38,946 nt of DNA from Acidimicrobiaceae bacterium. Its GTDB lineage: Bacteria; Actinomycetota; Acidimicrobiia; Acidimicrobiales; RAAP-2. The stretch is taken from NCBI GenBank assembly GCA_027315005.1, contig DAHUZT010000071.1, positions 1 through 38,946 on the forward strand. The letters are read 5' to 3'. The notes beneath the pieces were generated by a model, which saw only the letters and a list, made by a program, of their open reading frames with translations, was not told the origin of the DNA and ran no database searches. The position numbers were made by a program, and so were the translations under genes. How positions within the stretch are numbered: position 1 is the stretch's first letter; every line of letters starts with the position of its first letter. Positions 1 through 38,946 of the stretch are shown here, in pieces.

Positions 1-113
1 GGGAGTCCATCAAGATCAAAGCCTCGAAGAGCCCGAAGGTCTCGGCCGGCGCCTCGTTCAAGAAGGTCGTCAACGGTCAGGCACCGGCGCCCAAACTCAG
101 ACGGGCGCGCTAG
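1..113 (+). CDS. HU-like DNA-binding protein, C-terminal end (partial)
   Basis: Only the last 36 codons are present, read from base 3 to the TAG at 111-113. The peptide starts ESIKIKASKSPKVSAGASFK and runs on to a basic tail ending in LRRAR. The I-x-I-x-A-S-K-x-P-x-x-x-A-G-x-x-F-K pattern is the C-terminal strand and helix of HU/IHF-type histone-like proteins, which bend and compact DNA as dimers. The Pro/Ala/Lys/Arg-rich extension after the fold agrees with actinobacterial HU proteins that carry a basic tail, although this tail is short. The start and the DNA-binding arm lie outside the window. A stem-loop follows the stop at 138-180. Confidence 0.7.
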   Translation, partial: ESIKIKASKSPKVSAGASFKKVVNGQAPAPKLRRAR

Positions 114-137
114 CGCGTCCTTCTGACGATCCTCGTC

Positions 138-180
138 CCCCCGGTGGTGGTGTCGATTCCATCCGTGCCGTCACCGGGGG
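138..180 (+). terminator. Stem-loop after the HU-like gene
   Basis: CCCCCGGTG at 138-146 is perfectly complementary to CACCGGGGG at 172-180, giving a 9-bp GC-rich stem with a 25-nt loop. It lies 25 nt after the HU-like stop. There is no T-run, as is common for high-GC actinobacterial terminators. The long loop lowers confidence; it could instead be an upstream element of kgd. Confidence 0.4.
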
Positions 181-223
181 ACTTCGACCCCGTGGGGTGG
201 GGTGAGTCCGTGATCGTGCCCGG

Positions 224-229
224 TAGGCT
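224..229 (+). promoter_or_regulatory. Candidate -10 box TAGGCT for leaderless kgd
   Basis: TAGGCT fits the actinobacterial -10 consensus TANNNT and ends 8 nt before the kgd ATG at 238. Transcription would start at or next to the start codon. A GAGG at 231-234 is too close to the ATG for a normal Shine-Dalgarno site. No clear -35 was seen. Confidence 0.4.
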
Positions 230-237
230 CGAGGACG

Positions 238-3200
238 ATGCATTCCACCGAAGAGTCGAACGGTGCCGACGAGTCATCTGAAGGCGACGGGGAGGACGAC
301 GGGGCGCTGACCCGGCCTGCGGCAGACGACAGCATCGCCGACGGAGGCGGTAGCCGTGCGGTTACCTCCGGCGCCTTCGGCCCCAACACCTGGCTGGTCG
401 AAGACATGTATGAACGGTATCGAGACGATCCGGCCTCGGTGGCGGGTTCGTGGCGCGAGTTCTTCGCCGACTACCGGCCGGTGTCGAACTCGGCGGTGGT
501 TGCCGGGGAGCCCGCGGTCTCCGCCGCTCGGTCGGGCCGTCTCGAGCCCGGTGCGAATCACCGTGCGCTGCCCGCTGCGCCGAGTCGCGCTGCGACCGAC
601 GCTCGGTCCCCCGCCTCATCAGTCGCAGCGGCCCCGGTTGCCGGAGTTGCCCAACCTCTTCGTGGAGCCGCCGGCCGCATCGTGGCCAATATGGAGGCGT
701 CGCTCGGGATCCCCACGGCCACCAGTGTCCGGGTGGTGCCGGCCAAGCTCCTCGAGGTCAACCGCACCATCATCAACAACCAGCTGCACCGCACGACCGG
801 CGGTAAGGTCAGCTTCACCCACCTGATCGGCTTCGCGGTGGTGAAGGCGCTCGAGGCGATGCCGGCGATGAACGCGTCCTTCGTGGCCGATGCCGACGGC
901 AGGGGGACCCCCGGGGTGCTCCACCACGACGACGTCGGACTGGGCCTGGCAGTCGACGTGGAGAAGAACGACGGCAGCCGCACCCTTCTGGTCCCGTGCA
1001 TCGGCAGGGCCAATACCCTGGACTTCAGGAGCTTCCTCGCCGCTTACGAGGAGCTCGTACACAAGATCCAGACCGGCAGGGTCGCAGCCGACGACTTCGC
1101 GGGTACCACGGTGACGCTGACCAATCCAGGAACGCTGGGAACGGTCCAATCCGTGCCGCGCCTGATGCCCGGACAGGGGACCATCGTCGGCGTGGGCGCC
1201 CTCGGAGTCCCTCCAGGTTTCGAAGCGACCGATCCGCGTACCCTCGCCGACCTCGGTGTCGGACGGACGGTCACCCTCACCTCCACCTACGATCACCGGA
1301 TCATCCAGGGCGCGCAGTCGGGCCTCTTCCTGGCCCACGTGTCGGCCTGCCTGACCGGCGAGCACCACTTCTACGAGGACGTGTTCGAGTCGCTCGCCAT
1401 CCCCTACCAGCCAGTCCGCTGGGACCGTGATGCCAACCCGGCGGAGCGCAACGACGGGGACCACTCGCGGCTGGTGAAGCAGATCCACGTGCAGACCCTG
1501 ATCAACTTGTACCGGGTCAGGGGCCACCTGATCGCCCACCTGGACCCGCTCGATGCCGAGCCGCCCGACCTCCATCCCGAGCTCGACCCCCTCCACTACG
1601 GGCTGACCATCTGGGACCTGCCCCGACACTTCGTGGCCGACGGTCTCGCCGGTCGGGACCTCGCCACCCTGGACGAGATCCTCCACATCCTCCGTGACGC
1701 CTACTGCCGCACGTTGGGCATCGAGTACATGCACATCCAGGACCTCGAGCAGAAGACCTGGATCCAGCGCAACGTGGAGGGCGTCTCGACCGAACTTCCC
1801 GTCGACGAGCAGCGCCACATCCTCGACCGGCTCAATGCGGCAGAGGTGTTCGAGCGCTTCCTCCACAGCCGGTACGTCGGGCAGAAGCGGTTCGGCCTCG
1901 AAGGGGCGGAGTCGGCCATCGTCGTCCTCGACGCCGTCCTCGACGAAGCAGGACGCGAGGGCCTGAGCGAGGCTGTGATCGGCATGGCGCATCGGGGCCG
2001 GCTCAACGTGCTGGCCAACATCGTGGGGAAGTCCTACGGGGAGATCTTCGAAGAGTTCGAGGGGAACCTCGATCCGGAGTCGGTCCAAGGATCGGGCGAT
2101 GTGAAGTACCACAAAGGGGCGGTCGGCACCTTCACCGGTCGGAGCGGCCACCCCCTGCCGGTCGCCATGGCTTCCAACCCCTCCCATCTGGAGGCGGTCG
2201 ACCCGGTGGTGGTCGGCATGGCCCGGGCCAAGCAGGACGCTCAGGGCGGGGAGCAGGGCAGCGGGCCGCTCCTCGAGGACGGCGCTGGTGTGCCTTTTCC
2301 GGTGCTCTCGGTCCTCGTCCACGGAGACGCGGCGTTTGCCGGCCAGGGTGTGGTGGCCGAGACCCTCAACCTGTCCGGCCTTGCCGGCTACCGAACCGGC
2401 GGCACGGTCCATCTGGTGATCAACAATCAACTGGGCTTCACCACGGCCCCCGAGGCCGCCCGCACCTCGGTGTACCCGACGGACGTGGCCAAGATGGTCC
2501 AAGCACCGATCTTCCACGTCAACGGTGATGATCCCGAGGCATGCGTCCGGGCGGCACGGCTGGCCTTCGGGTTCCGGCAGGCGTTCCACAAGGACGTGGT
2601 GATCGACATGGTCTGCTACCGGCGTCACGGCCACAACGAGGGTGACGATCCGAGCTACACCCAGCCACTGATGTACGCATTGATCGAGGCGAGGCGTTCG
2701 GTGCGCAAGCTGTACACCGAGTCGTTGGTTCGCCGGGAGGACATCTCTCTGGAAGAGGCCGAACAGGCCTTGGACGACTTCTCGGCCCGCCTGCAGGCTG
2801 CCCTCGACGAGACCCGGGCGGAGGCGGAGAGCGGCATGGCCGACCGCGGGCCCCCGAGCCTCGCACAGCACTCCGCACCCGATCTGTCGATCCCGGTCGT
2901 CGACACCGGGGTCGCCCCCGGCGTGCTGCACCACATCGCCGAGGTTGTGCACACCGTGCCGGAGGGGTTCGTGCTCCATCCGAAGCTGGCCCGCCAGTTC
3001 GAACAGCGCGAGAAGGTCATGGCTGGAGGGGAGATCGATTGGGCGCTGGGGGAGTCCTTCGCCATCGGCTCGTTGCTCCTGGAAGGAACCAACGTGCGCT
3101 TGAGCGGTCAGGACACCCGACGGGGCACCTTCTCGCAGCGCCATGCGGTGCTGGTCGATCACGACACCGGCGTGGAATGCGTGCCGCTGTCCGGGTTGGG

Positions 3201-4140
3201 CGCAAATCGGGTGGTACGAGGACTCGATGAACGGGAGGGATCCGACCGCCGCGGCCGCTTCACGGTCCGGGACTCACTGTTGTCCGAGTACGCGTGCATC
3301 GGGTTCGAGTACGGCTACTCGGTCGAGTCGCCCGACGCCCTGGTGGCGTGGGAAGCGCAATTCGGCGACTTCTGGAACGGTGGTGAGATCATCGTCGACA
3401 ATTTCCTTGTCGCCGCCGAGGACAAGTGGGGCCAGCGCTCGGGTCTCGTGCTGTTGCTCCCGCATGGTTACGAGGGTCAGGGTCCCGAGCATTCCTCGGC
3501 CCGGATCGAACGGTTCCTCACGCTCTGCGCGCGAGGGAATCTCCGGGTGGCGCAGCCCACCACGGCCGCCCAGTACTTCCATCTGCTCCGGGCCCAGGTG
3601 CGCGGTCACCTGCTACGTCCGCTCATCGTCTTCACCCCGAAGTCGCTGTTGCGCGCCAAGCAGGCCCGCTCCCCGATCGCCGACTTCACCCGAGGCGCCT
3701 TCGCCGAGGTGCTGGACGATCCCGGTCCTGGAGGTGACCCCGCAGAGGTCCGAGACCTGTCATCGATCGCCCGGGTCGTGCTCTGCAGCGGCAAGGTTGC
3801 CTACGACGCCCTCGATCGACGTGACGCGCTGGGTGACGAAATGGGGCGGGTAGCGGTCGTGCGGGTCGAGCAGCTCTATCCGTGGCCCGAACGGATGATC
3901 GGAGAGGTGCTGGACCGATACGTGGGGGCCGAGGAAGTGGTGTGGCTGCAGGAGGAGCCGGAGAACATGGGCGCCTGGAGCTTCGTGCACGGCCGGCTCC
4001 ATCGCCTCCTGCGCGGCTCGAAGGACCTCCGGCACGTCAGCCGGGCCGAATCGGCGAGCCCGGCGACCGGAAGCGCTGCGCTCCATCGGCTGGAGCAGGA
4101 CGATCTGCTCGACCGGGCAGTCGGCAGGCTGCCCGCCTGA
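238..4140 (+). CDS. kgd: Multifunctional 2-oxoglutarate metabolism enzyme (Kgd: E2-like plus E1 domains)
   Basis: The 1300-residue protein matches the mycobacterial Kgd layout (about 1230 residues). A short N-terminal E1-type segment (GAFGPNTWLVEDMYERYRDD, about 45-64) and a Pro/Ala-rich linker come first. A succinyltransferase (E2) catalytic domain follows at about 140-370, ending in TYDHRIIQG with catalytic His353. The thiamine diphosphate-dependent E1 domain fills the rest, with cofactor-binding HGDAAFAGQG (695-704) and NNQLGF (729-734). No lipoyl domain is present, as in other actinobacterial Kgd proteins, where lipoyl groups come from the PDH E2. It oxidatively decarboxylates 2-oxoglutarate in the TCA cycle in the cytoplasm; the family also makes succinic semialdehyde and 2-hydroxy-3-oxoadipate. 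The first 44 residues are an acidic extension; the ATG is supported by a -10-like box just upstream. The gene stands alone. Confidence 0.95.
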   Translation: MHSTEESNGADESSEGDGEDDGALTRPAADDSIADGGGSRAVTSGAFGPNTWLVEDMYERYRDDPASVAGSWREFFADYRPVSNSAVVAGEPAVSAARSGRLEPGANHRALPAAPSRAATDARSPASSVAAAPVAGVAQPLRGAAGRIVANMEASLGIPTATSVRVVPAKLLEVNRTIINNQLHRTTGGKVSFTHLIGFAVVKALEAMPAMNASFVADADGRGTPGVLHHDDVGLGLAVDVEKNDGSRTLLVPCIGRANTLDFRSFLAAYEELVHKIQTGRVAADDFAGTTVTLTNPGTLGTVQSVPRLMPGQGTIVGVGALGVPPGFEATDPRTLADLGVGRTVTLTSTYDHRIIQGAQSGLFLAHVSACLTGEHHFYEDVFESLAIPYQPVRWDRDANPAERNDGDHSRLVKQIHVQTLINLYRVRGHLIAHLDPLDAEPPDLHPELDPLHYGLTIWDLPRHFVADGLAGRDLATLDEILHILRDAYCRTLGIEYMHIQDLEQKTWIQRNVEGVSTELPVDEQRHILDRLNAAEVFERFLHSRYVGQKRFGLEGAESAIVVLDAVLDEAGREGLSEAVIGMAHRGRLNVLANIVGKSYGEIFEEFEGNLDPESVQGSGDVKYHKGAVGTFTGRSGHPLPVAMASNPSHLEAVDPVVVGMARAKQDAQGGEQGSGPLLEDGAGVPFPVLSVLVHGDAAFAGQGVVAETLNLSGLAGYRTGGTVHLVINNQLGFTTAPEAARTSVYPTDVAKMVQAPIFHVNGDDPEACVRAARLAFGFRQAFHKDVVIDMVCYRRHGHNEGDDPSYTQPLMYALIEARRSVRKLYTESLVRREDISLEEAEQALDDFSARLQAALDETRAEAESGMADRGPPSLAQHSAPDLSIPVVDTGVAPGVLHHIAEVVHTVPEGFVLHPKLARQFEQREKVMAGGEIDWALGESFAIGSLLLEGTNVRLSGQDTRRGTFSQRHAVLVDHDTGVECVPLSGLGANRVVRGLDEREGSDRRGRFTVRDSLLSEYACIGFEYGYSVESPDALVAWEAQFGDFWNGGEIIVDNFLVAAEDKWGQRSGLVLLLPHGYEGQGPEHSSARIERFLTLCARGNLRVAQPTTAAQYFHLLRAQVRGHLLRPLIVFTPKSLLRAKQARSPIADFTRGAFAEVLDDPGPGGDPAEVRDLSSIARVVLCSGKVAYDALDRRDALGDEMGRVAVVRVEQLYPWPERMIGEVLDRYVGAEEVVWLQEEPENMGAWSFVHGRLHRLLRGSKDLRHVSRAESASPATGSAALHRLEQDDLLDRAVGRLPA

Positions 4141-4178
4141 CTCAACCAGCATCGCCCGACTCAACCAGTATCGCCCGA
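4141..4178 (+). repeat. 19-bp tandem duplication directly after the kgd stop
   Basis: CTCAACCAGCATCGCCCGA (4141-4159) is followed at once by CTCAACCAGTATCGCCCGA (4160-4178), with one C/T difference. It starts at the first base after the kgd TGA. The 19-bp unit is not a multiple of three. It looks like a recent replication-slippage duplication. Confidence 0.75.
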
Positions 4179-4182
4179 CCGA

Positions 4183-4308
4183 ACGGCCGAATGCTCCTCG
4201 CGCTTCGACGCGCCGGCGTTCGACCCGAACTTCCCGAGCGAGCCCATCGCGACCTTCGAGCCGATGGTCCACCGCGTGCTGACGAAGGGATGGGAGCCGC
4301 CGGCCTGA
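4183..4308 (+). pseudogene. Possible 3' remnant of an unidentified gene
   Basis: The frame ending at TGA 4306-4308 reads sensibly for about 40 codons and has third positions that are almost all G or C, the bias seen in real genes here. The peptide ends in FEPMVHRVLTKGWEPPA. There is no plausible start: the frame runs back through the 19-bp repeat into the kgd stop. I do not recognise the peptide. It may be the tail of a gene whose front was lost, or chance. It lies convergent to the M20 peptidase gene. Confidence 0.3.
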
Positions 4309-4341
4309 ACCCCGAGATCTCCGGGCTCGCGAGTGGCGATA

Positions 4342-5688
4342 TCAGGCCAGGAAGTCCCGCGCCAGCGCCTCCCACAGCTCGGTTGACAGCCGGACGGACT
4401 CGACGTCGACGTGTTCGTCGATGCCGTGGAACATGGCGCCGTACTGCTCGAATCCGATGGCCGTGCTGTGCAGGCCGAAGCCGTACCCGATGTGACCGAG
4501 CTCGCGGTAGAAGCGGGCATCAGTGGCACCGGCTGTCATGAACGGCACAGTTCGGGCTCCGGGGTAGAAGATCGAACTGACTCGTTGGAGGGCATCCCAC
4601 AGGGGTGTATCGACCGGCGACACCGTGGAGCGTTGTTCGGAGCCGAATTCGATGTCGACGGTGCCCGCCAGATCGCCGAGAGCCTCGACGATCATCGCCC
4701 GGACGTCTGCCGTCTCCCAGCCGGGCAGGGATCGGATGTCGACGTCGAGCTCGACGCGGTCGGGGATGACGTTGACCTTTGACCCCGTGCGGGCGATGGT
4801 CGGCGCCATGGTCGTATGGGTGCAGGCGTGGGCCTGGCGGGCCAGCCCCACCAGTGGGAGCTCGTCGCAGAACGCGTCGATTCGGAGCGGGTCGAGCATC
4901 GGCTCGGAGAGCTCGGGAGGGAACCCCATCCCTTCGACGAAGCGGGTCCATGCTTCGTGCAGCTCGGGCTGAGGTTGGTACCGGTCGATGCGCCTGATCA
5001 CCTCCGCGGCCTTGACCAGCGCGTTGTCCGTGCGCAAGGGCTGGGATCCGTGTCCAGGCGTCCCCCGGACGATCAGCCGGCACCAGTGCACTCCCTTCTC
5101 GCCGACGATCACCGGGAGGCGGATGACGCCGTCGGCCCCCGACATCGGGAAGCCGCCGGACTCGGTGATGACGAAGTCGGCCTGGACGTCCTCCAGCGCG
5201 TGCTCGGTCAGCCAACGGGTTCCGAAGGTCCCTTGGGCCTCCTCGTCGGCCACCGCGATGTACGTGAAGTCTCCTGCTGGCTGGAACCCACTTCGGGCCA
5301 GATGCCCGAACCCGGTGGCCATGGTTGCGGTGAGGTCGAGCATGTCGATGGCGCCGCGCCCCCAGATGGCTCCGTCGATGAGCTCACCGCCGAAGGGATC
5401 ATGACTCCAGTCGTCGGCATTTGCCGGCACCACGTCGGTATGACCGAGCAGGGTGAGGCTCGGGGCCGAAGGATCGGATCCGCAGATCTTGGCCACGAGC
5501 GAGGTTCGTCCCGGCTCGGGCTCGTACAGCTGGAGATCGGCGCCTGAACCCTCCAGGTAGGTCGCCAGGAGTTGAGCGCTTCGCTGCTCGTGCCCCGAAG
5601 CAGGAGATCCGTCGTTGACACATGTGTTCCGGATCAGGTGCTGCAGTAGGTCGACGGCTTCGCCGGCAAGGGAGCGTTCGGTTGCCAT
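4342..5688 (-). CDS. M20-family metallopeptidase (ArgE/DapE/carboxypeptidase G2 type)
   Basis: This 448-residue protein has the full M20 di-zinc signature. GHTDV carries metal ligand His83 with Asp85, GRGAIDM carries bridging Asp115, DEE carries Glu149/Glu150, and a later His lies in FHGIDEHVD near the C-terminus. The dimerisation (lid) domain has a PGHGSQP segment that supplies the His used across the dimer. Such enzymes hydrolyse peptide or acyl-amino-acid bonds in the cytoplasm; the substrate cannot be read from sequence, and DapE or ArgE identity is not supported because no biosynthetic neighbours are present. The ATG at 5688 has TAGCAT 6 nt upstream, fitting a leaderless transcript. It is convergent with kgd. 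Confidence 0.88.
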   Translation of the reverse strand: MATERSLAGEAVDLLQHLIRNTCVNDGSPASGHEQRSAQLLATYLEGSGADLQLYEPEPGRTSLVAKICGSDPSAPSLTLLGHTDVVPANADDWSHDPFGGELIDGAIWGRGAIDMLDLTATMATGFGHLARSGFQPAGDFTYIAVADEEAQGTFGTRWLTEHALEDVQADFVITESGGFPMSGADGVIRLPVIVGEKGVHWCRLIVRGTPGHGSQPLRTDNALVKAAEVIRRIDRYQPQPELHEAWTRFVEGMGFPPELSEPMLDPLRIDAFCDELPLVGLARQAHACTHTTMAPTIARTGSKVNVIPDRVELDVDIRSLPGWETADVRAMIVEALGDLAGTVDIEFGSEQRSTVSPVDTPLWDALQRVSSIFYPGARTVPFMTAGATDARFYRELGHIGYGFGLHSTAIGFEQYGAMFHGIDEHVDVESVRLSTELWEALARDFLA

Positions 5689-5694
5689 CGAACC

Positions 5695-5700
5695 ATGCTA
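5695..5700 (-). promoter_or_regulatory. Candidate -10 box TAGCAT for the leaderless M20 peptidase gene
   Basis: On the minus strand TAGCAT is followed by 6 nt and then the ATG at 5688. No Shine-Dalgarno sequence can fit between them. Confidence 0.45.
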
Positions 5701-5772
5701 CGTCCGGGTGTCGGTGCGGATGCCGCAGCATGGACCGGGTGTGGGTGCCCAGGTGATTGACTGTGAGACATC

Positions 5773-6945
5773 ATGGAATCGACACCGTCGGCCGGGCGCC
5801 GAATCGTGGTGGACGGCTCGAACATCGCCACCGAAGGACGGGCCACACCGAGCCTGGCCCAGCTGGACGAGGCGATCCGGGCATTTCTCGATGAGCACCC
5901 GGGGTTCACCACGGCCGATGTGACCGTGGTGGTGGACGCCACGTTCGGCCACCGCATCGATCCGTCGGAAGTCGGGGCGTTCGAGCAGGCGGTCGAGCAC
6001 GGGGAGATGGTCACCCCGCCGGCCGGAGCCGTGGGCCGGGGAGACGGGTTCATCCTGCGCATCGCCGACAAGGCCAGTGCCCTGGTCCTCTCCAACGACT
6101 CGTTTCAGGAGTTCCACTCGGAGCGTCCGTGGTTGTTCGAGCCTGGCCGGCTGATCGGGGGGAAACCGGTGCCCGGCGTGGGATGGGTGTTCACCCCGAG
6201 GACACCGGTGCGCGGAGCGGTCAGCCGCGCGGTGACGACCCGGTCGAAACGGACACCCGAGTCCGCCGACGCGACCTTCCGGCTCGCGGGTGGTCTCGAG
6301 CCTGAACAAGTCGCGGACCGGAAAGTCGTCGGGGGCGAAGTCACCAGGTCCGCCAAAGACACCGCGTCCCCCACGGAGACTCTGGGGAAAACCTCGGCTG
6401 GACGCGCCAAGGCCTCCAAGGCCCGCAAGCCAGCGAAGTCCACCCCGACACCAGCAACTGACTTGGCCATCAAGAGCACCAAGGGCGCGAAGGCGACCGG
6501 AGCCGCCAAGACCGCCAAGACCGCCAAGAGCACCAAGGGCGCGAAGGCGGCCGGAGCCGCCAAGGGCACCAAGGGCGCGAAGGCGACCAGGGTTTCACTG
6601 TCGGTGCCTGAGCACCCCGGTGCCACACTCGACGGCGGCGATCCCCCGGTCGGTCCCCGTCGTGACGGCCAGGCACAGAACGACGCACTGACGTTCTTGA
6701 CCTTCGTGGCCGAGCATCCGGTGGGCAGCACGTTCGAAGGCACTGTGAAGGCGTTCACCTCGCACGGCGCACACGTCGACGTCGGGGGCATGCTCTGTCA
6801 CGTTCCCCTCCGCAATCTGGGTAGTCCCCCACCGACCCGCGCCCGCCAGGTCCTGGCCAAAGGAGAGACTCGGCCGTTCGTGCTGATCTCGCTGGATGCT
6901 CCGAGGCGACGTGCCTCTCTCGCCCTACCGGGCGTCGAAGGCTGA
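5773..6945 (+). CDS. NYN/PIN-like ribonuclease with Lys/Ala linker and C-terminal S1-like domain
   Basis: Residues 9-140 resemble a NYN (Zc3h12a-like) nuclease domain of the PIN superfamily. The acidic residues expected at a metal site appear in DGSN (Asp14), VVVDATF (Asp55), GRGDGF (Asp91) and SNDS (Asp109). Residues about 150-285 are a low-complexity linker rich in Lys, Ala and Thr, with repeats of KGAKATGAAK type like histone H1 or HU tails. Residues about 315-386 resemble an S1 RNA-binding domain: GSTFEGTVKAF, then HGAHVDV, then a final strand RRRASLAL. I infer an RNA-processing or decay enzyme that holds nucleic acid through both linker and S1 domain. No toxin or antitoxin partner is adjacent. 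The ATG at 5773 is the first good start. The next gene begins 55 nt downstream. Confidence 0.7.
   Translation: MESTPSAGRRIVVDGSNIATEGRATPSLAQLDEAIRAFLDEHPGFTTADVTVVVDATFGHRIDPSEVGAFEQAVEHGEMVTPPAGAVGRGDGFILRIADKASALVLSNDSFQEFHSERPWLFEPGRLIGGKPVPGVGWVFTPRTPVRGAVSRAVTTRSKRTPESADATFRLAGGLEPEQVADRKVVGGEVTRSAKDTASPTETLGKTSAGRAKASKARKPAKSTPTPATDLAIKSTKGAKATGAAKTAKTAKSTKGAKAAGAAKGTKGAKATRVSLSVPEHPGATLDGGDPPVGPRRDGQAQNDALTFLTFVAEHPVGSTFEGTVKAFTSHGAHVDVGGMLCHVPLRNLGSPPPTRARQVLAKGETRPFVLISLDAPRRRASLALPGVEG
6466..6594 (+). repeat. In-frame imperfect repeats coding the Lys/Ala linker
   Basis: The unit ACCAAGGGCGCGAAGGCG occurs three times, twice followed by a copy of ACCGGAGCCGCCAAG or its variant, with ACCGCCAAG pairs between. 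All copies keep the reading frame and encode Thr-Lys-Gly-Ala-Lys-Ala type repeats. Such tracts change length easily by slippage. Confidence 0.75.
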
Positions 6946-6986
6946 GTGTCGCACGGGCCTCTCCTGACAGCCGCCCGGGCGGCCGT

Positions 6987-6992
6987 TATCCT
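6987..6992 (+). promoter_or_regulatory. Candidate -10 box TATCCT for leaderless fabZ-like gene
   Basis: TATCCT fits TANNNT and ends 8 nt before the GTG at 7001. No Shine-Dalgarno site of normal spacing is present; GGGA lies directly against the start codon. Confidence 0.4.
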
Positions 6993-7000
6993 CGCCGGGA

Positions 7001-7429
7001 GTGCGACCCCAAGACATCCTTCCGCACCGTCCCCCGTTTCTGCTGCTCACCGAGGTCGGGTCCGTCGAATCGGGCCGGTCGGCCACCGGCAGCTGGACGC
7101 TCACCGGGGACGAGGACTTCTTCGCAGGGCATTTCCCCGGTCGTCCGACCCTCCCCGGTGTGCTGATGGTCGAATCCCTCGCCCAGCTCGGTGCAGTGGC
7201 CGTGCTGTCGGACCCGCGCTATGGAGGCCGGCTTCCGCTCTTCGGTGGAGTCGACCGTGCCAGGTTCCGACGTCAGGTGGTGCCAGGTGAGACCCTCGAC
7301 CTCGAGGTGACGCTCGGGAGGATGTCGGCACGGGCCGGGAGGGGAAGTGGCCGGGCCAGCGTTGCCGGGAAGCTGGCCTGCGAGGCGGAGCTGCTCTTCG
7401 TGGTGGTCGAGGCCCCCACCGGCCCGTAG
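7001..7429 (+). CDS. fabZ: FabZ-like 3-hydroxyacyl-ACP dehydratase (hotdog fold)
   Basis: The 142-residue protein has FabZ landmarks in order: HRPPFLLLTEV near the N-terminus, then FFAGHFPGRPTLPGVLMVES containing catalytic His44 and Glu58, then a GVDRARFRRQVVPGETL strand. FabZ dehydrates 3-hydroxyacyl-ACP to trans-2-enoyl-ACP in type II fatty acid synthesis in the cytoplasm. Length is normal for the family (about 140-150). A GTG start at 7001 is chosen because the conserved RPQDILPHRPPF begins right there. Its neighbours are not fatty acid genes, but plsX and acpP lie elsewhere in the window. A different hydroxyacyl thioester substrate cannot be excluded; actinobacteria often use other dehydratases. 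Confidence 0.85.
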   Translation: MRPQDILPHRPPFLLLTEVGSVESGRSATGSWTLTGDEDFFAGHFPGRPTLPGVLMVESLAQLGAVAVLSDPRYGGRLPLFGGVDRARFRRQVVPGETLDLEVTLGRMSARAGRGSGRASVAGKLACEAELLFVVVEAPTGP

Positions 7430-7437
7430 TACCGATC

Positions 7438-8220
7438 GTGCGCATCGCCACCTGGAACGTCAACTCGCTCGGCGCACGGCTTGACCGGGTCGAGGAGTGG
7501 ATCGAGTACGCCCGGCCGGACATCCTGTGCCTGCAGGAGACCAAGCAGGCGGACGCCGCCTTTCCGTTCGACCGTTTCTCCGCACTGGGCTACCAGTCCG
7601 CTCACCACGGCGGAGGTCAGTGGAACGGTGTGGCGATCGTGAGCCGTGTGGGTCTCGAACGCATCGACCGGGGGTTCGGGACGGACGACGATCAGGGGAC
7701 ACGGCTGATCGGGGCCGACTGCGGGGGGGTGCGTGTCTACTCTGCCTACGTCCCGAACGGTCGCAGCCTCGAAAGTGAGCACTTCACGGCCAAGCTGGCC
7801 TGGCTCCGTCACCTCCACGAGCTGCTGGACTCGACGACGACGCCCGCCGCGCCGCTGGCGGTATGCGGCGATTTCAACGTGGCACCCGAGGACAAGGACG
7901 TCTGGGATCCGAACGCCCTCGAAGGCATGACCCATGTCAGTGAACCGGAGCGCCGGGTCCTTTCGGAGCTCGAGTCCTGGGGACTGGTCGACGTGTTCCG
8001 CAGGTTCTACCGAGAGGAGCAGTTGTTCAGCTGGTGGGACTACAGGGGGGGATCGTTCCACCGTCAACGAGGGATGCGGATCGACCTCATCCTGATGACC
8101 GAGATCCTGGCCGGACGGGCGACGTACGCCCTGATCGACAGGAACGCTCGCAAGGGTGCCAAGCCTTCAGACCACACTCCGGTGTTCGTCGATGTGGGAC
8201 CCGGCGGAGCTCCTACCTAG
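7438..8220 (+). CDS. xthA: Exodeoxyribonuclease III / AP endonuclease (XthA)
   Basis: This 260-residue EEP-superfamily nuclease has all ExoIII motifs: WNVNS (Asn7), QETK (Glu34), YVPNG, GDFNVAP (Asp145, Asn147), RIDLIL and the C-terminal SDHTPV (Asp245-His246 pair). ExoIII cleaves DNA 5' of abasic sites and removes blocked 3' ends in base-excision repair. The GTG at 7438 begins the MRIATWNVNS strand, so no upstream extension is expected. It lies 8 nt after the fabZ-like stop and is probably co-transcribed. It points toward the helicase gene, with a hairpin between them. Confidence 0.93.
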   Translation: MRIATWNVNSLGARLDRVEEWIEYARPDILCLQETKQADAAFPFDRFSALGYQSAHHGGGQWNGVAIVSRVGLERIDRGFGTDDDQGTRLIGADCGGVRVYSAYVPNGRSLESEHFTAKLAWLRHLHELLDSTTTPAAPLAVCGDFNVAPEDKDVWDPNALEGMTHVSEPERRVLSELESWGLVDVFRRFYREEQLFSWWDYRGGSFHRQRGMRIDLILMTEILAGRATYALIDRNARKGAKPSDHTPVFVDVGPGGAPT

Positions 8221-8258
8221 CGGGGCTCCGGAAGGATCCGGAATCGCTGCGCGCCCCG
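8221..8258. terminator. Bidirectional hairpin between xthA and the helicase gene
   Basis: An outer stem pairs CGGGGC (8221-8226) with GCCCCG (8253-8258). Inside it, TCCGGA (8227-8232) and TCCGGA (8237-8242) form a second stem with a 4-nt loop. It fills the 42-bp gap between two convergent stop codons. Confidence 0.5.
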
Positions 8259-8262
8259 GCGC

Positions 8263-9903
8263 TCAGTCATTGAGTATGGCCCGCAGGGTGGCGAGGCGGG
8301 CACTGGCATCCACGACTGGTGATGGCGGTGGCGTCACCGATTGGGTCCTGCAGACATCGGCCACTGCGGCCAACCACGGCGACGGGCGGCGCTCGATCGC
8401 CCTGCCGCCCCCCATCACGCGGGTTCGGGCCCATGAGCAGTGGAGGTTCCGGCCCGCCCGGGTGAACGCCACGTGGAGCAGTCGCCGTTCTTCGGCGCGG
8501 GCGCTTTCCGATCGGGCATGGACGATGGGGACGTATCCGTCTTCGATGCCGATCACATGAACTGCGTCCCATTCGAGGCCCTTGGCCCGGTGGAAGGTCG
8601 CGAGCTCGACCACCTGCTCTTCGTCGGATTCGGGCGCAACGGACGGTCCGGGGGTCCACCGAGCGGGCCCGGCCTCCGCCATTCGCCCGTAGCCCCCGCC
8701 GACAGTGGCTTCGGAGGTCCCGGCCATCCGGTGGGGGATGCCGGCACCGGCCAAGGCTCGGGCGACGACGGCCAGCTGCTCGTGGGTCCGGGCCAGCACC
8801 GCCTGTTCGGACCAGGGGACACCTCGTCGATGCTGGTCGAAGATCTCCCGCTTGACCCCCTCGGCCTCCTCCTCATCGTTGCCGAAGGTCACGATCTCCG
8901 GTAGCGGGCCATCGTCGAGCGCGGAGGAGCCCACTGCCCCGGGACCCAGCGCGGCACCGGCGGCGGCCACCACCTGGGGGGTGGACCGGTGGTTCACATC
9001 GAGACGAACCATCTTCATGAGGGGATACATCTCGGGCAGTCGGACCAGGAGCTCGGGGTCGGCACCGTTCCACCCGTAGATCGCCTGGTTGGGATCGCCG
9101 ATGGCGCACAGATCGTCGTTGGTGCCGAGGACGGCTCGGATCAGCCGGAACTGTGCCGGGTTCACATCCTGGAACTCGTCGACCGAGAGATGGCGGTAGC
9201 GCCATCTGGTCGCCTCGGCGAACGCGGCGTGGAGCTCGAGCAGGTCGGCAGCGCGCACCAGGACGTCGTCGAGGTCGAGCGCCTTTCGTCGGACGAGCGC
9301 CTGTTGGTAGTCGGCGAAGATCCGGCCGGCCCGTTCGACTCCTTCCGGTACGGCGCGCCCGGCCACGGTGGCCGCCTCGACATACTGCTCGGGTGTCAGA
9401 CAACGGGCCTTGGCCCAGCTGACCTCGGTCACCATGGCCGCCGTCGTGGCCGGGTCGTCGACCAGTTCGGCGATGATCCGATGCCGTGGATCGGTCACGA
9501 CCGGTGGTGGTCCACCGTGATCGGCGGCGTGCCGAGCGAGAAGGCTCAAGGCCAGCTGGTGGATCGTTCCGGTTCTCACCCCCGGCGAGGGGATCGTTCC
9601 GGCCGGTGCGGGAGTGGAGACGGGCAGCCCGAACGAGGCAAGGCGTCGTCGTAGCTCTGTGGCCGCCTTGCGGGTGAAGGTGCACACGGCGGTGTGGTCG
9701 GCCTCCGCCAAACCCGTGCTGATCCGCTGGGCCACCCGAAGGGTGAGCACCCGAGTCTTGCCCGAGCCTGCGCCGGCCACGACGCAGAGTGGGTGGCCCG
9801 TCCATTCGACTGCGGCGCGCTGGGAGTCGGTGAGGCCTTCCATCGCCGCGGCCAGCCTGTGGGTGCCGGACCTGTGGGGCAAGTCGGCGAGCGGTGGTTC
9901 CAC
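8263..9903 (-). CDS. Compact UvrD2-like superfamily 1A DNA helicase
   Basis: Motifs run in order: Q-motif LTDSQRAAVEW, Walker A AGAGSGKT (Lys49), DEFQDVNPAQ (motif II), QAIYGWNGA (III), RLDVNHRST (IV), FHRAKGLEWDAVHVIGIEDG (V) and EERRLLHVAFTRA (VI). The EVSWAKARCLTPEQYVEA stretch and the AKGLEWDAV motif match mycobacterial UvrD2 as I remember it. The protein is 546 residues against about 700 for UvrD2. The region between motifs IV and V that normally forms domain 2B is very short, and no HRDC domain follows motif VI. The GTG start at 9903 is preferred to the ATG at 9843: the extra 20 codons have strongly GC-rich third positions, and TAGCGT lies 7 nt upstream. A repair or replication role is inferred from the family. 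Confidence 0.83.
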   Translation of the reverse strand: MEPPLADLPHRSGTHRLAAAMEGLTDSQRAAVEWTGHPLCVVAGAGSGKTRVLTLRVAQRISTGLAEADHTAVCTFTRKAATELRRRLASFGLPVSTPAPAGTIPSPGVRTGTIHQLALSLLARHAADHGGPPPVVTDPRHRIIAELVDDPATTAAMVTEVSWAKARCLTPEQYVEAATVAGRAVPEGVERAGRIFADYQQALVRRKALDLDDVLVRAADLLELHAAFAEATRWRYRHLSVDEFQDVNPAQFRLIRAVLGTNDDLCAIGDPNQAIYGWNGADPELLVRLPEMYPLMKMVRLDVNHRSTPQVVAAAGAALGPGAVGSSALDDGPLPEIVTFGNDEEEAEGVKREIFDQHRRGVPWSEQAVLARTHEQLAVVARALAGAGIPHRMAGTSEATVGGGYGRMAEAGPARWTPGPSVAPESDEEQVVELATFHRAKGLEWDAVHVIGIEDGYVPIVHARSESARAEERRLLHVAFTRAGRNLHCSWARTRVMGGGRAIERRPSPWLAAVADVCRTQSVTPPPSPVVDASARLATLRAILND

Positions 9904-9910
9904 GTCGCCG

Positions 9911-9916
9911 ACGCTA
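9911..9916 (-). promoter_or_regulatory. Candidate -10 box TAGCGT for the leaderless helicase gene
   Basis: TAGCGT on the minus strand ends 7 nt before the GTG at 9903. The divergent hydrolase gene starts at 9927, so both promoters share this short gap. Confidence 0.4.
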
Positions 9917-9926
9917 TCGCGAGGGT

Positions 9927-10679
9927 GTGCCGGTGCTGAAGTCGTTTGCCGGCGGCCGCCTGTTCGGTGCCACCTGGGGCTTCGGCGATGCCAGGGCGTT
10001 GGCGCTGCACGGTTGGCGGCGCAATCACCGGGACTTCGACGCGGTCTTCGGCCATCGGTCCGGACCTGCGATGGCCGTCGATCTCTTCGGCTTCGGTGCG
10101 ACCCCGGCCCCGCCCGAACCGTGGGGTTCCAGCGACTACGCCCGGGCGCTCCTCCCACTCTTCGCCGATGGGGCCGGATTGGACGAACGCATCGTGCTGG
10201 TCGGCCACTCCTTGGGGGGGAGGGTGGCGCTGCACCTGGCCACCCTCGTACCCGAACGCGTGGAACGGATGGTGTTGTGCGGCGTCCCTCTGGTCGATCT
10301 GGAAGGGAAAAGGTCCAGACCCGCCGCTTCGTTCCGCCTGACCCGCCGCCTCCACCGGCTGGGTCTGGTGAGTGACTCGCGCATGGAGGTGATGCGCAAG
10401 CGGTACGGGTCACCGGACTATCGGGCCGCCGACGGCGTCATGCGGTCTGTGTTGGTCCGGCTGGTCGCCGAGCAATACCTCGAGCAGATCCGGTCCGTCA
10501 AGTGTCCCGTCGACCTGGTCTGGGGTGCGCTCGACACCGAGGTTCCGGCCGAGGTTGCGGTGAGGGCCCGCCCGATGTTCGCCCGCGCCGAGCTCCGGAT
10601 CGTGCCCGGAGTCGGGCATCTCGTGCCCACCGAGGCGCCCGATGCCCTGCGTCGAATCGTGTTCGGCGCCGGTCGGTGA
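9927..10679 (+). CDS. Alpha/beta-hydrolase fold protein
   Basis: The 250-residue protein has the classic fold order: LALHGWRRN (oxyanion strand), nucleophile elbow GHSLGG with Ser95, GALDTEVP with Asp203, and GVGHLVPTEAP with His231, forming a Ser-Asp-His triad. The substrate cannot be inferred from the triad. It is translationally coupled to the MurF-like gene: its TGA (10677-10679) overlaps that gene's GTG start at 10676. Co-transcription with two peptide-ligase genes suggests a role in the same envelope pathway, perhaps releasing or trimming an ester-linked intermediate; this is inference. The start is either GTG 9927 or GTG 9933; 9927 gives the fuller N-terminus. Confidence 0.8.
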   Translation: MPVLKSFAGGRLFGATWGFGDARALALHGWRRNHRDFDAVFGHRSGPAMAVDLFGFGATPAPPEPWGSSDYARALLPLFADGAGLDERIVLVGHSLGGRVALHLATLVPERVERMVLCGVPLVDLEGKRSRPAASFRLTRRLHRLGLVSDSRMEVMRKRYGSPDYRAADGVMRSVLVRLVAEQYLEQIRSVKCPVDLVWGALDTEVPAEVAVRARPMFARAELRIVPGVGHLVPTEAPDALRRIVFGAGR

Positions 10680-12316
10680 ACTCGCTCGTCGTCGACGCCG
10701 TGGTCGGCATCGTCGGCCCGGTGCGGTTCCACTCGGCTGTGGCGTGGATCACGTTCGCCGCCTGCTTGGCCGCCTGTGGTCCGGCCGGACTGCGGTGGCT
10801 CCGGGTCGCCCAACGGGAGCACTACCTCGGCGGCGCCGTATCGGTCTTCGCCCGCCGATGGTGGACCGCGTCGAAACCGAACCTGGCTTTCGCCGGCGCC
10901 GGCGTCGTCTCGGCGGTGCTATCGGTGTCATGGCCGCTGGTCGGTGTGGTGACGGCTCTGGTGGTTGCTGGCGGGCCGCTCGGTCTTCGGGCACGGGGTC
11001 GGACCGCGCCGCTGGTCTGGACCCGCCGAATGAAGAGCCTGGCCGCGGTGTGGGTCACTGGAGAGGCACTGGTTCTGCTGGCCGGCGTGGCGCTGGGACT
11101 CGGCGCACCCGCTGCGGTGCTCGTGGCACTGACGGTGCCGATCTTCGTCGATCTGGCCTGCGTGGTCACCGGGCCGGTCGAGCACCGGTTGACGGCTCGC
11201 TTCGTCGACGAGGCAGCCGAGCGGCTCGCTCTGGTCTCACCCGCCGTGGTGGGCGTGACCGGGTCCTACGGCAAGACGTCGACCAAGGGCCACATCGCAC
11301 ATCTAGTCGCACCCTCACGTTCGGTGGTGGCCACCCCGGCCAGCTTCAACAACCGGGCCGGGTTGGCTCGGTCCATCAACGAGCACCTGACCGAGGGCAC
11401 CGAGGTGTTCGTGGCCGAAATGGGCACCTACGGTCCGGGCGAGATCGCCGACCTCTGCCGCTGGTGTCCCCCGGACATCAGTGTGATCACTGCCATCGGT
11501 CCTGTGCACCTCGAGCGCTTCGGCACCGAAGATCGCATCGTGGCGGCCAAGTCGGAGATTCTGGCTCCGGCGGCCACGGTGGTGCTGCCCGTCGACGACC
11601 CTCGGCTGTCCGCGGTCGCCGATGGGGCCGCTGCCGCAGGGAAGCGGGTGGTGCGCTGTTCGGCGGCCCCCCACCTCGACTCCGGTGAGCAGGTCGACAT
11701 CTGGGCGAGACCGACCGCGCGGGGAATGACGCTCATGGTCCGCGGCGCCACGGTGGTCGAAGGTCTGGTGCTGCCTACCGGCGTCCAGCCCTCCAACCTC
11801 GCGGTCGCGGTTGCCGTCGCACTGGAGCTCGGAACCGACGCATCGGTCATCGCCACCGGGTTGCGCGATCTCACCGCCGTCGATCACCGGCTCCAGGAGC
11901 TCACCGCCCCGTCCGGCGTGGTCGTCCTCGACGACACCTACAATTCGAATCCGGTGGGGGCGACCGAAGCTCTGCGGGCCCTCGCCGGTGGAGGGGCAGG
12001 GCCCGTCGGGGGAACCGCACCGGGTCCGGGCCCCCTGCGGGTGGTGGTCACTCCGGGCATGGTCGAGCTCGGCCGGCGACAGGCGGAGGAGAACCGGAAG
12101 TTCGCCGTCGCCGTCGTGAGCGTGGCCACCGACCTCGTCGTCGTCGGACGGACCAACAGGAAGGCCCTACTCGCCGGAGTGCACTCCGTTCCCGGTCACC
12201 GGGTCAACATCCACGTGGTCGATGACCGCACGGAGGCGGTGAGCTGGGTACGGGACCACCTCGGTCCCGGGGACCGGGTGCTGTACGAGAATGATCTTCC
12301 GGACCACTACCCTTGA
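10676..12316 (+). CDS. Membrane-anchored MurF-like Mur ligase
   Basis: Residues 1-170 hold several hydrophobic helices (about 18-38, 70-100 and 122-165), replacing the domain with which MurF grips UDP-MurNAc-tripeptide. From 190 the Mur ligase core begins: P-loop GVTGSYGKTSTK (193-204, Lys200), FNNRAGLARSI, AEMGTYGPGEI, GPVHLERFG (275-283), AKSEI (291-295) and DDTYNSNPVGATEA (from 419), the last being typical of MurF in the C-terminal domain. MurF joins D-Ala-D-Ala to the UDP-MurNAc tripeptide; here the membrane anchor suggests a lipid-linked or membrane-proximal acceptor (inference). The GTG at 10676 overlaps the hydrolase stop (GTGA). The Ddl-like gene follows after 115 nt. The protein is 546 residues and ends in a YENDLPDHYP tail. 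Confidence 0.82.
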   Translation: MNSLVVDAVVGIVGPVRFHSAVAWITFAACLAACGPAGLRWLRVAQREHYLGGAVSVFARRWWTASKPNLAFAGAGVVSAVLSVSWPLVGVVTALVVAGGPLGLRARGRTAPLVWTRRMKSLAAVWVTGEALVLLAGVALGLGAPAAVLVALTVPIFVDLACVVTGPVEHRLTARFVDEAAERLALVSPAVVGVTGSYGKTSTKGHIAHLVAPSRSVVATPASFNNRAGLARSINEHLTEGTEVFVAEMGTYGPGEIADLCRWCPPDISVITAIGPVHLERFGTEDRIVAAKSEILAPAATVVLPVDDPRLSAVADGAAAAGKRVVRCSAAPHLDSGEQVDIWARPTARGMTLMVRGATVVEGLVLPTGVQPSNLAVAVAVALELGTDASVIATGLRDLTAVDHRLQELTAPSGVVVLDDTYNSNPVGATEALRALAGGGAGPVGGTAPGPGPLRVVVTPGMVELGRRQAEENRKFAVAVVSVATDLVVVGRTNRKALLAGVHSVPGHRVNIHVVDDRTEAVSWVRDHLGPGDRVLYENDLPDHYP

Positions 12317-12431
12317 GCGATCGAGCCGATCGACACCCGGGTGGCCGGGTGGACCGAGGTCGTCGAGGGTCCGGTCGTCGAGGGACCGGTCGTCGAACCC
12401 GTTGAACCGCTGATCGAGGAGTCTCCGCATC
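12317..12431 (+). repeat. VVEGP-coding 15-bp repeats in the MurF/Ddl gap
   Basis: Within this gap GGTCGTCGAGGGTCC (12358-12372) is repeated as GGTCGTCGAGGGACC (12373-12387) and partly again (12388-12400). In the frame of the MurF-like gene, past its TGA, the repeats spell VVEGPVVEGPVVEP followed by VEPLIEES, an acidic proline-containing tail with no stop until after the next gene's start. It may be a lost C-terminal extension. The end of the gap holds the Ddl-like gene's GAGGAG ribosome-binding site (12415-12420). Confidence 0.5.
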
Positions 12432-13580
12432 GTGTCCGACGTCGCCGTCATCTTCGGAGGTCCATCTCCCGAGCACGACGTCAGCGTGCTGACCGGCCTG
12501 CAGGCCTTGCGGGCGTTGACCACCGCCCGTAGTTCGGAGACCGCCCCGGGCGGGACGGGACCGGTCCGGGCCCTCTACTGGTCGACCATGGGGGAGTGGT
12601 TCGAGGTCGACCCGGCCCTCGAAGCCGAGGCGTTCCTCGACGGGGTACCGCGCGGCGCCGCCCGCCTGCAGCTGGTCGCCGCCGCCGGCGGTGGGTTCAC
12701 CCTTTCCCGGGGCCGCCTCGGTCGTGCACAGAAGCTCGAGCTCGACGCAGCGCTCATTTGCTGCCACGGTGGTCCGGGCGAGGACGGAACCCTCCAGGCG
12801 GCTCTCGATCTGGCCGGTATCCGATATTCGGGACCGTCGCCGTCCGGGGCCGCTCTCGGTATGGACAAGTTCGCCTTCGGTTCGGTGATGTCCGCGGCGG
12901 GGCTTCCCACGTTGCCACGCCTGCTGGTGACCCCCGAGGACGGCCCGCACACCCAGGCGCCTGATTTCCCGGGTCCCTACATCGTGAAGCCCCGATTCGG
13001 GGGATCGTCGATCGGCATCGACGTGGTAGAGGACTGGGAAACCGCGCGACACCGGCTCTCCTCCAATTCCCACCTACGGCTCGGGGCTGTCCTCGAGCCG
13101 TACCGTCCCGAACTGGTCGATCTCCAGGTGGCGGCCCGCGTCTGGCCGGTGCTCGAGCTGTCGGCCATCGAACGACCGATCCGCTCGGCAGCGTCGGCCG
13201 ACATCCTCGACTACCGCGACAAGTACGTTGCGGGGGAGGGCATGGCCGGGGCAAAACGGGAGCTTCCGGCAGAGATCACTCCTGAGCTCGCCAAGGAGCT
13301 TCGCCAGTCCGCCGCGGTGATCGCTGCGCTCACCGGTCTCCGGGGCGTCGCCCGGATCGACTACCTGTCGGACGGCCGTCAGCTGCTGGTCAACGAGATC
13401 AATACCATTCCGGGATCCCTTGCCCGGTACCTGTGGATCGAACCCGCCATTCCCTTCGCGACGCTTCTCGGTGATCTGTTGGACGAGGCCTGCCGACGAC
13501 CCACCCACATCTATTCGGCAGCAGGAGCCGATGGGTCGGTGCTCCGGTCAGCTGGATCCATCGCGGGCAAGCTGAGCTGA
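12432..13580 (+). CDS. D-alanine-D-alanine ligase-like ATP-grasp enzyme
   Basis: The 382-residue protein has the Ddl plan: GGPSPEHDVS (Glu14), CCHGGPGEDGTLQ, SALGMDK-type AALGMDKFAF, ATP-grasp YIVKPRFGGSSIG (Lys186, Ser192), DYRDKY (260-265), GVARIDYL (Arg308, Asp310) and NEINTIPG (Glu322, Asn324). Ddl condenses two D-alanines using ATP for the peptidoglycan stem. After NTIPG the sequence reads SLARYLW, whereas canonical Ddl has G-M/F-T-x-x-S, where a Ser contacts the second D-Ala carboxylate. The acceptor may therefore differ, though D-Ala-D-Ala remains possible. The GTG start is the only in-frame choice after a TGA at 12411-12413 and has GAGGAG upstream. It sits directly after the MurF-like gene, a pairing seen with D-Ala-D-Ala synthesis. 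Confidence 0.8.
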   Translation: MSDVAVIFGGPSPEHDVSVLTGLQALRALTTARSSETAPGGTGPVRALYWSTMGEWFEVDPALEAEAFLDGVPRGAARLQLVAAAGGGFTLSRGRLGRAQKLELDAALICCHGGPGEDGTLQAALDLAGIRYSGPSPSGAALGMDKFAFGSVMSAAGLPTLPRLLVTPEDGPHTQAPDFPGPYIVKPRFGGSSIGIDVVEDWETARHRLSSNSHLRLGAVLEPYRPELVDLQVAARVWPVLELSAIERPIRSAASADILDYRDKYVAGEGMAGAKRELPAEITPELAKELRQSAAVIAALTGLRGVARIDYLSDGRQLLVNEINTIPGSLARYLWIEPAIPFATLLGDLLDEACRRPTHIYSAAGADGSVLRSAGSIAGKLS

Positions 13581-13584
13581 TCGT

Positions 13585-14097
13585 TTGGCTGGTTCGCGGC
13601 TCTCTCTGCTGCCCGGCGAGGAAGTGCTGGTCGACATCCGACCCCACTGGACGGTTCTCCTTACCCCTCTGGTCGTCGCCTCCATCGCGGTCGCCGCCGG
13701 AGTCGGGCTCGACATCGGTCTCCCCCGGACCTCGGTTCAGCTCCACTGGGTCGAGGCACTGGCCGTGGCAGCGCCCTGCACCTGGCTGGGAGTCCGGGCG
13801 GTGGGGTGGATGAGGCGGGGGATCGTGCTCACCCCCTACCGGTTGTTCGACGTCCGGGGCCCGGGTTCGAGGAACTGCTACGAGATGCGGCTGAACGAGA
13901 TCGAATCGGTGGTGGTCGTCCGGGGGATGTTCGAGCGGATCATCGGCCGAGGTGCCCTCGATCTGGTCCTGGTGACCGGCGAGGTCCACACCGTCGACGA
14001 CGTGCGCAAGCCGGTCGTGCTGCAACGTGTCATCGACCGGCGATTGGGATCGGTGGGACCGGTTGCGAGGAGACCGCGTCCCCGGTGGGGCCGGTGA
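13585..14097 (+). CDS. Two-helix membrane protein with bacterial PH (bPH2-like) domain
   Basis: The 170-residue protein has a short N-terminal segment LLPGEEVLVDIRPHW, two hydrophobic helices at about 23-46 and 57-76, then a small domain: GIVLTPYRLFDVRG, MRLNEIESVVVVRG, RGALDLVLVTG and HTVDDVRKP. This is the layout of YdbS/YdbT-type bacterial PH-domain proteins, whose roles are mostly unknown and envelope-related. The start is TTG at 13585, 4 nt after the Ddl-like stop, so it is the last gene of the hydrolase/MurF-like/Ddl-like operon. I infer an accessory envelope role. No catalytic residues were seen. Confidence 0.7.
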   Translation: MAGSRLSLLPGEEVLVDIRPHWTVLLTPLVVASIAVAAGVGLDIGLPRTSVQLHWVEALAVAAPCTWLGVRAVGWMRRGIVLTPYRLFDVRGPGSRNCYEMRLNEIESVVVVRGMFERIIGRGALDLVLVTGEVHTVDDVRKPVVLQRVIDRRLGSVGPVARRPRPRWGR

Positions 14098-14127
14098 CCC
14101 GAGAGAGCTCTTGGAACCTGCCTTCGC

Positions 14128-15147
14128 TCAGGGGACTGACGATGCAAGCATGCCGTCGGCCGGCCGCACCTCCCAGGCACGCCGTCCGAGGGCGGCAATG
14201 TCGAGGGCCCCGGGCCGGGAGATGGCGACAACGCACCCGCCGAACCCGGCTCCGGTCAGCCGGGCGCCGTGGACGCCGTCATGAGCGCAGAGAAGCTCGA
14301 CCAGCTCGTCGAGCTCCGGGGTCGACACCTCGAAGTCCCCGGTCAAGCTGCGGTGGCTCTCCGCCATGAGCGCACCCACCGCATCGAGGTCGCCCCTCTC
14401 CAGGGCCGTCGCGCAGCGACGTACCCTCCCGCACTCGGTCACGACGTGTCGGGCCCGGCGTCTGAGGATCGGGTCGCGGATCGCTTCCAGATCGACTTCC
14501 TCGGCCAGGCCGAGGGGACCGACCACGGCGGAAGCGGCCCGGCACTGGCGAACCCGCTCGGCGTAACCGGTTGCACCGAGCGAGCGTGGCCGGCCCGAGT
14601 CGACCACCACGAAACGGGCCTCGGACGGCACGGCCACCTCGGTCGCCTCGAGCGACGAGCAGTCGATGAGGAGTGCGTACCCACGACGGCCTCCAGCGGA
14701 TGCCCACGGGTCCATCAATCCGACCGGCACCCCGAGCCTGTGCTCGGCTCGCTGGGCAATGCGGGCGATCTGGAGTGCCGATCCGGTGACTCCGAACACC
14801 TGCGCGAGCGCCACGCTGAGGGCCGCGCTGGAGGAGAGACCCGAACCGGCGGAGAGCGATGAGGAGATGTGGAGCGAACCACCGGAGCGGTGTCGGGCCG
14901 CATCGACCATTGCAGCCACCAGGCGGACCCATGCTGGCGCCAATCGCAAGAGGGAACGATCGTCGAGTGGTTGGTCGACGTTCAGGACGGCAGTCCCGTA
15001 GGCGTCGGATCGGATCTCCAGCACCGGCACGTCTTCGCTGACCAGTTCGACGGTGACGGCACGGTCGATAGCCATCGGGAGGACGACACCCTCGTTGTAG
15101 TCGGTGTGGTCTCCCATCAGGTTGACCCGACCCGGACCCCGACCCAC
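14128..15147 (-). CDS. galK: Galactokinase-like GHMP kinase
   Basis: GHMP kinase motifs are clear: GRVNLMGDHTDYNEG at the N-terminus (galactokinase signature, with Asp for the usual Glu), SAGSGLSSSAALSVAL (ATP loop), GLMDPWASAGG (catalytic Asp; the usual MDQ is MDP) and HGARLTGAGFGGCVVAI near the end. Galactokinase phosphorylates galactose at C1 in the Leloir pathway. No galT, galE or sugar transporter is nearby, so the sugar is uncertain. The start is set at GTG 15147, where GC-rich third positions begin in this frame, giving 339 residues. GTG 15243 has a good GAGGAGG site but would add 32 codons with only about 56% G/C third positions. The gene converges on the PH-domain gene. Confidence 0.75.
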   Translation of the reverse strand: MGRGPGRVNLMGDHTDYNEGVVLPMAIDRAVTVELVSEDVPVLEIRSDAYGTAVLNVDQPLDDRSLLRLAPAWVRLVAAMVDAARHRSGGSLHISSSLSAGSGLSSSAALSVALAQVFGVTGSALQIARIAQRAEHRLGVPVGLMDPWASAGGRRGYALLIDCSSLEATEVAVPSEARFVVVDSGRPRSLGATGYAERVRQCRAASAVVGPLGLAEEVDLEAIRDPILRRRARHVVTECGRVRRCATALERGDLDAVGALMAESHRSLTGDFEVSTPELDELVELLCAHDGVHGARLTGAGFGGCVVAISRPGALDIAALGRRAWEVRPADGMLASSVP

Positions 15148-15361
15148 TCGCGCGGAGCGAAGAGCTGTCGGTTGCGGATGACCCGGGTGCCCACCACGTT
15201 CTTGGTGGTCCGGCTGGTGGCCGACTTGTCGTGTGGGGTGCACGCTCCATCCCTCCTCGCTCGGCACGGTAGCTGCCCCGGCACCGGGCCCGGGCATTTG
15301 ACCCTGGGACCGGACGCGGCCAGCATCCGACGGTGCACAAGATCACCGATCGCCGTCCCAC

Positions 15362-15369
15362 CGGGGAGA
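15362..15369 (+). promoter_or_regulatory. Ribosome-binding site setting the racemase start
   Basis: GGGGAGAG lies 5 nt before the GTG at 15375. It favours that start over the in-frame GTG at 15333, which has no comparable site and would add non-conserved residues. Confidence 0.55.
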
Positions 15370-15374
15370 GACCA

Positions 15375-16520
15375 GTGAGCGGACCGCTCGATGGCATCCG
15401 CATCGTCGAACTGGCAGGTATCGGTCCGGCTCCGTTCGCCGGCATGATGCTGGCCGATGCCGGAGCCGACATCATCCGCATCGACCGGGGCGAGCGCGCA
15501 ACCTACCCACCAGAGGACGAGCCCCACGTCGACCTCATGAACCGGGGGCGCCGATCGGTGGCGGTCGACTTGAAGGATCCCGACGGCGTCGACCTGGTGC
15601 TCCAGCTGGTCGAGCGGGCCGACGGGCTGATGGAGGGGTTCAGGCCCGGTGTGGCGGAACGGCTGGGCCTCGGCCCCGATCCCTGCCTGCGACGCAATCC
15701 GAGGCTGGTGTACGGACGGATGACCGGTTGGGGGCAGGACGGCCCGCTGTCACGCCGGGCCGGTCACGACATCGACTACATCGCTCTGGCTGGCGCCCTG
15801 GAACCCATCGGTCGTGTCGGCCAGGCGCCGATCCCGCCGCTCAATCTGATCGGCGACTTCGGAGGCGGGGGGATGTTGCTCGCCTTCGGGATGTGCGCCG
15901 CCCTCGTCAGTGCCAGCCGCACCGGATCGGGCCAGGTGGTCGACGCTGCGATGGTGGACGGAGCCGCCTCGCTCATGACCATGACTCATACCCTCCGCTC
16001 CTCGGGTCTCTGGCACGACGAACGGGGGACCAACCTGCTCGACACCGGCGCCCACTTCTATGAGGTGTACGAGACCGCAGACAAGAAGTACCTCGCCGTC
16101 GGTGCGATCGAGCCACAGTTCTACGCCGAGTTGCTCAGACTGCTCGGGCTGGATGGGGAGGACCTCCCCGATCAGATGGACCGACGGTCGTGGCCCGAGA
16201 TGAAAGTGCGGTTCGCCGGTGTGTTCGCCACCCGGACCCGATCCGAATGGGAGACGGTGTTCGAGGGTAGCGACGCCTGTGTCGCTCCGGTCCTTCCGGT
16301 GGTCGAGGCATCCGAGCATCCGCACAACAAGAGCCGGGGGACCTTCATCGAGGTCGCCGGCGTCACCCAACCTGCACCGTCACCGCGCTTCCTCGGCACG
16401 CCGGGCGGCATCCGACGCCCGCCCCCCAACCCCGGCCAGCACGGGGACGAGGCTCTGGCCGACTGGGGGATCGCCGCAGAGGACGTGGGCAGGCTCCGGG
16501 GATCGGGGGCCATCTGTTGA
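15375..16520 (+). CDS. Alpha-methylacyl-CoA racemase (family III CoA-transferase fold)
   Basis: The 381-residue protein opens with GPLDGIRIVELAGIGPAPFA and LADAGADIIRIDR, as in the racemase branch of the CaiB/BaiF family. GWGQDGP...AGHDIDYIALAGAL supplies His131, NLIGDFGGGG supplies Asp161 and AVGAIEPQF supplies the conserved Glu; these match the His/Asp proton-exchange residues of Mycobacterium tuberculosis MCR. The enzyme interconverts (R)- and (S)-2-methylacyl-CoA so that branched fatty acids or sterol side chains can enter beta-oxidation. GTG 15375 is chosen because of the GGGGAGAG site upstream. It fits the patatin and acyl-CoA dehydrogenase elsewhere in the window. It converges on the AsnC-like gene. 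Confidence 0.88.
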   Translation: MSGPLDGIRIVELAGIGPAPFAGMMLADAGADIIRIDRGERATYPPEDEPHVDLMNRGRRSVAVDLKDPDGVDLVLQLVERADGLMEGFRPGVAERLGLGPDPCLRRNPRLVYGRMTGWGQDGPLSRRAGHDIDYIALAGALEPIGRVGQAPIPPLNLIGDFGGGGMLLAFGMCAALVSASRTGSGQVVDAAMVDGAASLMTMTHTLRSSGLWHDERGTNLLDTGAHFYEVYETADKKYLAVGAIEPQFYAELLRLLGLDGEDLPDQMDRRSWPEMKVRFAGVFATRTRSEWETVFEGSDACVAPVLPVVEASEHPHNKSRGTFIEVAGVTQPAPSPRFLGTPGGIRRPPPNPGQHGDEALADWGIAAEDVGRLRGSGAIC

Positions 16521-16585
16521 CGGGCAGGACCCGGACCCGGCCAGTGCATCCGGACGACCGGTGAGCACCGGGCCCGCCTGGATCC

Positions 16586-16822
16586 TCACAAGTTGACTAT
16601 CGGGCAGGTCACCGTCCGAGTGATGCCATCTATCAGCTGGATGCGGCTGACGACCATGTGGCCCAGGTCGTCGACGGTGTCGGCTTCGGCCCGCACGATG
16701 ACGTCATAGGGACCGGTGACCCCTTCGGCCGCGATGACGCCGGACAGGGCTTTGACCGACCTCGCCACGGTAGCGGCCCGTCCGACCTCGGTCTGGATCA
16801 ACACGTAGGCTCGAACCGGCAT
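16586..16822 (-). CDS. Stand-alone AsnC/Lrp-type ligand-binding (RAM) domain protein
   Basis: The 78-residue protein reads as a single alpha-beta RAM domain: RAYVLIQTEVGR at the start, VIAAEGVTGPYDVIVRAEAD in the middle and a TRTVTCPIV last strand. Lrp/AsnC regulators have this domain after a DNA-binding HTH; here the HTH is absent, as in small stand-alone actinobacterial proteins. These form dimers or rings and bind small ligands such as amino acids. The ATG at 16822 has GGGAGAG on the minus strand 8 nt upstream, so the in-frame starts further upstream, which would add a segment without domain similarity, are not used. Target and ligand are unknown. Confidence 0.8.
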   Translation of the reverse strand: MPVRAYVLIQTEVGRAATVARSVKALSGVIAAEGVTGPYDVIVRAEADTVDDLGHMVVSRIQLIDGITRTVTCPIVNL

Positions 16823-16874
16823 GGGGTGACTCTCCCGATGGTGAACCCGATGGCCATCGAATGCTGGCATCAGC

Positions 16875-16880
16875 ATTGTA
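16875..16880 (-). promoter_or_regulatory. Candidate -10 box TACAAT for the AsnC-like gene
   Basis: TACAAT on the minus strand lies about 52 nt upstream of the ATG at 16822, giving a leader of roughly 45 nt containing the GGGAGAG site. No convincing -35 was seen. Confidence 0.35.
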
Positions 16881-16994
16881 GCGCCGGGACGATCGGGCAC
16901 CTCTCGCCGTTCGGTCCGATCGGGCGCCCGGCGGATCGGACGTGATCCCGGCGGATAGCCGGCGCAGGTGTGACTGACCGGTACCGCTCCGACC

Positions 16995-17000
16995 TACCAT
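16995..17000 (+). promoter_or_regulatory. Candidate -10 box TACCAT for the leaderless transporter gene
   Basis: TACCAT ends 6 nt before the GTG at 17007, and GTGACT at 16970-16975 could serve as a -35 with a 19-nt spacer. No Shine-Dalgarno site fits. Confidence 0.45.
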
Positions 17001-17006
17001 GCCAAC

Positions 17007-18581
17007 GTGGGAGTACGGGAACGTGGTGACCAGTTCCGGCGCCTGGTTCGATCGGCCCTACACGACCTGTTCGACCAGCGGCGACCGGTCGGCCGGCTGT
17101 CGTTGACCCACGTGCTGATGAAGGGGGGTGACACCGTCTTCGCCGTCTCGTTGGCCGGCTCGCTGTTCTTCTCGATCTCTCCCACCGCCGCCAAGGACAA
17201 GGTGCTGTTGTACCTGCTCCTCACCATGGGCCCCTTCGCCGTGGTGGCCCCGGTGCTCGGTCCCCTGATCGACCGAAGCCGGGGGGCCCGCCGTGCCGTG
17301 GTGGTCGCGTCCGGCCTGGGTCGAGTCGCGCTCTGCCCCTTCTTGGCCCGGGACCTTCACTCGCTGCTGTTGTTCCCCGAGGCCTTCGCCATGCTCGTGC
17401 TGTCCAAGGTCTACGTGATCACCAAGGGCGCGCTGGTGCCCGAGATGGCCGCAATGGGCATGCTGGACGCCTCGGGCCGCGGAACCGCGGAAGGGGAGGT
17501 GGGATCACCTCCCGAGATACCGATGCGATCGGTCTCGGTCACCACTCACACGGACGCCCCGAACCCCACCGACAGGTGGCGCGGACGGGTGCGCACGCCC
17601 CCGTACGGCACGCCCCCGATCGCCGCCGGTGTCCCACCTCGGGCAACCGGCCACCCCGCTGGGGTCCCGAGCGGAACGGCCGCCGGGACCTCTGGGGAGG
17701 ATCGACCCGATCTGGCGACTCTCAACGCCAGGCTCGGTCTGCTCTCTTCGCTCTCCGGGTTCGTCTTTGCCGTCCCCGCTGTTGCCGCACTCAAGCTCGG
17801 CGGGCCCTCCAGCGTCCTGTGGGTGGCGGTCGGGGTGTTCGCCGCAGCGACGGTGGCGGCGGCGCGCCTGCCGTTGCCCGGTCGGGAACAGAGGCGAGTG
17901 GCCGGGCAACGGCCCAGCACGGCCCTCGCCCCCGATCCTCTCGCAGGTGTGACGGTCGATCCGGAGCGGGCCGCCGACGAGGCGGACCTGGCCGCCCTCC
18001 GTCCCATCGCCGATGCCGAGGTCAACCTGGCGCTGATGCCCATGTCGGTGCTCAAGGCCCTGATCGGCTTCGTGACCTTTCTGATGGCGTTCGCTCTCCG
18101 ACGCGCGGAGGCCGCTACCTGGTGGTTCGGAGTGATCCTCGGATCGCTCACGGTGGGGGCGCTGCTCGGTGTACTGCTGGTGGGTCGATTGCGTCGCATC
18201 CTGTCCGAGCAGCAGATCCTGATCGGCTCACTGTGGATGGTGGCCGCGGTCACCCTGATCGGAGCCCTCTTCCCGGCACGAGGCGTCCAGGCCCTGGTGG
18301 TGGGCGCCATCGGCTTCGCCGTCGCGGTGGCAGTCCCGTGCTTCGATGCACTGGTCCAGCAGCACGTACGGCCGCTCGACCAGGGGAAGGCCTTCGCCAG
18401 GTTCGAGACGAGGCTTCAGCTCATGTGGGTCGTCGGTTCGTTCGTCCCGGTGGTGCTGGCGCTGTCGGTCTCGGCCGGCAACTACGTGATGTCGGGGGTG
18501 GCGGCGGCCGGTTCGCTCTCCTACCTGAGCTCACGCCGGGCGATCCGGACGGGCCCGCACCGAACCGGCCGGTGGTGGTAA
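17007..18581 (+). CDS. MFS-like multispanning transporter with a long central insertion
   Basis: The 524-residue protein has many hydrophobic helices, including about 43-58, 66-88, 97-112, 118-138, 243-262, 268-285, 345-365, 372-391, 403-420, 428-446 and 475-500. It carries an MFS-type loop APVLGPLIDRSRGARR after the third and a membrane repeat YVITKGALVPEM. Between about 155 and 232 there is a Pro/Thr/Gly/Arg-rich, probably disordered insertion followed by LATLNARLGLLSSLSGF, which in relatives directly follows the PEM segment. Substrate is unknown. The GTG start at 17007 is supported by the -10-like box just upstream. It is convergent with pckG and has a strong hairpin after its TAA. Confidence 0.72.
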   Translation: MGVRERGDQFRRLVRSALHDLFDQRRPVGRLSLTHVLMKGGDTVFAVSLAGSLFFSISPTAAKDKVLLYLLLTMGPFAVVAPVLGPLIDRSRGARRAVVVASGLGRVALCPFLARDLHSLLLFPEAFAMLVLSKVYVITKGALVPEMAAMGMLDASGRGTAEGEVGSPPEIPMRSVSVTTHTDAPNPTDRWRGRVRTPPYGTPPIAAGVPPRATGHPAGVPSGTAAGTSGEDRPDLATLNARLGLLSSLSGFVFAVPAVAALKLGGPSSVLWVAVGVFAAATVAAARLPLPGREQRRVAGQRPSTALAPDPLAGVTVDPERAADEADLAALRPIADAEVNLALMPMSVLKALIGFVTFLMAFALRRAEAATWWFGVILGSLTVGALLGVLLVGRLRRILSEQQILIGSLWMVAAVTLIGALFPARGVQALVVGAIGFAVAVAVPCFDALVQQHVRPLDQGKAFARFETRLQLMWVVGSFVPVVLALSVSAGNYVMSGVAAAGSLSYLSSRRAIRTGPHRTGRWW

Positions 18582-18588
18582 GACACCC

Positions 18589-18614
18589 ACCACGACCCGT
18601 CGAGCGGGCGTGGT
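18589..18614. terminator. Bidirectional terminator hairpin between the transporter gene and pckG
   Basis: ACCACG (18589-18594) pairs with CGTGGT (18609-18614) and CCCG (18596-18599) with CGGG (18605-18608), with one bulged A and a 5-nt TCGAG loop. It occupies the short gap between convergent genes and touches the first base of the pckG stop codon. Confidence 0.65.
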
Positions 18615-20404
18615 CATCCCAGCTTTGTTTCGAGCCGGTCTACCTCTTCTGCGAGTGCCGGGGGCAACGTCCCCCCGAAGACCGCGAAGTGGTTGCGGAT
18701 CTTCGGGACCTCCGCCCTCCACTCCTCCGGATCGACGGTCAACAGCTTGTCCATGTCCTCGCTGGTCACACCCGTGCCGTCGGTGTCGATCGCACCGGTT
18801 GCGGGACCGAAGCCGATCGGGGTCTCGACGGCAGCACCCTCACCTCCCACCCGTCGGAACACCCACTCGAGCACGCGGGAGTTCTCGCCGTACCCGGGCC
18901 ACAGCCAACGGCCGTCGTCGTTCTTCCGGAACCAGTTGACGTAGAAGATCTTGGGCAACTTGTCGGGATCAGCCGACGTTCCGAGCCGCAGCCAGTGCGC
19001 AAAGTAGTCGGCCATGTTGTACCCACAGAAGGGCAGCATGGCGAACGGATCGCGTCGGAGATTGCCGACGGCGCCCGCCGCGGCGGCCGTCGTCTCAGAG
19101 GCCCTGATCGATCCGAGGAAGACACCATGCTGCCAGTCCCGGGACTGCACGACGAGGGGGACCACCGATGCCCGGCGCCCACCGAGGAGAATGGCGTCGA
19201 TGGGCACGCCGGCCGGGTCTTGCCATTCTGTGGCGATGGCAGGGTCCTGGGCGGCAGACACCGTGAAGCGGGCATTGGGATGGGCAGCCGGCGATCCCAA
19301 TCGTGGAGTCCAGTCCTCACCCTTCCACGAGGTCAGGTGGTCCGGAGGCTCGTTGGTCATCCCCTCCCACCAGACGTCGTCGTCGTCGGTGAGGGCGGTG
19401 TTGGTGAAGATGGCGTTGCCGTTGAGGGTCAGCATGGCGTTGGGATTGGTCTTGGAGTTGGTCCCCGGGGCCACTCCGAAGAAGCCCGCCTCTGGGTTGA
19501 TGGCCCACAGCCTCCCGTCGGGGCCGAACTTCATCCAGCAGATGTCGTCGCCCACTGTCTCGACCTTCCAGGCCGGCAGGGTAGGGATGAGCATGGCCAG
19601 ATTGGTTTTTCCGCAGGCGGAGGGAAAGGCGCCGGTGATGTACCGGGTCTCACCCGCGGGAGAGGTCAACTTGAGGATGAGCATGTGCTCGGCCAGCCAG
19701 CCGGCGTCACGGGCCATGACCGAGGCGATCCGGAGTGCGAAGCACTTCTTGCCGAGTAGGGCGTTCCCTCCGTATCCCGAACCGTAGGACCAGATCTCCC
19801 TTGTCACGGGGAAGTGCACGATGTACTTGTTGTCGGAATCGCATGGCCAGGACGCGTCGGCCTCGCCATCGGCCAGCGGGGCGCCCACCGAGTGGAGGCA
19901 CGGCACGAACTCGCCTACGTCGCCCAGGACTTCGAGGGCCCCGTTGCCCATCCTGGTCATGATCCGCATGGAGACCACCACATAGGGCGAATCGGTGATC
20001 TCGACCCCGATGTGTGCGATGGGGGAGCCGAGTGGACCCATAGAGAAGGGGACGACGTACATGGTCCGTCCCCTCATCGAACCTCTGAAGAGCTTGGTCA
20101 GGGTGGATCGCATCTCGACCGGATCGCGCCAGTTGTTGGTCGGCCCGGCATCGGTCTCGAAGGTCGAGCAGATGAACGTCCGGTCCTCGACCCGAGCTAC
20201 GTCGCCAGGGTCGGAGTGCGCCCAGTAGCTGTTCGGTCGCTTGGCTTGCGACAGCTCCTTGAACGTCCCGCTGGCCACCAGAAGTTCACAGAGCCGGTCG
20301 TACTCCTCGGCGGAGCCGTCACACCACTCGACGGCATCCGGCTGGGTGAGCGCGGCGACCTCCTCCACCCATGCGATCAGCTCTTTGTTTCCGGTCGGGG
20401 GCAT
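18614..20404 (-). CDS. pckG: Phosphoenolpyruvate carboxykinase (GTP)
   Basis: The 596-residue protein matches GTP-type PEPCK (about 600 residues). It has [32 protein letters not shown] (metal and substrate site), P-loop [15 protein letters not shown] (Lys266; ACGKTN marks the GTP-type enzyme), GDDICWMKF and [20 protein letters not shown]. It converts oxaloacetate and GTP to PEP, CO2 and GDP, the first step of gluconeogenesis; in the cell it links TCA intermediates such as those handled by Kgd to sugar synthesis. The ATG at 20404 has GAGGAGG 11 nt upstream (minus 20422-20416). A TAGACT box on the minus strand at 20495-20490 could be its -10, leaving a leader of about 80 nt. It is divergent from thiL. 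Confidence 0.95.
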
Positions 20405-20532
20405 GGGCGGGTGGTCCTCCTCGTGGTTGCGGTTCGGGTGAACGGGTATGGCCGTCCGCTCGCGGCAGCTGTCCACAGGCCGTCCGCAGAGTCTAGTGGG
20501 GCCGGAAAGGACGGGAAGGCCCGTGCTAGGCA

Positions 20533-21612
20533 GTGAGGGTGTCCCGTGACGGCAGCCTCGATTCGGTTGACTCCGCGGGTGAAACCGGGTCTACCGATGG
20601 TGGCGGGGCGGATCTGCGGGCCGAGCTCGCCGTCATCGAGCGGTTCCGCGCCCGCTTCGAGCGGGGTGCACTGCGGGCGGGGCGGGGCCCGGGAGGTGCA
20701 CCGCCCGGGGAGGTCTGGATCGGCGACGACGCGGCCGTGGTCGCCATCGAGAGCGGCCCTTCCGGCCGGAGAGTCGGCCCGGTGGTCGTTGCGTGCGACC
20801 TCGTCGTGGAGGGAGTTCACGTCGACCTCGGCCGGTGCGGTCTGGACGACGTCGGCGCGAAATCGGTGGCGGTCACCTTCTCGGATCTGGCTGCCATGGG
20901 GGCCTGGCCGACTCATCTGCTGGCCTCGGTCGCCGCACCCCCCGGTACGGACCTCGACCGCGTCGCCGAGGGGATGGCGATCGTGGCCGAAGCCGCGGGC
21001 TGCGTGGTGGTCGGCGGTGATCTGTCCTCGGCGCCGGTGCTCCTGATCTCGACGGCCGCGCTCGGCACCTTCCGGGGCGACGCAGGCAAGGGGCCCCTGC
21101 TCCGCAGCGGTGCCCGGCCGGGTGATGCCGTGTTGGTCACCGGACCGCTCGGCCGGTCGGAGGCCGGCCGGCGCGAGCTCGACGCCGGTGGGATCGGCTC
21201 CGACGGAACGGTGGCCACGGCCGAGGTGGTGGCAGATCTGGTCGGCGCCCACCTCCGGCCGGTGCCCCGGCTGCTCGAGGGCGAGACGGCGAGGTTCGCA
21301 GGCGCGTCGGCGGCGATCGATGTCTCAGACGGCCTGTCCACCGACCTGCGCCATCTGGCGACGGCCTCTGGGGTGGGTGTCCGGCTGGACGCCCTGCCGG
21401 TGGCGGCGGGCGCCACCTCGGAGGAAGCCATCTCGGGTGGCGAGGACTACGAACTGGTGCTGACCGGGCAGGACCCCGATCGACTGGGTGAGGCTTTCGA
21501 GTCAGCGGGCCTCCGGCGTCCCATCCCCGTCGGTCGCTGCACCGGAACGACCGGAGAGCTCACCCTGGAAGGACGATCTCTGCCCGAGAGTGGCTGGGTC
21601 CACCGGTTCTGA
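20533..21612 (+). CDS. thiL: Thiamine-monophosphate kinase
   Basis: The 359-residue protein has the ThiL/AIR-synthase-type fold: [69 protein letters not shown] and [10 protein letters not shown], with the Asp residues that bind Mg-ATP. It phosphorylates thiamine monophosphate to thiamine diphosphate, the cofactor used by Kgd. The first 28 residues are a non-conserved Gly/Asp/Ser-rich segment. The start may be GTG 20533 or GTG 20539; the latter has TAGGCA six nt upstream, a weak leaderless signal. It is divergent from pckG and convergent with rpmB. No other thi genes are in the window. Confidence 0.9.
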
Positions 21613-21657
21613 GTCGGGAGGGGGATCTCCAGCCCGGAGACCCAACCCTCGGCTCAG
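21609..21657. terminator. Long bidirectional terminator spanning both convergent stop codons (thiL/rpmB)
   Basis: The two 22-nt arms (21609-21630 and 21636-21657) pair at 18 of 22 positions, two of them G-T wobbles, around a 5-nt AGCCC loop. The thiL TGA (21610-21612) is in the left arm and the rpmB stop (complement of 21654-21656) in the right arm. There is no T-run. Confidence 0.7.
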
Positions 21658-21863
21658 GCGGGGATGTCCCGGATGGGGCGCTTGACGACCTTGCCCGCTC
21701 GGATGCACGAAGTGCAGACGGAAAGGCGTCTGGGGGAGCCGTCGACCAGCGCCCGGACTCGCTGGATGTTCGGATTCCACCGACGCTTGGTCCGTCGGTG
21801 GGAATGGCTGACGCTCATGCCGAAGGACGGCTTCTTCCCGCACACCTCGCACACTGCAGCCAT
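21654..21863 (-). CDS. rpmB: 50S ribosomal protein L28 (zinc-binding form)
   Basis: The 69-residue protein starts [20 protein letters not shown] and continues [20 protein letters not shown], the L28 core. CEVC (5-8) and CTSC (near 50-53) make a zinc ribbon, so this is the C+ form. L28 binds 23S rRNA in the large subunit near the exit site. On the minus strand GGAGGGAGT precedes the ATG at suitable distance, and TAATCT at 21909-21904 could be its -10. It stands at the head of the divergent fakA-recG cluster, a common bacterial arrangement. Confidence 0.96.
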
Positions 21864-21903
21864 GAAGTCCGACTCCCTCCGAGCACCCCTGGGTGGGGCT
21901 CAA

Positions 21904-21909
21904 AGATTA
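21904..21909 (-). promoter_or_regulatory. Candidate -10 box TAATCT for rpmB
   Basis: TAATCT on the minus strand would give a leader of about 34 nt containing the GGAGGGAGT ribosome-binding site. It shares two bases with the fakA-like gene's -10 on the other strand. Confidence 0.45.
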
Positions 21910-21913
21910 GCAT
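21908..21913 (+). promoter_or_regulatory. Candidate -10 box TAGCAT for the leaderless fakA-like gene
   Basis: TAGCAT ends 7 nt before the ATG at 21921, with no Shine-Dalgarno site. It overlaps the rpmB -10 box, so the two divergent promoters probably exclude each other. Confidence 0.45.
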
Positions 21914-21920
21914 CCCGACC

Positions 21921-23606
21921 ATGGTGGTCTCCGACGCGCTGTCCGCGGCCCGGCTGCGCGACGTGATGGCCACCTACCGTGAGGGGCTCCGATCCCACCA
22001 GGATGTCATCAACCGGTTGAACGTCTATCCCGTCCCCGACGGTGACACCGGTACCAACATGGCGCTCACCCTGGAGTCGGTCATGAGCGAACTCGAGGGG
22101 CTCGTCGGTCCGGACCCGGACGTGTCGTCGACCTGTGCGGCCATCGCCCACGGCTCGCTCATGGGGGCGCGGGGTAATTCGGGGGTCATCCTCTCTCAAC
22201 TGCTCCGTGGCCTGTCGGAGGGGCTCGACTGTCCGAGCGGATCGCCGGGAGCCCGCGAGTTGGCTGACGCCCTGGTCGCAGCCGACAAGCTGGCCCGCGA
22301 GGCGGTGATGCGTCCGGTCGAGGGCACCATCCTCACCGTGGCGCGACGAGCAGCGGAGCGGGGTCGTGACGTGGCTGATGCCGGCGGATCGCTGTCGGCC
22401 GTGATCGAAGCATCCCGGGAGGGAGCGGCGGAGGCGCTCGCCGCCACACCGACGCTGCTCCCGGTGCTGGCGGATGCGGGCGTGGTCGACGCCGGGGGGA
22501 CCGGGTACCTCCTGTTGTTCGATGCGCTGCTCAACGTGGTCGACGGGCGCCCGATGCCGGTCGCGCCCGATCCCCCCGAACCTGATCTGGTCGACCTGGA
22601 CCCGCTGTTCTTCGACCCGTCGGGCGGGTCGGAGCGGGCACCGGACGCGCTGTCGGGCCCGCGATACGAGGTCATGTACCTGTTGGACGCCCCCGACGAG
22701 ACCATCAACTCGTTCAAGCAAGTGTGGGCCGGGATCGGCGACTCGATCGTGGTGGTGGGCGGGGACGGGCTGTGGAACTGCCATATCCACACCGACGACA
22801 TCGGGGCGGCGGTGGAGGCGAGCCTTGACGCGGGCCGGCCGCGATCGATCCGGGTCACCGATCTGATGGAGCAGGTGGAGGAGGAACGATGGGTCCGCGA
22901 GAACGCGGGTACCAGCGGCAGCGGCCCGGACGAGCCGGACGGGCCGGTGCCGACGACCGGGGTGGTGGCCGTGGCGACGGGGGACGGGGTGGGTCGGATC
23001 TTCCGGTCGCTCGGCGTCCAGGGTCTGATCCCCGGCGGGCAGTCCATGAACCCGTCCACGGCCGAACTGGTGGACGCGGTCGAGGCGCTCCGTTCCGACC
23101 AAGTGGTGCTCCTCCCGAACAACGCCAACATCCACCCGGTGGCGGACCGGGTCGGGGACCTCACCGACAAGGTCGTCTGGGTGGTCCCGACCGACACCGT
23201 GGTCGAGGGGTTCGCCGCCCTACTCGCCTACGACCCCGAGTCGGAGGGAGCGGTGAACGCCCGGGCCATGGAGGAGTCCGCCCGGCGGGTGGTGCCCGGT
23301 CAGGTGACCAGGGCGGTGCGCGCCTCGGACAGCACCGTCGGACCGATCAGAGCCGGGGACTGGCTGGGTCTCTCGCGCTCGGGCATCGAGATCGTCGACG
23401 GCGCACTAGCCGGTGCCGCCTGCCGCCTCCTGGAGGTCCTGGTGGGCGGCGAACACGATCTGGTGACCATCATCGAGGGGGAGGGTGCCGGAGCGGCCGA
23501 CACCCGCCGGATCACGGAATGGCTCGGCGACCACCGACCGGGTGTCGAGACCGAGGTGCACCATGGCGGTCATCCCCTCTACCCCTACCTGTTCTCCATC
23601 GAGTGA
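21921..23606 (+). CDS. fakA: FakA-like kinase (DAK phosphatase/YloV family)
   Basis: The 561-residue protein has an N-terminal DhaL-type ATP domain: NVYPVPDGDTGTNM (Asp40, Asp42, Asn46), GSLMGARGNSGVILSQLLRG and DAGGTGYLLLFDALL. The middle and C-terminal parts include VEDVG-type TGDGVGRIFRSLG, then GGQSMNPSTAELVDAV and LLPNNANI, as in FakA/YloV. FakA phosphorylates fatty acids held by FakB so that they can enter PlsX/PlsY phospholipid synthesis; plsX lies 5 kb downstream in the same gene cluster. No FakB (DegV) gene is in the window. The ATG at 21921 starts the conserved domain and has a -10 box 7 nt upstream. recG follows directly. Confidence 0.87.
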   Translation: MVVSDALSAARLRDVMATYREGLRSHQDVINRLNVYPVPDGDTGTNMALTLESVMSELEGLVGPDPDVSSTCAAIAHGSLMGARGNSGVILSQLLRGLSEGLDCPSGSPGARELADALVAADKLAREAVMRPVEGTILTVARRAAERGRDVADAGGSLSAVIEASREGAAEALAATPTLLPVLADAGVVDAGGTGYLLLFDALLNVVDGRPMPVAPDPPEPDLVDLDPLFFDPSGGSERAPDALSGPRYEVMYLLDAPDETINSFKQVWAGIGDSIVVVGGDGLWNCHIHTDDIGAAVEASLDAGRPRSIRVTDLMEQVEEERWVRENAGTSGSGPDEPDGPVPTTGVVAVATGDGVGRIFRSLGVQGLIPGGQSMNPSTAELVDAVEALRSDQVVLLPNNANIHPVADRVGDLTDKVVWVVPTDTVVEGFAALLAYDPESEGAVNARAMEESARRVVPGQVTRAVRASDSTVGPIRAGDWLGLSRSGIEIVDGALAGAACRLLEVLVGGEHDLVTIIEGEGAGAADTRRITEWLGDHRPGVETEVHHGGHPLYPYLFSIE

Positions 23607-23626
23607 CCGGGGACGGACCCCATCAG

Positions 23627-25906
23627 ATGGTCGGCGGGGGCGCGGCAAAACCGGTCGAGCCCGGTCCGCACGCGGGTACCTCGAGCGCCGGTGGGTCACA
23701 GGGCGGCGCAGGTGGCCGGAAGCTTCGCCAACTCTCCGAGCTCGATGTCTCGGTGCTGTCAGGGGTGGGGCCCGCCGTCCAGGCTGAGCTCGCCCAGCTC
23801 GGCATCGGGTCCGTGCTCGACCTCCTGACCCACTATCCCCGGCGCTATGTCGACGGGACCCGGCTGGTGCACATCGCCGAGGTCGTTCCCGGGGACAGCG
23901 TCTCGGTGCTGGCCGAGGTCACCCGGGTGAAGAGCGCAGGCCCCGGGTACGGTCGGGGGCGACGCCGGTCCCCCTCCCGTGTGGTGGCGGAGGTTGCCGA
24001 TGGCACCGGCACGATGAGCGTGGTGTTCTTCAACCAACCGTGGCGGTCGAAACAGCTCGTGGCGGGCACGCTGACCCTCCTCTTCGGGGAGGCCGGCACC
24101 TACGGCGGTAGCTTGCAGATGATCGGTCCCACCGCCGAGGTGCTCCGGTTGGCCGGCTCCGACCCCAACCCCACCGGTGGCCCTCCGGTCGGTCGGGTCT
24201 ATCCCGTCTATCCACTGTCGGAACGGACCCGACTCACCTCGGCCCGGATCGGCCGCTTCGTGGAGGAAGCGCTGGACCGTGCCGGGACCTTCGCCGATCC
24301 GCTCGCCACCGCCCGGCGGGACCTGCTCGGCCTGGTCGACCGCACCACCGCCTTCAACGGCATCCACCGGCCCGCTCACCTCGACGAGGTGCCACCGGCG
24401 AGGCGCCGCCTGGCCTTCGACGAGCTCTTCCGGCTGCAGCTCTCCCTCGTGCTCCGCCAGCACCGGCTGCAGGCCGACTCCCATGGCCTCCGCCACGTGG
24501 TGGCACGCGCCGACGGGACCCCGACCCTGCTCGAGCGCTTCCTGGACGGGCTCCCGTTCCGAGCGACGGCCGCCCAGATGCGGGCGATCGAAGAGATCCG
24601 GTCCGACCTGGCCGGTCCCCTACCGATGCATCGCCTCCTCCAGGGGGACGTGGGGGCAGGAAAGACGGTGGTGGCCCTGGCCGCCTTGCTGGTTGCGGTG
24701 GAAGGCGGCCATCAGGGCGCGTTCATGGCACCCACCGAGGTCCTCGCGGAGCAGCACGCCGCGTCGATCGTCTCGTTGGTGTCCTGCCTCGGCGCACCGG
24801 ATCAGGCGCCACCGGTGGCCGGTCGTCCGCCGCGTGTCGAGCTGCTCACCGCGAAGACGCCGACCCGAGAGCGCGCTCGGATCCATGCTGGGTTGCTGGA
24901 CGGTACCGTCGACCTCCTGGTCGGCACCCATGCCCTGCTCACCGATCAGGTGTCCTTCCGCTCCCTCGGGGCTGTCGTCATCGACGAACAGCACCGGTTC
25001 GGGGTCGAGCAACGGGCGGCGCTCCGGGCCAAGGGGCGCGGGGGTGACGGCCTTGGCCACGACCCCGACCTCCTGGTCATGACCGCGACGCCCATCCCCC
25101 GGACGGCGGCGATGGTGGTTTTCGGAGATCTGGACAGGACGGTGATCGACCAGTTGCCGCCCGGGCGGCAGCCGGTCACCACCCGATGGGCCCGCACACC
25201 CCTCGACGCCGAGGAGGCCTGGGCCAGGGTCCGTTCCGAAGTGGCCGACGGGCACCGTGCTTTCGTCGTCTGCCCGCTCGTGGAGGGTTCGCCGAGGGTC
25301 GAAGCGACCTCGGTGGTGGCCGAAGCCGAACGACTGGCCGGATCTGAGCTGCGCGGGATCAGCGTCGGTCTCCTGCATGGGCAGATGCCCGCGGCGGAGA
25401 AAGAGCGGGTGATGGACGGGTTCAGGCAGGGCCGGTATGCGGTGCTGGTGGCCACCACCGTCGTCGAGGTCGGGGTGGATGTGCCCGAGGCCACGGTCAT
25501 GGTGATCGAGGACGCCGACCGCTTCGGCATCGCCCAACTCCATCAGCTCCGAGGTCGGGTCGGGCGCGGGAGCTCCCCGTCGTGGTGCTACCTACTCTCG
25601 GCGGTCGATACCCCCGAGTCCGCCGCCCGCCTGGGTGCCGTGGAACGCTCGGGGGACGGGTTCGAGCTGGCCGAGGTCGATCTCGCACTGCGCGGCGAGG
25701 GGACCATCCTCGGAGCCCGCCAGAAGGGACGCAGCGACCTCCGACTCGCCCGCCTCCTGGTGGACCGGGACCTGGTGGTCGAGGCCCGGGAGACCGCCGA
25801 GGAGATCGTCTCCTCCGACCCCGGACTGGCCGAACACGGCCTGCTGGCCGAGGAGCTGGCGCTGTTCGTCGGCGCGGAGGAGGCCGAGTACCTCTTCAAG
25901 AGCTGA
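23627..25906 (+). CDS. recG: ATP-dependent DNA helicase RecG
   Basis: The 759-residue protein has a wedge/OB domain near the N-terminus (LLTHYPRRYVDGT, then the oligonucleotide-binding strands) and SF2 helicase motifs: GDVGAGKTVVALAALL (about 341-356), APTEVLAEQH, VGTHALL, DEQHRFGVEQR (about 453), MTATPIPRTAAM, LLHGQM, TTVVEVGVDVPEATVMVIED and QLRGRVGRG. RecG remodels stalled forks and Holliday junctions. An Arg/Gly-rich stretch (GYGRGRRRSPSR) lies within the wedge domain. The start is ATG 23627, but GTG 23603, overlapping the fakA stop as GTGA, is also possible. The reading frame is open far upstream only as a shadow of fakA. Confidence 0.95.
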   Translation: MVGGGAAKPVEPGPHAGTSSAGGSQGGAGGRKLRQLSELDVSVLSGVGPAVQAELAQLGIGSVLDLLTHYPRRYVDGTRLVHIAEVVPGDSVSVLAEVTRVKSAGPGYGRGRRRSPSRVVAEVADGTGTMSVVFFNQPWRSKQLVAGTLTLLFGEAGTYGGSLQMIGPTAEVLRLAGSDPNPTGGPPVGRVYPVYPLSERTRLTSARIGRFVEEALDRAGTFADPLATARRDLLGLVDRTTAFNGIHRPAHLDEVPPARRRLAFDELFRLQLSLVLRQHRLQADSHGLRHVVARADGTPTLLERFLDGLPFRATAAQMRAIEEIRSDLAGPLPMHRLLQGDVGAGKTVVALAALLVAVEGGHQGAFMAPTEVLAEQHAASIVSLVSCLGAPDQAPPVAGRPPRVELLTAKTPTRERARIHAGLLDGTVDLLVGTHALLTDQVSFRSLGAVVIDEQHRFGVEQRAALRAKGRGGDGLGHDPDLLVMTATPIPRTAAMVVFGDLDRTVIDQLPPGRQPVTTRWARTPLDAEEAWARVRSEVADGHRAFVVCPLVEGSPRVEATSVVAEAERLAGSELRGISVGLLHGQMPAAEKERVMDGFRQGRYAVLVATTVVEVGVDVPEATVMVIEDADRFGIAQLHQLRGRVGRGSSPSWCYLLSAVDTPESAARLGAVERSGDGFELAEVDLALRGEGTILGARQKGRSDLRLARLLVDRDLVVEARETAEEIVSSDPGLAEHGLLAEELALFVGAEEAEYLFKS

Positions 25907-25920
25907 CCGGTCGCACCGTT

Positions 25921-25941
25921 CGAACGCCGAACGCCGAACGC
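25921..25941 (+). repeat. Triple CGAACGC direct repeat after recG
   Basis: CGAACGC occurs three times without gaps at 25921-25927, 25928-25934 and 25935-25941. It lies in the recG-rsmD gap upstream of the rsmD promoter. It may be slippage or a protein-binding site; nothing shows which. Confidence 0.6.
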
Positions 25942-25998
25942 AGGGAGCATGTCGGCTCCGGTCGCCGGGAGACCCGATCACCGCACAGCCGAGCCCAG

Positions 25999-26004
25999 TA
26001 GTCT
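25999..26004 (+). promoter_or_regulatory. Candidate -10 box TAGTCT for leaderless rsmD
   Basis: TAGTCT ends 6 nt before the GTG at 26011 with no Shine-Dalgarno site. It implies that rsmD-coaD and the following genes can be transcribed separately from recG. Confidence 0.45.
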
Positions 26005-26010
26005 TCGTCG

Positions 26011-26628
26011 GTGCGAGTGATCGGCGGCGATCTGCGCGGCCGACGGCTACGGGCCCGGGCTCCCGGAACGATCCGTCCCACGAGCGACCGGGTCCGCGAG
26101 GCTGTCTTCGACATCCTGTTCAGCCTGGGTGGCGTGGAGGGGATGGTGGTGGCCGACCTCTTCGCAGGGACCGGCGCGGTCGGTATCGAGGCGCTTTCGA
26201 GGGGGGCCGCCTCGGTGACCTTCGTCGACCGCGACCCGCGGTCCATCGAAACCGTCCGAGCGAATCTGGCCTCGGTGGGTCTGTCCGATGCCGAGCGAAC
26301 CGGTGCCGCGGTCGTGGTCCGCTCCGACGTGGAGCGTTGGCTGTCGACGGCCGCCGATCGTTACGACCTCGTCGTGTTGGACCCGCCCTACGGCTTCGCC
26401 GAGTGGGACGGGCTGGTCGGGCGAATCCCCGCCGGTCTCGCCGTCCTCGAATCGGGCACCGAGGTGGTACCGCCGGCGGGCTGGGGCGTTCTCAGGTCCA
26501 GGCGGTATGGGGGTACGATCGTGACGGTGGTCCGGTTCGAGCCGGACGATGTACCGGGCAGAGCGGCAGGCAGAGCGGCAGGCAGAGCAAAAGGCAGAGA
26601 GACGGGCAAAGAGAAAGGTCTTCCGTGA
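26011..26628 (+). CDS. rsmD: 16S rRNA m2G966 methyltransferase RsmD
   Basis: The 205-residue protein has the RsmD pattern: RVIGGDLRGRRL, IRPTSDRVREAVFDILFS, VADLFAGTGAVGIEALSRGA (SAM-binding motif I), VTFVDRDPRSIE and LVVLDPPYGFAEWD (catalytic DPPY). It N2-methylates G966 of 16S rRNA in the small subunit. After the fold ends near residue 182 there is a tetrapeptide-repeat tail (GRAA, GRAA, GRAK, GRET), which is unusual. The TGA (26626-26628) overlaps the coaD GTG at 26625, so the two are translationally coupled. rsmD-coaD is a widely conserved pair. Confidence 0.92.
   Translation: MRVIGGDLRGRRLRARAPGTIRPTSDRVREAVFDILFSLGGVEGMVVADLFAGTGAVGIEALSRGAASVTFVDRDPRSIETVRANLASVGLSDAERTGAAVVVRSDVERWLSTAADRYDLVVLDPPYGFAEWDGLVGRIPAGLAVLESGTEVVPPAGWGVLRSRRYGGTIVTVVRFEPDDVPGRAAGRAAGRAKGRETGKEKGLP
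26557..26604 (+). repeat. Four 12-bp repeats at the 3' end of rsmD
   Basis: GGCAGAGCGGCA occurs twice (26557-26568, 26569-26580), then decays to GGCAGAGCAAAA (26581-26592) and GGCAGAGAGACG (26593-26604). The period is four codons, so the frame is kept. The tract grades into the purine-rich coaD ribosome-binding region. Confidence 0.75.
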
Positions 26629-27107
26629 GGATTGCGCTCATCCCGGGTTCGTTCGATCCGGTCCACAACGGGCATCTCGAAGTGATCGAAAGGGCATCGA
26701 GGCTCTTCGACGAAGTGGTGGTGGCCGCGCTCCGCAATCCGCAGAAGGGCGAAGCGCTCTTCGAACTCGGAGAGCGTAGAGAGATGCTCGAAGAGACCCT
26801 CTCCCATCTGGCGAACGTGCGCATCGTGTCGGTGGCCACCCTGGTGGTCAACGTCGCCCATGATGTCGGTGCGTCAGTCATCGTGAAGGGCCTTCGGGCG
26901 GTTTCCGACTTCGAGAACGAGTTGCAGATGGCACAGATGAACAAACAGCTCTCGGGGATGGAGACGCTGTTCCTGCCGACCAGTTCGGCTCACTCCTTCA
27001 TCGCGTCCCGACTGCTGCGCGAGGTGGCCCGTTTCGGTGGGGACGTCACCTCCTTCGTGCCCAAGGTCGTCGCAGTCCGGCTCGAGGAGAAGTTCGCCGG
27101 TGAGTGA
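26625..27107 (+). CDS. coaD: Phosphopantetheine adenylyltransferase
   Basis: The 160-residue protein is a textbook CoaD: IPGSFDPVHNGHLEVIERA with the nucleotidyl-transfer T/SxGH-type motif (HNGH), KGLRAVSDFENELQMAQMN, and FLPTSSAHSFIASRLLREVA with the ISSS-like segment. It adenylylates 4'-phosphopantetheine to dephospho-CoA, the fourth step of CoA synthesis; CoA supplies the arm that is put on the ACP encoded downstream. The GTG start overlaps the rsmD stop, and GAGAAAGG (26611-26618) lies 6 nt upstream. It overlaps the next gene by 8 nt. Confidence 0.96.
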   Translation: MRIALIPGSFDPVHNGHLEVIERASRLFDEVVVAALRNPQKGEALFELGERREMLEETLSHLANVRIVSVATLVVNVAHDVGASVIVKGLRAVSDFENELQMAQMNKQLSGMETLFLPTSSAHSFIASRLLREVARFGGDVTSFVPKVVAVRLEEKFAGE

Positions 27108-27708
27108 CGTGTTCGCCGATCTCGACCAACAGCGGCACCGGGGTGCCGGTTACGACGCCGAGACACTTGTCCGGAGCGCACTCGAGCTGGTCATGACTGC
27201 CAAGGCGATGCCGCTGTCGGCCTCGGTCATCGTTCCGCGTGACGAGTTGATCGATCTGCTCCAGGCGGCGATGGAGCAGATGCCCGACGAGTTGCGGCAG
27301 GCACGGTGGCTGCTCAAGGAGCGACAGGAGTTCATGGCCGAGAGATCACGGGAGGCCGATGCGCTGCTGGAGGATGTGCGGGTACAGGCGGAGCGGATGG
27401 TACAGCGCACCGAGATCGTGCGGCAGGCCAACCATGTGGCGCAGCGGATACTCGATGACGCCAACGAGGAGGCCCGCCGGCTCCGCCACGAAGCCGAGGA
27501 CTACGCCGATCAGAAGTTGGCCAGCTTCGAGATCGTCCTCGATCGAACCATGAAGACCGTCCAGGCCGGTCGGGAGAAGCTCCAGGTCGCTCCCATCCCG
27601 GCGATCGAGATCGGCGACCAGGGTGACACCACGGTGGTCGGCCCCGATGACGACCGAGTCCAGCCGGTCGGAGAGGCCGATGGCTTCTTCGACCAGGACC
27701 GTTCCTGA
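27100..27708 (+). CDS. SepIVA/DivIVA-like coiled-coil protein
   Basis: The 202-residue protein is mostly charged helix. Residues 1-60 contain ELIDLLQAAMEQMPDELRQA, and about 60-150 form a coiled coil (ERQEFMAERSREADALLEDV, RILDDANEEARRLRHEAEDY). The last 40 residues are acidic and unstructured (VVGPDDDRVQPVGEADG). Its place after coaD and before DUF177 matches the gene for SepIVA, which organises cell-envelope synthesis and septation in mycobacteria; identity is inferred from synteny plus coiled-coil character. The GTG at 27100 overlaps coaD by 8 nt and has GAGGAGA at 27083-27089. No membrane helix is present, so it is cytoplasmic or peripheral. Confidence 0.72.
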   Translation: MSDVFADLDQQRHRGAGYDAETLVRSALELVMTAKAMPLSASVIVPRDELIDLLQAAMEQMPDELRQARWLLKERQEFMAERSREADALLEDVRVQAERMVQRTEIVRQANHVAQRILDDANEEARRLRHEAEDYADQKLASFEIVLDRTMKTVQAGREKLQVAPIPAIEIGDQGDTTVVGPDDDRVQPVGEADGFFDQDRS

Positions 27709-27721
27709 CCGGAGGGACCAG

Positions 27722-28240
27722 ATGGCGGACGCGGTCCGTCCCTTCGCCGTCCCGGTGGCCGCACTGCGGAAGTCGACCGGTGCGACCCGTCGGGTGTCTC
27801 TCGAGGGGGCATTCGACGATCTGGCAGCGCTCGGGGTGGCCGTGCCGGCCGGGGAGCCTGTCCGGGTGACCCTCTCCCTGTCGTCCTATCCCGGTGGGAT
27901 CGTGGCCGCGGGTCGGGCCGTCACCCGCTGGTCGGGGGAGTGCCGTCGGTGTGGCGGGGTGGTGCGGGGAGCTCTCGACGTGGAGGTGCACGAGCGCTTC
28001 GCGCCCGATGGAGGTTCCCCGGCGAACGAGGATGCCTACCCACTCGTCGGGGACGAGCTGGACCTGGAACCGATGGTGCACGACTCGCTCCTGCTCGACC
28101 TGCCGCTGGCACCGCTGTGCCGCGTCGAGTGCCAGGGGTTGTGCCCGGTGTGCGGGGTGAACCGGAACCAGCACTCCTGCAGCTGCGCGCCGCCGCCAGA
28201 TCCACGTTGGGCCGCCCTCGATGCGCTACGTGATCGGTGA
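27722..28240 (+). CDS. DUF177 (YceD-like) protein
   Basis: The 172-residue protein has the YceD features: a beta-rich N-terminal half with GECRRCGGVVRGALDVEVHE and an acidic DELDLEPMVHDSLLLDLPLA segment, then CRVECQGLCPVCGVNRNQHS with paired cysteines. YceD/DUF177 proteins are nearly always encoded just before rpmF, as here, and have been linked to 23S rRNA maturation or large-subunit assembly. The second Cys cluster probably binds zinc. The ATG at 27722 has GGAGGG a few nt upstream. rpmF starts 29 nt downstream. Confidence 0.88.
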   Translation: MADAVRPFAVPVAALRKSTGATRRVSLEGAFDDLAALGVAVPAGEPVRVTLSLSSYPGGIVAAGRAVTRWSGECRRCGGVVRGALDVEVHERFAPDGGSPANEDAYPLVGDELDLEPMVHDSLLLDLPLAPLCRVECQGLCPVCGVNRNQHSCSCAPPPDPRWAALDALRDR

Positions 28241-28269
28241 GGTCCCCGTTGACATAGGATGCCGGGTCT

Positions 28270-28449
28270 ATGGCAGTCCCGAAGAAGAAGACCTCGAAGT
28301 CGAAGAGCCGCAGCCGTAGGGCCTCCAACTGGGTGCTCCGGTCACCTGCACGTTCGCTGTGCCCGCAGTGCAACCGAGCCAAGCTTCCCCACGTGGTCTG
28401 CCCGAACTGCGGTTGGTACAGGGGCCGCCAGGCGCTCGAAGTCGAGTAG
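28270..28449 (+). CDS. rpmF: 50S ribosomal protein L32 (zinc-binding form)
   Basis: The 59-residue protein begins MAVPKKKTSKSKSRSRRASN, then WVLRS, then CPQC...CPNC, the C+ zinc ribbon of L32, and ends RGRQALEVE. L32 is a small large-subunit protein near the peptidyl-transferase region. It lies between the DUF177 gene and plsX, the standard arrangement. A TTGACA at 28249-28254 runs straight into TAGGAT (28255-28260), 9 nt before the ATG; the spacing excludes them as one -35/-10 pair, but TAGGAT could be a -10 for a nearly leaderless transcript. Confidence 0.97.
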   Translation: MAVPKKKTSKSKSRSRRASNWVLRSPARSLCPQCNRAKLPHVVCPNCGWYRGRQALEVE

Positions 28450-28456
28450 CCCGATC

Positions 28457-29482
28457 ATGGCGAGGGGCGGGACGCGACCGGAGGGCCGGTCCTTCGAGGC
28501 GCTTCCGGTAGCCGTCGACGCGATGGGTGGTGACCGCGCACCTGCCGAGATCGTGAAGGGTGCCCGCCAGGTCAGCGAGCTGGGCGGCATCGACGTGGTG
28601 CTGGTCGGTCAGCCAGGGCGGCTGGGTGACATCGGCGGGTTGGCGCTGATCGAGGCGTCCGAGGTCATCGGCATGGACGACGATCCGGGCCAGGGGGTGC
28701 GGCGGAAGAAGGACTCGTCCCTCGTCCGCGCGGCAGAGGCTGTACGCGACGGGAAGGCGATGGCCATGGTCTCGGCCGGCAACACCGGGGCCGCCATGGC
28801 ATCAGCCCTTTTCCGGATGGGACGGCTGCGAGGGGTGATCAGGCCGGCCATCGCCACCCCGATCCCCAACGTGGAGCGCTCGTGGCCGACCGTCCTGATC
28901 GACTCCGGCGCCAATGCGGAGTGCACCGGTGCGATGTTGGAACAGTTCGCCGCCATGGGTGCCGCGTTCAGCCGCAAGCGGTACGGGCTGGAGCGGCCCC
29001 GGCTCGGACTGCTGTCGATCGGCGAGGAACGGTCCAAGGGGACCCCACTGGTCAAGGAGGCCCACACCCTGTTGGAGTCGAGTGCCGAACCGTCCGGATT
29101 CGACTTCGTCGGCAACGTCGAGGGACGGGACTTCTTCGACGCCGGGGTGGACGTCATCGTCACCGACGGGTTCACCGGCAATGTGGCACTCAAGACCCTG
29201 GAGGGATCCCTGCGCTTCCTCATCGACGCCCTGGGCGACATTCTCGGACGGCCCGAAGTGCGTGAGACGGCCGATGCCCTCTACCCCCACCTCCTGCCTC
29301 TGGCCACCGCGCTCGACCCCGAGCACACCGGTGGGGCCATGCTGCTCGGGGTGGACGGGGTGTGCGTCATCAGCCACGGTTCGTCCTCGTCGGTGGCGGT
29401 GGTCAATGCGGTCACCGTGGCCCACGACCTCGCCGTCGCCGGACTGGTCGAGGCCGTGGCCGCCTCGGTCAAGCAGGCGTAG
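28457..29482 (+). CDS. plsX: Phosphate acyltransferase PlsX
   Basis: The 341-residue protein has the PlsX sequence path: LPVAVDAMGGDRAPAEIVKG, DDDPGQGVRRKKDSSLVRAA, VSAGNTGAAMASALF, PTVLIDSGANAEC, GLLSIGEERSKGTPLVKEAH, FVGNVEGRDFFDAGVDVIVT and DGFTGNVALKTLEG. PlsX swaps acyl chains between acyl-ACP and phosphate to form acyl-phosphate for PlsY, the first committed step of phospholipid synthesis. ATG 28457 is 7 nt after the rpmF stop. Where acpP would commonly follow, a glycosylation and lipid block intervenes. The upstream FakA-like protein would feed the same pool. Confidence 0.96.
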   Translation: MARGGTRPEGRSFEALPVAVDAMGGDRAPAEIVKGARQVSELGGIDVVLVGQPGRLGDIGGLALIEASEVIGMDDDPGQGVRRKKDSSLVRAAEAVRDGKAMAMVSAGNTGAAMASALFRMGRLRGVIRPAIATPIPNVERSWPTVLIDSGANAECTGAMLEQFAAMGAAFSRKRYGLERPRLGLLSIGEERSKGTPLVKEAHTLLESSAEPSGFDFVGNVEGRDFFDAGVDVIVTDGFTGNVALKTLEGSLRFLIDALGDILGRPEVRETADALYPHLLPLATALDPEHTGGAMLLGVDGVCVISHGSSSSVAVVNAVTVAHDLAVAGLVEAVAASVKQA

Positions 29483-29495
29483 AGGTCAGCCCGGC

Positions 29496-30662
29496 ATGAT
29501 CAGGTGCCTGCTGGCGGCACCGAGCCCCGGCGCCGACGACGAGAGCGGCGACGTGCAGTATTGCCGCGATCTCCTGGCTGAGCCACCTCCGGGAGTGGAG
29601 TACGTCACCTACCCCGAGGCGATGGATTCCGGGGAGATCCGGGACATGCCCACCTTCCGCCGGGGAGTACCACTGTTTCGTTCGCCGAGTGCCGTGGTGA
29701 CCGCCTCGGTCCGGGCCGGCCTGCACGGGCTGCGGCGGATCGGGATGCTCCTGCCCGATCCCGTGCACTGGTGGGAGATCGTCGGCCGGTTCGACCTGAT
29801 CCACGACCACTGCTTCGCGCTCCACCTGTCGGGCCGGGTTCCACCGGTGGTGACGACCGACAGTGCGGGCACCTTCTGGTACTGGACCGCTGCCCGGGGT
29901 CTCGGCGAGAAACGGGTGTGGACCCTGTTGCGGCGCGAGAGGCGGCTGGCGGAATTGATCGGGTACGTCCATCCCACTGTCACCCCGGACGCCGCCGCCG
30001 AGGCGCTCTACTTCGTGTCCCAGGGCAGGGAGCTCGCGCTCCGCCTGGGCATCGACACCGCCTCCGTCACCACCGCCCCGGCGGGCGTGCCCGGCGCCTT
30101 CGAGGCTGCCCCCCTGGCTCTCGATCCACCAACCCTGCTCTTCGTCGCCCGCCAGTTCGACATCAAAGGTGGACCGGAAGCTCTCGCCGTGCTGCGAACG
30201 GTACGGAGCCGATTGCCGCAATGCCGACTCCTCGTGGCGGGTTCCCCGCTGGACGATCCGGTCATCGACGGCGTCGAGTGGCTCGGCCCCCGGTCGCGCA
30301 AGGAGCTCTACGAGCAGGTGTACCCCAGAGCCGATCTGTTCGTCTACCCGACCAAGTTCGACTGCGCCCCACTGGTGGTGGCCGAGGCCCTCGCCCACGG
30401 GATCCCGGTCGTGGCCCCCGCTGCGTTCGGACTCCCCGATCTGGTCCGGACCGGGACCACCGGCGTGCTGGTCGAGCCCGGCCGAACCGACCAGCTCGCC
30501 GATGCGGTCCTCGCGCTCCTCGGGGACCCGCTCCGGCTGCGACGCTTGGGGACGTGTGCCCGAGAGGATTTCGAGGTCCGGCTGTCGACGGGCGCCCGGA
30601 ACCGGCTGCTGTCCGATGCCTACGCACGGGCCCTCGCTCACCCCGGTCACCGGGTTCGTTGA
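29496..30662 (+). CDS. GT4-type glycosyltransferase
   Basis: The 388-residue protein is a GT-B fold transferase. The N-terminal half has FDLIHDHCFALHLSGRVPPV, the acceptor side. The C-terminal half has LLFVARQFDIKGGPEALAVL (donor-binding strand), YPRADLFVYPTKFDCAPLVV and EALAHGIPVVAPAAFGLPDL, the family 4 nucleotide-sugar motif. It transfers a sugar from a nucleotide donor, probably to a surface glycan; the donor and acceptor are unknown. It has no membrane helix. It begins 13 nt after plsX with GAGG upstream, so it is likely co-transcribed with plsX. The LicD-like gene and CDP-sugar genes follow. Confidence 0.8.
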   Translation: MIRCLLAAPSPGADDESGDVQYCRDLLAEPPPGVEYVTYPEAMDSGEIRDMPTFRRGVPLFRSPSAVVTASVRAGLHGLRRIGMLLPDPVHWWEIVGRFDLIHDHCFALHLSGRVPPVVTTDSAGTFWYWTAARGLGEKRVWTLLRRERRLAELIGYVHPTVTPDAAAEALYFVSQGRELALRLGIDTASVTTAPAGVPGAFEAAPLALDPPTLLFVARQFDIKGGPEALAVLRTVRSRLPQCRLLVAGSPLDDPVIDGVEWLGPRSRKELYEQVYPRADLFVYPTKFDCAPLVVAEALAHGIPVVAPAAFGLPDLVRTGTTGVLVEPGRTDQLADAVLALLGDPLRLRRLGTCAREDFEVRLSTGARNRLLSDAYARALAHPGHRVR

Positions 30663-30759
30663 CCGCATCCGGCCGGCTTCGCCACGCCGTGGCCCGGGGC
30701 CTGCTCCCATTCGGTATGTCTTGGGTGCGCTCTCGGTGGAAGCCCGCCGGTGGAGCGCC

Positions 30760-30765
30760 TACGAT
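30760..30765 (+). promoter_or_regulatory. Candidate -10 box TACGAT for the leaderless LicD-like gene
   Basis: TACGAT ends 6 nt before the ATG at 30772 with no Shine-Dalgarno site. It suggests that the LicD-like and CDP-sugar genes form their own transcription unit. Confidence 0.45.
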
Positions 30766-30771
30766 GCCCCC

Positions 30772-31467
30772 ATGAGGGGTCTCGAGGCGGTGACGGGACA
30801 GCTGCGCGCGGCCGTGCCGGCGCCGATCAGGCGGGCGAACCGGGTGCGCAGGTTCGCTCGCAACCTGCGCCTGCTCAACGACGTCCTGGCGGACACCCCG
30901 ATGGCCGGCCGCTACTGGGTCATCGGTGGGCTGCTGATCGGGTGGGCCCGCGAGGGGCAGCTCCTTTCGTTCGACGCCCGCGACGCCGATTTCGGCTTCT
31001 GGGAAGACGATCTCCCCCTCCTCGAAGGATGCTTCGAAGCCCTCGAACGCCGGGGCTTCTCGCTGTCGGGGACCTACATCGGAACCAGGGGAACCATCGC
31101 CGAGCACTCGTTCTCGCGCCAGGGGGTCCGCTTCGACTTCTTGACCATGCGCCGGATCGGAGACGAGATCCACTACTGCGGCTTCGGCCCCGAGGATGGC
31201 TCGTGGTGGGAGATCGAGTCGACGGTTCCCAACCAGGAGACCGTTCCCTTCGACTTCCTCGGTCGCACCTGGCACAAGCTGGCCGACCACGAGCTGGCGC
31301 TCGACGTCGCCTACGGCAACTGGAGGGTACCCGACCCGGACTGGGACTACCTGCACGCGCCGAACATCGTTGCCCGCCGACCGTGGACTCCCGAGCGCCC
31401 GACCGTCCCCGGGAGCGGGCGGGACTCCGGCGCGGAGTCACCGATCAGAGCCGTCGACGGCCGATGA
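30772..31467 (+). CDS. LicD/fukutin-like phosphotransferase family protein
   Basis: Of 231 residues, 48-75 carry the fukutin/LicD nucleotidyltransferase-like core: YWVIGGLLIGWAREGQLL, then SFDARDADFGF with metal-binding Asp68, Asp71 and Asp73. GVRFDFLTMRR and a C-terminal GNWRVPDPDWDYL (the typical Y-G-x-W-x-x-P closing motif) support this. Relatives transfer phosphocholine (LicD) or ribitol phosphate (fukutin, FKRP) from CDP-linked donors. The next two genes make a CDP-sugar, so a CDP-linked donor is plausible here, though not shown. The ATGA overlap with rfbF (31464-31467) indicates coupling. No signal peptide is present. Confidence 0.8.
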   Translation: MRGLEAVTGQLRAAVPAPIRRANRVRRFARNLRLLNDVLADTPMAGRYWVIGGLLIGWAREGQLLSFDARDADFGFWEDDLPLLEGCFEALERRGFSLSGTYIGTRGTIAEHSFSRQGVRFDFLTMRRIGDEIHYCGFGPEDGSWWEIESTVPNQETVPFDFLGRTWHKLADHELALDVAYGNWRVPDPDWDYLHAPNIVARRPWTPERPTVPGSGRDSGAESPIRAVDGR

Positions 31468-32237
31468 AGGCGGTCATCCTGGCCGGGGGCCGGGGCAGCC
31501 GCCTGTCCGAAGAGACGGGCTCCCGACCGAAGCCAATGGTGGAGATCGGGGGCAGGCCCATGCTCTGGCACATCATGAAGATCTACGCTGCCCACGGGAT
31601 CAGTGAGTTCGTGATCTGCTGCGGCTATCGGGGGGATGTCATCAAGGAGTACTTCGCCACCTACCCGATGCGCCACGCCGACGTCACCGTCGATCTCGTG
31701 ACCGGGAAGGTTGACATCCACCGCCAAGGGGCCGAGCCGTGGAGCGTCACCCTCTTGGAGACGGGGGCCTCCACCGAGACCGGCGGACGGATCGGAAAGG
31801 TGGCACCCTACGTGGATGGCGACTTCTGCCTGACCTACGGGGACGCGGTCGGTGACATCGACGTGACGGACCTGATCGCGACCCACGAGAGAACCGGCCG
31901 GTGGGCGACGGTCACCGCGGTCCGGCCACCGGCGCGTTTCGGCGTGCTCGGCATGGACGGCGTGGACGGCGACGAGGTCCGGCAGTTCAGTGAGAAGCCG
32001 GCCGGCGACCAGGGTTGGATCAACGGTGGCTTCTTCGTCCTCTCTCCGCACGTCTTCGGGCTCATCGGTGCCGACGACACGGTCTGGGAGCGCGGGCCGA
32101 TGAGCCGCCTGGTGGAGGCACACCAGCTCTCCGCCTACCGTCACTCGGGCTTCTGGCAGCCCATGGACACCGTCCACGACCGTCAGGTGCTCGAGGACCT
32201 GTGGGCCGGCGGTCGGGCGCCGTGGCAGGTGTGGTGA
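31464..32237 (+). CDS. rfbF: Glucose-1-phosphate cytidylyltransferase
   Basis: The 257-residue protein matches RfbF: KAVILAGGRGSRLSEETGSR with the GGxGxRL nucleotide loop, then PKPMVEIGGRPMLWHIMKIY, SEFVICCGYRGDVIKEYF, FCLTYGDAVGDID (metal Asp), WATVTAVRPPARFGVL and the closing GFWQPMDTVHDRQVLEDLW. The wording KPMVEIGGRPMLWHIMKIYA and FWQPMDT is specific to cytidylyltransferases rather than RmlA. It makes CDP-glucose from CTP and glucose 1-phosphate. Its ATG overlaps the LicD-like stop, and its stop overlaps the next gene's start, so all three are coupled. Confidence 0.93.
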   Translation: MKAVILAGGRGSRLSEETGSRPKPMVEIGGRPMLWHIMKIYAAHGISEFVICCGYRGDVIKEYFATYPMRHADVTVDLVTGKVDIHRQGAEPWSVTLLETGASTETGGRIGKVAPYVDGDFCLTYGDAVGDIDVTDLIATHERTGRWATVTAVRPPARFGVLGMDGVDGDEVRQFSEKPAGDQGWINGGFFVLSPHVFGLIGADDTVWERGPMSRLVEAHQLSAYRHSGFWQPMDTVHDRQVLEDLWAGGRAPWQVW

Positions 32238-33364
32238 CGGCGCAGAGCCGGCAACGCGAGACGGTGACCTCCGCTGTGCCGCTCGGCGATGTCCTGGAGC
32301 GCTACCGCGACCGGACCGTGCTGGTCACCGGCGATAGCGGCTTCGTCGGTTCGTGGCTCAGCCTGTGGCTGCGACGGAGCGGCGCGCGGGTGGTCGGGAT
32401 GTCCCTTCCCGGGGTCCCTCCCGCCCCTGCGGGTGTCCCCCCGATCGCCGGTGGGGCCGAGAGCCGTCCGCTGGACGTCACCGACCTCGGACAGGTGGAG
32501 GAGGCGGTCTCCTCGGTGGACCCGGAGGTGGTGTTCCACCTCGCTGCCCAACCGTTGGTCATGAGCTCCTACGAGGATCCGGTGGGAACGTTCCGAACCA
32601 ACGTCATGGGAGCCGCCAACCTGCTCCAGGCCCTGCGCTCCTCATCGACGGTGCGTGCCTGCGTGGTGGTCACGAGCGACAAGTGCTACGCAGAGGATCG
32701 GCGGCCGCGTGTGGAAGGGGATCCGTTGGGGGGCAACGACCCGTACAGTGCCAGCAAGGCGGCTACCGAGCATGTGGTCCACGCCTATGCCCGCTCCTTC
32801 CTCGGGGAACGGGGAGTGGGCGTATCGACTGTGCGGACCGGGAACATCTTCGGCGGGGGGGACTGGGCACCCTCTCGGCTGATCCCCGACTTCGTTCGGG
32901 CCTCTGGCGGTGGAGATCGACTGGAGCTGCGCCATCCGGAGGCCAGACGGCCCTGGCAGCACGTGCTCGACGCCACCTCTGCATGCCTCCGGCTCGGGTC
33001 CGGGCTGATCGATGATCCGCTCGGCTGGACTGGTCCGTGGAACGTGGGTCCCCGGCCCGAATCGTCGGTGACCGTGGGGAACATGGTGGAGGCCCTGGAG
33101 GGGGCCTGGCGGAAGCGTGGCGGCCGGCCCGCCGAGGTCGAGGTCGGGGAGGCTCCGGCCTCGCGCTACGAGAGCCCGGTGCTCTTCATCGACGCGGGAC
33201 GGGCCCACAAGCACCTCGGTTGGCGACCCCTTCTCGACCTCCCCTCAGCCGTCGACCTCACCGTCGATTGGTACTGGGGGGCGTTGCACCTACCCACGTT
33301 CGATCCGGAGGCGGTCGCCTTGGACCAGATCGAGTGCTACGAGGGGCTCGGCCGCGGCACCTGA
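32234..33364 (+). CDS. rfbG: CDP-glucose 4,6-dehydratase
   Basis: The 376-residue extended SDR protein has TVLVTGDSGFVGSWLSLWLR (NAD loop GxxGxxG, Gly33-Gly39), VVFHLAAQPLVMSSYEDPV, VVVTSDKCY (active-site region), NDPYSASKAATE (Tyr171, Lys175), TVRTGNIFGGGDWAPSRLIP and RRPWQHVLDA. This set is typical of CDP-glucose 4,6-dehydratase. It converts CDP-glucose to CDP-4-keto-6-deoxyglucose, the precursor of CDP-linked 3,6-dideoxy and branched sugars. The later enzymes (RfbH-type dehydrase and reductases) are not in the window. The GTG at 32234 overlaps the rfbF stop; GTG 32231 and 32264 are alternatives. A small hairpin follows the gene. Confidence 0.92.
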   Translation: MTAQSRQRETVTSAVPLGDVLERYRDRTVLVTGDSGFVGSWLSLWLRRSGARVVGMSLPGVPPAPAGVPPIAGGAESRPLDVTDLGQVEEAVSSVDPEVVFHLAAQPLVMSSYEDPVGTFRTNVMGAANLLQALRSSSTVRACVVVTSDKCYAEDRRPRVEGDPLGGNDPYSASKAATEHVVHAYARSFLGERGVGVSTVRTGNIFGGGDWAPSRLIPDFVRASGGGDRLELRHPEARRPWQHVLDATSACLRLGSGLIDDPLGWTGPWNVGPRPESSVTVGNMVEALEGAWRKRGGRPAEVEVGEAPASRYESPVLFIDAGRAHKHLGWRPLLDLPSAVDLTVDWYWGALHLPTFDPEAVALDQIECYEGLGRGT

Positions 33365-33382
33365 GCGATCGGGTCGGCGACC

Positions 33383-33396
33383 ACCGCACCTGCGGT
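33383..33396. terminator. Weak hairpin between rfbG and the patatin gene
   Basis: ACCGC (33383-33387) pairs with GCGGT (33392-33396) across a 4-nt loop in the 31-bp gap between convergent genes. It is short and has no T-run, so support is modest. Confidence 0.35.
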
Positions 33397-34409
33397 CACT
33401 GCCGGCCCGTGTCACCGAGCGCATCCTCCACCCGGTCCCCGTTCCAGAACTCGGCGAGGTGCTCGGCGTCCGCTGATCCCTGGCCGGCGCCCATGGCGAG
33501 TGCCCGTGGCACGGTAGCCGGTGCCATCAGGGTGGCGAGGTCCACCTCGTCGGGCACCCGGAGCACCACCTCGGACCCCGATGCCCGCAGATCCGCCAGC
33601 TCGCGCCGGCCATCCCCCGGCCGCTGGGTCATCATGGCGTCGGTGTCGTCGGTGCCGTCGGAGAGGGCCAGCACGAGCACCCGACGGGCCCCCGACAACA
33701 AGTCGAGGTGGGTTCCGCTTCCGGAGACGCCGCCGTCCATGCAGAACCGGTCGCCGACCGGCTGGGGAGGGAACACGCCCGGAACGGCGCTGCTGGCGGC
33801 CACCGCCCGCGCGTAGGTGAGACCTGACGGATGGCCGAGTACGCATCGTGCACCGGTGAACGTATCGGTGCAGGTGATGCGCAACGCGTCGGCACGGAGC
33901 CGTGCATGCCCGACGATCAAGGAGATGTTGCGTCGCATGCGTGCCTGACCGGGTGTCGAGGCGGCGAGCGCCGCATGCCCGATGGCGCGGATGGTCGACG
34001 GCTCCGCATCCTGCGCCTCGAGGAAGGTGGCCAGCGCCCGGTCCTGGCTCGGACGCAACCTGCCCGCCGGAGCCAGGGCGCCCACCAGCGTGGGTACACG
34101 CGAGAGGATCGAGACCTCGGCATGGAGGAGGTTGAGTCGGCTCTGGACGAGGGAGGATGCCACGATCGATCCGGCGGAGGTCCCGATCACCCGATCCGCC
34201 CGATCGAGACGGACCCCCTTGGTCATCAGAGCGTGGAGGTAACCCACCTGCCAGGCCACGAAGAAGAGGCCCCCACCGCCGAGGCACAGTCCCCGTTCGA
34301 CCGCCGATCCGTACCCGGCGGAGAAGGACCGTGGCAACGCCAGACCGTCGGGTTCCCGAGGAGCCGGGACGGATGCTGGATCGAGTGACGTCTCCACGGA
34401 CTGTTCCAC
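33396..34409 (-). CDS. Patatin-like phospholipase
   Basis: The 337-residue protein has the patatin Ser-Asp dyad layout: GLCLGGGGLFFVAWQVGYLH (oxyanion GGGG, 44-47), GTSAGS with nucleophile Ser78, and MDGGVSGSG with Asp225 in the DGG motif. Such enzymes hydrolyse acyl esters of glycerolipids in the cytoplasm or at the membrane. The first 35 residues are non-conserved. The GTG start at 34409 lies 15 nt after the acyl-CoA dehydrogenase stop, so the two genes form one operon: released fatty acids would be CoA-activated elsewhere and oxidised by the dehydrogenase (inference). Confidence 0.85.
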   Translation of the reverse strand: MEQSVETSLDPASVPAPREPDGLALPRSFSAGYGSAVERGLCLGGGGLFFVAWQVGYLHALMTKGVRLDRADRVIGTSAGSIVASSLVQSRLNLLHAEVSILSRVPTLVGALAPAGRLRPSQDRALATFLEAQDAEPSTIRAIGHAALAASTPGQARMRRNISLIVGHARLRADALRITCTDTFTGARCVLGHPSGLTYARAVAASSAVPGVFPPQPVGDRFCMDGGVSGSGTHLDLLSGARRVLVLALSDGTDDTDAMMTQRPGDGRRELADLRASGSEVVLRVPDEVDLATLMAPATVPRALAMGAGQGSADAEHLAEFWNGDRVEDALGDTGRQ

Positions 34410-34424
34410 GTCGAGCGGCGCGGG

Positions 34425-35660
34425 TCAGCGCGACAGGAGGTCCTTGGCGATGTGGGTCACCTGGATCTCGTCGGTGCCGGCGTAGATCTGGAAGACTCTA
34501 GCGTCTCGCGCGAGCTGTTCGACCCGGAACTCGGCCATGTATCCGTTGCCGCCGAAGAGCTGGACCGCCTCCATGGCCACTTCGGAGGCGGCTTGGGCCG
34601 CGTAGAGCTTCATGGCCGACGCCTCGGCCAGGGTCAGGCTCTTGCCGGCGGAGGAGAGCTCGATGTGACGGAAGACCAGGTTCTGTACGTTGAGCCGGGC
34701 GACTTCCATCCGGGCCAGTTTGAGCTGGATGAGCTGTCGATCTCCGATCGGCCTATCCCAGAGCTTGCGGTTCTTGGCATAGTCGACCGACAGGTCGAGG
34801 CACTCCTCGATGAGCCCGAGCGCCATGGCCGCCAATCCGGCCCGTTCGGTCACGAAGTTGGCCTTGGCCGAGTCCCGACCACTGCCCGGTCCGGCTTCCT
34901 CCGTCTCGCCGAGCAGGTGATCGCGGCCCACCCGGACGTCGGTGAGGAAGAGCTCCCCGGTGGGCGAGGAGTGCAGCCCCATCTTCCGGAAGGGCTTCGA
35001 CTGCGCGAGCCCGGGCATTCCCCGCTCGAGCACGAAGGTCAGCACCGGGCGATCACGGATCGGCGTGGCAGAGCCGTCGTCGAGCTTGGCGTAGTAGACG
35101 ATGGTGTCCGCGAAGGGTCCGTTGGTGATGAACGTCTTGTTGCCGTTCAGGACGTACCCGTCCCCGTCGCGCCGGGCGGTCGACTTCATCCCTCCGAGCG
35201 CGTCCGATCCCGAGTCGGGCTCGGTGATGGCCCAGGCCCCGATCCGCTCGAGGGTCAGGAGGTCGAGACCCCAGCGCTCCATCTGGGCAGGAGTCCCCTG
35301 GTTCATGATCGTCCCGGCGGCCAGTCCGACCGTCACGCCCATGGCGGTGACGATCCCCGGGCAGTAGTGGCAGAGCTCGATGATGGGGATGAGGGTCATG
35401 GCGGCCGCCCCACCGTCGCCGGTGGGTCCACTTCGGTCCCCTCGGTGCAGGTCGGCTCCGGCCACCTTCGCCTCGAGTCGCTGCTTGAAGCGGTCTCGGG
35501 CCAGCTGGTCCATGCCGAAGGTGGCGTACAGCTTGCGGATGATGTCGTACGGGGGGAGATCGCCGTGTTCGAGCGCTTCGATGTTGGGCACGACCTCGGA
35601 CTCCACGAACCGACGGACGGCGTCGCGAACCATCAGCTGCTCCTCGGTCCATTCGAACAC
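34425..35660 (-). CDS. Acyl-CoA dehydrogenase
   Basis: The 411-residue protein has the ACAD flavin and substrate motifs: GAWAITEPDSGSD (142-153), GDGYVLNGNKTFITNG, GLHSSPTGELFLTDVRVG, DRQLIQLKLARMEVARL, AVQLFGGNGYMAEF and IYAGTDEIQVTHIAKDLL. The position that holds the catalytic Glu in medium-chain enzymes (IYEGT) is Ala here. FVTERAGLAAMA instead has Glu272, at the helix-G position used by long-chain and isovaleryl-CoA dehydrogenases. It introduces the alpha-beta double bond using FAD. GTG 35660 is set by AGGAGGG 5 nt upstream (minus 35672-35666); TAGCCT at 35702-35697 is a likely -10. Chain specificity is uncertain. Confidence 0.92.
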   Translation of the reverse strand: MFEWTEEQLMVRDAVRRFVESEVVPNIEALEHGDLPPYDIIRKLYATFGMDQLARDRFKQRLEAKVAGADLHRGDRSGPTGDGGAAAMTLIPIIELCHYCPGIVTAMGVTVGLAAGTIMNQGTPAQMERWGLDLLTLERIGAWAITEPDSGSDALGGMKSTARRDGDGYVLNGNKTFITNGPFADTIVYYAKLDDGSATPIRDRPVLTFVLERGMPGLAQSKPFRKMGLHSSPTGELFLTDVRVGRDHLLGETEEAGPGSGRDSAKANFVTERAGLAAMALGLIEECLDLSVDYAKNRKLWDRPIGDRQLIQLKLARMEVARLNVQNLVFRHIELSSAGKSLTLAEASAMKLYAAQAASEVAMEAVQLFGGNGYMAEFRVEQLARDARVFQIYAGTDEIQVTHIAKDLLSR

Positions 35661-35665
35661 GGCAT

Positions 35666-35672
35666 CCCTCCT
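35666..35672 (-). promoter_or_regulatory. Ribosome-binding site of the acyl-CoA dehydrogenase gene
   Basis: AGGAGGG on the minus strand lies 5 nt before the GTG at 35660 and excludes the longer reading frame that runs further upstream. Confidence 0.6.
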
Positions 35673-35696
35673 GGTCGTGCAAGTCCCGGCGGCCGA

Positions 35697-35702
35697 AAGG
35701 CT
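35697..35702 (-). promoter_or_regulatory. Candidate -10 box TAGCCT for the acyl-CoA dehydrogenase-patatin operon
   Basis: TAGCCT on the minus strand would start transcription about 30 nt before the GTG at 35660, leaving room for the AGGAGGG site. The divergent globin promoter lies 48 nt away. Confidence 0.4.
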
Positions 35703-35749
35703 ACCGGATGAGACCGGTCGGTCCGACCGGGTGCGGGTGGCGACCCGCA

Positions 35750-35755
35750 TACAGT
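35750..35755 (+). promoter_or_regulatory. Candidate -10 box TACAGT for the leaderless globin gene
   Basis: TACAGT ends 6 nt before the GTG at 35762; no Shine-Dalgarno site fits in between. Confidence 0.45.
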
Positions 35756-35761
35756 CGCGGT

Positions 35762-36154
35762 GTGCACGTTCAGCCCGGATCGGAGGGAACATCCTACGAA
35801 CGGTGGGGCGGCATGCCGTTCTTCACCGGATTGGTCGAGCGGTTCTACGAGGGGGTGTCGACCGACCCGCTGCTGCGTCCCCTGTACCCCGAGGACCTGA
35901 GCGACTCGATCGAACACCTCGCCCTGTTCTTGGCACAGTACTGGGGCGGCCCGCCCGAGTACGGCGCGCTCCGTGGCCATCCGCGCCTGCGACTGCGCCA
36001 CCGTCCGTTCGCCATCGGCACGGCCGAGGCCGATGCCTGGCTCGGCCACATGAGCGATGCTGTCGATGCGGCCGATCTGGCTCCGGCCGATCGGGAGGAG
36101 CTCGTCGCGTACCTGACGATGGCTGCCCGCAGCCTCATCAACAGCCCCGGATAG
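35762..36154 (+). CDS. glbO: Group II truncated haemoglobin (GlbO type)
   Basis: The 130-residue protein aligns along its length with mycobacterial GlbO as I remember it. ERFYEGV gives distal Tyr29 (B10), PLYPED gives Tyr42 (CD1), AQYWGGP follows, RGHPRLRLRHRPF gives proximal His80 (F8), EADAWLGHM gives Trp93 (G8), and the end reads AARSLINSPG. The Tyr-Tyr-Trp distal set is the group II hallmark. GlbO proteins bind O2 tightly and associate with membranes or lipids in some actinobacteria, supporting respiration or NO/peroxide chemistry. GTG 35762 fits the -10 spacing. The gene lies head-to-head with the acyl-CoA dehydrogenase operon. Confidence 0.93.
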   Translation: MHVQPGSEGTSYERWGGMPFFTGLVERFYEGVSTDPLLRPLYPEDLSDSIEHLALFLAQYWGGPPEYGALRGHPRLRLRHRPFAIGTAEADAWLGHMSDAVDAADLAPADREELVAYLTMAARSLINSPG

Positions 36155-36182
36155 GAGAGGGCGGCACTCGGGGACCCTCGAC

Positions 36183-36188
36183 TACGCT
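36183..36188 (+). promoter_or_regulatory. Candidate -10 box TACGCT for the leaderless SCO6745-like gene
   Basis: TACGCT ends 7 nt before the ATG at 36196, in the 41-bp gap after the globin gene. Confidence 0.4.
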
Positions 36189-36195
36189 CCGCCGG

Positions 36196-36930
36196 ATGGA
36201 TACCGACGAGCTGATGGCCTCGGTCTGCCCGGTCATCCGGGACAACGGATGGGCCTACTACTTCGCCGCCGAGACCGACGAGGTGGGCAAGGGACTCGGC
36301 CTCGATTTGCTGCAGTTCTACTTCCTCGGTCGCGGCGGGGTGCTGGGCGATGTCGAAGCAGAAGTGGTGGTCAGTGCCTTCGGCTACTTCAATCCGGAGA
36401 CGGTGCGGACTTCTTGGGATGCCGGTCGCAGGTTGGTGGCACCGAGAGCGGCTGCCCGTGCCCACTTCTCGTGCTGCGCGGCCCTCGGCCGCTCGCGTCT
36501 CGGCGAGGTGCCGGGGCTGGAGGAGTTCTGCGCCGCTGCCGGGGCGGTCAATGCCGCCGCAGACTACGTCGGGCTCCCGCTCTATGCGGGCTTCCGTGCC
36601 GAACCGCTGGCCGCCGACCCGCCCGGCCGGGCGCTCCAACTCATGGCCCTCCTACGGGAGTTGCGTGGCAGTGCACACCTCCTGGCGGTGCGGGCCAGCG
36701 GACTGGACGCCCGGACCGCCCACGCCATCGCCCGACCCGGTGACCAGGCACTCTTCGGGTGGTCGGACGATGACACCCCGAAGATCGGCCCCGTCCAACG
36801 CGAAGCCATGACCAGGGCCGAAGCGCTCACCGACGCCTTGGTCCGCCCTGCCTATGACGCACTCGACCGGAAGGGAGCGGATGCCTTGCGAGCCGGGGTC
36901 GAGGGCATCGCCGCCGCACTGGCGGTCTGA
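36196..36930 (+). CDS. Uncharacterised SCO6745-like actinobacterial protein
   Basis: The 244-residue protein is mostly helical and soluble. From memory it resembles actinobacterial proteins named after Streptomyces SCO6745: SAFGYFNPETVRTSWDAG, then a small-residue helical stretch AAGAVNAAADYVGLPLYAGF, then RALQLMALLRELRGSAHLLA, AVRASGLD and a C-terminal REAMTRAEALTDALVRPAYD. No catalytic motif or membrane segment was seen, and the biochemical role is unknown. The ATG at 36196 is preceded by a -10-like box. It could share transcription with the globin gene, but its own box argues for separate control. Confidence 0.6.
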   Translation: MDTDELMASVCPVIRDNGWAYYFAAETDEVGKGLGLDLLQFYFLGRGGVLGDVEAEVVVSAFGYFNPETVRTSWDAGRRLVAPRAAARAHFSCCAALGRSRLGEVPGLEEFCAAAGAVNAAADYVGLPLYAGFRAEPLAADPPGRALQLMALLRELRGSAHLLAVRASGLDARTAHAIARPGDQALFGWSDDDTPKIGPVQREAMTRAEALTDALVRPAYDALDRKGADALRAGVEGIAAALAV

Positions 36931-37242
36931 AGCTGGCCTTCCGATGCCCGATGTGGTGAGCCGGGTGACCTCGACAGGGTGGGGGATCGTTCAACTCGGG
37001 ATGCCCGGTCGCAGTCCGTATTTCCGGTATCATCGGGGCAGGTGACGGGCTCTTTGCCCGTTCGGTCAGGGCGTGCCGAGATGCCCTGATCTGTCGCCTG
37101 GCGGTGGTCCCGGTGGCCACCTCGCGGCGAACGCCGGACTTCTCGGACGGATCGGTTCCGACCCGGCAAGGATCGGACCCAACGGCAGTGGTCTGCGACC
37201 CGCACGACGCCGACCGCCTTCACACGACGACCAGGAGAGCCC
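36931..37242 (+). promoter_or_regulatory. 312-nt gene-free region: promoter and structured leader of acpP
   Basis: No reading frame here has convincing coding bias. TATCAT at 37028-37033 is a candidate -10. Two hairpins follow: ACGGGC/GCCCGT (37045-37061, 5-nt loop) and GGTCAGGGC/GCCCTGATC (37064-37091, 10-nt loop, one wobble). The acpP GTG is about 150 nt further on, so the mRNA would have a long leader. I recognise no known riboswitch class. Confidence 0.45.
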
Positions 37243-37539
37243 GTGCCCGCAGAGACCCATGTCGAAAACGGACCGCTCGACCGCAGCCAGGTGCTCGCTT
37301 TGATCCGCGACCTGCTCGCCGACATCTTGGAGATCGAACCCTCGTCCATCGGAGAGGGTGACTCCTTCGCCGACGATCTGGATGCGGACTCGCTGGCCTT
37401 GATCGAGCTGGTGGAAGGCCTGGAGGAGGAATTGGGCGAGCGGTCGGTGGGTTTCCGGGTCGAGGACGAGGATCTGGAGGAGCTCCGCACCGTACGAGAC
37501 GCGGTCGACTACGTGTACGCCAAGCTCGGGGGGCCCTGA
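37243..37539 (+). CDS. acpP: Acyl carrier protein
   Basis: The 98-residue acidic protein has the ACP four-helix pattern with DDLDADSLALIELVEGLEEE; Ser50 in the DSL motif takes the 4'-phosphopantetheine arm. It is about 20 residues longer than common AcpP because of an N-terminal extension and a short insertion before RTVRDAVDYVYAKL. It carries growing acyl chains in type II fatty acid synthesis and donates them to PlsX. The GTG start at 37243 follows a long leader. It lies 8 nt before rnc, the usual acpP-rnc neighbourhood, but is separated from plsX by the inserted block. DADSL replaces the more common DSLD order, so a specialised ACP is possible. Confidence 0.9.
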   Translation: MPAETHVENGPLDRSQVLALIRDLLADILEIEPSSIGEGDSFADDLDADSLALIELVEGLEEELGERSVGFRVEDEDLEELRTVRDAVDYVYAKLGGP

Positions 37540-37547
37540 CGCGCCCG

Positions 37548-38318
37548 ATGGCGCCGCCGCCCAGCTCGGGAAGGCCCGAGGTCGAGGATGCCCCCCGACC
37601 GGCGGATGGTTGCGCGGCGGCAGCCGCCGGTCCGCTGGCCGATCGGATCGGGCATCGGTTCGTCGACCCGGGCCTGCTGGACGAGGCCATGGCCCATCGT
37701 TCCTGGTGTGCCGAACACGAGGTGGCCGTCTCCAACGAACGACTCGAGTTCCTCGGTGACGCCGTCCTCGGCCTCGTGGTGGCCGAGCATACGTTCCGGA
37801 CTCACCCCGAGCTCAGCGACGGTGCACTCTCGAAGGTCCGGGCCGCTGTGGTCAACACCAAGGTCCTGGCCGAAGTGGGTCGTGAGCTCGGTGTGGCGGA
37901 ACCGCTCCGTCTGGGCCGGGGGGAGGACCAGTCCGGTGGCCGGGCCAAGGAGTCGATCCTGGCCGACGCCACCGAGGCGGTGATCGGCGCCCTGTACCTC
38001 GACGGGGGTCTCGAGGCGGCGGAGCGGCTCGTGCTCGGGCTCCTCGGGGAAAGGATCGTCCAGGCGGTCGGAGAACCTGGCGAATCGGATCACAAGAGCA
38101 GACTCCAGGAGCACTCCGTCCGGCTCGGCCGGGGTGTCCCCACCTACGCGGTCGAGGGATTCGGTCCCGATCATGCTCGTCGCTACCGGGCCACGGTGTA
38201 CGTTTCCGGCCGCTGCATGGGAATGGGCGACGGCCGTTCCAAAAAGGAAGCAGAGCAGGTTGCGGCCCAGTTGGCCTGCGGCGAGCTCGAAGACGAAAGA
38301 GGCGGGGACGATGCCTGA
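37548..38318 (+). CDS. rnc: Ribonuclease III
   Basis: The 256-residue protein has the RNase III domain with signature NERLEFLGDAVLG (63-75; Glu67 and Asp71 at the metal site) and DATEAVIGALYLDGG (Asp140, Glu143). A C-terminal double-stranded RNA-binding domain spans about 184-250 (DHKSRLQEHSVRLG, ending in SKKEAEQVAAQLA). It cuts double-stranded RNA, including rRNA precursors. The first 28 residues are a non-conserved Pro/Ala-rich extension. ATG 37548 is 8 nt after acpP, and its TGA overlaps the mutM start, so acpP-rnc-mutM is an operon. Confidence 0.96.
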   Translation: MAPPPSSGRPEVEDAPRPADGCAAAAAGPLADRIGHRFVDPGLLDEAMAHRSWCAEHEVAVSNERLEFLGDAVLGLVVAEHTFRTHPELSDGALSKVRAAVVNTKVLAEVGRELGVAEPLRLGRGEDQSGGRAKESILADATEAVIGALYLDGGLEAAERLVLGLLGERIVQAVGEPGESDHKSRLQEHSVRLGRGVPTYAVEGFGPDHARRYRATVYVSGRCMGMGDGRSKKEAEQVAAQLACGELEDERGGDDA

Positions 38319-38946
38319 ATTGCCCGAGGTGGAGACCATTCGGCGGGATCTGCAGGGCGAGGTCGTGGGACGGAAGATCAAGACGGTCGAAGTTCGCAAC
38401 GGTCGCACCGTCCGCCGCCACCCGAGTGCCAAGCAGTTCCGGTCCCGGGTCGAGGGCCGCTCCATCACTGCGATCGATCGTGCGGGGAAATACCTGCTCA
38501 TCAGACTGGATACCGGTCAGACGCTGGTGGTGCACCTGGGCATGAGCGGCCAGCTCCAGCGGGCCAAGAGCGCCAAGGAACCCAAGGCTCCGCACACCCA
38601 CGTCGTCTTCACCTTCACCCAATCGGGCCAGCTCCGCTTCGTCGACCCGAGGACCTTCGGCGAGCTCTTCGTGTCCGAGGCCCCCGAAAACGGCTCCAAG
38701 GGGGTGGCCGAGCTTTCCCACCTCGGATTCGATCCGCTGGAGGACGTGATGAGCTGGGAGAAGTTCTGGGTGCTGCTGGCGGCACACAAGGCAGGTCTCA
38801 AGTCTCTGCTCATGGACCAGGAGTTCGTCGCCGGTATCGGCAACATGTACGCCGACGAGATCCTGTTCGCCGCCGGCCTCCGGTACGACCGAACCTCCGA
38901 CTCGCTCTCGTCACAGGAAGTCCGCCGGCTGTACCGGGCGATGGTC
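38311..38946 (+). CDS. mutM: Formamidopyrimidine-DNA glycosylase (partial, runs off the window)
   Basis: The first 212 residues are present. The protein starts MPELPEVETIRRDL, in which the N-terminal Pro is the Schiff-base nucleophile and Glu3 the catalytic acid. AGKYLLIRLDTGQTLVVHLG carries the catalytic Lys, PHTHVVF and DPRTFGEL follow, and LMDQEFVAGIGNMYADEILF is the helix-two-turn-helix. The C-terminal zinc finger lies beyond the window end. It removes oxidised guanines such as 8-oxoG and nicks the DNA (base-excision repair). The ATG at 38311 overlaps the rnc stop (38316-38318). The rnc-mutM order is conserved in actinobacteria. Confidence 0.96.
   Translation, partial: MPELPEVETIRRDLQGEVVGRKIKTVEVRNGRTVRRHPSAKQFRSRVEGRSITAIDRAGKYLLIRLDTGQTLVVHLGMSGQLQRAKSAKEPKAPHTHVVFTFTQSGQLRFVDPRTFGELFVSEAPENGSKGVAELSHLGFDPLEDVMSWEKFWVLLAAHKAGLKSLLMDQEFVAGIGNMYADEILFAAGLRYDRTSDSLSSQEVRRLYRAMV

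Follow-up and report, generated by a model that had tools for sequence, protein, structure and literature searches.

We have analyzed a group of four genes in a stretch of DNA of 38,946 nucleotides (the window) from an Acidimicrobiaceae bacterium. All four lie on one strand, in the order alpha/beta hydrolase, Mur ligase, Ddl-type ligase and bPH2-like protein (Table 1). The Mur ligase carries predicted membrane helices, and is called TM-MurF here. The stop codon of the hydrolase and the GTG start of TM-MurF overlap in a GTGA at 10676-10679, the latter start not being certain. Gene calls and Pfam thus agree with the sequence-only reading, which had a hydrolase coupled through GTGA to the ligase, followed by Ddl-like and bPH2 genes.

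Table 1. Genes and protein features of the locus (residue numbers are those of TM-MurF)
Feature	Coordinates	Strand	Remarks
Alpha/beta hydrolase	9927..10679	+	Frame opens at GTG 9894; GTG 9927 fits relatives; Abhydrolase_6 E 5.9e-19
TM-MurF (Mur ligase, predicted membrane helices)	10676..12316	+	Mur_ligase_M 7.2e-27, Mur_ligase_C 6.3e-10
Membrane domain, residues 1-194	10676..11257	+	In the place of the UDP-MurNAc-tripeptide-binding domain of MurF; from hydropathy; no Pfam family, no credible PDB relative
First conserved loop RWLRVAQREHY, residues 40-50	10793..10825	+	Q46 and Y50 invariant across phyla
Second conserved basic loop, residues 108-118	10997..11029	+	T116 invariant; R118 in 132/134
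ATP-binding P-loop TGSYGKT, residues 195-201	11258..11278	+	Lys 200 in 134/134
DDTYNSNP motif, C-terminal domain, residues 419-426	11930..11953	+	Common to MurF structures
ENDLPD, C-terminus, residues 538-543	12287..12304	+	Class signature replacing K(G/A)S of standard MurF
Ddl-type ATP-grasp ligase	12432..13580	+	Dala_Dala_lig_N (PF01820) 3e-18, Dala_Dala_lig_C (PF07478) 4.2e-17
bPH2-like two-helix protein	13585..14097	+	bPH_2 20.3 bits, just below the cut-off of 22

The catalytic part of TM-MurF resembles that of a MurF throughout. The middle, ATPase domain of the Mur ligases is present with its P-loop (PF08245, E = 7.2e-27), and the C-terminal domain contains the DDxYNxNP motif that is a mark of MurF and is also found in the aligned solved MurF structures. 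Across 134 TM-MurF sequences the catalytic residues Lys 200, Lys 292, His 278 and Asn 425 are invariant, and within DDxYNxNP D420 is kept in 133, N425 in 134 and P426 in 130. The extreme C-terminus is different. NDLP occurs in 129 of the 134 and ENDLP in none of 23 standard MurF sequences, all of which end in K(G/A)S when inspected by eye (a narrower scripted pattern found 15). In a tree of 80 rows, from which L190, L205, L052 and L204 had been dropped for failing a pattern, the TM-MurF catalytic domains form a single clade (bootstrap 100; support 100/98).

The N-terminal part is not that of a MurF. The curated murF model TIGR01143 is matched only between its positions 65 and 402, scoring 177.6 bits where the cut-off is 288.6. 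Positions 1-64 are unmatched, and TM-MurF therefore lacks the N-terminal part of MurF, the domain that binds UDP-MurNAc-tripeptide. Instead there are some 194 residues with four predicted hydrophobic segments, a topology based on hydropathy alone; by a simple hydropathy rule, 80 of the 131 family members with a P-loop have five segments and 30 have four. The proposal of a MurF-type core in which hydrophobic helices replace the substrate-binding domain is therefore borne out. A Pfam search with the membrane domain matched no family, and a search of the PDB gave nothing credible (best E = 0.068). The domain is nevertheless more than a chance association: all 133 homologues compared have Q46 and Y50, and all 134 have T116. 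These counts are taken from the alignment, which superseded rough motif patterns that overlooked many true members (for instance 109 of 132 with the Lys pattern, and 76 and 72 of 132 with those of the two loops). Judged by its sequence, TM-MurF is a ligase that retains the chemistry of MurF on a rebuilt acceptor side.

The hydrolase has the Ser-Asp-His triad of alpha/beta hydrolases, S106-D214-H242, together with an invariant cap motif around D175-Y176 (residues numbered from 9894). In 101 aligned rows, among which the window's own hydrolase is counted twice, D214 and H242 are present in all and S106 in 100, the remaining row having a gap. It shares fold and triad with the MenH/BioH-type hydrolases, but it scores far below every NCBIfam cut-off (the best being MenH, 58.3 of 208.55) and differs from them in its cap motif and in its tie to TM-MurF. 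Its solved relatives are a mixture of esterases, C-C hydrolases and depolymerases that pin down no function. Every one of the 36 genomes with TM-MurF has a member of the family scoring at least 204 bits, and none of the 21 with a standard MurF has one. The hydrolase is probably active as a serine hydrolase and dedicated to the TM-MurF route; a role in trimming or proofreading the end of the peptide is conjecture.

The Ddl of the cassette has both the N- and C-terminal domains of D-Ala-D-Ala ligases (PF01820, PF07478), and its best solved relative is 3lwb. It differs from the Ddl of the curated model TIGR01205 in its low score (165.3 bits against a cut-off of 245.65), in a four-residue deletion following NTIPG and in a GEGM insertion. 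A loose pattern fits 67 of 87 Ddl neighbours, all 67 of which have the shortened loop. The loop is not the VanA-type loop after NTLPG: the cassette Ddl reads NTIPGSLARYLW where the VanA-type ligase of Nocardioides YR527 has NTLPGLTSYSRYPR, and it retains the DKY stretch seen in three standard Ddls used for comparison.

Is there a second MurF in this organism? The genome (assembly 93% complete) encodes five proteins with a Mur_ligase_M domain, namely MurE, TM-MurF, MurD, MurT and FolC; a profile search of this assembly found no other MurF. PF07478 identifies one real Ddl, that of the cassette. Three weaker matches, of 22-34 bits, belong to frames of 592-1245 aa which on visual inspection resemble carboxylases or carbamoyl-phosphate synthases. 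The sequence-only reading had seen here a second, accessory ligase pair on the membrane side, beside a canonical murF and ddl elsewhere. Its placing of the pair at the membrane is supported. The idea of a second pair fails, since the cassette holds the only MurF and the only Ddl found in the genome, an outcome that the reading itself had named as refuting it. It was right that the locus is not the dcw copy: TM-MurF is the sole Mur ligase found on its contig, and murE, mraY and an FtsI-like gene all lie on a different one. We rejected the explanation that a gap in the assembly hides a real murF; none of the 36 relatives with TM-MurF has a standard MurF, while 21 of the 25 others have one.

The cassette is conserved well beyond this genome, so that the other outcome named as refuting the sequence-only reading did not occur. 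Hydrolase, TM-MurF and Ddl are clustered at 83 of 110 loci from many phyla (one set of loci being the best 80 of 568), with neighbours judged by similarity and distance, a procedure that scored L018 as a miss even though both neighbours are present. Of the proposed four-gene association this trio stands and the bPH2-like gene does not, as 11 of 30 loci have it in their 1.5-kb flanks; it is not core. This gene and a divergent UvrD-type helicase were excluded from the core, being seen only near the window's relatives. In 15 genomes of Bacteroidota type no Ddl adjoins TM-MurF.

In a Poribacteria record the trio lies between murE and mraY, the place of murF in the dcw cluster. In 30 genomes with TM-MurF the gene before mraY is MurE in 27, FtsI in two, the cassette Ddl in one and never MurF. 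We considered loss of murF from the dcw cluster as a diagnostic for TM-MurF, and rejected it: among relatives of the same order with a standard MurF, all 12 loci that reach mraY (fetched by MurE) also run murE-mraY without murF, and the loss therefore proves nothing in this order. G040 and G060 keep murF in the cluster.

Four samples of genomes show standard and membrane MurF to be mutually exclusive. Among 61 genomes, comprising our own and its relatives, 36 have TM-MurF, 21 a standard MurF, none both and four neither; no MurF of either type was found in G017 (94%) and G028 (95%). The other samples were taken around three other phyla. The second, of 129 genomes, has 123 standard and five TM-MurF, with none having both among the matches listed (at least about 174 bits); extra MurF-like copies were here called non-TM from where they matched and how long their frames were, a call checked by reading the copies of G504 and G544 and made on that basis alone for G526 and G564. 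The third, of 70 genomes, has 54 standard, 15 TM-MurF only and none with both; MurF frames of 800-900 aa were taken by their length as alanine racemase fusions, the racemase domain being confirmed by Pfam for L042, L047 and L052 only, and a double Ddl for L042 only. The fourth, of 61 genomes, has 50 standard, three TM-MurF and none with both. A second match in G729 is not of the TM type. Two of 51 genomes selected because they carry TM-MurF have both types. In a Sphingomonadales record (G474) a standard murF in the dcw cluster coexists with a TM-MurF cluster, and some Bacteroidales, one Chlamydiae and one Anaerolineae genome have, besides TM-MurF, another protein that resembles MurF below the cut-off and mostly lies in a long frame.

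A MurE tree of 39 of the first 61 genomes requires at least six switches of MurF type. L253 and L254, which have neither type, are not in it, nor are L258 and L270, whose MurE-like matches lack dcw neighbours. Since the hydrolase follows type exactly, an independent-pairs test was run on MurF type against itself. With four pairs on supported branches and six when all branches are counted, the pairs are too few to reach significance (p = 0.125).

The conclusion that emerges is that the cassette probably performs the housekeeping MurF/Ddl step of this organism, by means of a separate, membrane-integrated class of MurF. As the sole MurF-like gene found in its genome, and one that excludes standard MurF across the samples, TM-MurF would make the pentapeptide, the dipeptide being D-Ala-D-Ala and the acceptor presented at the membrane. 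In this scheme D-Ala-D-Ala would come from the cassette Ddl. About five helices would hold TM-MurF in the membrane and leave its catalytic domains in the cytosol, where it would spend ATP on activating the stem tripeptide at its C-terminal carboxylate, and would then join the dipeptide to this on the inner membrane face. The genomes with both types or with neither, the Bacteroidota-type loci without an adjoining Ddl and the small number of independent pairs speak against this conclusion. A more specific reading, to which we give slightly less than an even chance, is that in several phyla the soluble pathway stops at UDP-MurNAc-tripeptide, that MraY makes lipid I-tripeptide, and that the pentapeptide is finished on the lipid carrier by TM-MurF together with its own Ddl and a dedicated serine hydrolase. 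With a lipid-linked tripeptide as acceptor, MurF would act after MraY, reversing the textbook order.

Alternatively, and somewhat less plausibly, TM-MurF is the housekeeping enzyme but uses soluble UDP-MurNAc-tripeptide, the membrane domain only placing it beside MraY for hand-over of the product. This would fit a catalytic part that is MurF-like throughout, the presence of MurE and MraY in the TM-MurF genomes examined for mraY, with murE mostly directly before mraY, and the usual murE-murF-mraY place kept by the Poribacteria trio. However, the nucleotide-binding domain is gone, the acceptor-side motifs are changed too, and a plain anchor would need neither several helices nor invariant polar residues in its loops. 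It is improbable that the trio installs a different end on the stem peptide, another D-amino acid or a hydroxy acid, with the hydrolase trimming the ordinary one. The shortened loop common to cassette-type Ddls and the constant company of one hydrolase family would suit such a role, but the cassette Ddl keeps DKY without the loop form of the Nocardioides D-Ala-D-Lac ligase, and the VanX-type dipeptidase of that strain suggests an ordinary D-Ala-D-Ala product. Least of all do we expect an accessory pair acting on another membrane acceptor, which the membrane domain and the Sphingomonadales record would allow, but which the lack of any other MurF or Ddl found contradicts in this genome, short of a standard murF encoded in the 7% that the assembly lacks, and against which the exclusion of types in the four samples also argues.

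MurF is described as a soluble, essential enzyme and is a drug target. An old and widespread class of bacteria appears to carry out its step with a different, membrane-embedded protein, tied to a special Ddl (the cassette type being the only Ddl in 35 of 36 TM-MurF genomes) and to a hydrolase, neither of which the textbook pathway needs. If so, the curated murF model misses TM-MurF in annotation, and the order of the last precursor steps is reopened; this could be tested directly in non-pathogenic isolates, for example Gracilimonas amylolytica and Blastochloris sulfoviridis, where TM-MurF is the only type found. We found no description of a membrane-type or missing MurF in the openly licensed literature searched.

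Compared with standard MurF (TIGR01143; 3zl8, 4cvk, 2am1, 1gg4), TM-MurF has the same ATPase domain, DDxYNxNP motif and positions of the catalytic Lys and His, but it forms a separate clade, has a membrane domain in place of the N-terminal UDP-binding domain, and has NDLP and TPGMxELG where the standard enzyme has K(G/A)S and LGxMxELG. MurT of the MurT/GatD lipid II amidating complex is likewise a Mur ligase without a UDP-binding domain, and acts on lipid I and II, which favours the main reading; its N-terminus is described as short, not as a membrane domain, and the reaction is an amidation (PMC6085368, PMC6113224). In our genome MurT is a separate protein adjoining GatD on contig C75, and TM-MurF has no such GatD partner. 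The van clusters (VanH/VanA/VanX with their own MurF) resemble the trio in joining a Ddl-type ligase and a MurF as a set. Unlike the trio, they use a soluble standard MurF, a VanA-type ligase and a VanX dipeptidase, as seen in Nocardioides YR527, where the dcw cluster lacks murF and a VanX-type D-Ala-D-Ala dipeptidase is present.

The sequence-only reading described four genes, a membrane-anchored MurF-type ligase (TM-MurF) being coupled to a hydrolase gene through a GTGA overlap. This arrangement was confirmed.

Coordinates of the four genes in the window
Gene	Position	Strand	Remark
alpha/beta hydrolase	9894/9927-10679	+	first of four same-strand genes
Mur ligase (TM-MurF)	10676-12316	+	GTGA overlap with hydrolase gene
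Ddl-type ATP-grasp ligase	12432-13580	+	
bPH2-like protein	13585-14097	+	

Elsewhere in the window (5773-6942), a Lys/Ala/Gly-rich repetitive linker separates a Zc3h12a-like NYN ribonuclease domain from an S1 RNA-binding domain.

The murF model TIGR01143 (cut-off 288.6 bits) matched the ligase with 177.6 bits, at model positions 65-402 only. The best matches among solved structures are MurFs, with alignments starting shortly before the ATPase domain. The first 194 residues matched no Pfam family and had no credible relative in the PDB (best E 0.068); the N-terminal domain of MurF is replaced by about five predicted helices and two basic loops, whose charges would be compatible with an N-out, C-in topology. 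The partial match and the hydropathy uphold the earlier description of a MurF-type core with hydrophobic helices instead of the precursor-binding domain. Two features of the curated MurF family are present, i.e., the P-loop ATPase domain and the C-terminal DDxYNxNP motif, and two are lacking, the N-terminal domain and a score over the TIGR01143 cut-off.

All of 134 aligned TM-MurFs share Lys 200, Glu 248, His 278, Lys 292, Arg 405 and Asn 425, so that ATP-dependent chemistry appears to be retained together with the DDxYNxNP motif. Lys 292 we take to be the counterpart of the carbamylated lysine of Mur ligases. A metal-binding histidine is also described for these enzymes (PMC6085368). In the loops, Q46, Y50 and T116 are invariant and R118 nearly so, and P167/E169 are conserved ahead of the catalytic part. 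A TPGMxELG-type motif (129 of 134) lies where 20 of 23 standard MurFs (soluble, over the cut-off) have GxMxELG; NDLP (129/134) lies where, read by eye, all 23 have a K(G/A)S tail. As judged from the alignment, the changes are located on the acceptor side, and TM-MurF is predicted to work like MurF. Searches of openly licensed literature gave no description of a membrane-type MurF.

Does TM-MurF accompany a housekeeping enzyme? An accessory second MurF/Ddl pair had been proposed. The genome (3.06 Mb, 93% complete) encodes five Mur_ligase_M proteins: MurE, between ftsI-like and mraY genes, TM-MurF, MurD, MurT, adjoining GatD, and FolC. The cassette Ddl is its sole good Ddl in a PF07478 search; three further matches (22-34 bits, frames of 592-1245 aa) look by eye like carboxylase or carbamoyl-phosphate synthase proteins. 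With no other MurF or good Ddl in the 93% complete assembly, this inventory contradicts a second copy. MurC was not found there either, and the assembly therefore probably has gaps.

Among this genome and 60 relatives, 36 carry TM-MurF and 21 standard MurF over the cut-off; none of the 61 carries both, and four carry neither (G017, G028, G037, G046). Both types occur within the genus (8 and 6 of 14 genomes, respectively). A tree of MurE from 39 of the 61 genomes requires at least six changes of MurF type, four forced by well-supported branches, and in it the sister of the window's genome is G002, which carries standard MurF. Three samples around other groups agree with the exclusion. The phylum of Peptoniphilus (129 genomes, among the matches listed) gave 123 standard MurFs, 5 TM-MurFs and one standard fragment; that of a Porphyromonadaceae record (70 genomes) gave 54 standard, 15 with TM-MurF only and one with TM-MurF plus a long MurF frame; that of a Chloroflexi record (61 genomes) gave 50 standard, one fragment, 3 TM-MurF and 7 with neither. 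Long frames of 803-892 aa, by length MurF-alanine racemase fusions, accompany standard MurF in 13 genomes of the Porphyromonadaceae-record sample, and therefore behave there as extra paralogues.

Several other arrangements were seen. G017 and G028 (94-95% complete), with neither MurF type, also have no Ddl at the thresholds used. Same-genus relatives without TM-MurF (L042-L047; G002, G004, G005, G009, G011, G012) have a run of standard MurF, a long Ddl-like frame and a MurF-alanine racemase fusion frame; Pfam finds two Ddl copies in L042 and the fusion in L042 and L047. In many standard-MurF genomes of the order, murF and ddl form a divergent pair outside dcw, the cell-wall gene cluster (L048-L051, L053, L055-L060). 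Short MurF-like proteins (368-382 aa) without the N-terminal domain occur in G504 (L284), G544 (L285), G526 and G564, all of which also possess standard MurF; the two read (G504, G544) have no membrane helices.

In 51 genomes selected for carrying TM-MurF, a second MurF exceeded the cut-off in two. A MurF-like match under it was present in a further seven, mostly in frames of 826-968 aa; these are five Bacteroidales genomes, one of Chlamydiae and one of Anaerolineae. In Nocardioides sp. YR527 (L196) a standard soluble MurF lies amid VanH, VanA-type ligase, VanX, VanR and VanS family matches, and the dcw order is murE-mraY with no murF; its housekeeping MurF is therefore most likely the membrane type. 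A Sphingomonadales record, with standard murF in dcw plus a TM-MurF cluster, is a real exception. G043 has two TM-MurF cassettes (contigs C28, C41), each with hydrolase and Ddl matches, which may reflect either contamination (5%) or a genuine duplication.

In a tree of catalytic domains, one branch (support 100/98, all 200 bootstrap trees) separates 48 TM-MurFs from 21 standard MurFs, 6 long-frame MurFs and 5 MurEs. The TM-MurFs cluster largely by phylum, and by this tree appear to be one old class. The membrane-domain profile matched 26 of 396 evenly drawn genomes of the window's phylum, 15 strongly.

The cassette is conserved beyond this genome, as the sequence-only reading requires. In 110 loci (30 from this genome and relatives, 80 named records, the best 80 of 568), TM-MurF adjoins the hydrolase in 100, Ddl in 87 and the two together in 83; some of the missing neighbours are accounted for by contig ends. 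The nearest of these named records belong to assemblies of Acidimicrobiia or Acidimicrobiaceae, and the taxa with TM-MurF include Acidimicrobiia, Nocardioides, Gulosibacter, Bacteroidales, Clostridia, Bacilli, Peptoniphilus, Chloroflexi, Poribacteria and a Chlamydiae MAG. The Poribacteria order is ftsI-murE-hydrolase-TM-MurF-Ddl-mraY-murD; directly before mraY, 30 TM-MurF genomes have MurE (27), FtsI (2) or the cassette Ddl (1). When regions were fetched regardless of neighbours, clustering was seen in 4/4 from the Peptoniphilus-phylum sample and 2/2 from the Chloroflexi-record sample (as Ddl-hydrolase-TM-MurF), but in those from the Porphyromonadaceae-record sample Ddl was adjacent in 0/15, with the hydrolase in the fetched stretch in 5/15.

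Among the 61 genomes, the hydrolase family scores at least 204 bits in all 36 with TM-MurF and in none of the 21 with standard MurF (best 151). Ddl was found in 35 of the 36, always at 147-179 bits and never over the cut-off; in the remaining one, G044, the cluster meets a contig end. The 21 gave 15 Ddls over the cut-off and 4 low-scoring in a long frame; two had none at that threshold, though Ddl-like frames were seen there. The hydrolase triad and an invariant cap Asp-Tyr are kept in 101 aligned rows (one gap at S106; the window's own counted twice), and the hydrolase is therefore probably active, on a single kind of substrate. The cassette Ddls retain the DKY stretch, but the loop that follows NTIPG is shortened (alignment of 20 with 3 standard Ddls; by pattern, 67 of 87). 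Nocardioides sp. YR527, which carries TM-MurF, also has a VanX-type D-Ala-D-Ala dipeptidase, and this suggests D-Ala-D-Ala as the usual product.

What, then, is the acceptor? N-terminal domains of Mur ligases are described as binding the precursor (PMC11915815). In Staphylococcus aureus, lowering murF is reported to lead to tripeptide being built into the wall (PMC9603463), and thus later steps can accept tripeptide there. Together with the acceptor-side changes and the parallel of MurT, this favours, but does not prove, a lipid-linked acceptor for TM-MurF. MurT, like TM-MurF, is described as a Mur ligase without the precursor-binding N-terminal domain; it amidates lipid I and II and not UDP-linked precursors, and the authors of that work argue that such a domain would collide with the membrane (PMC6085368, PMC6113224).
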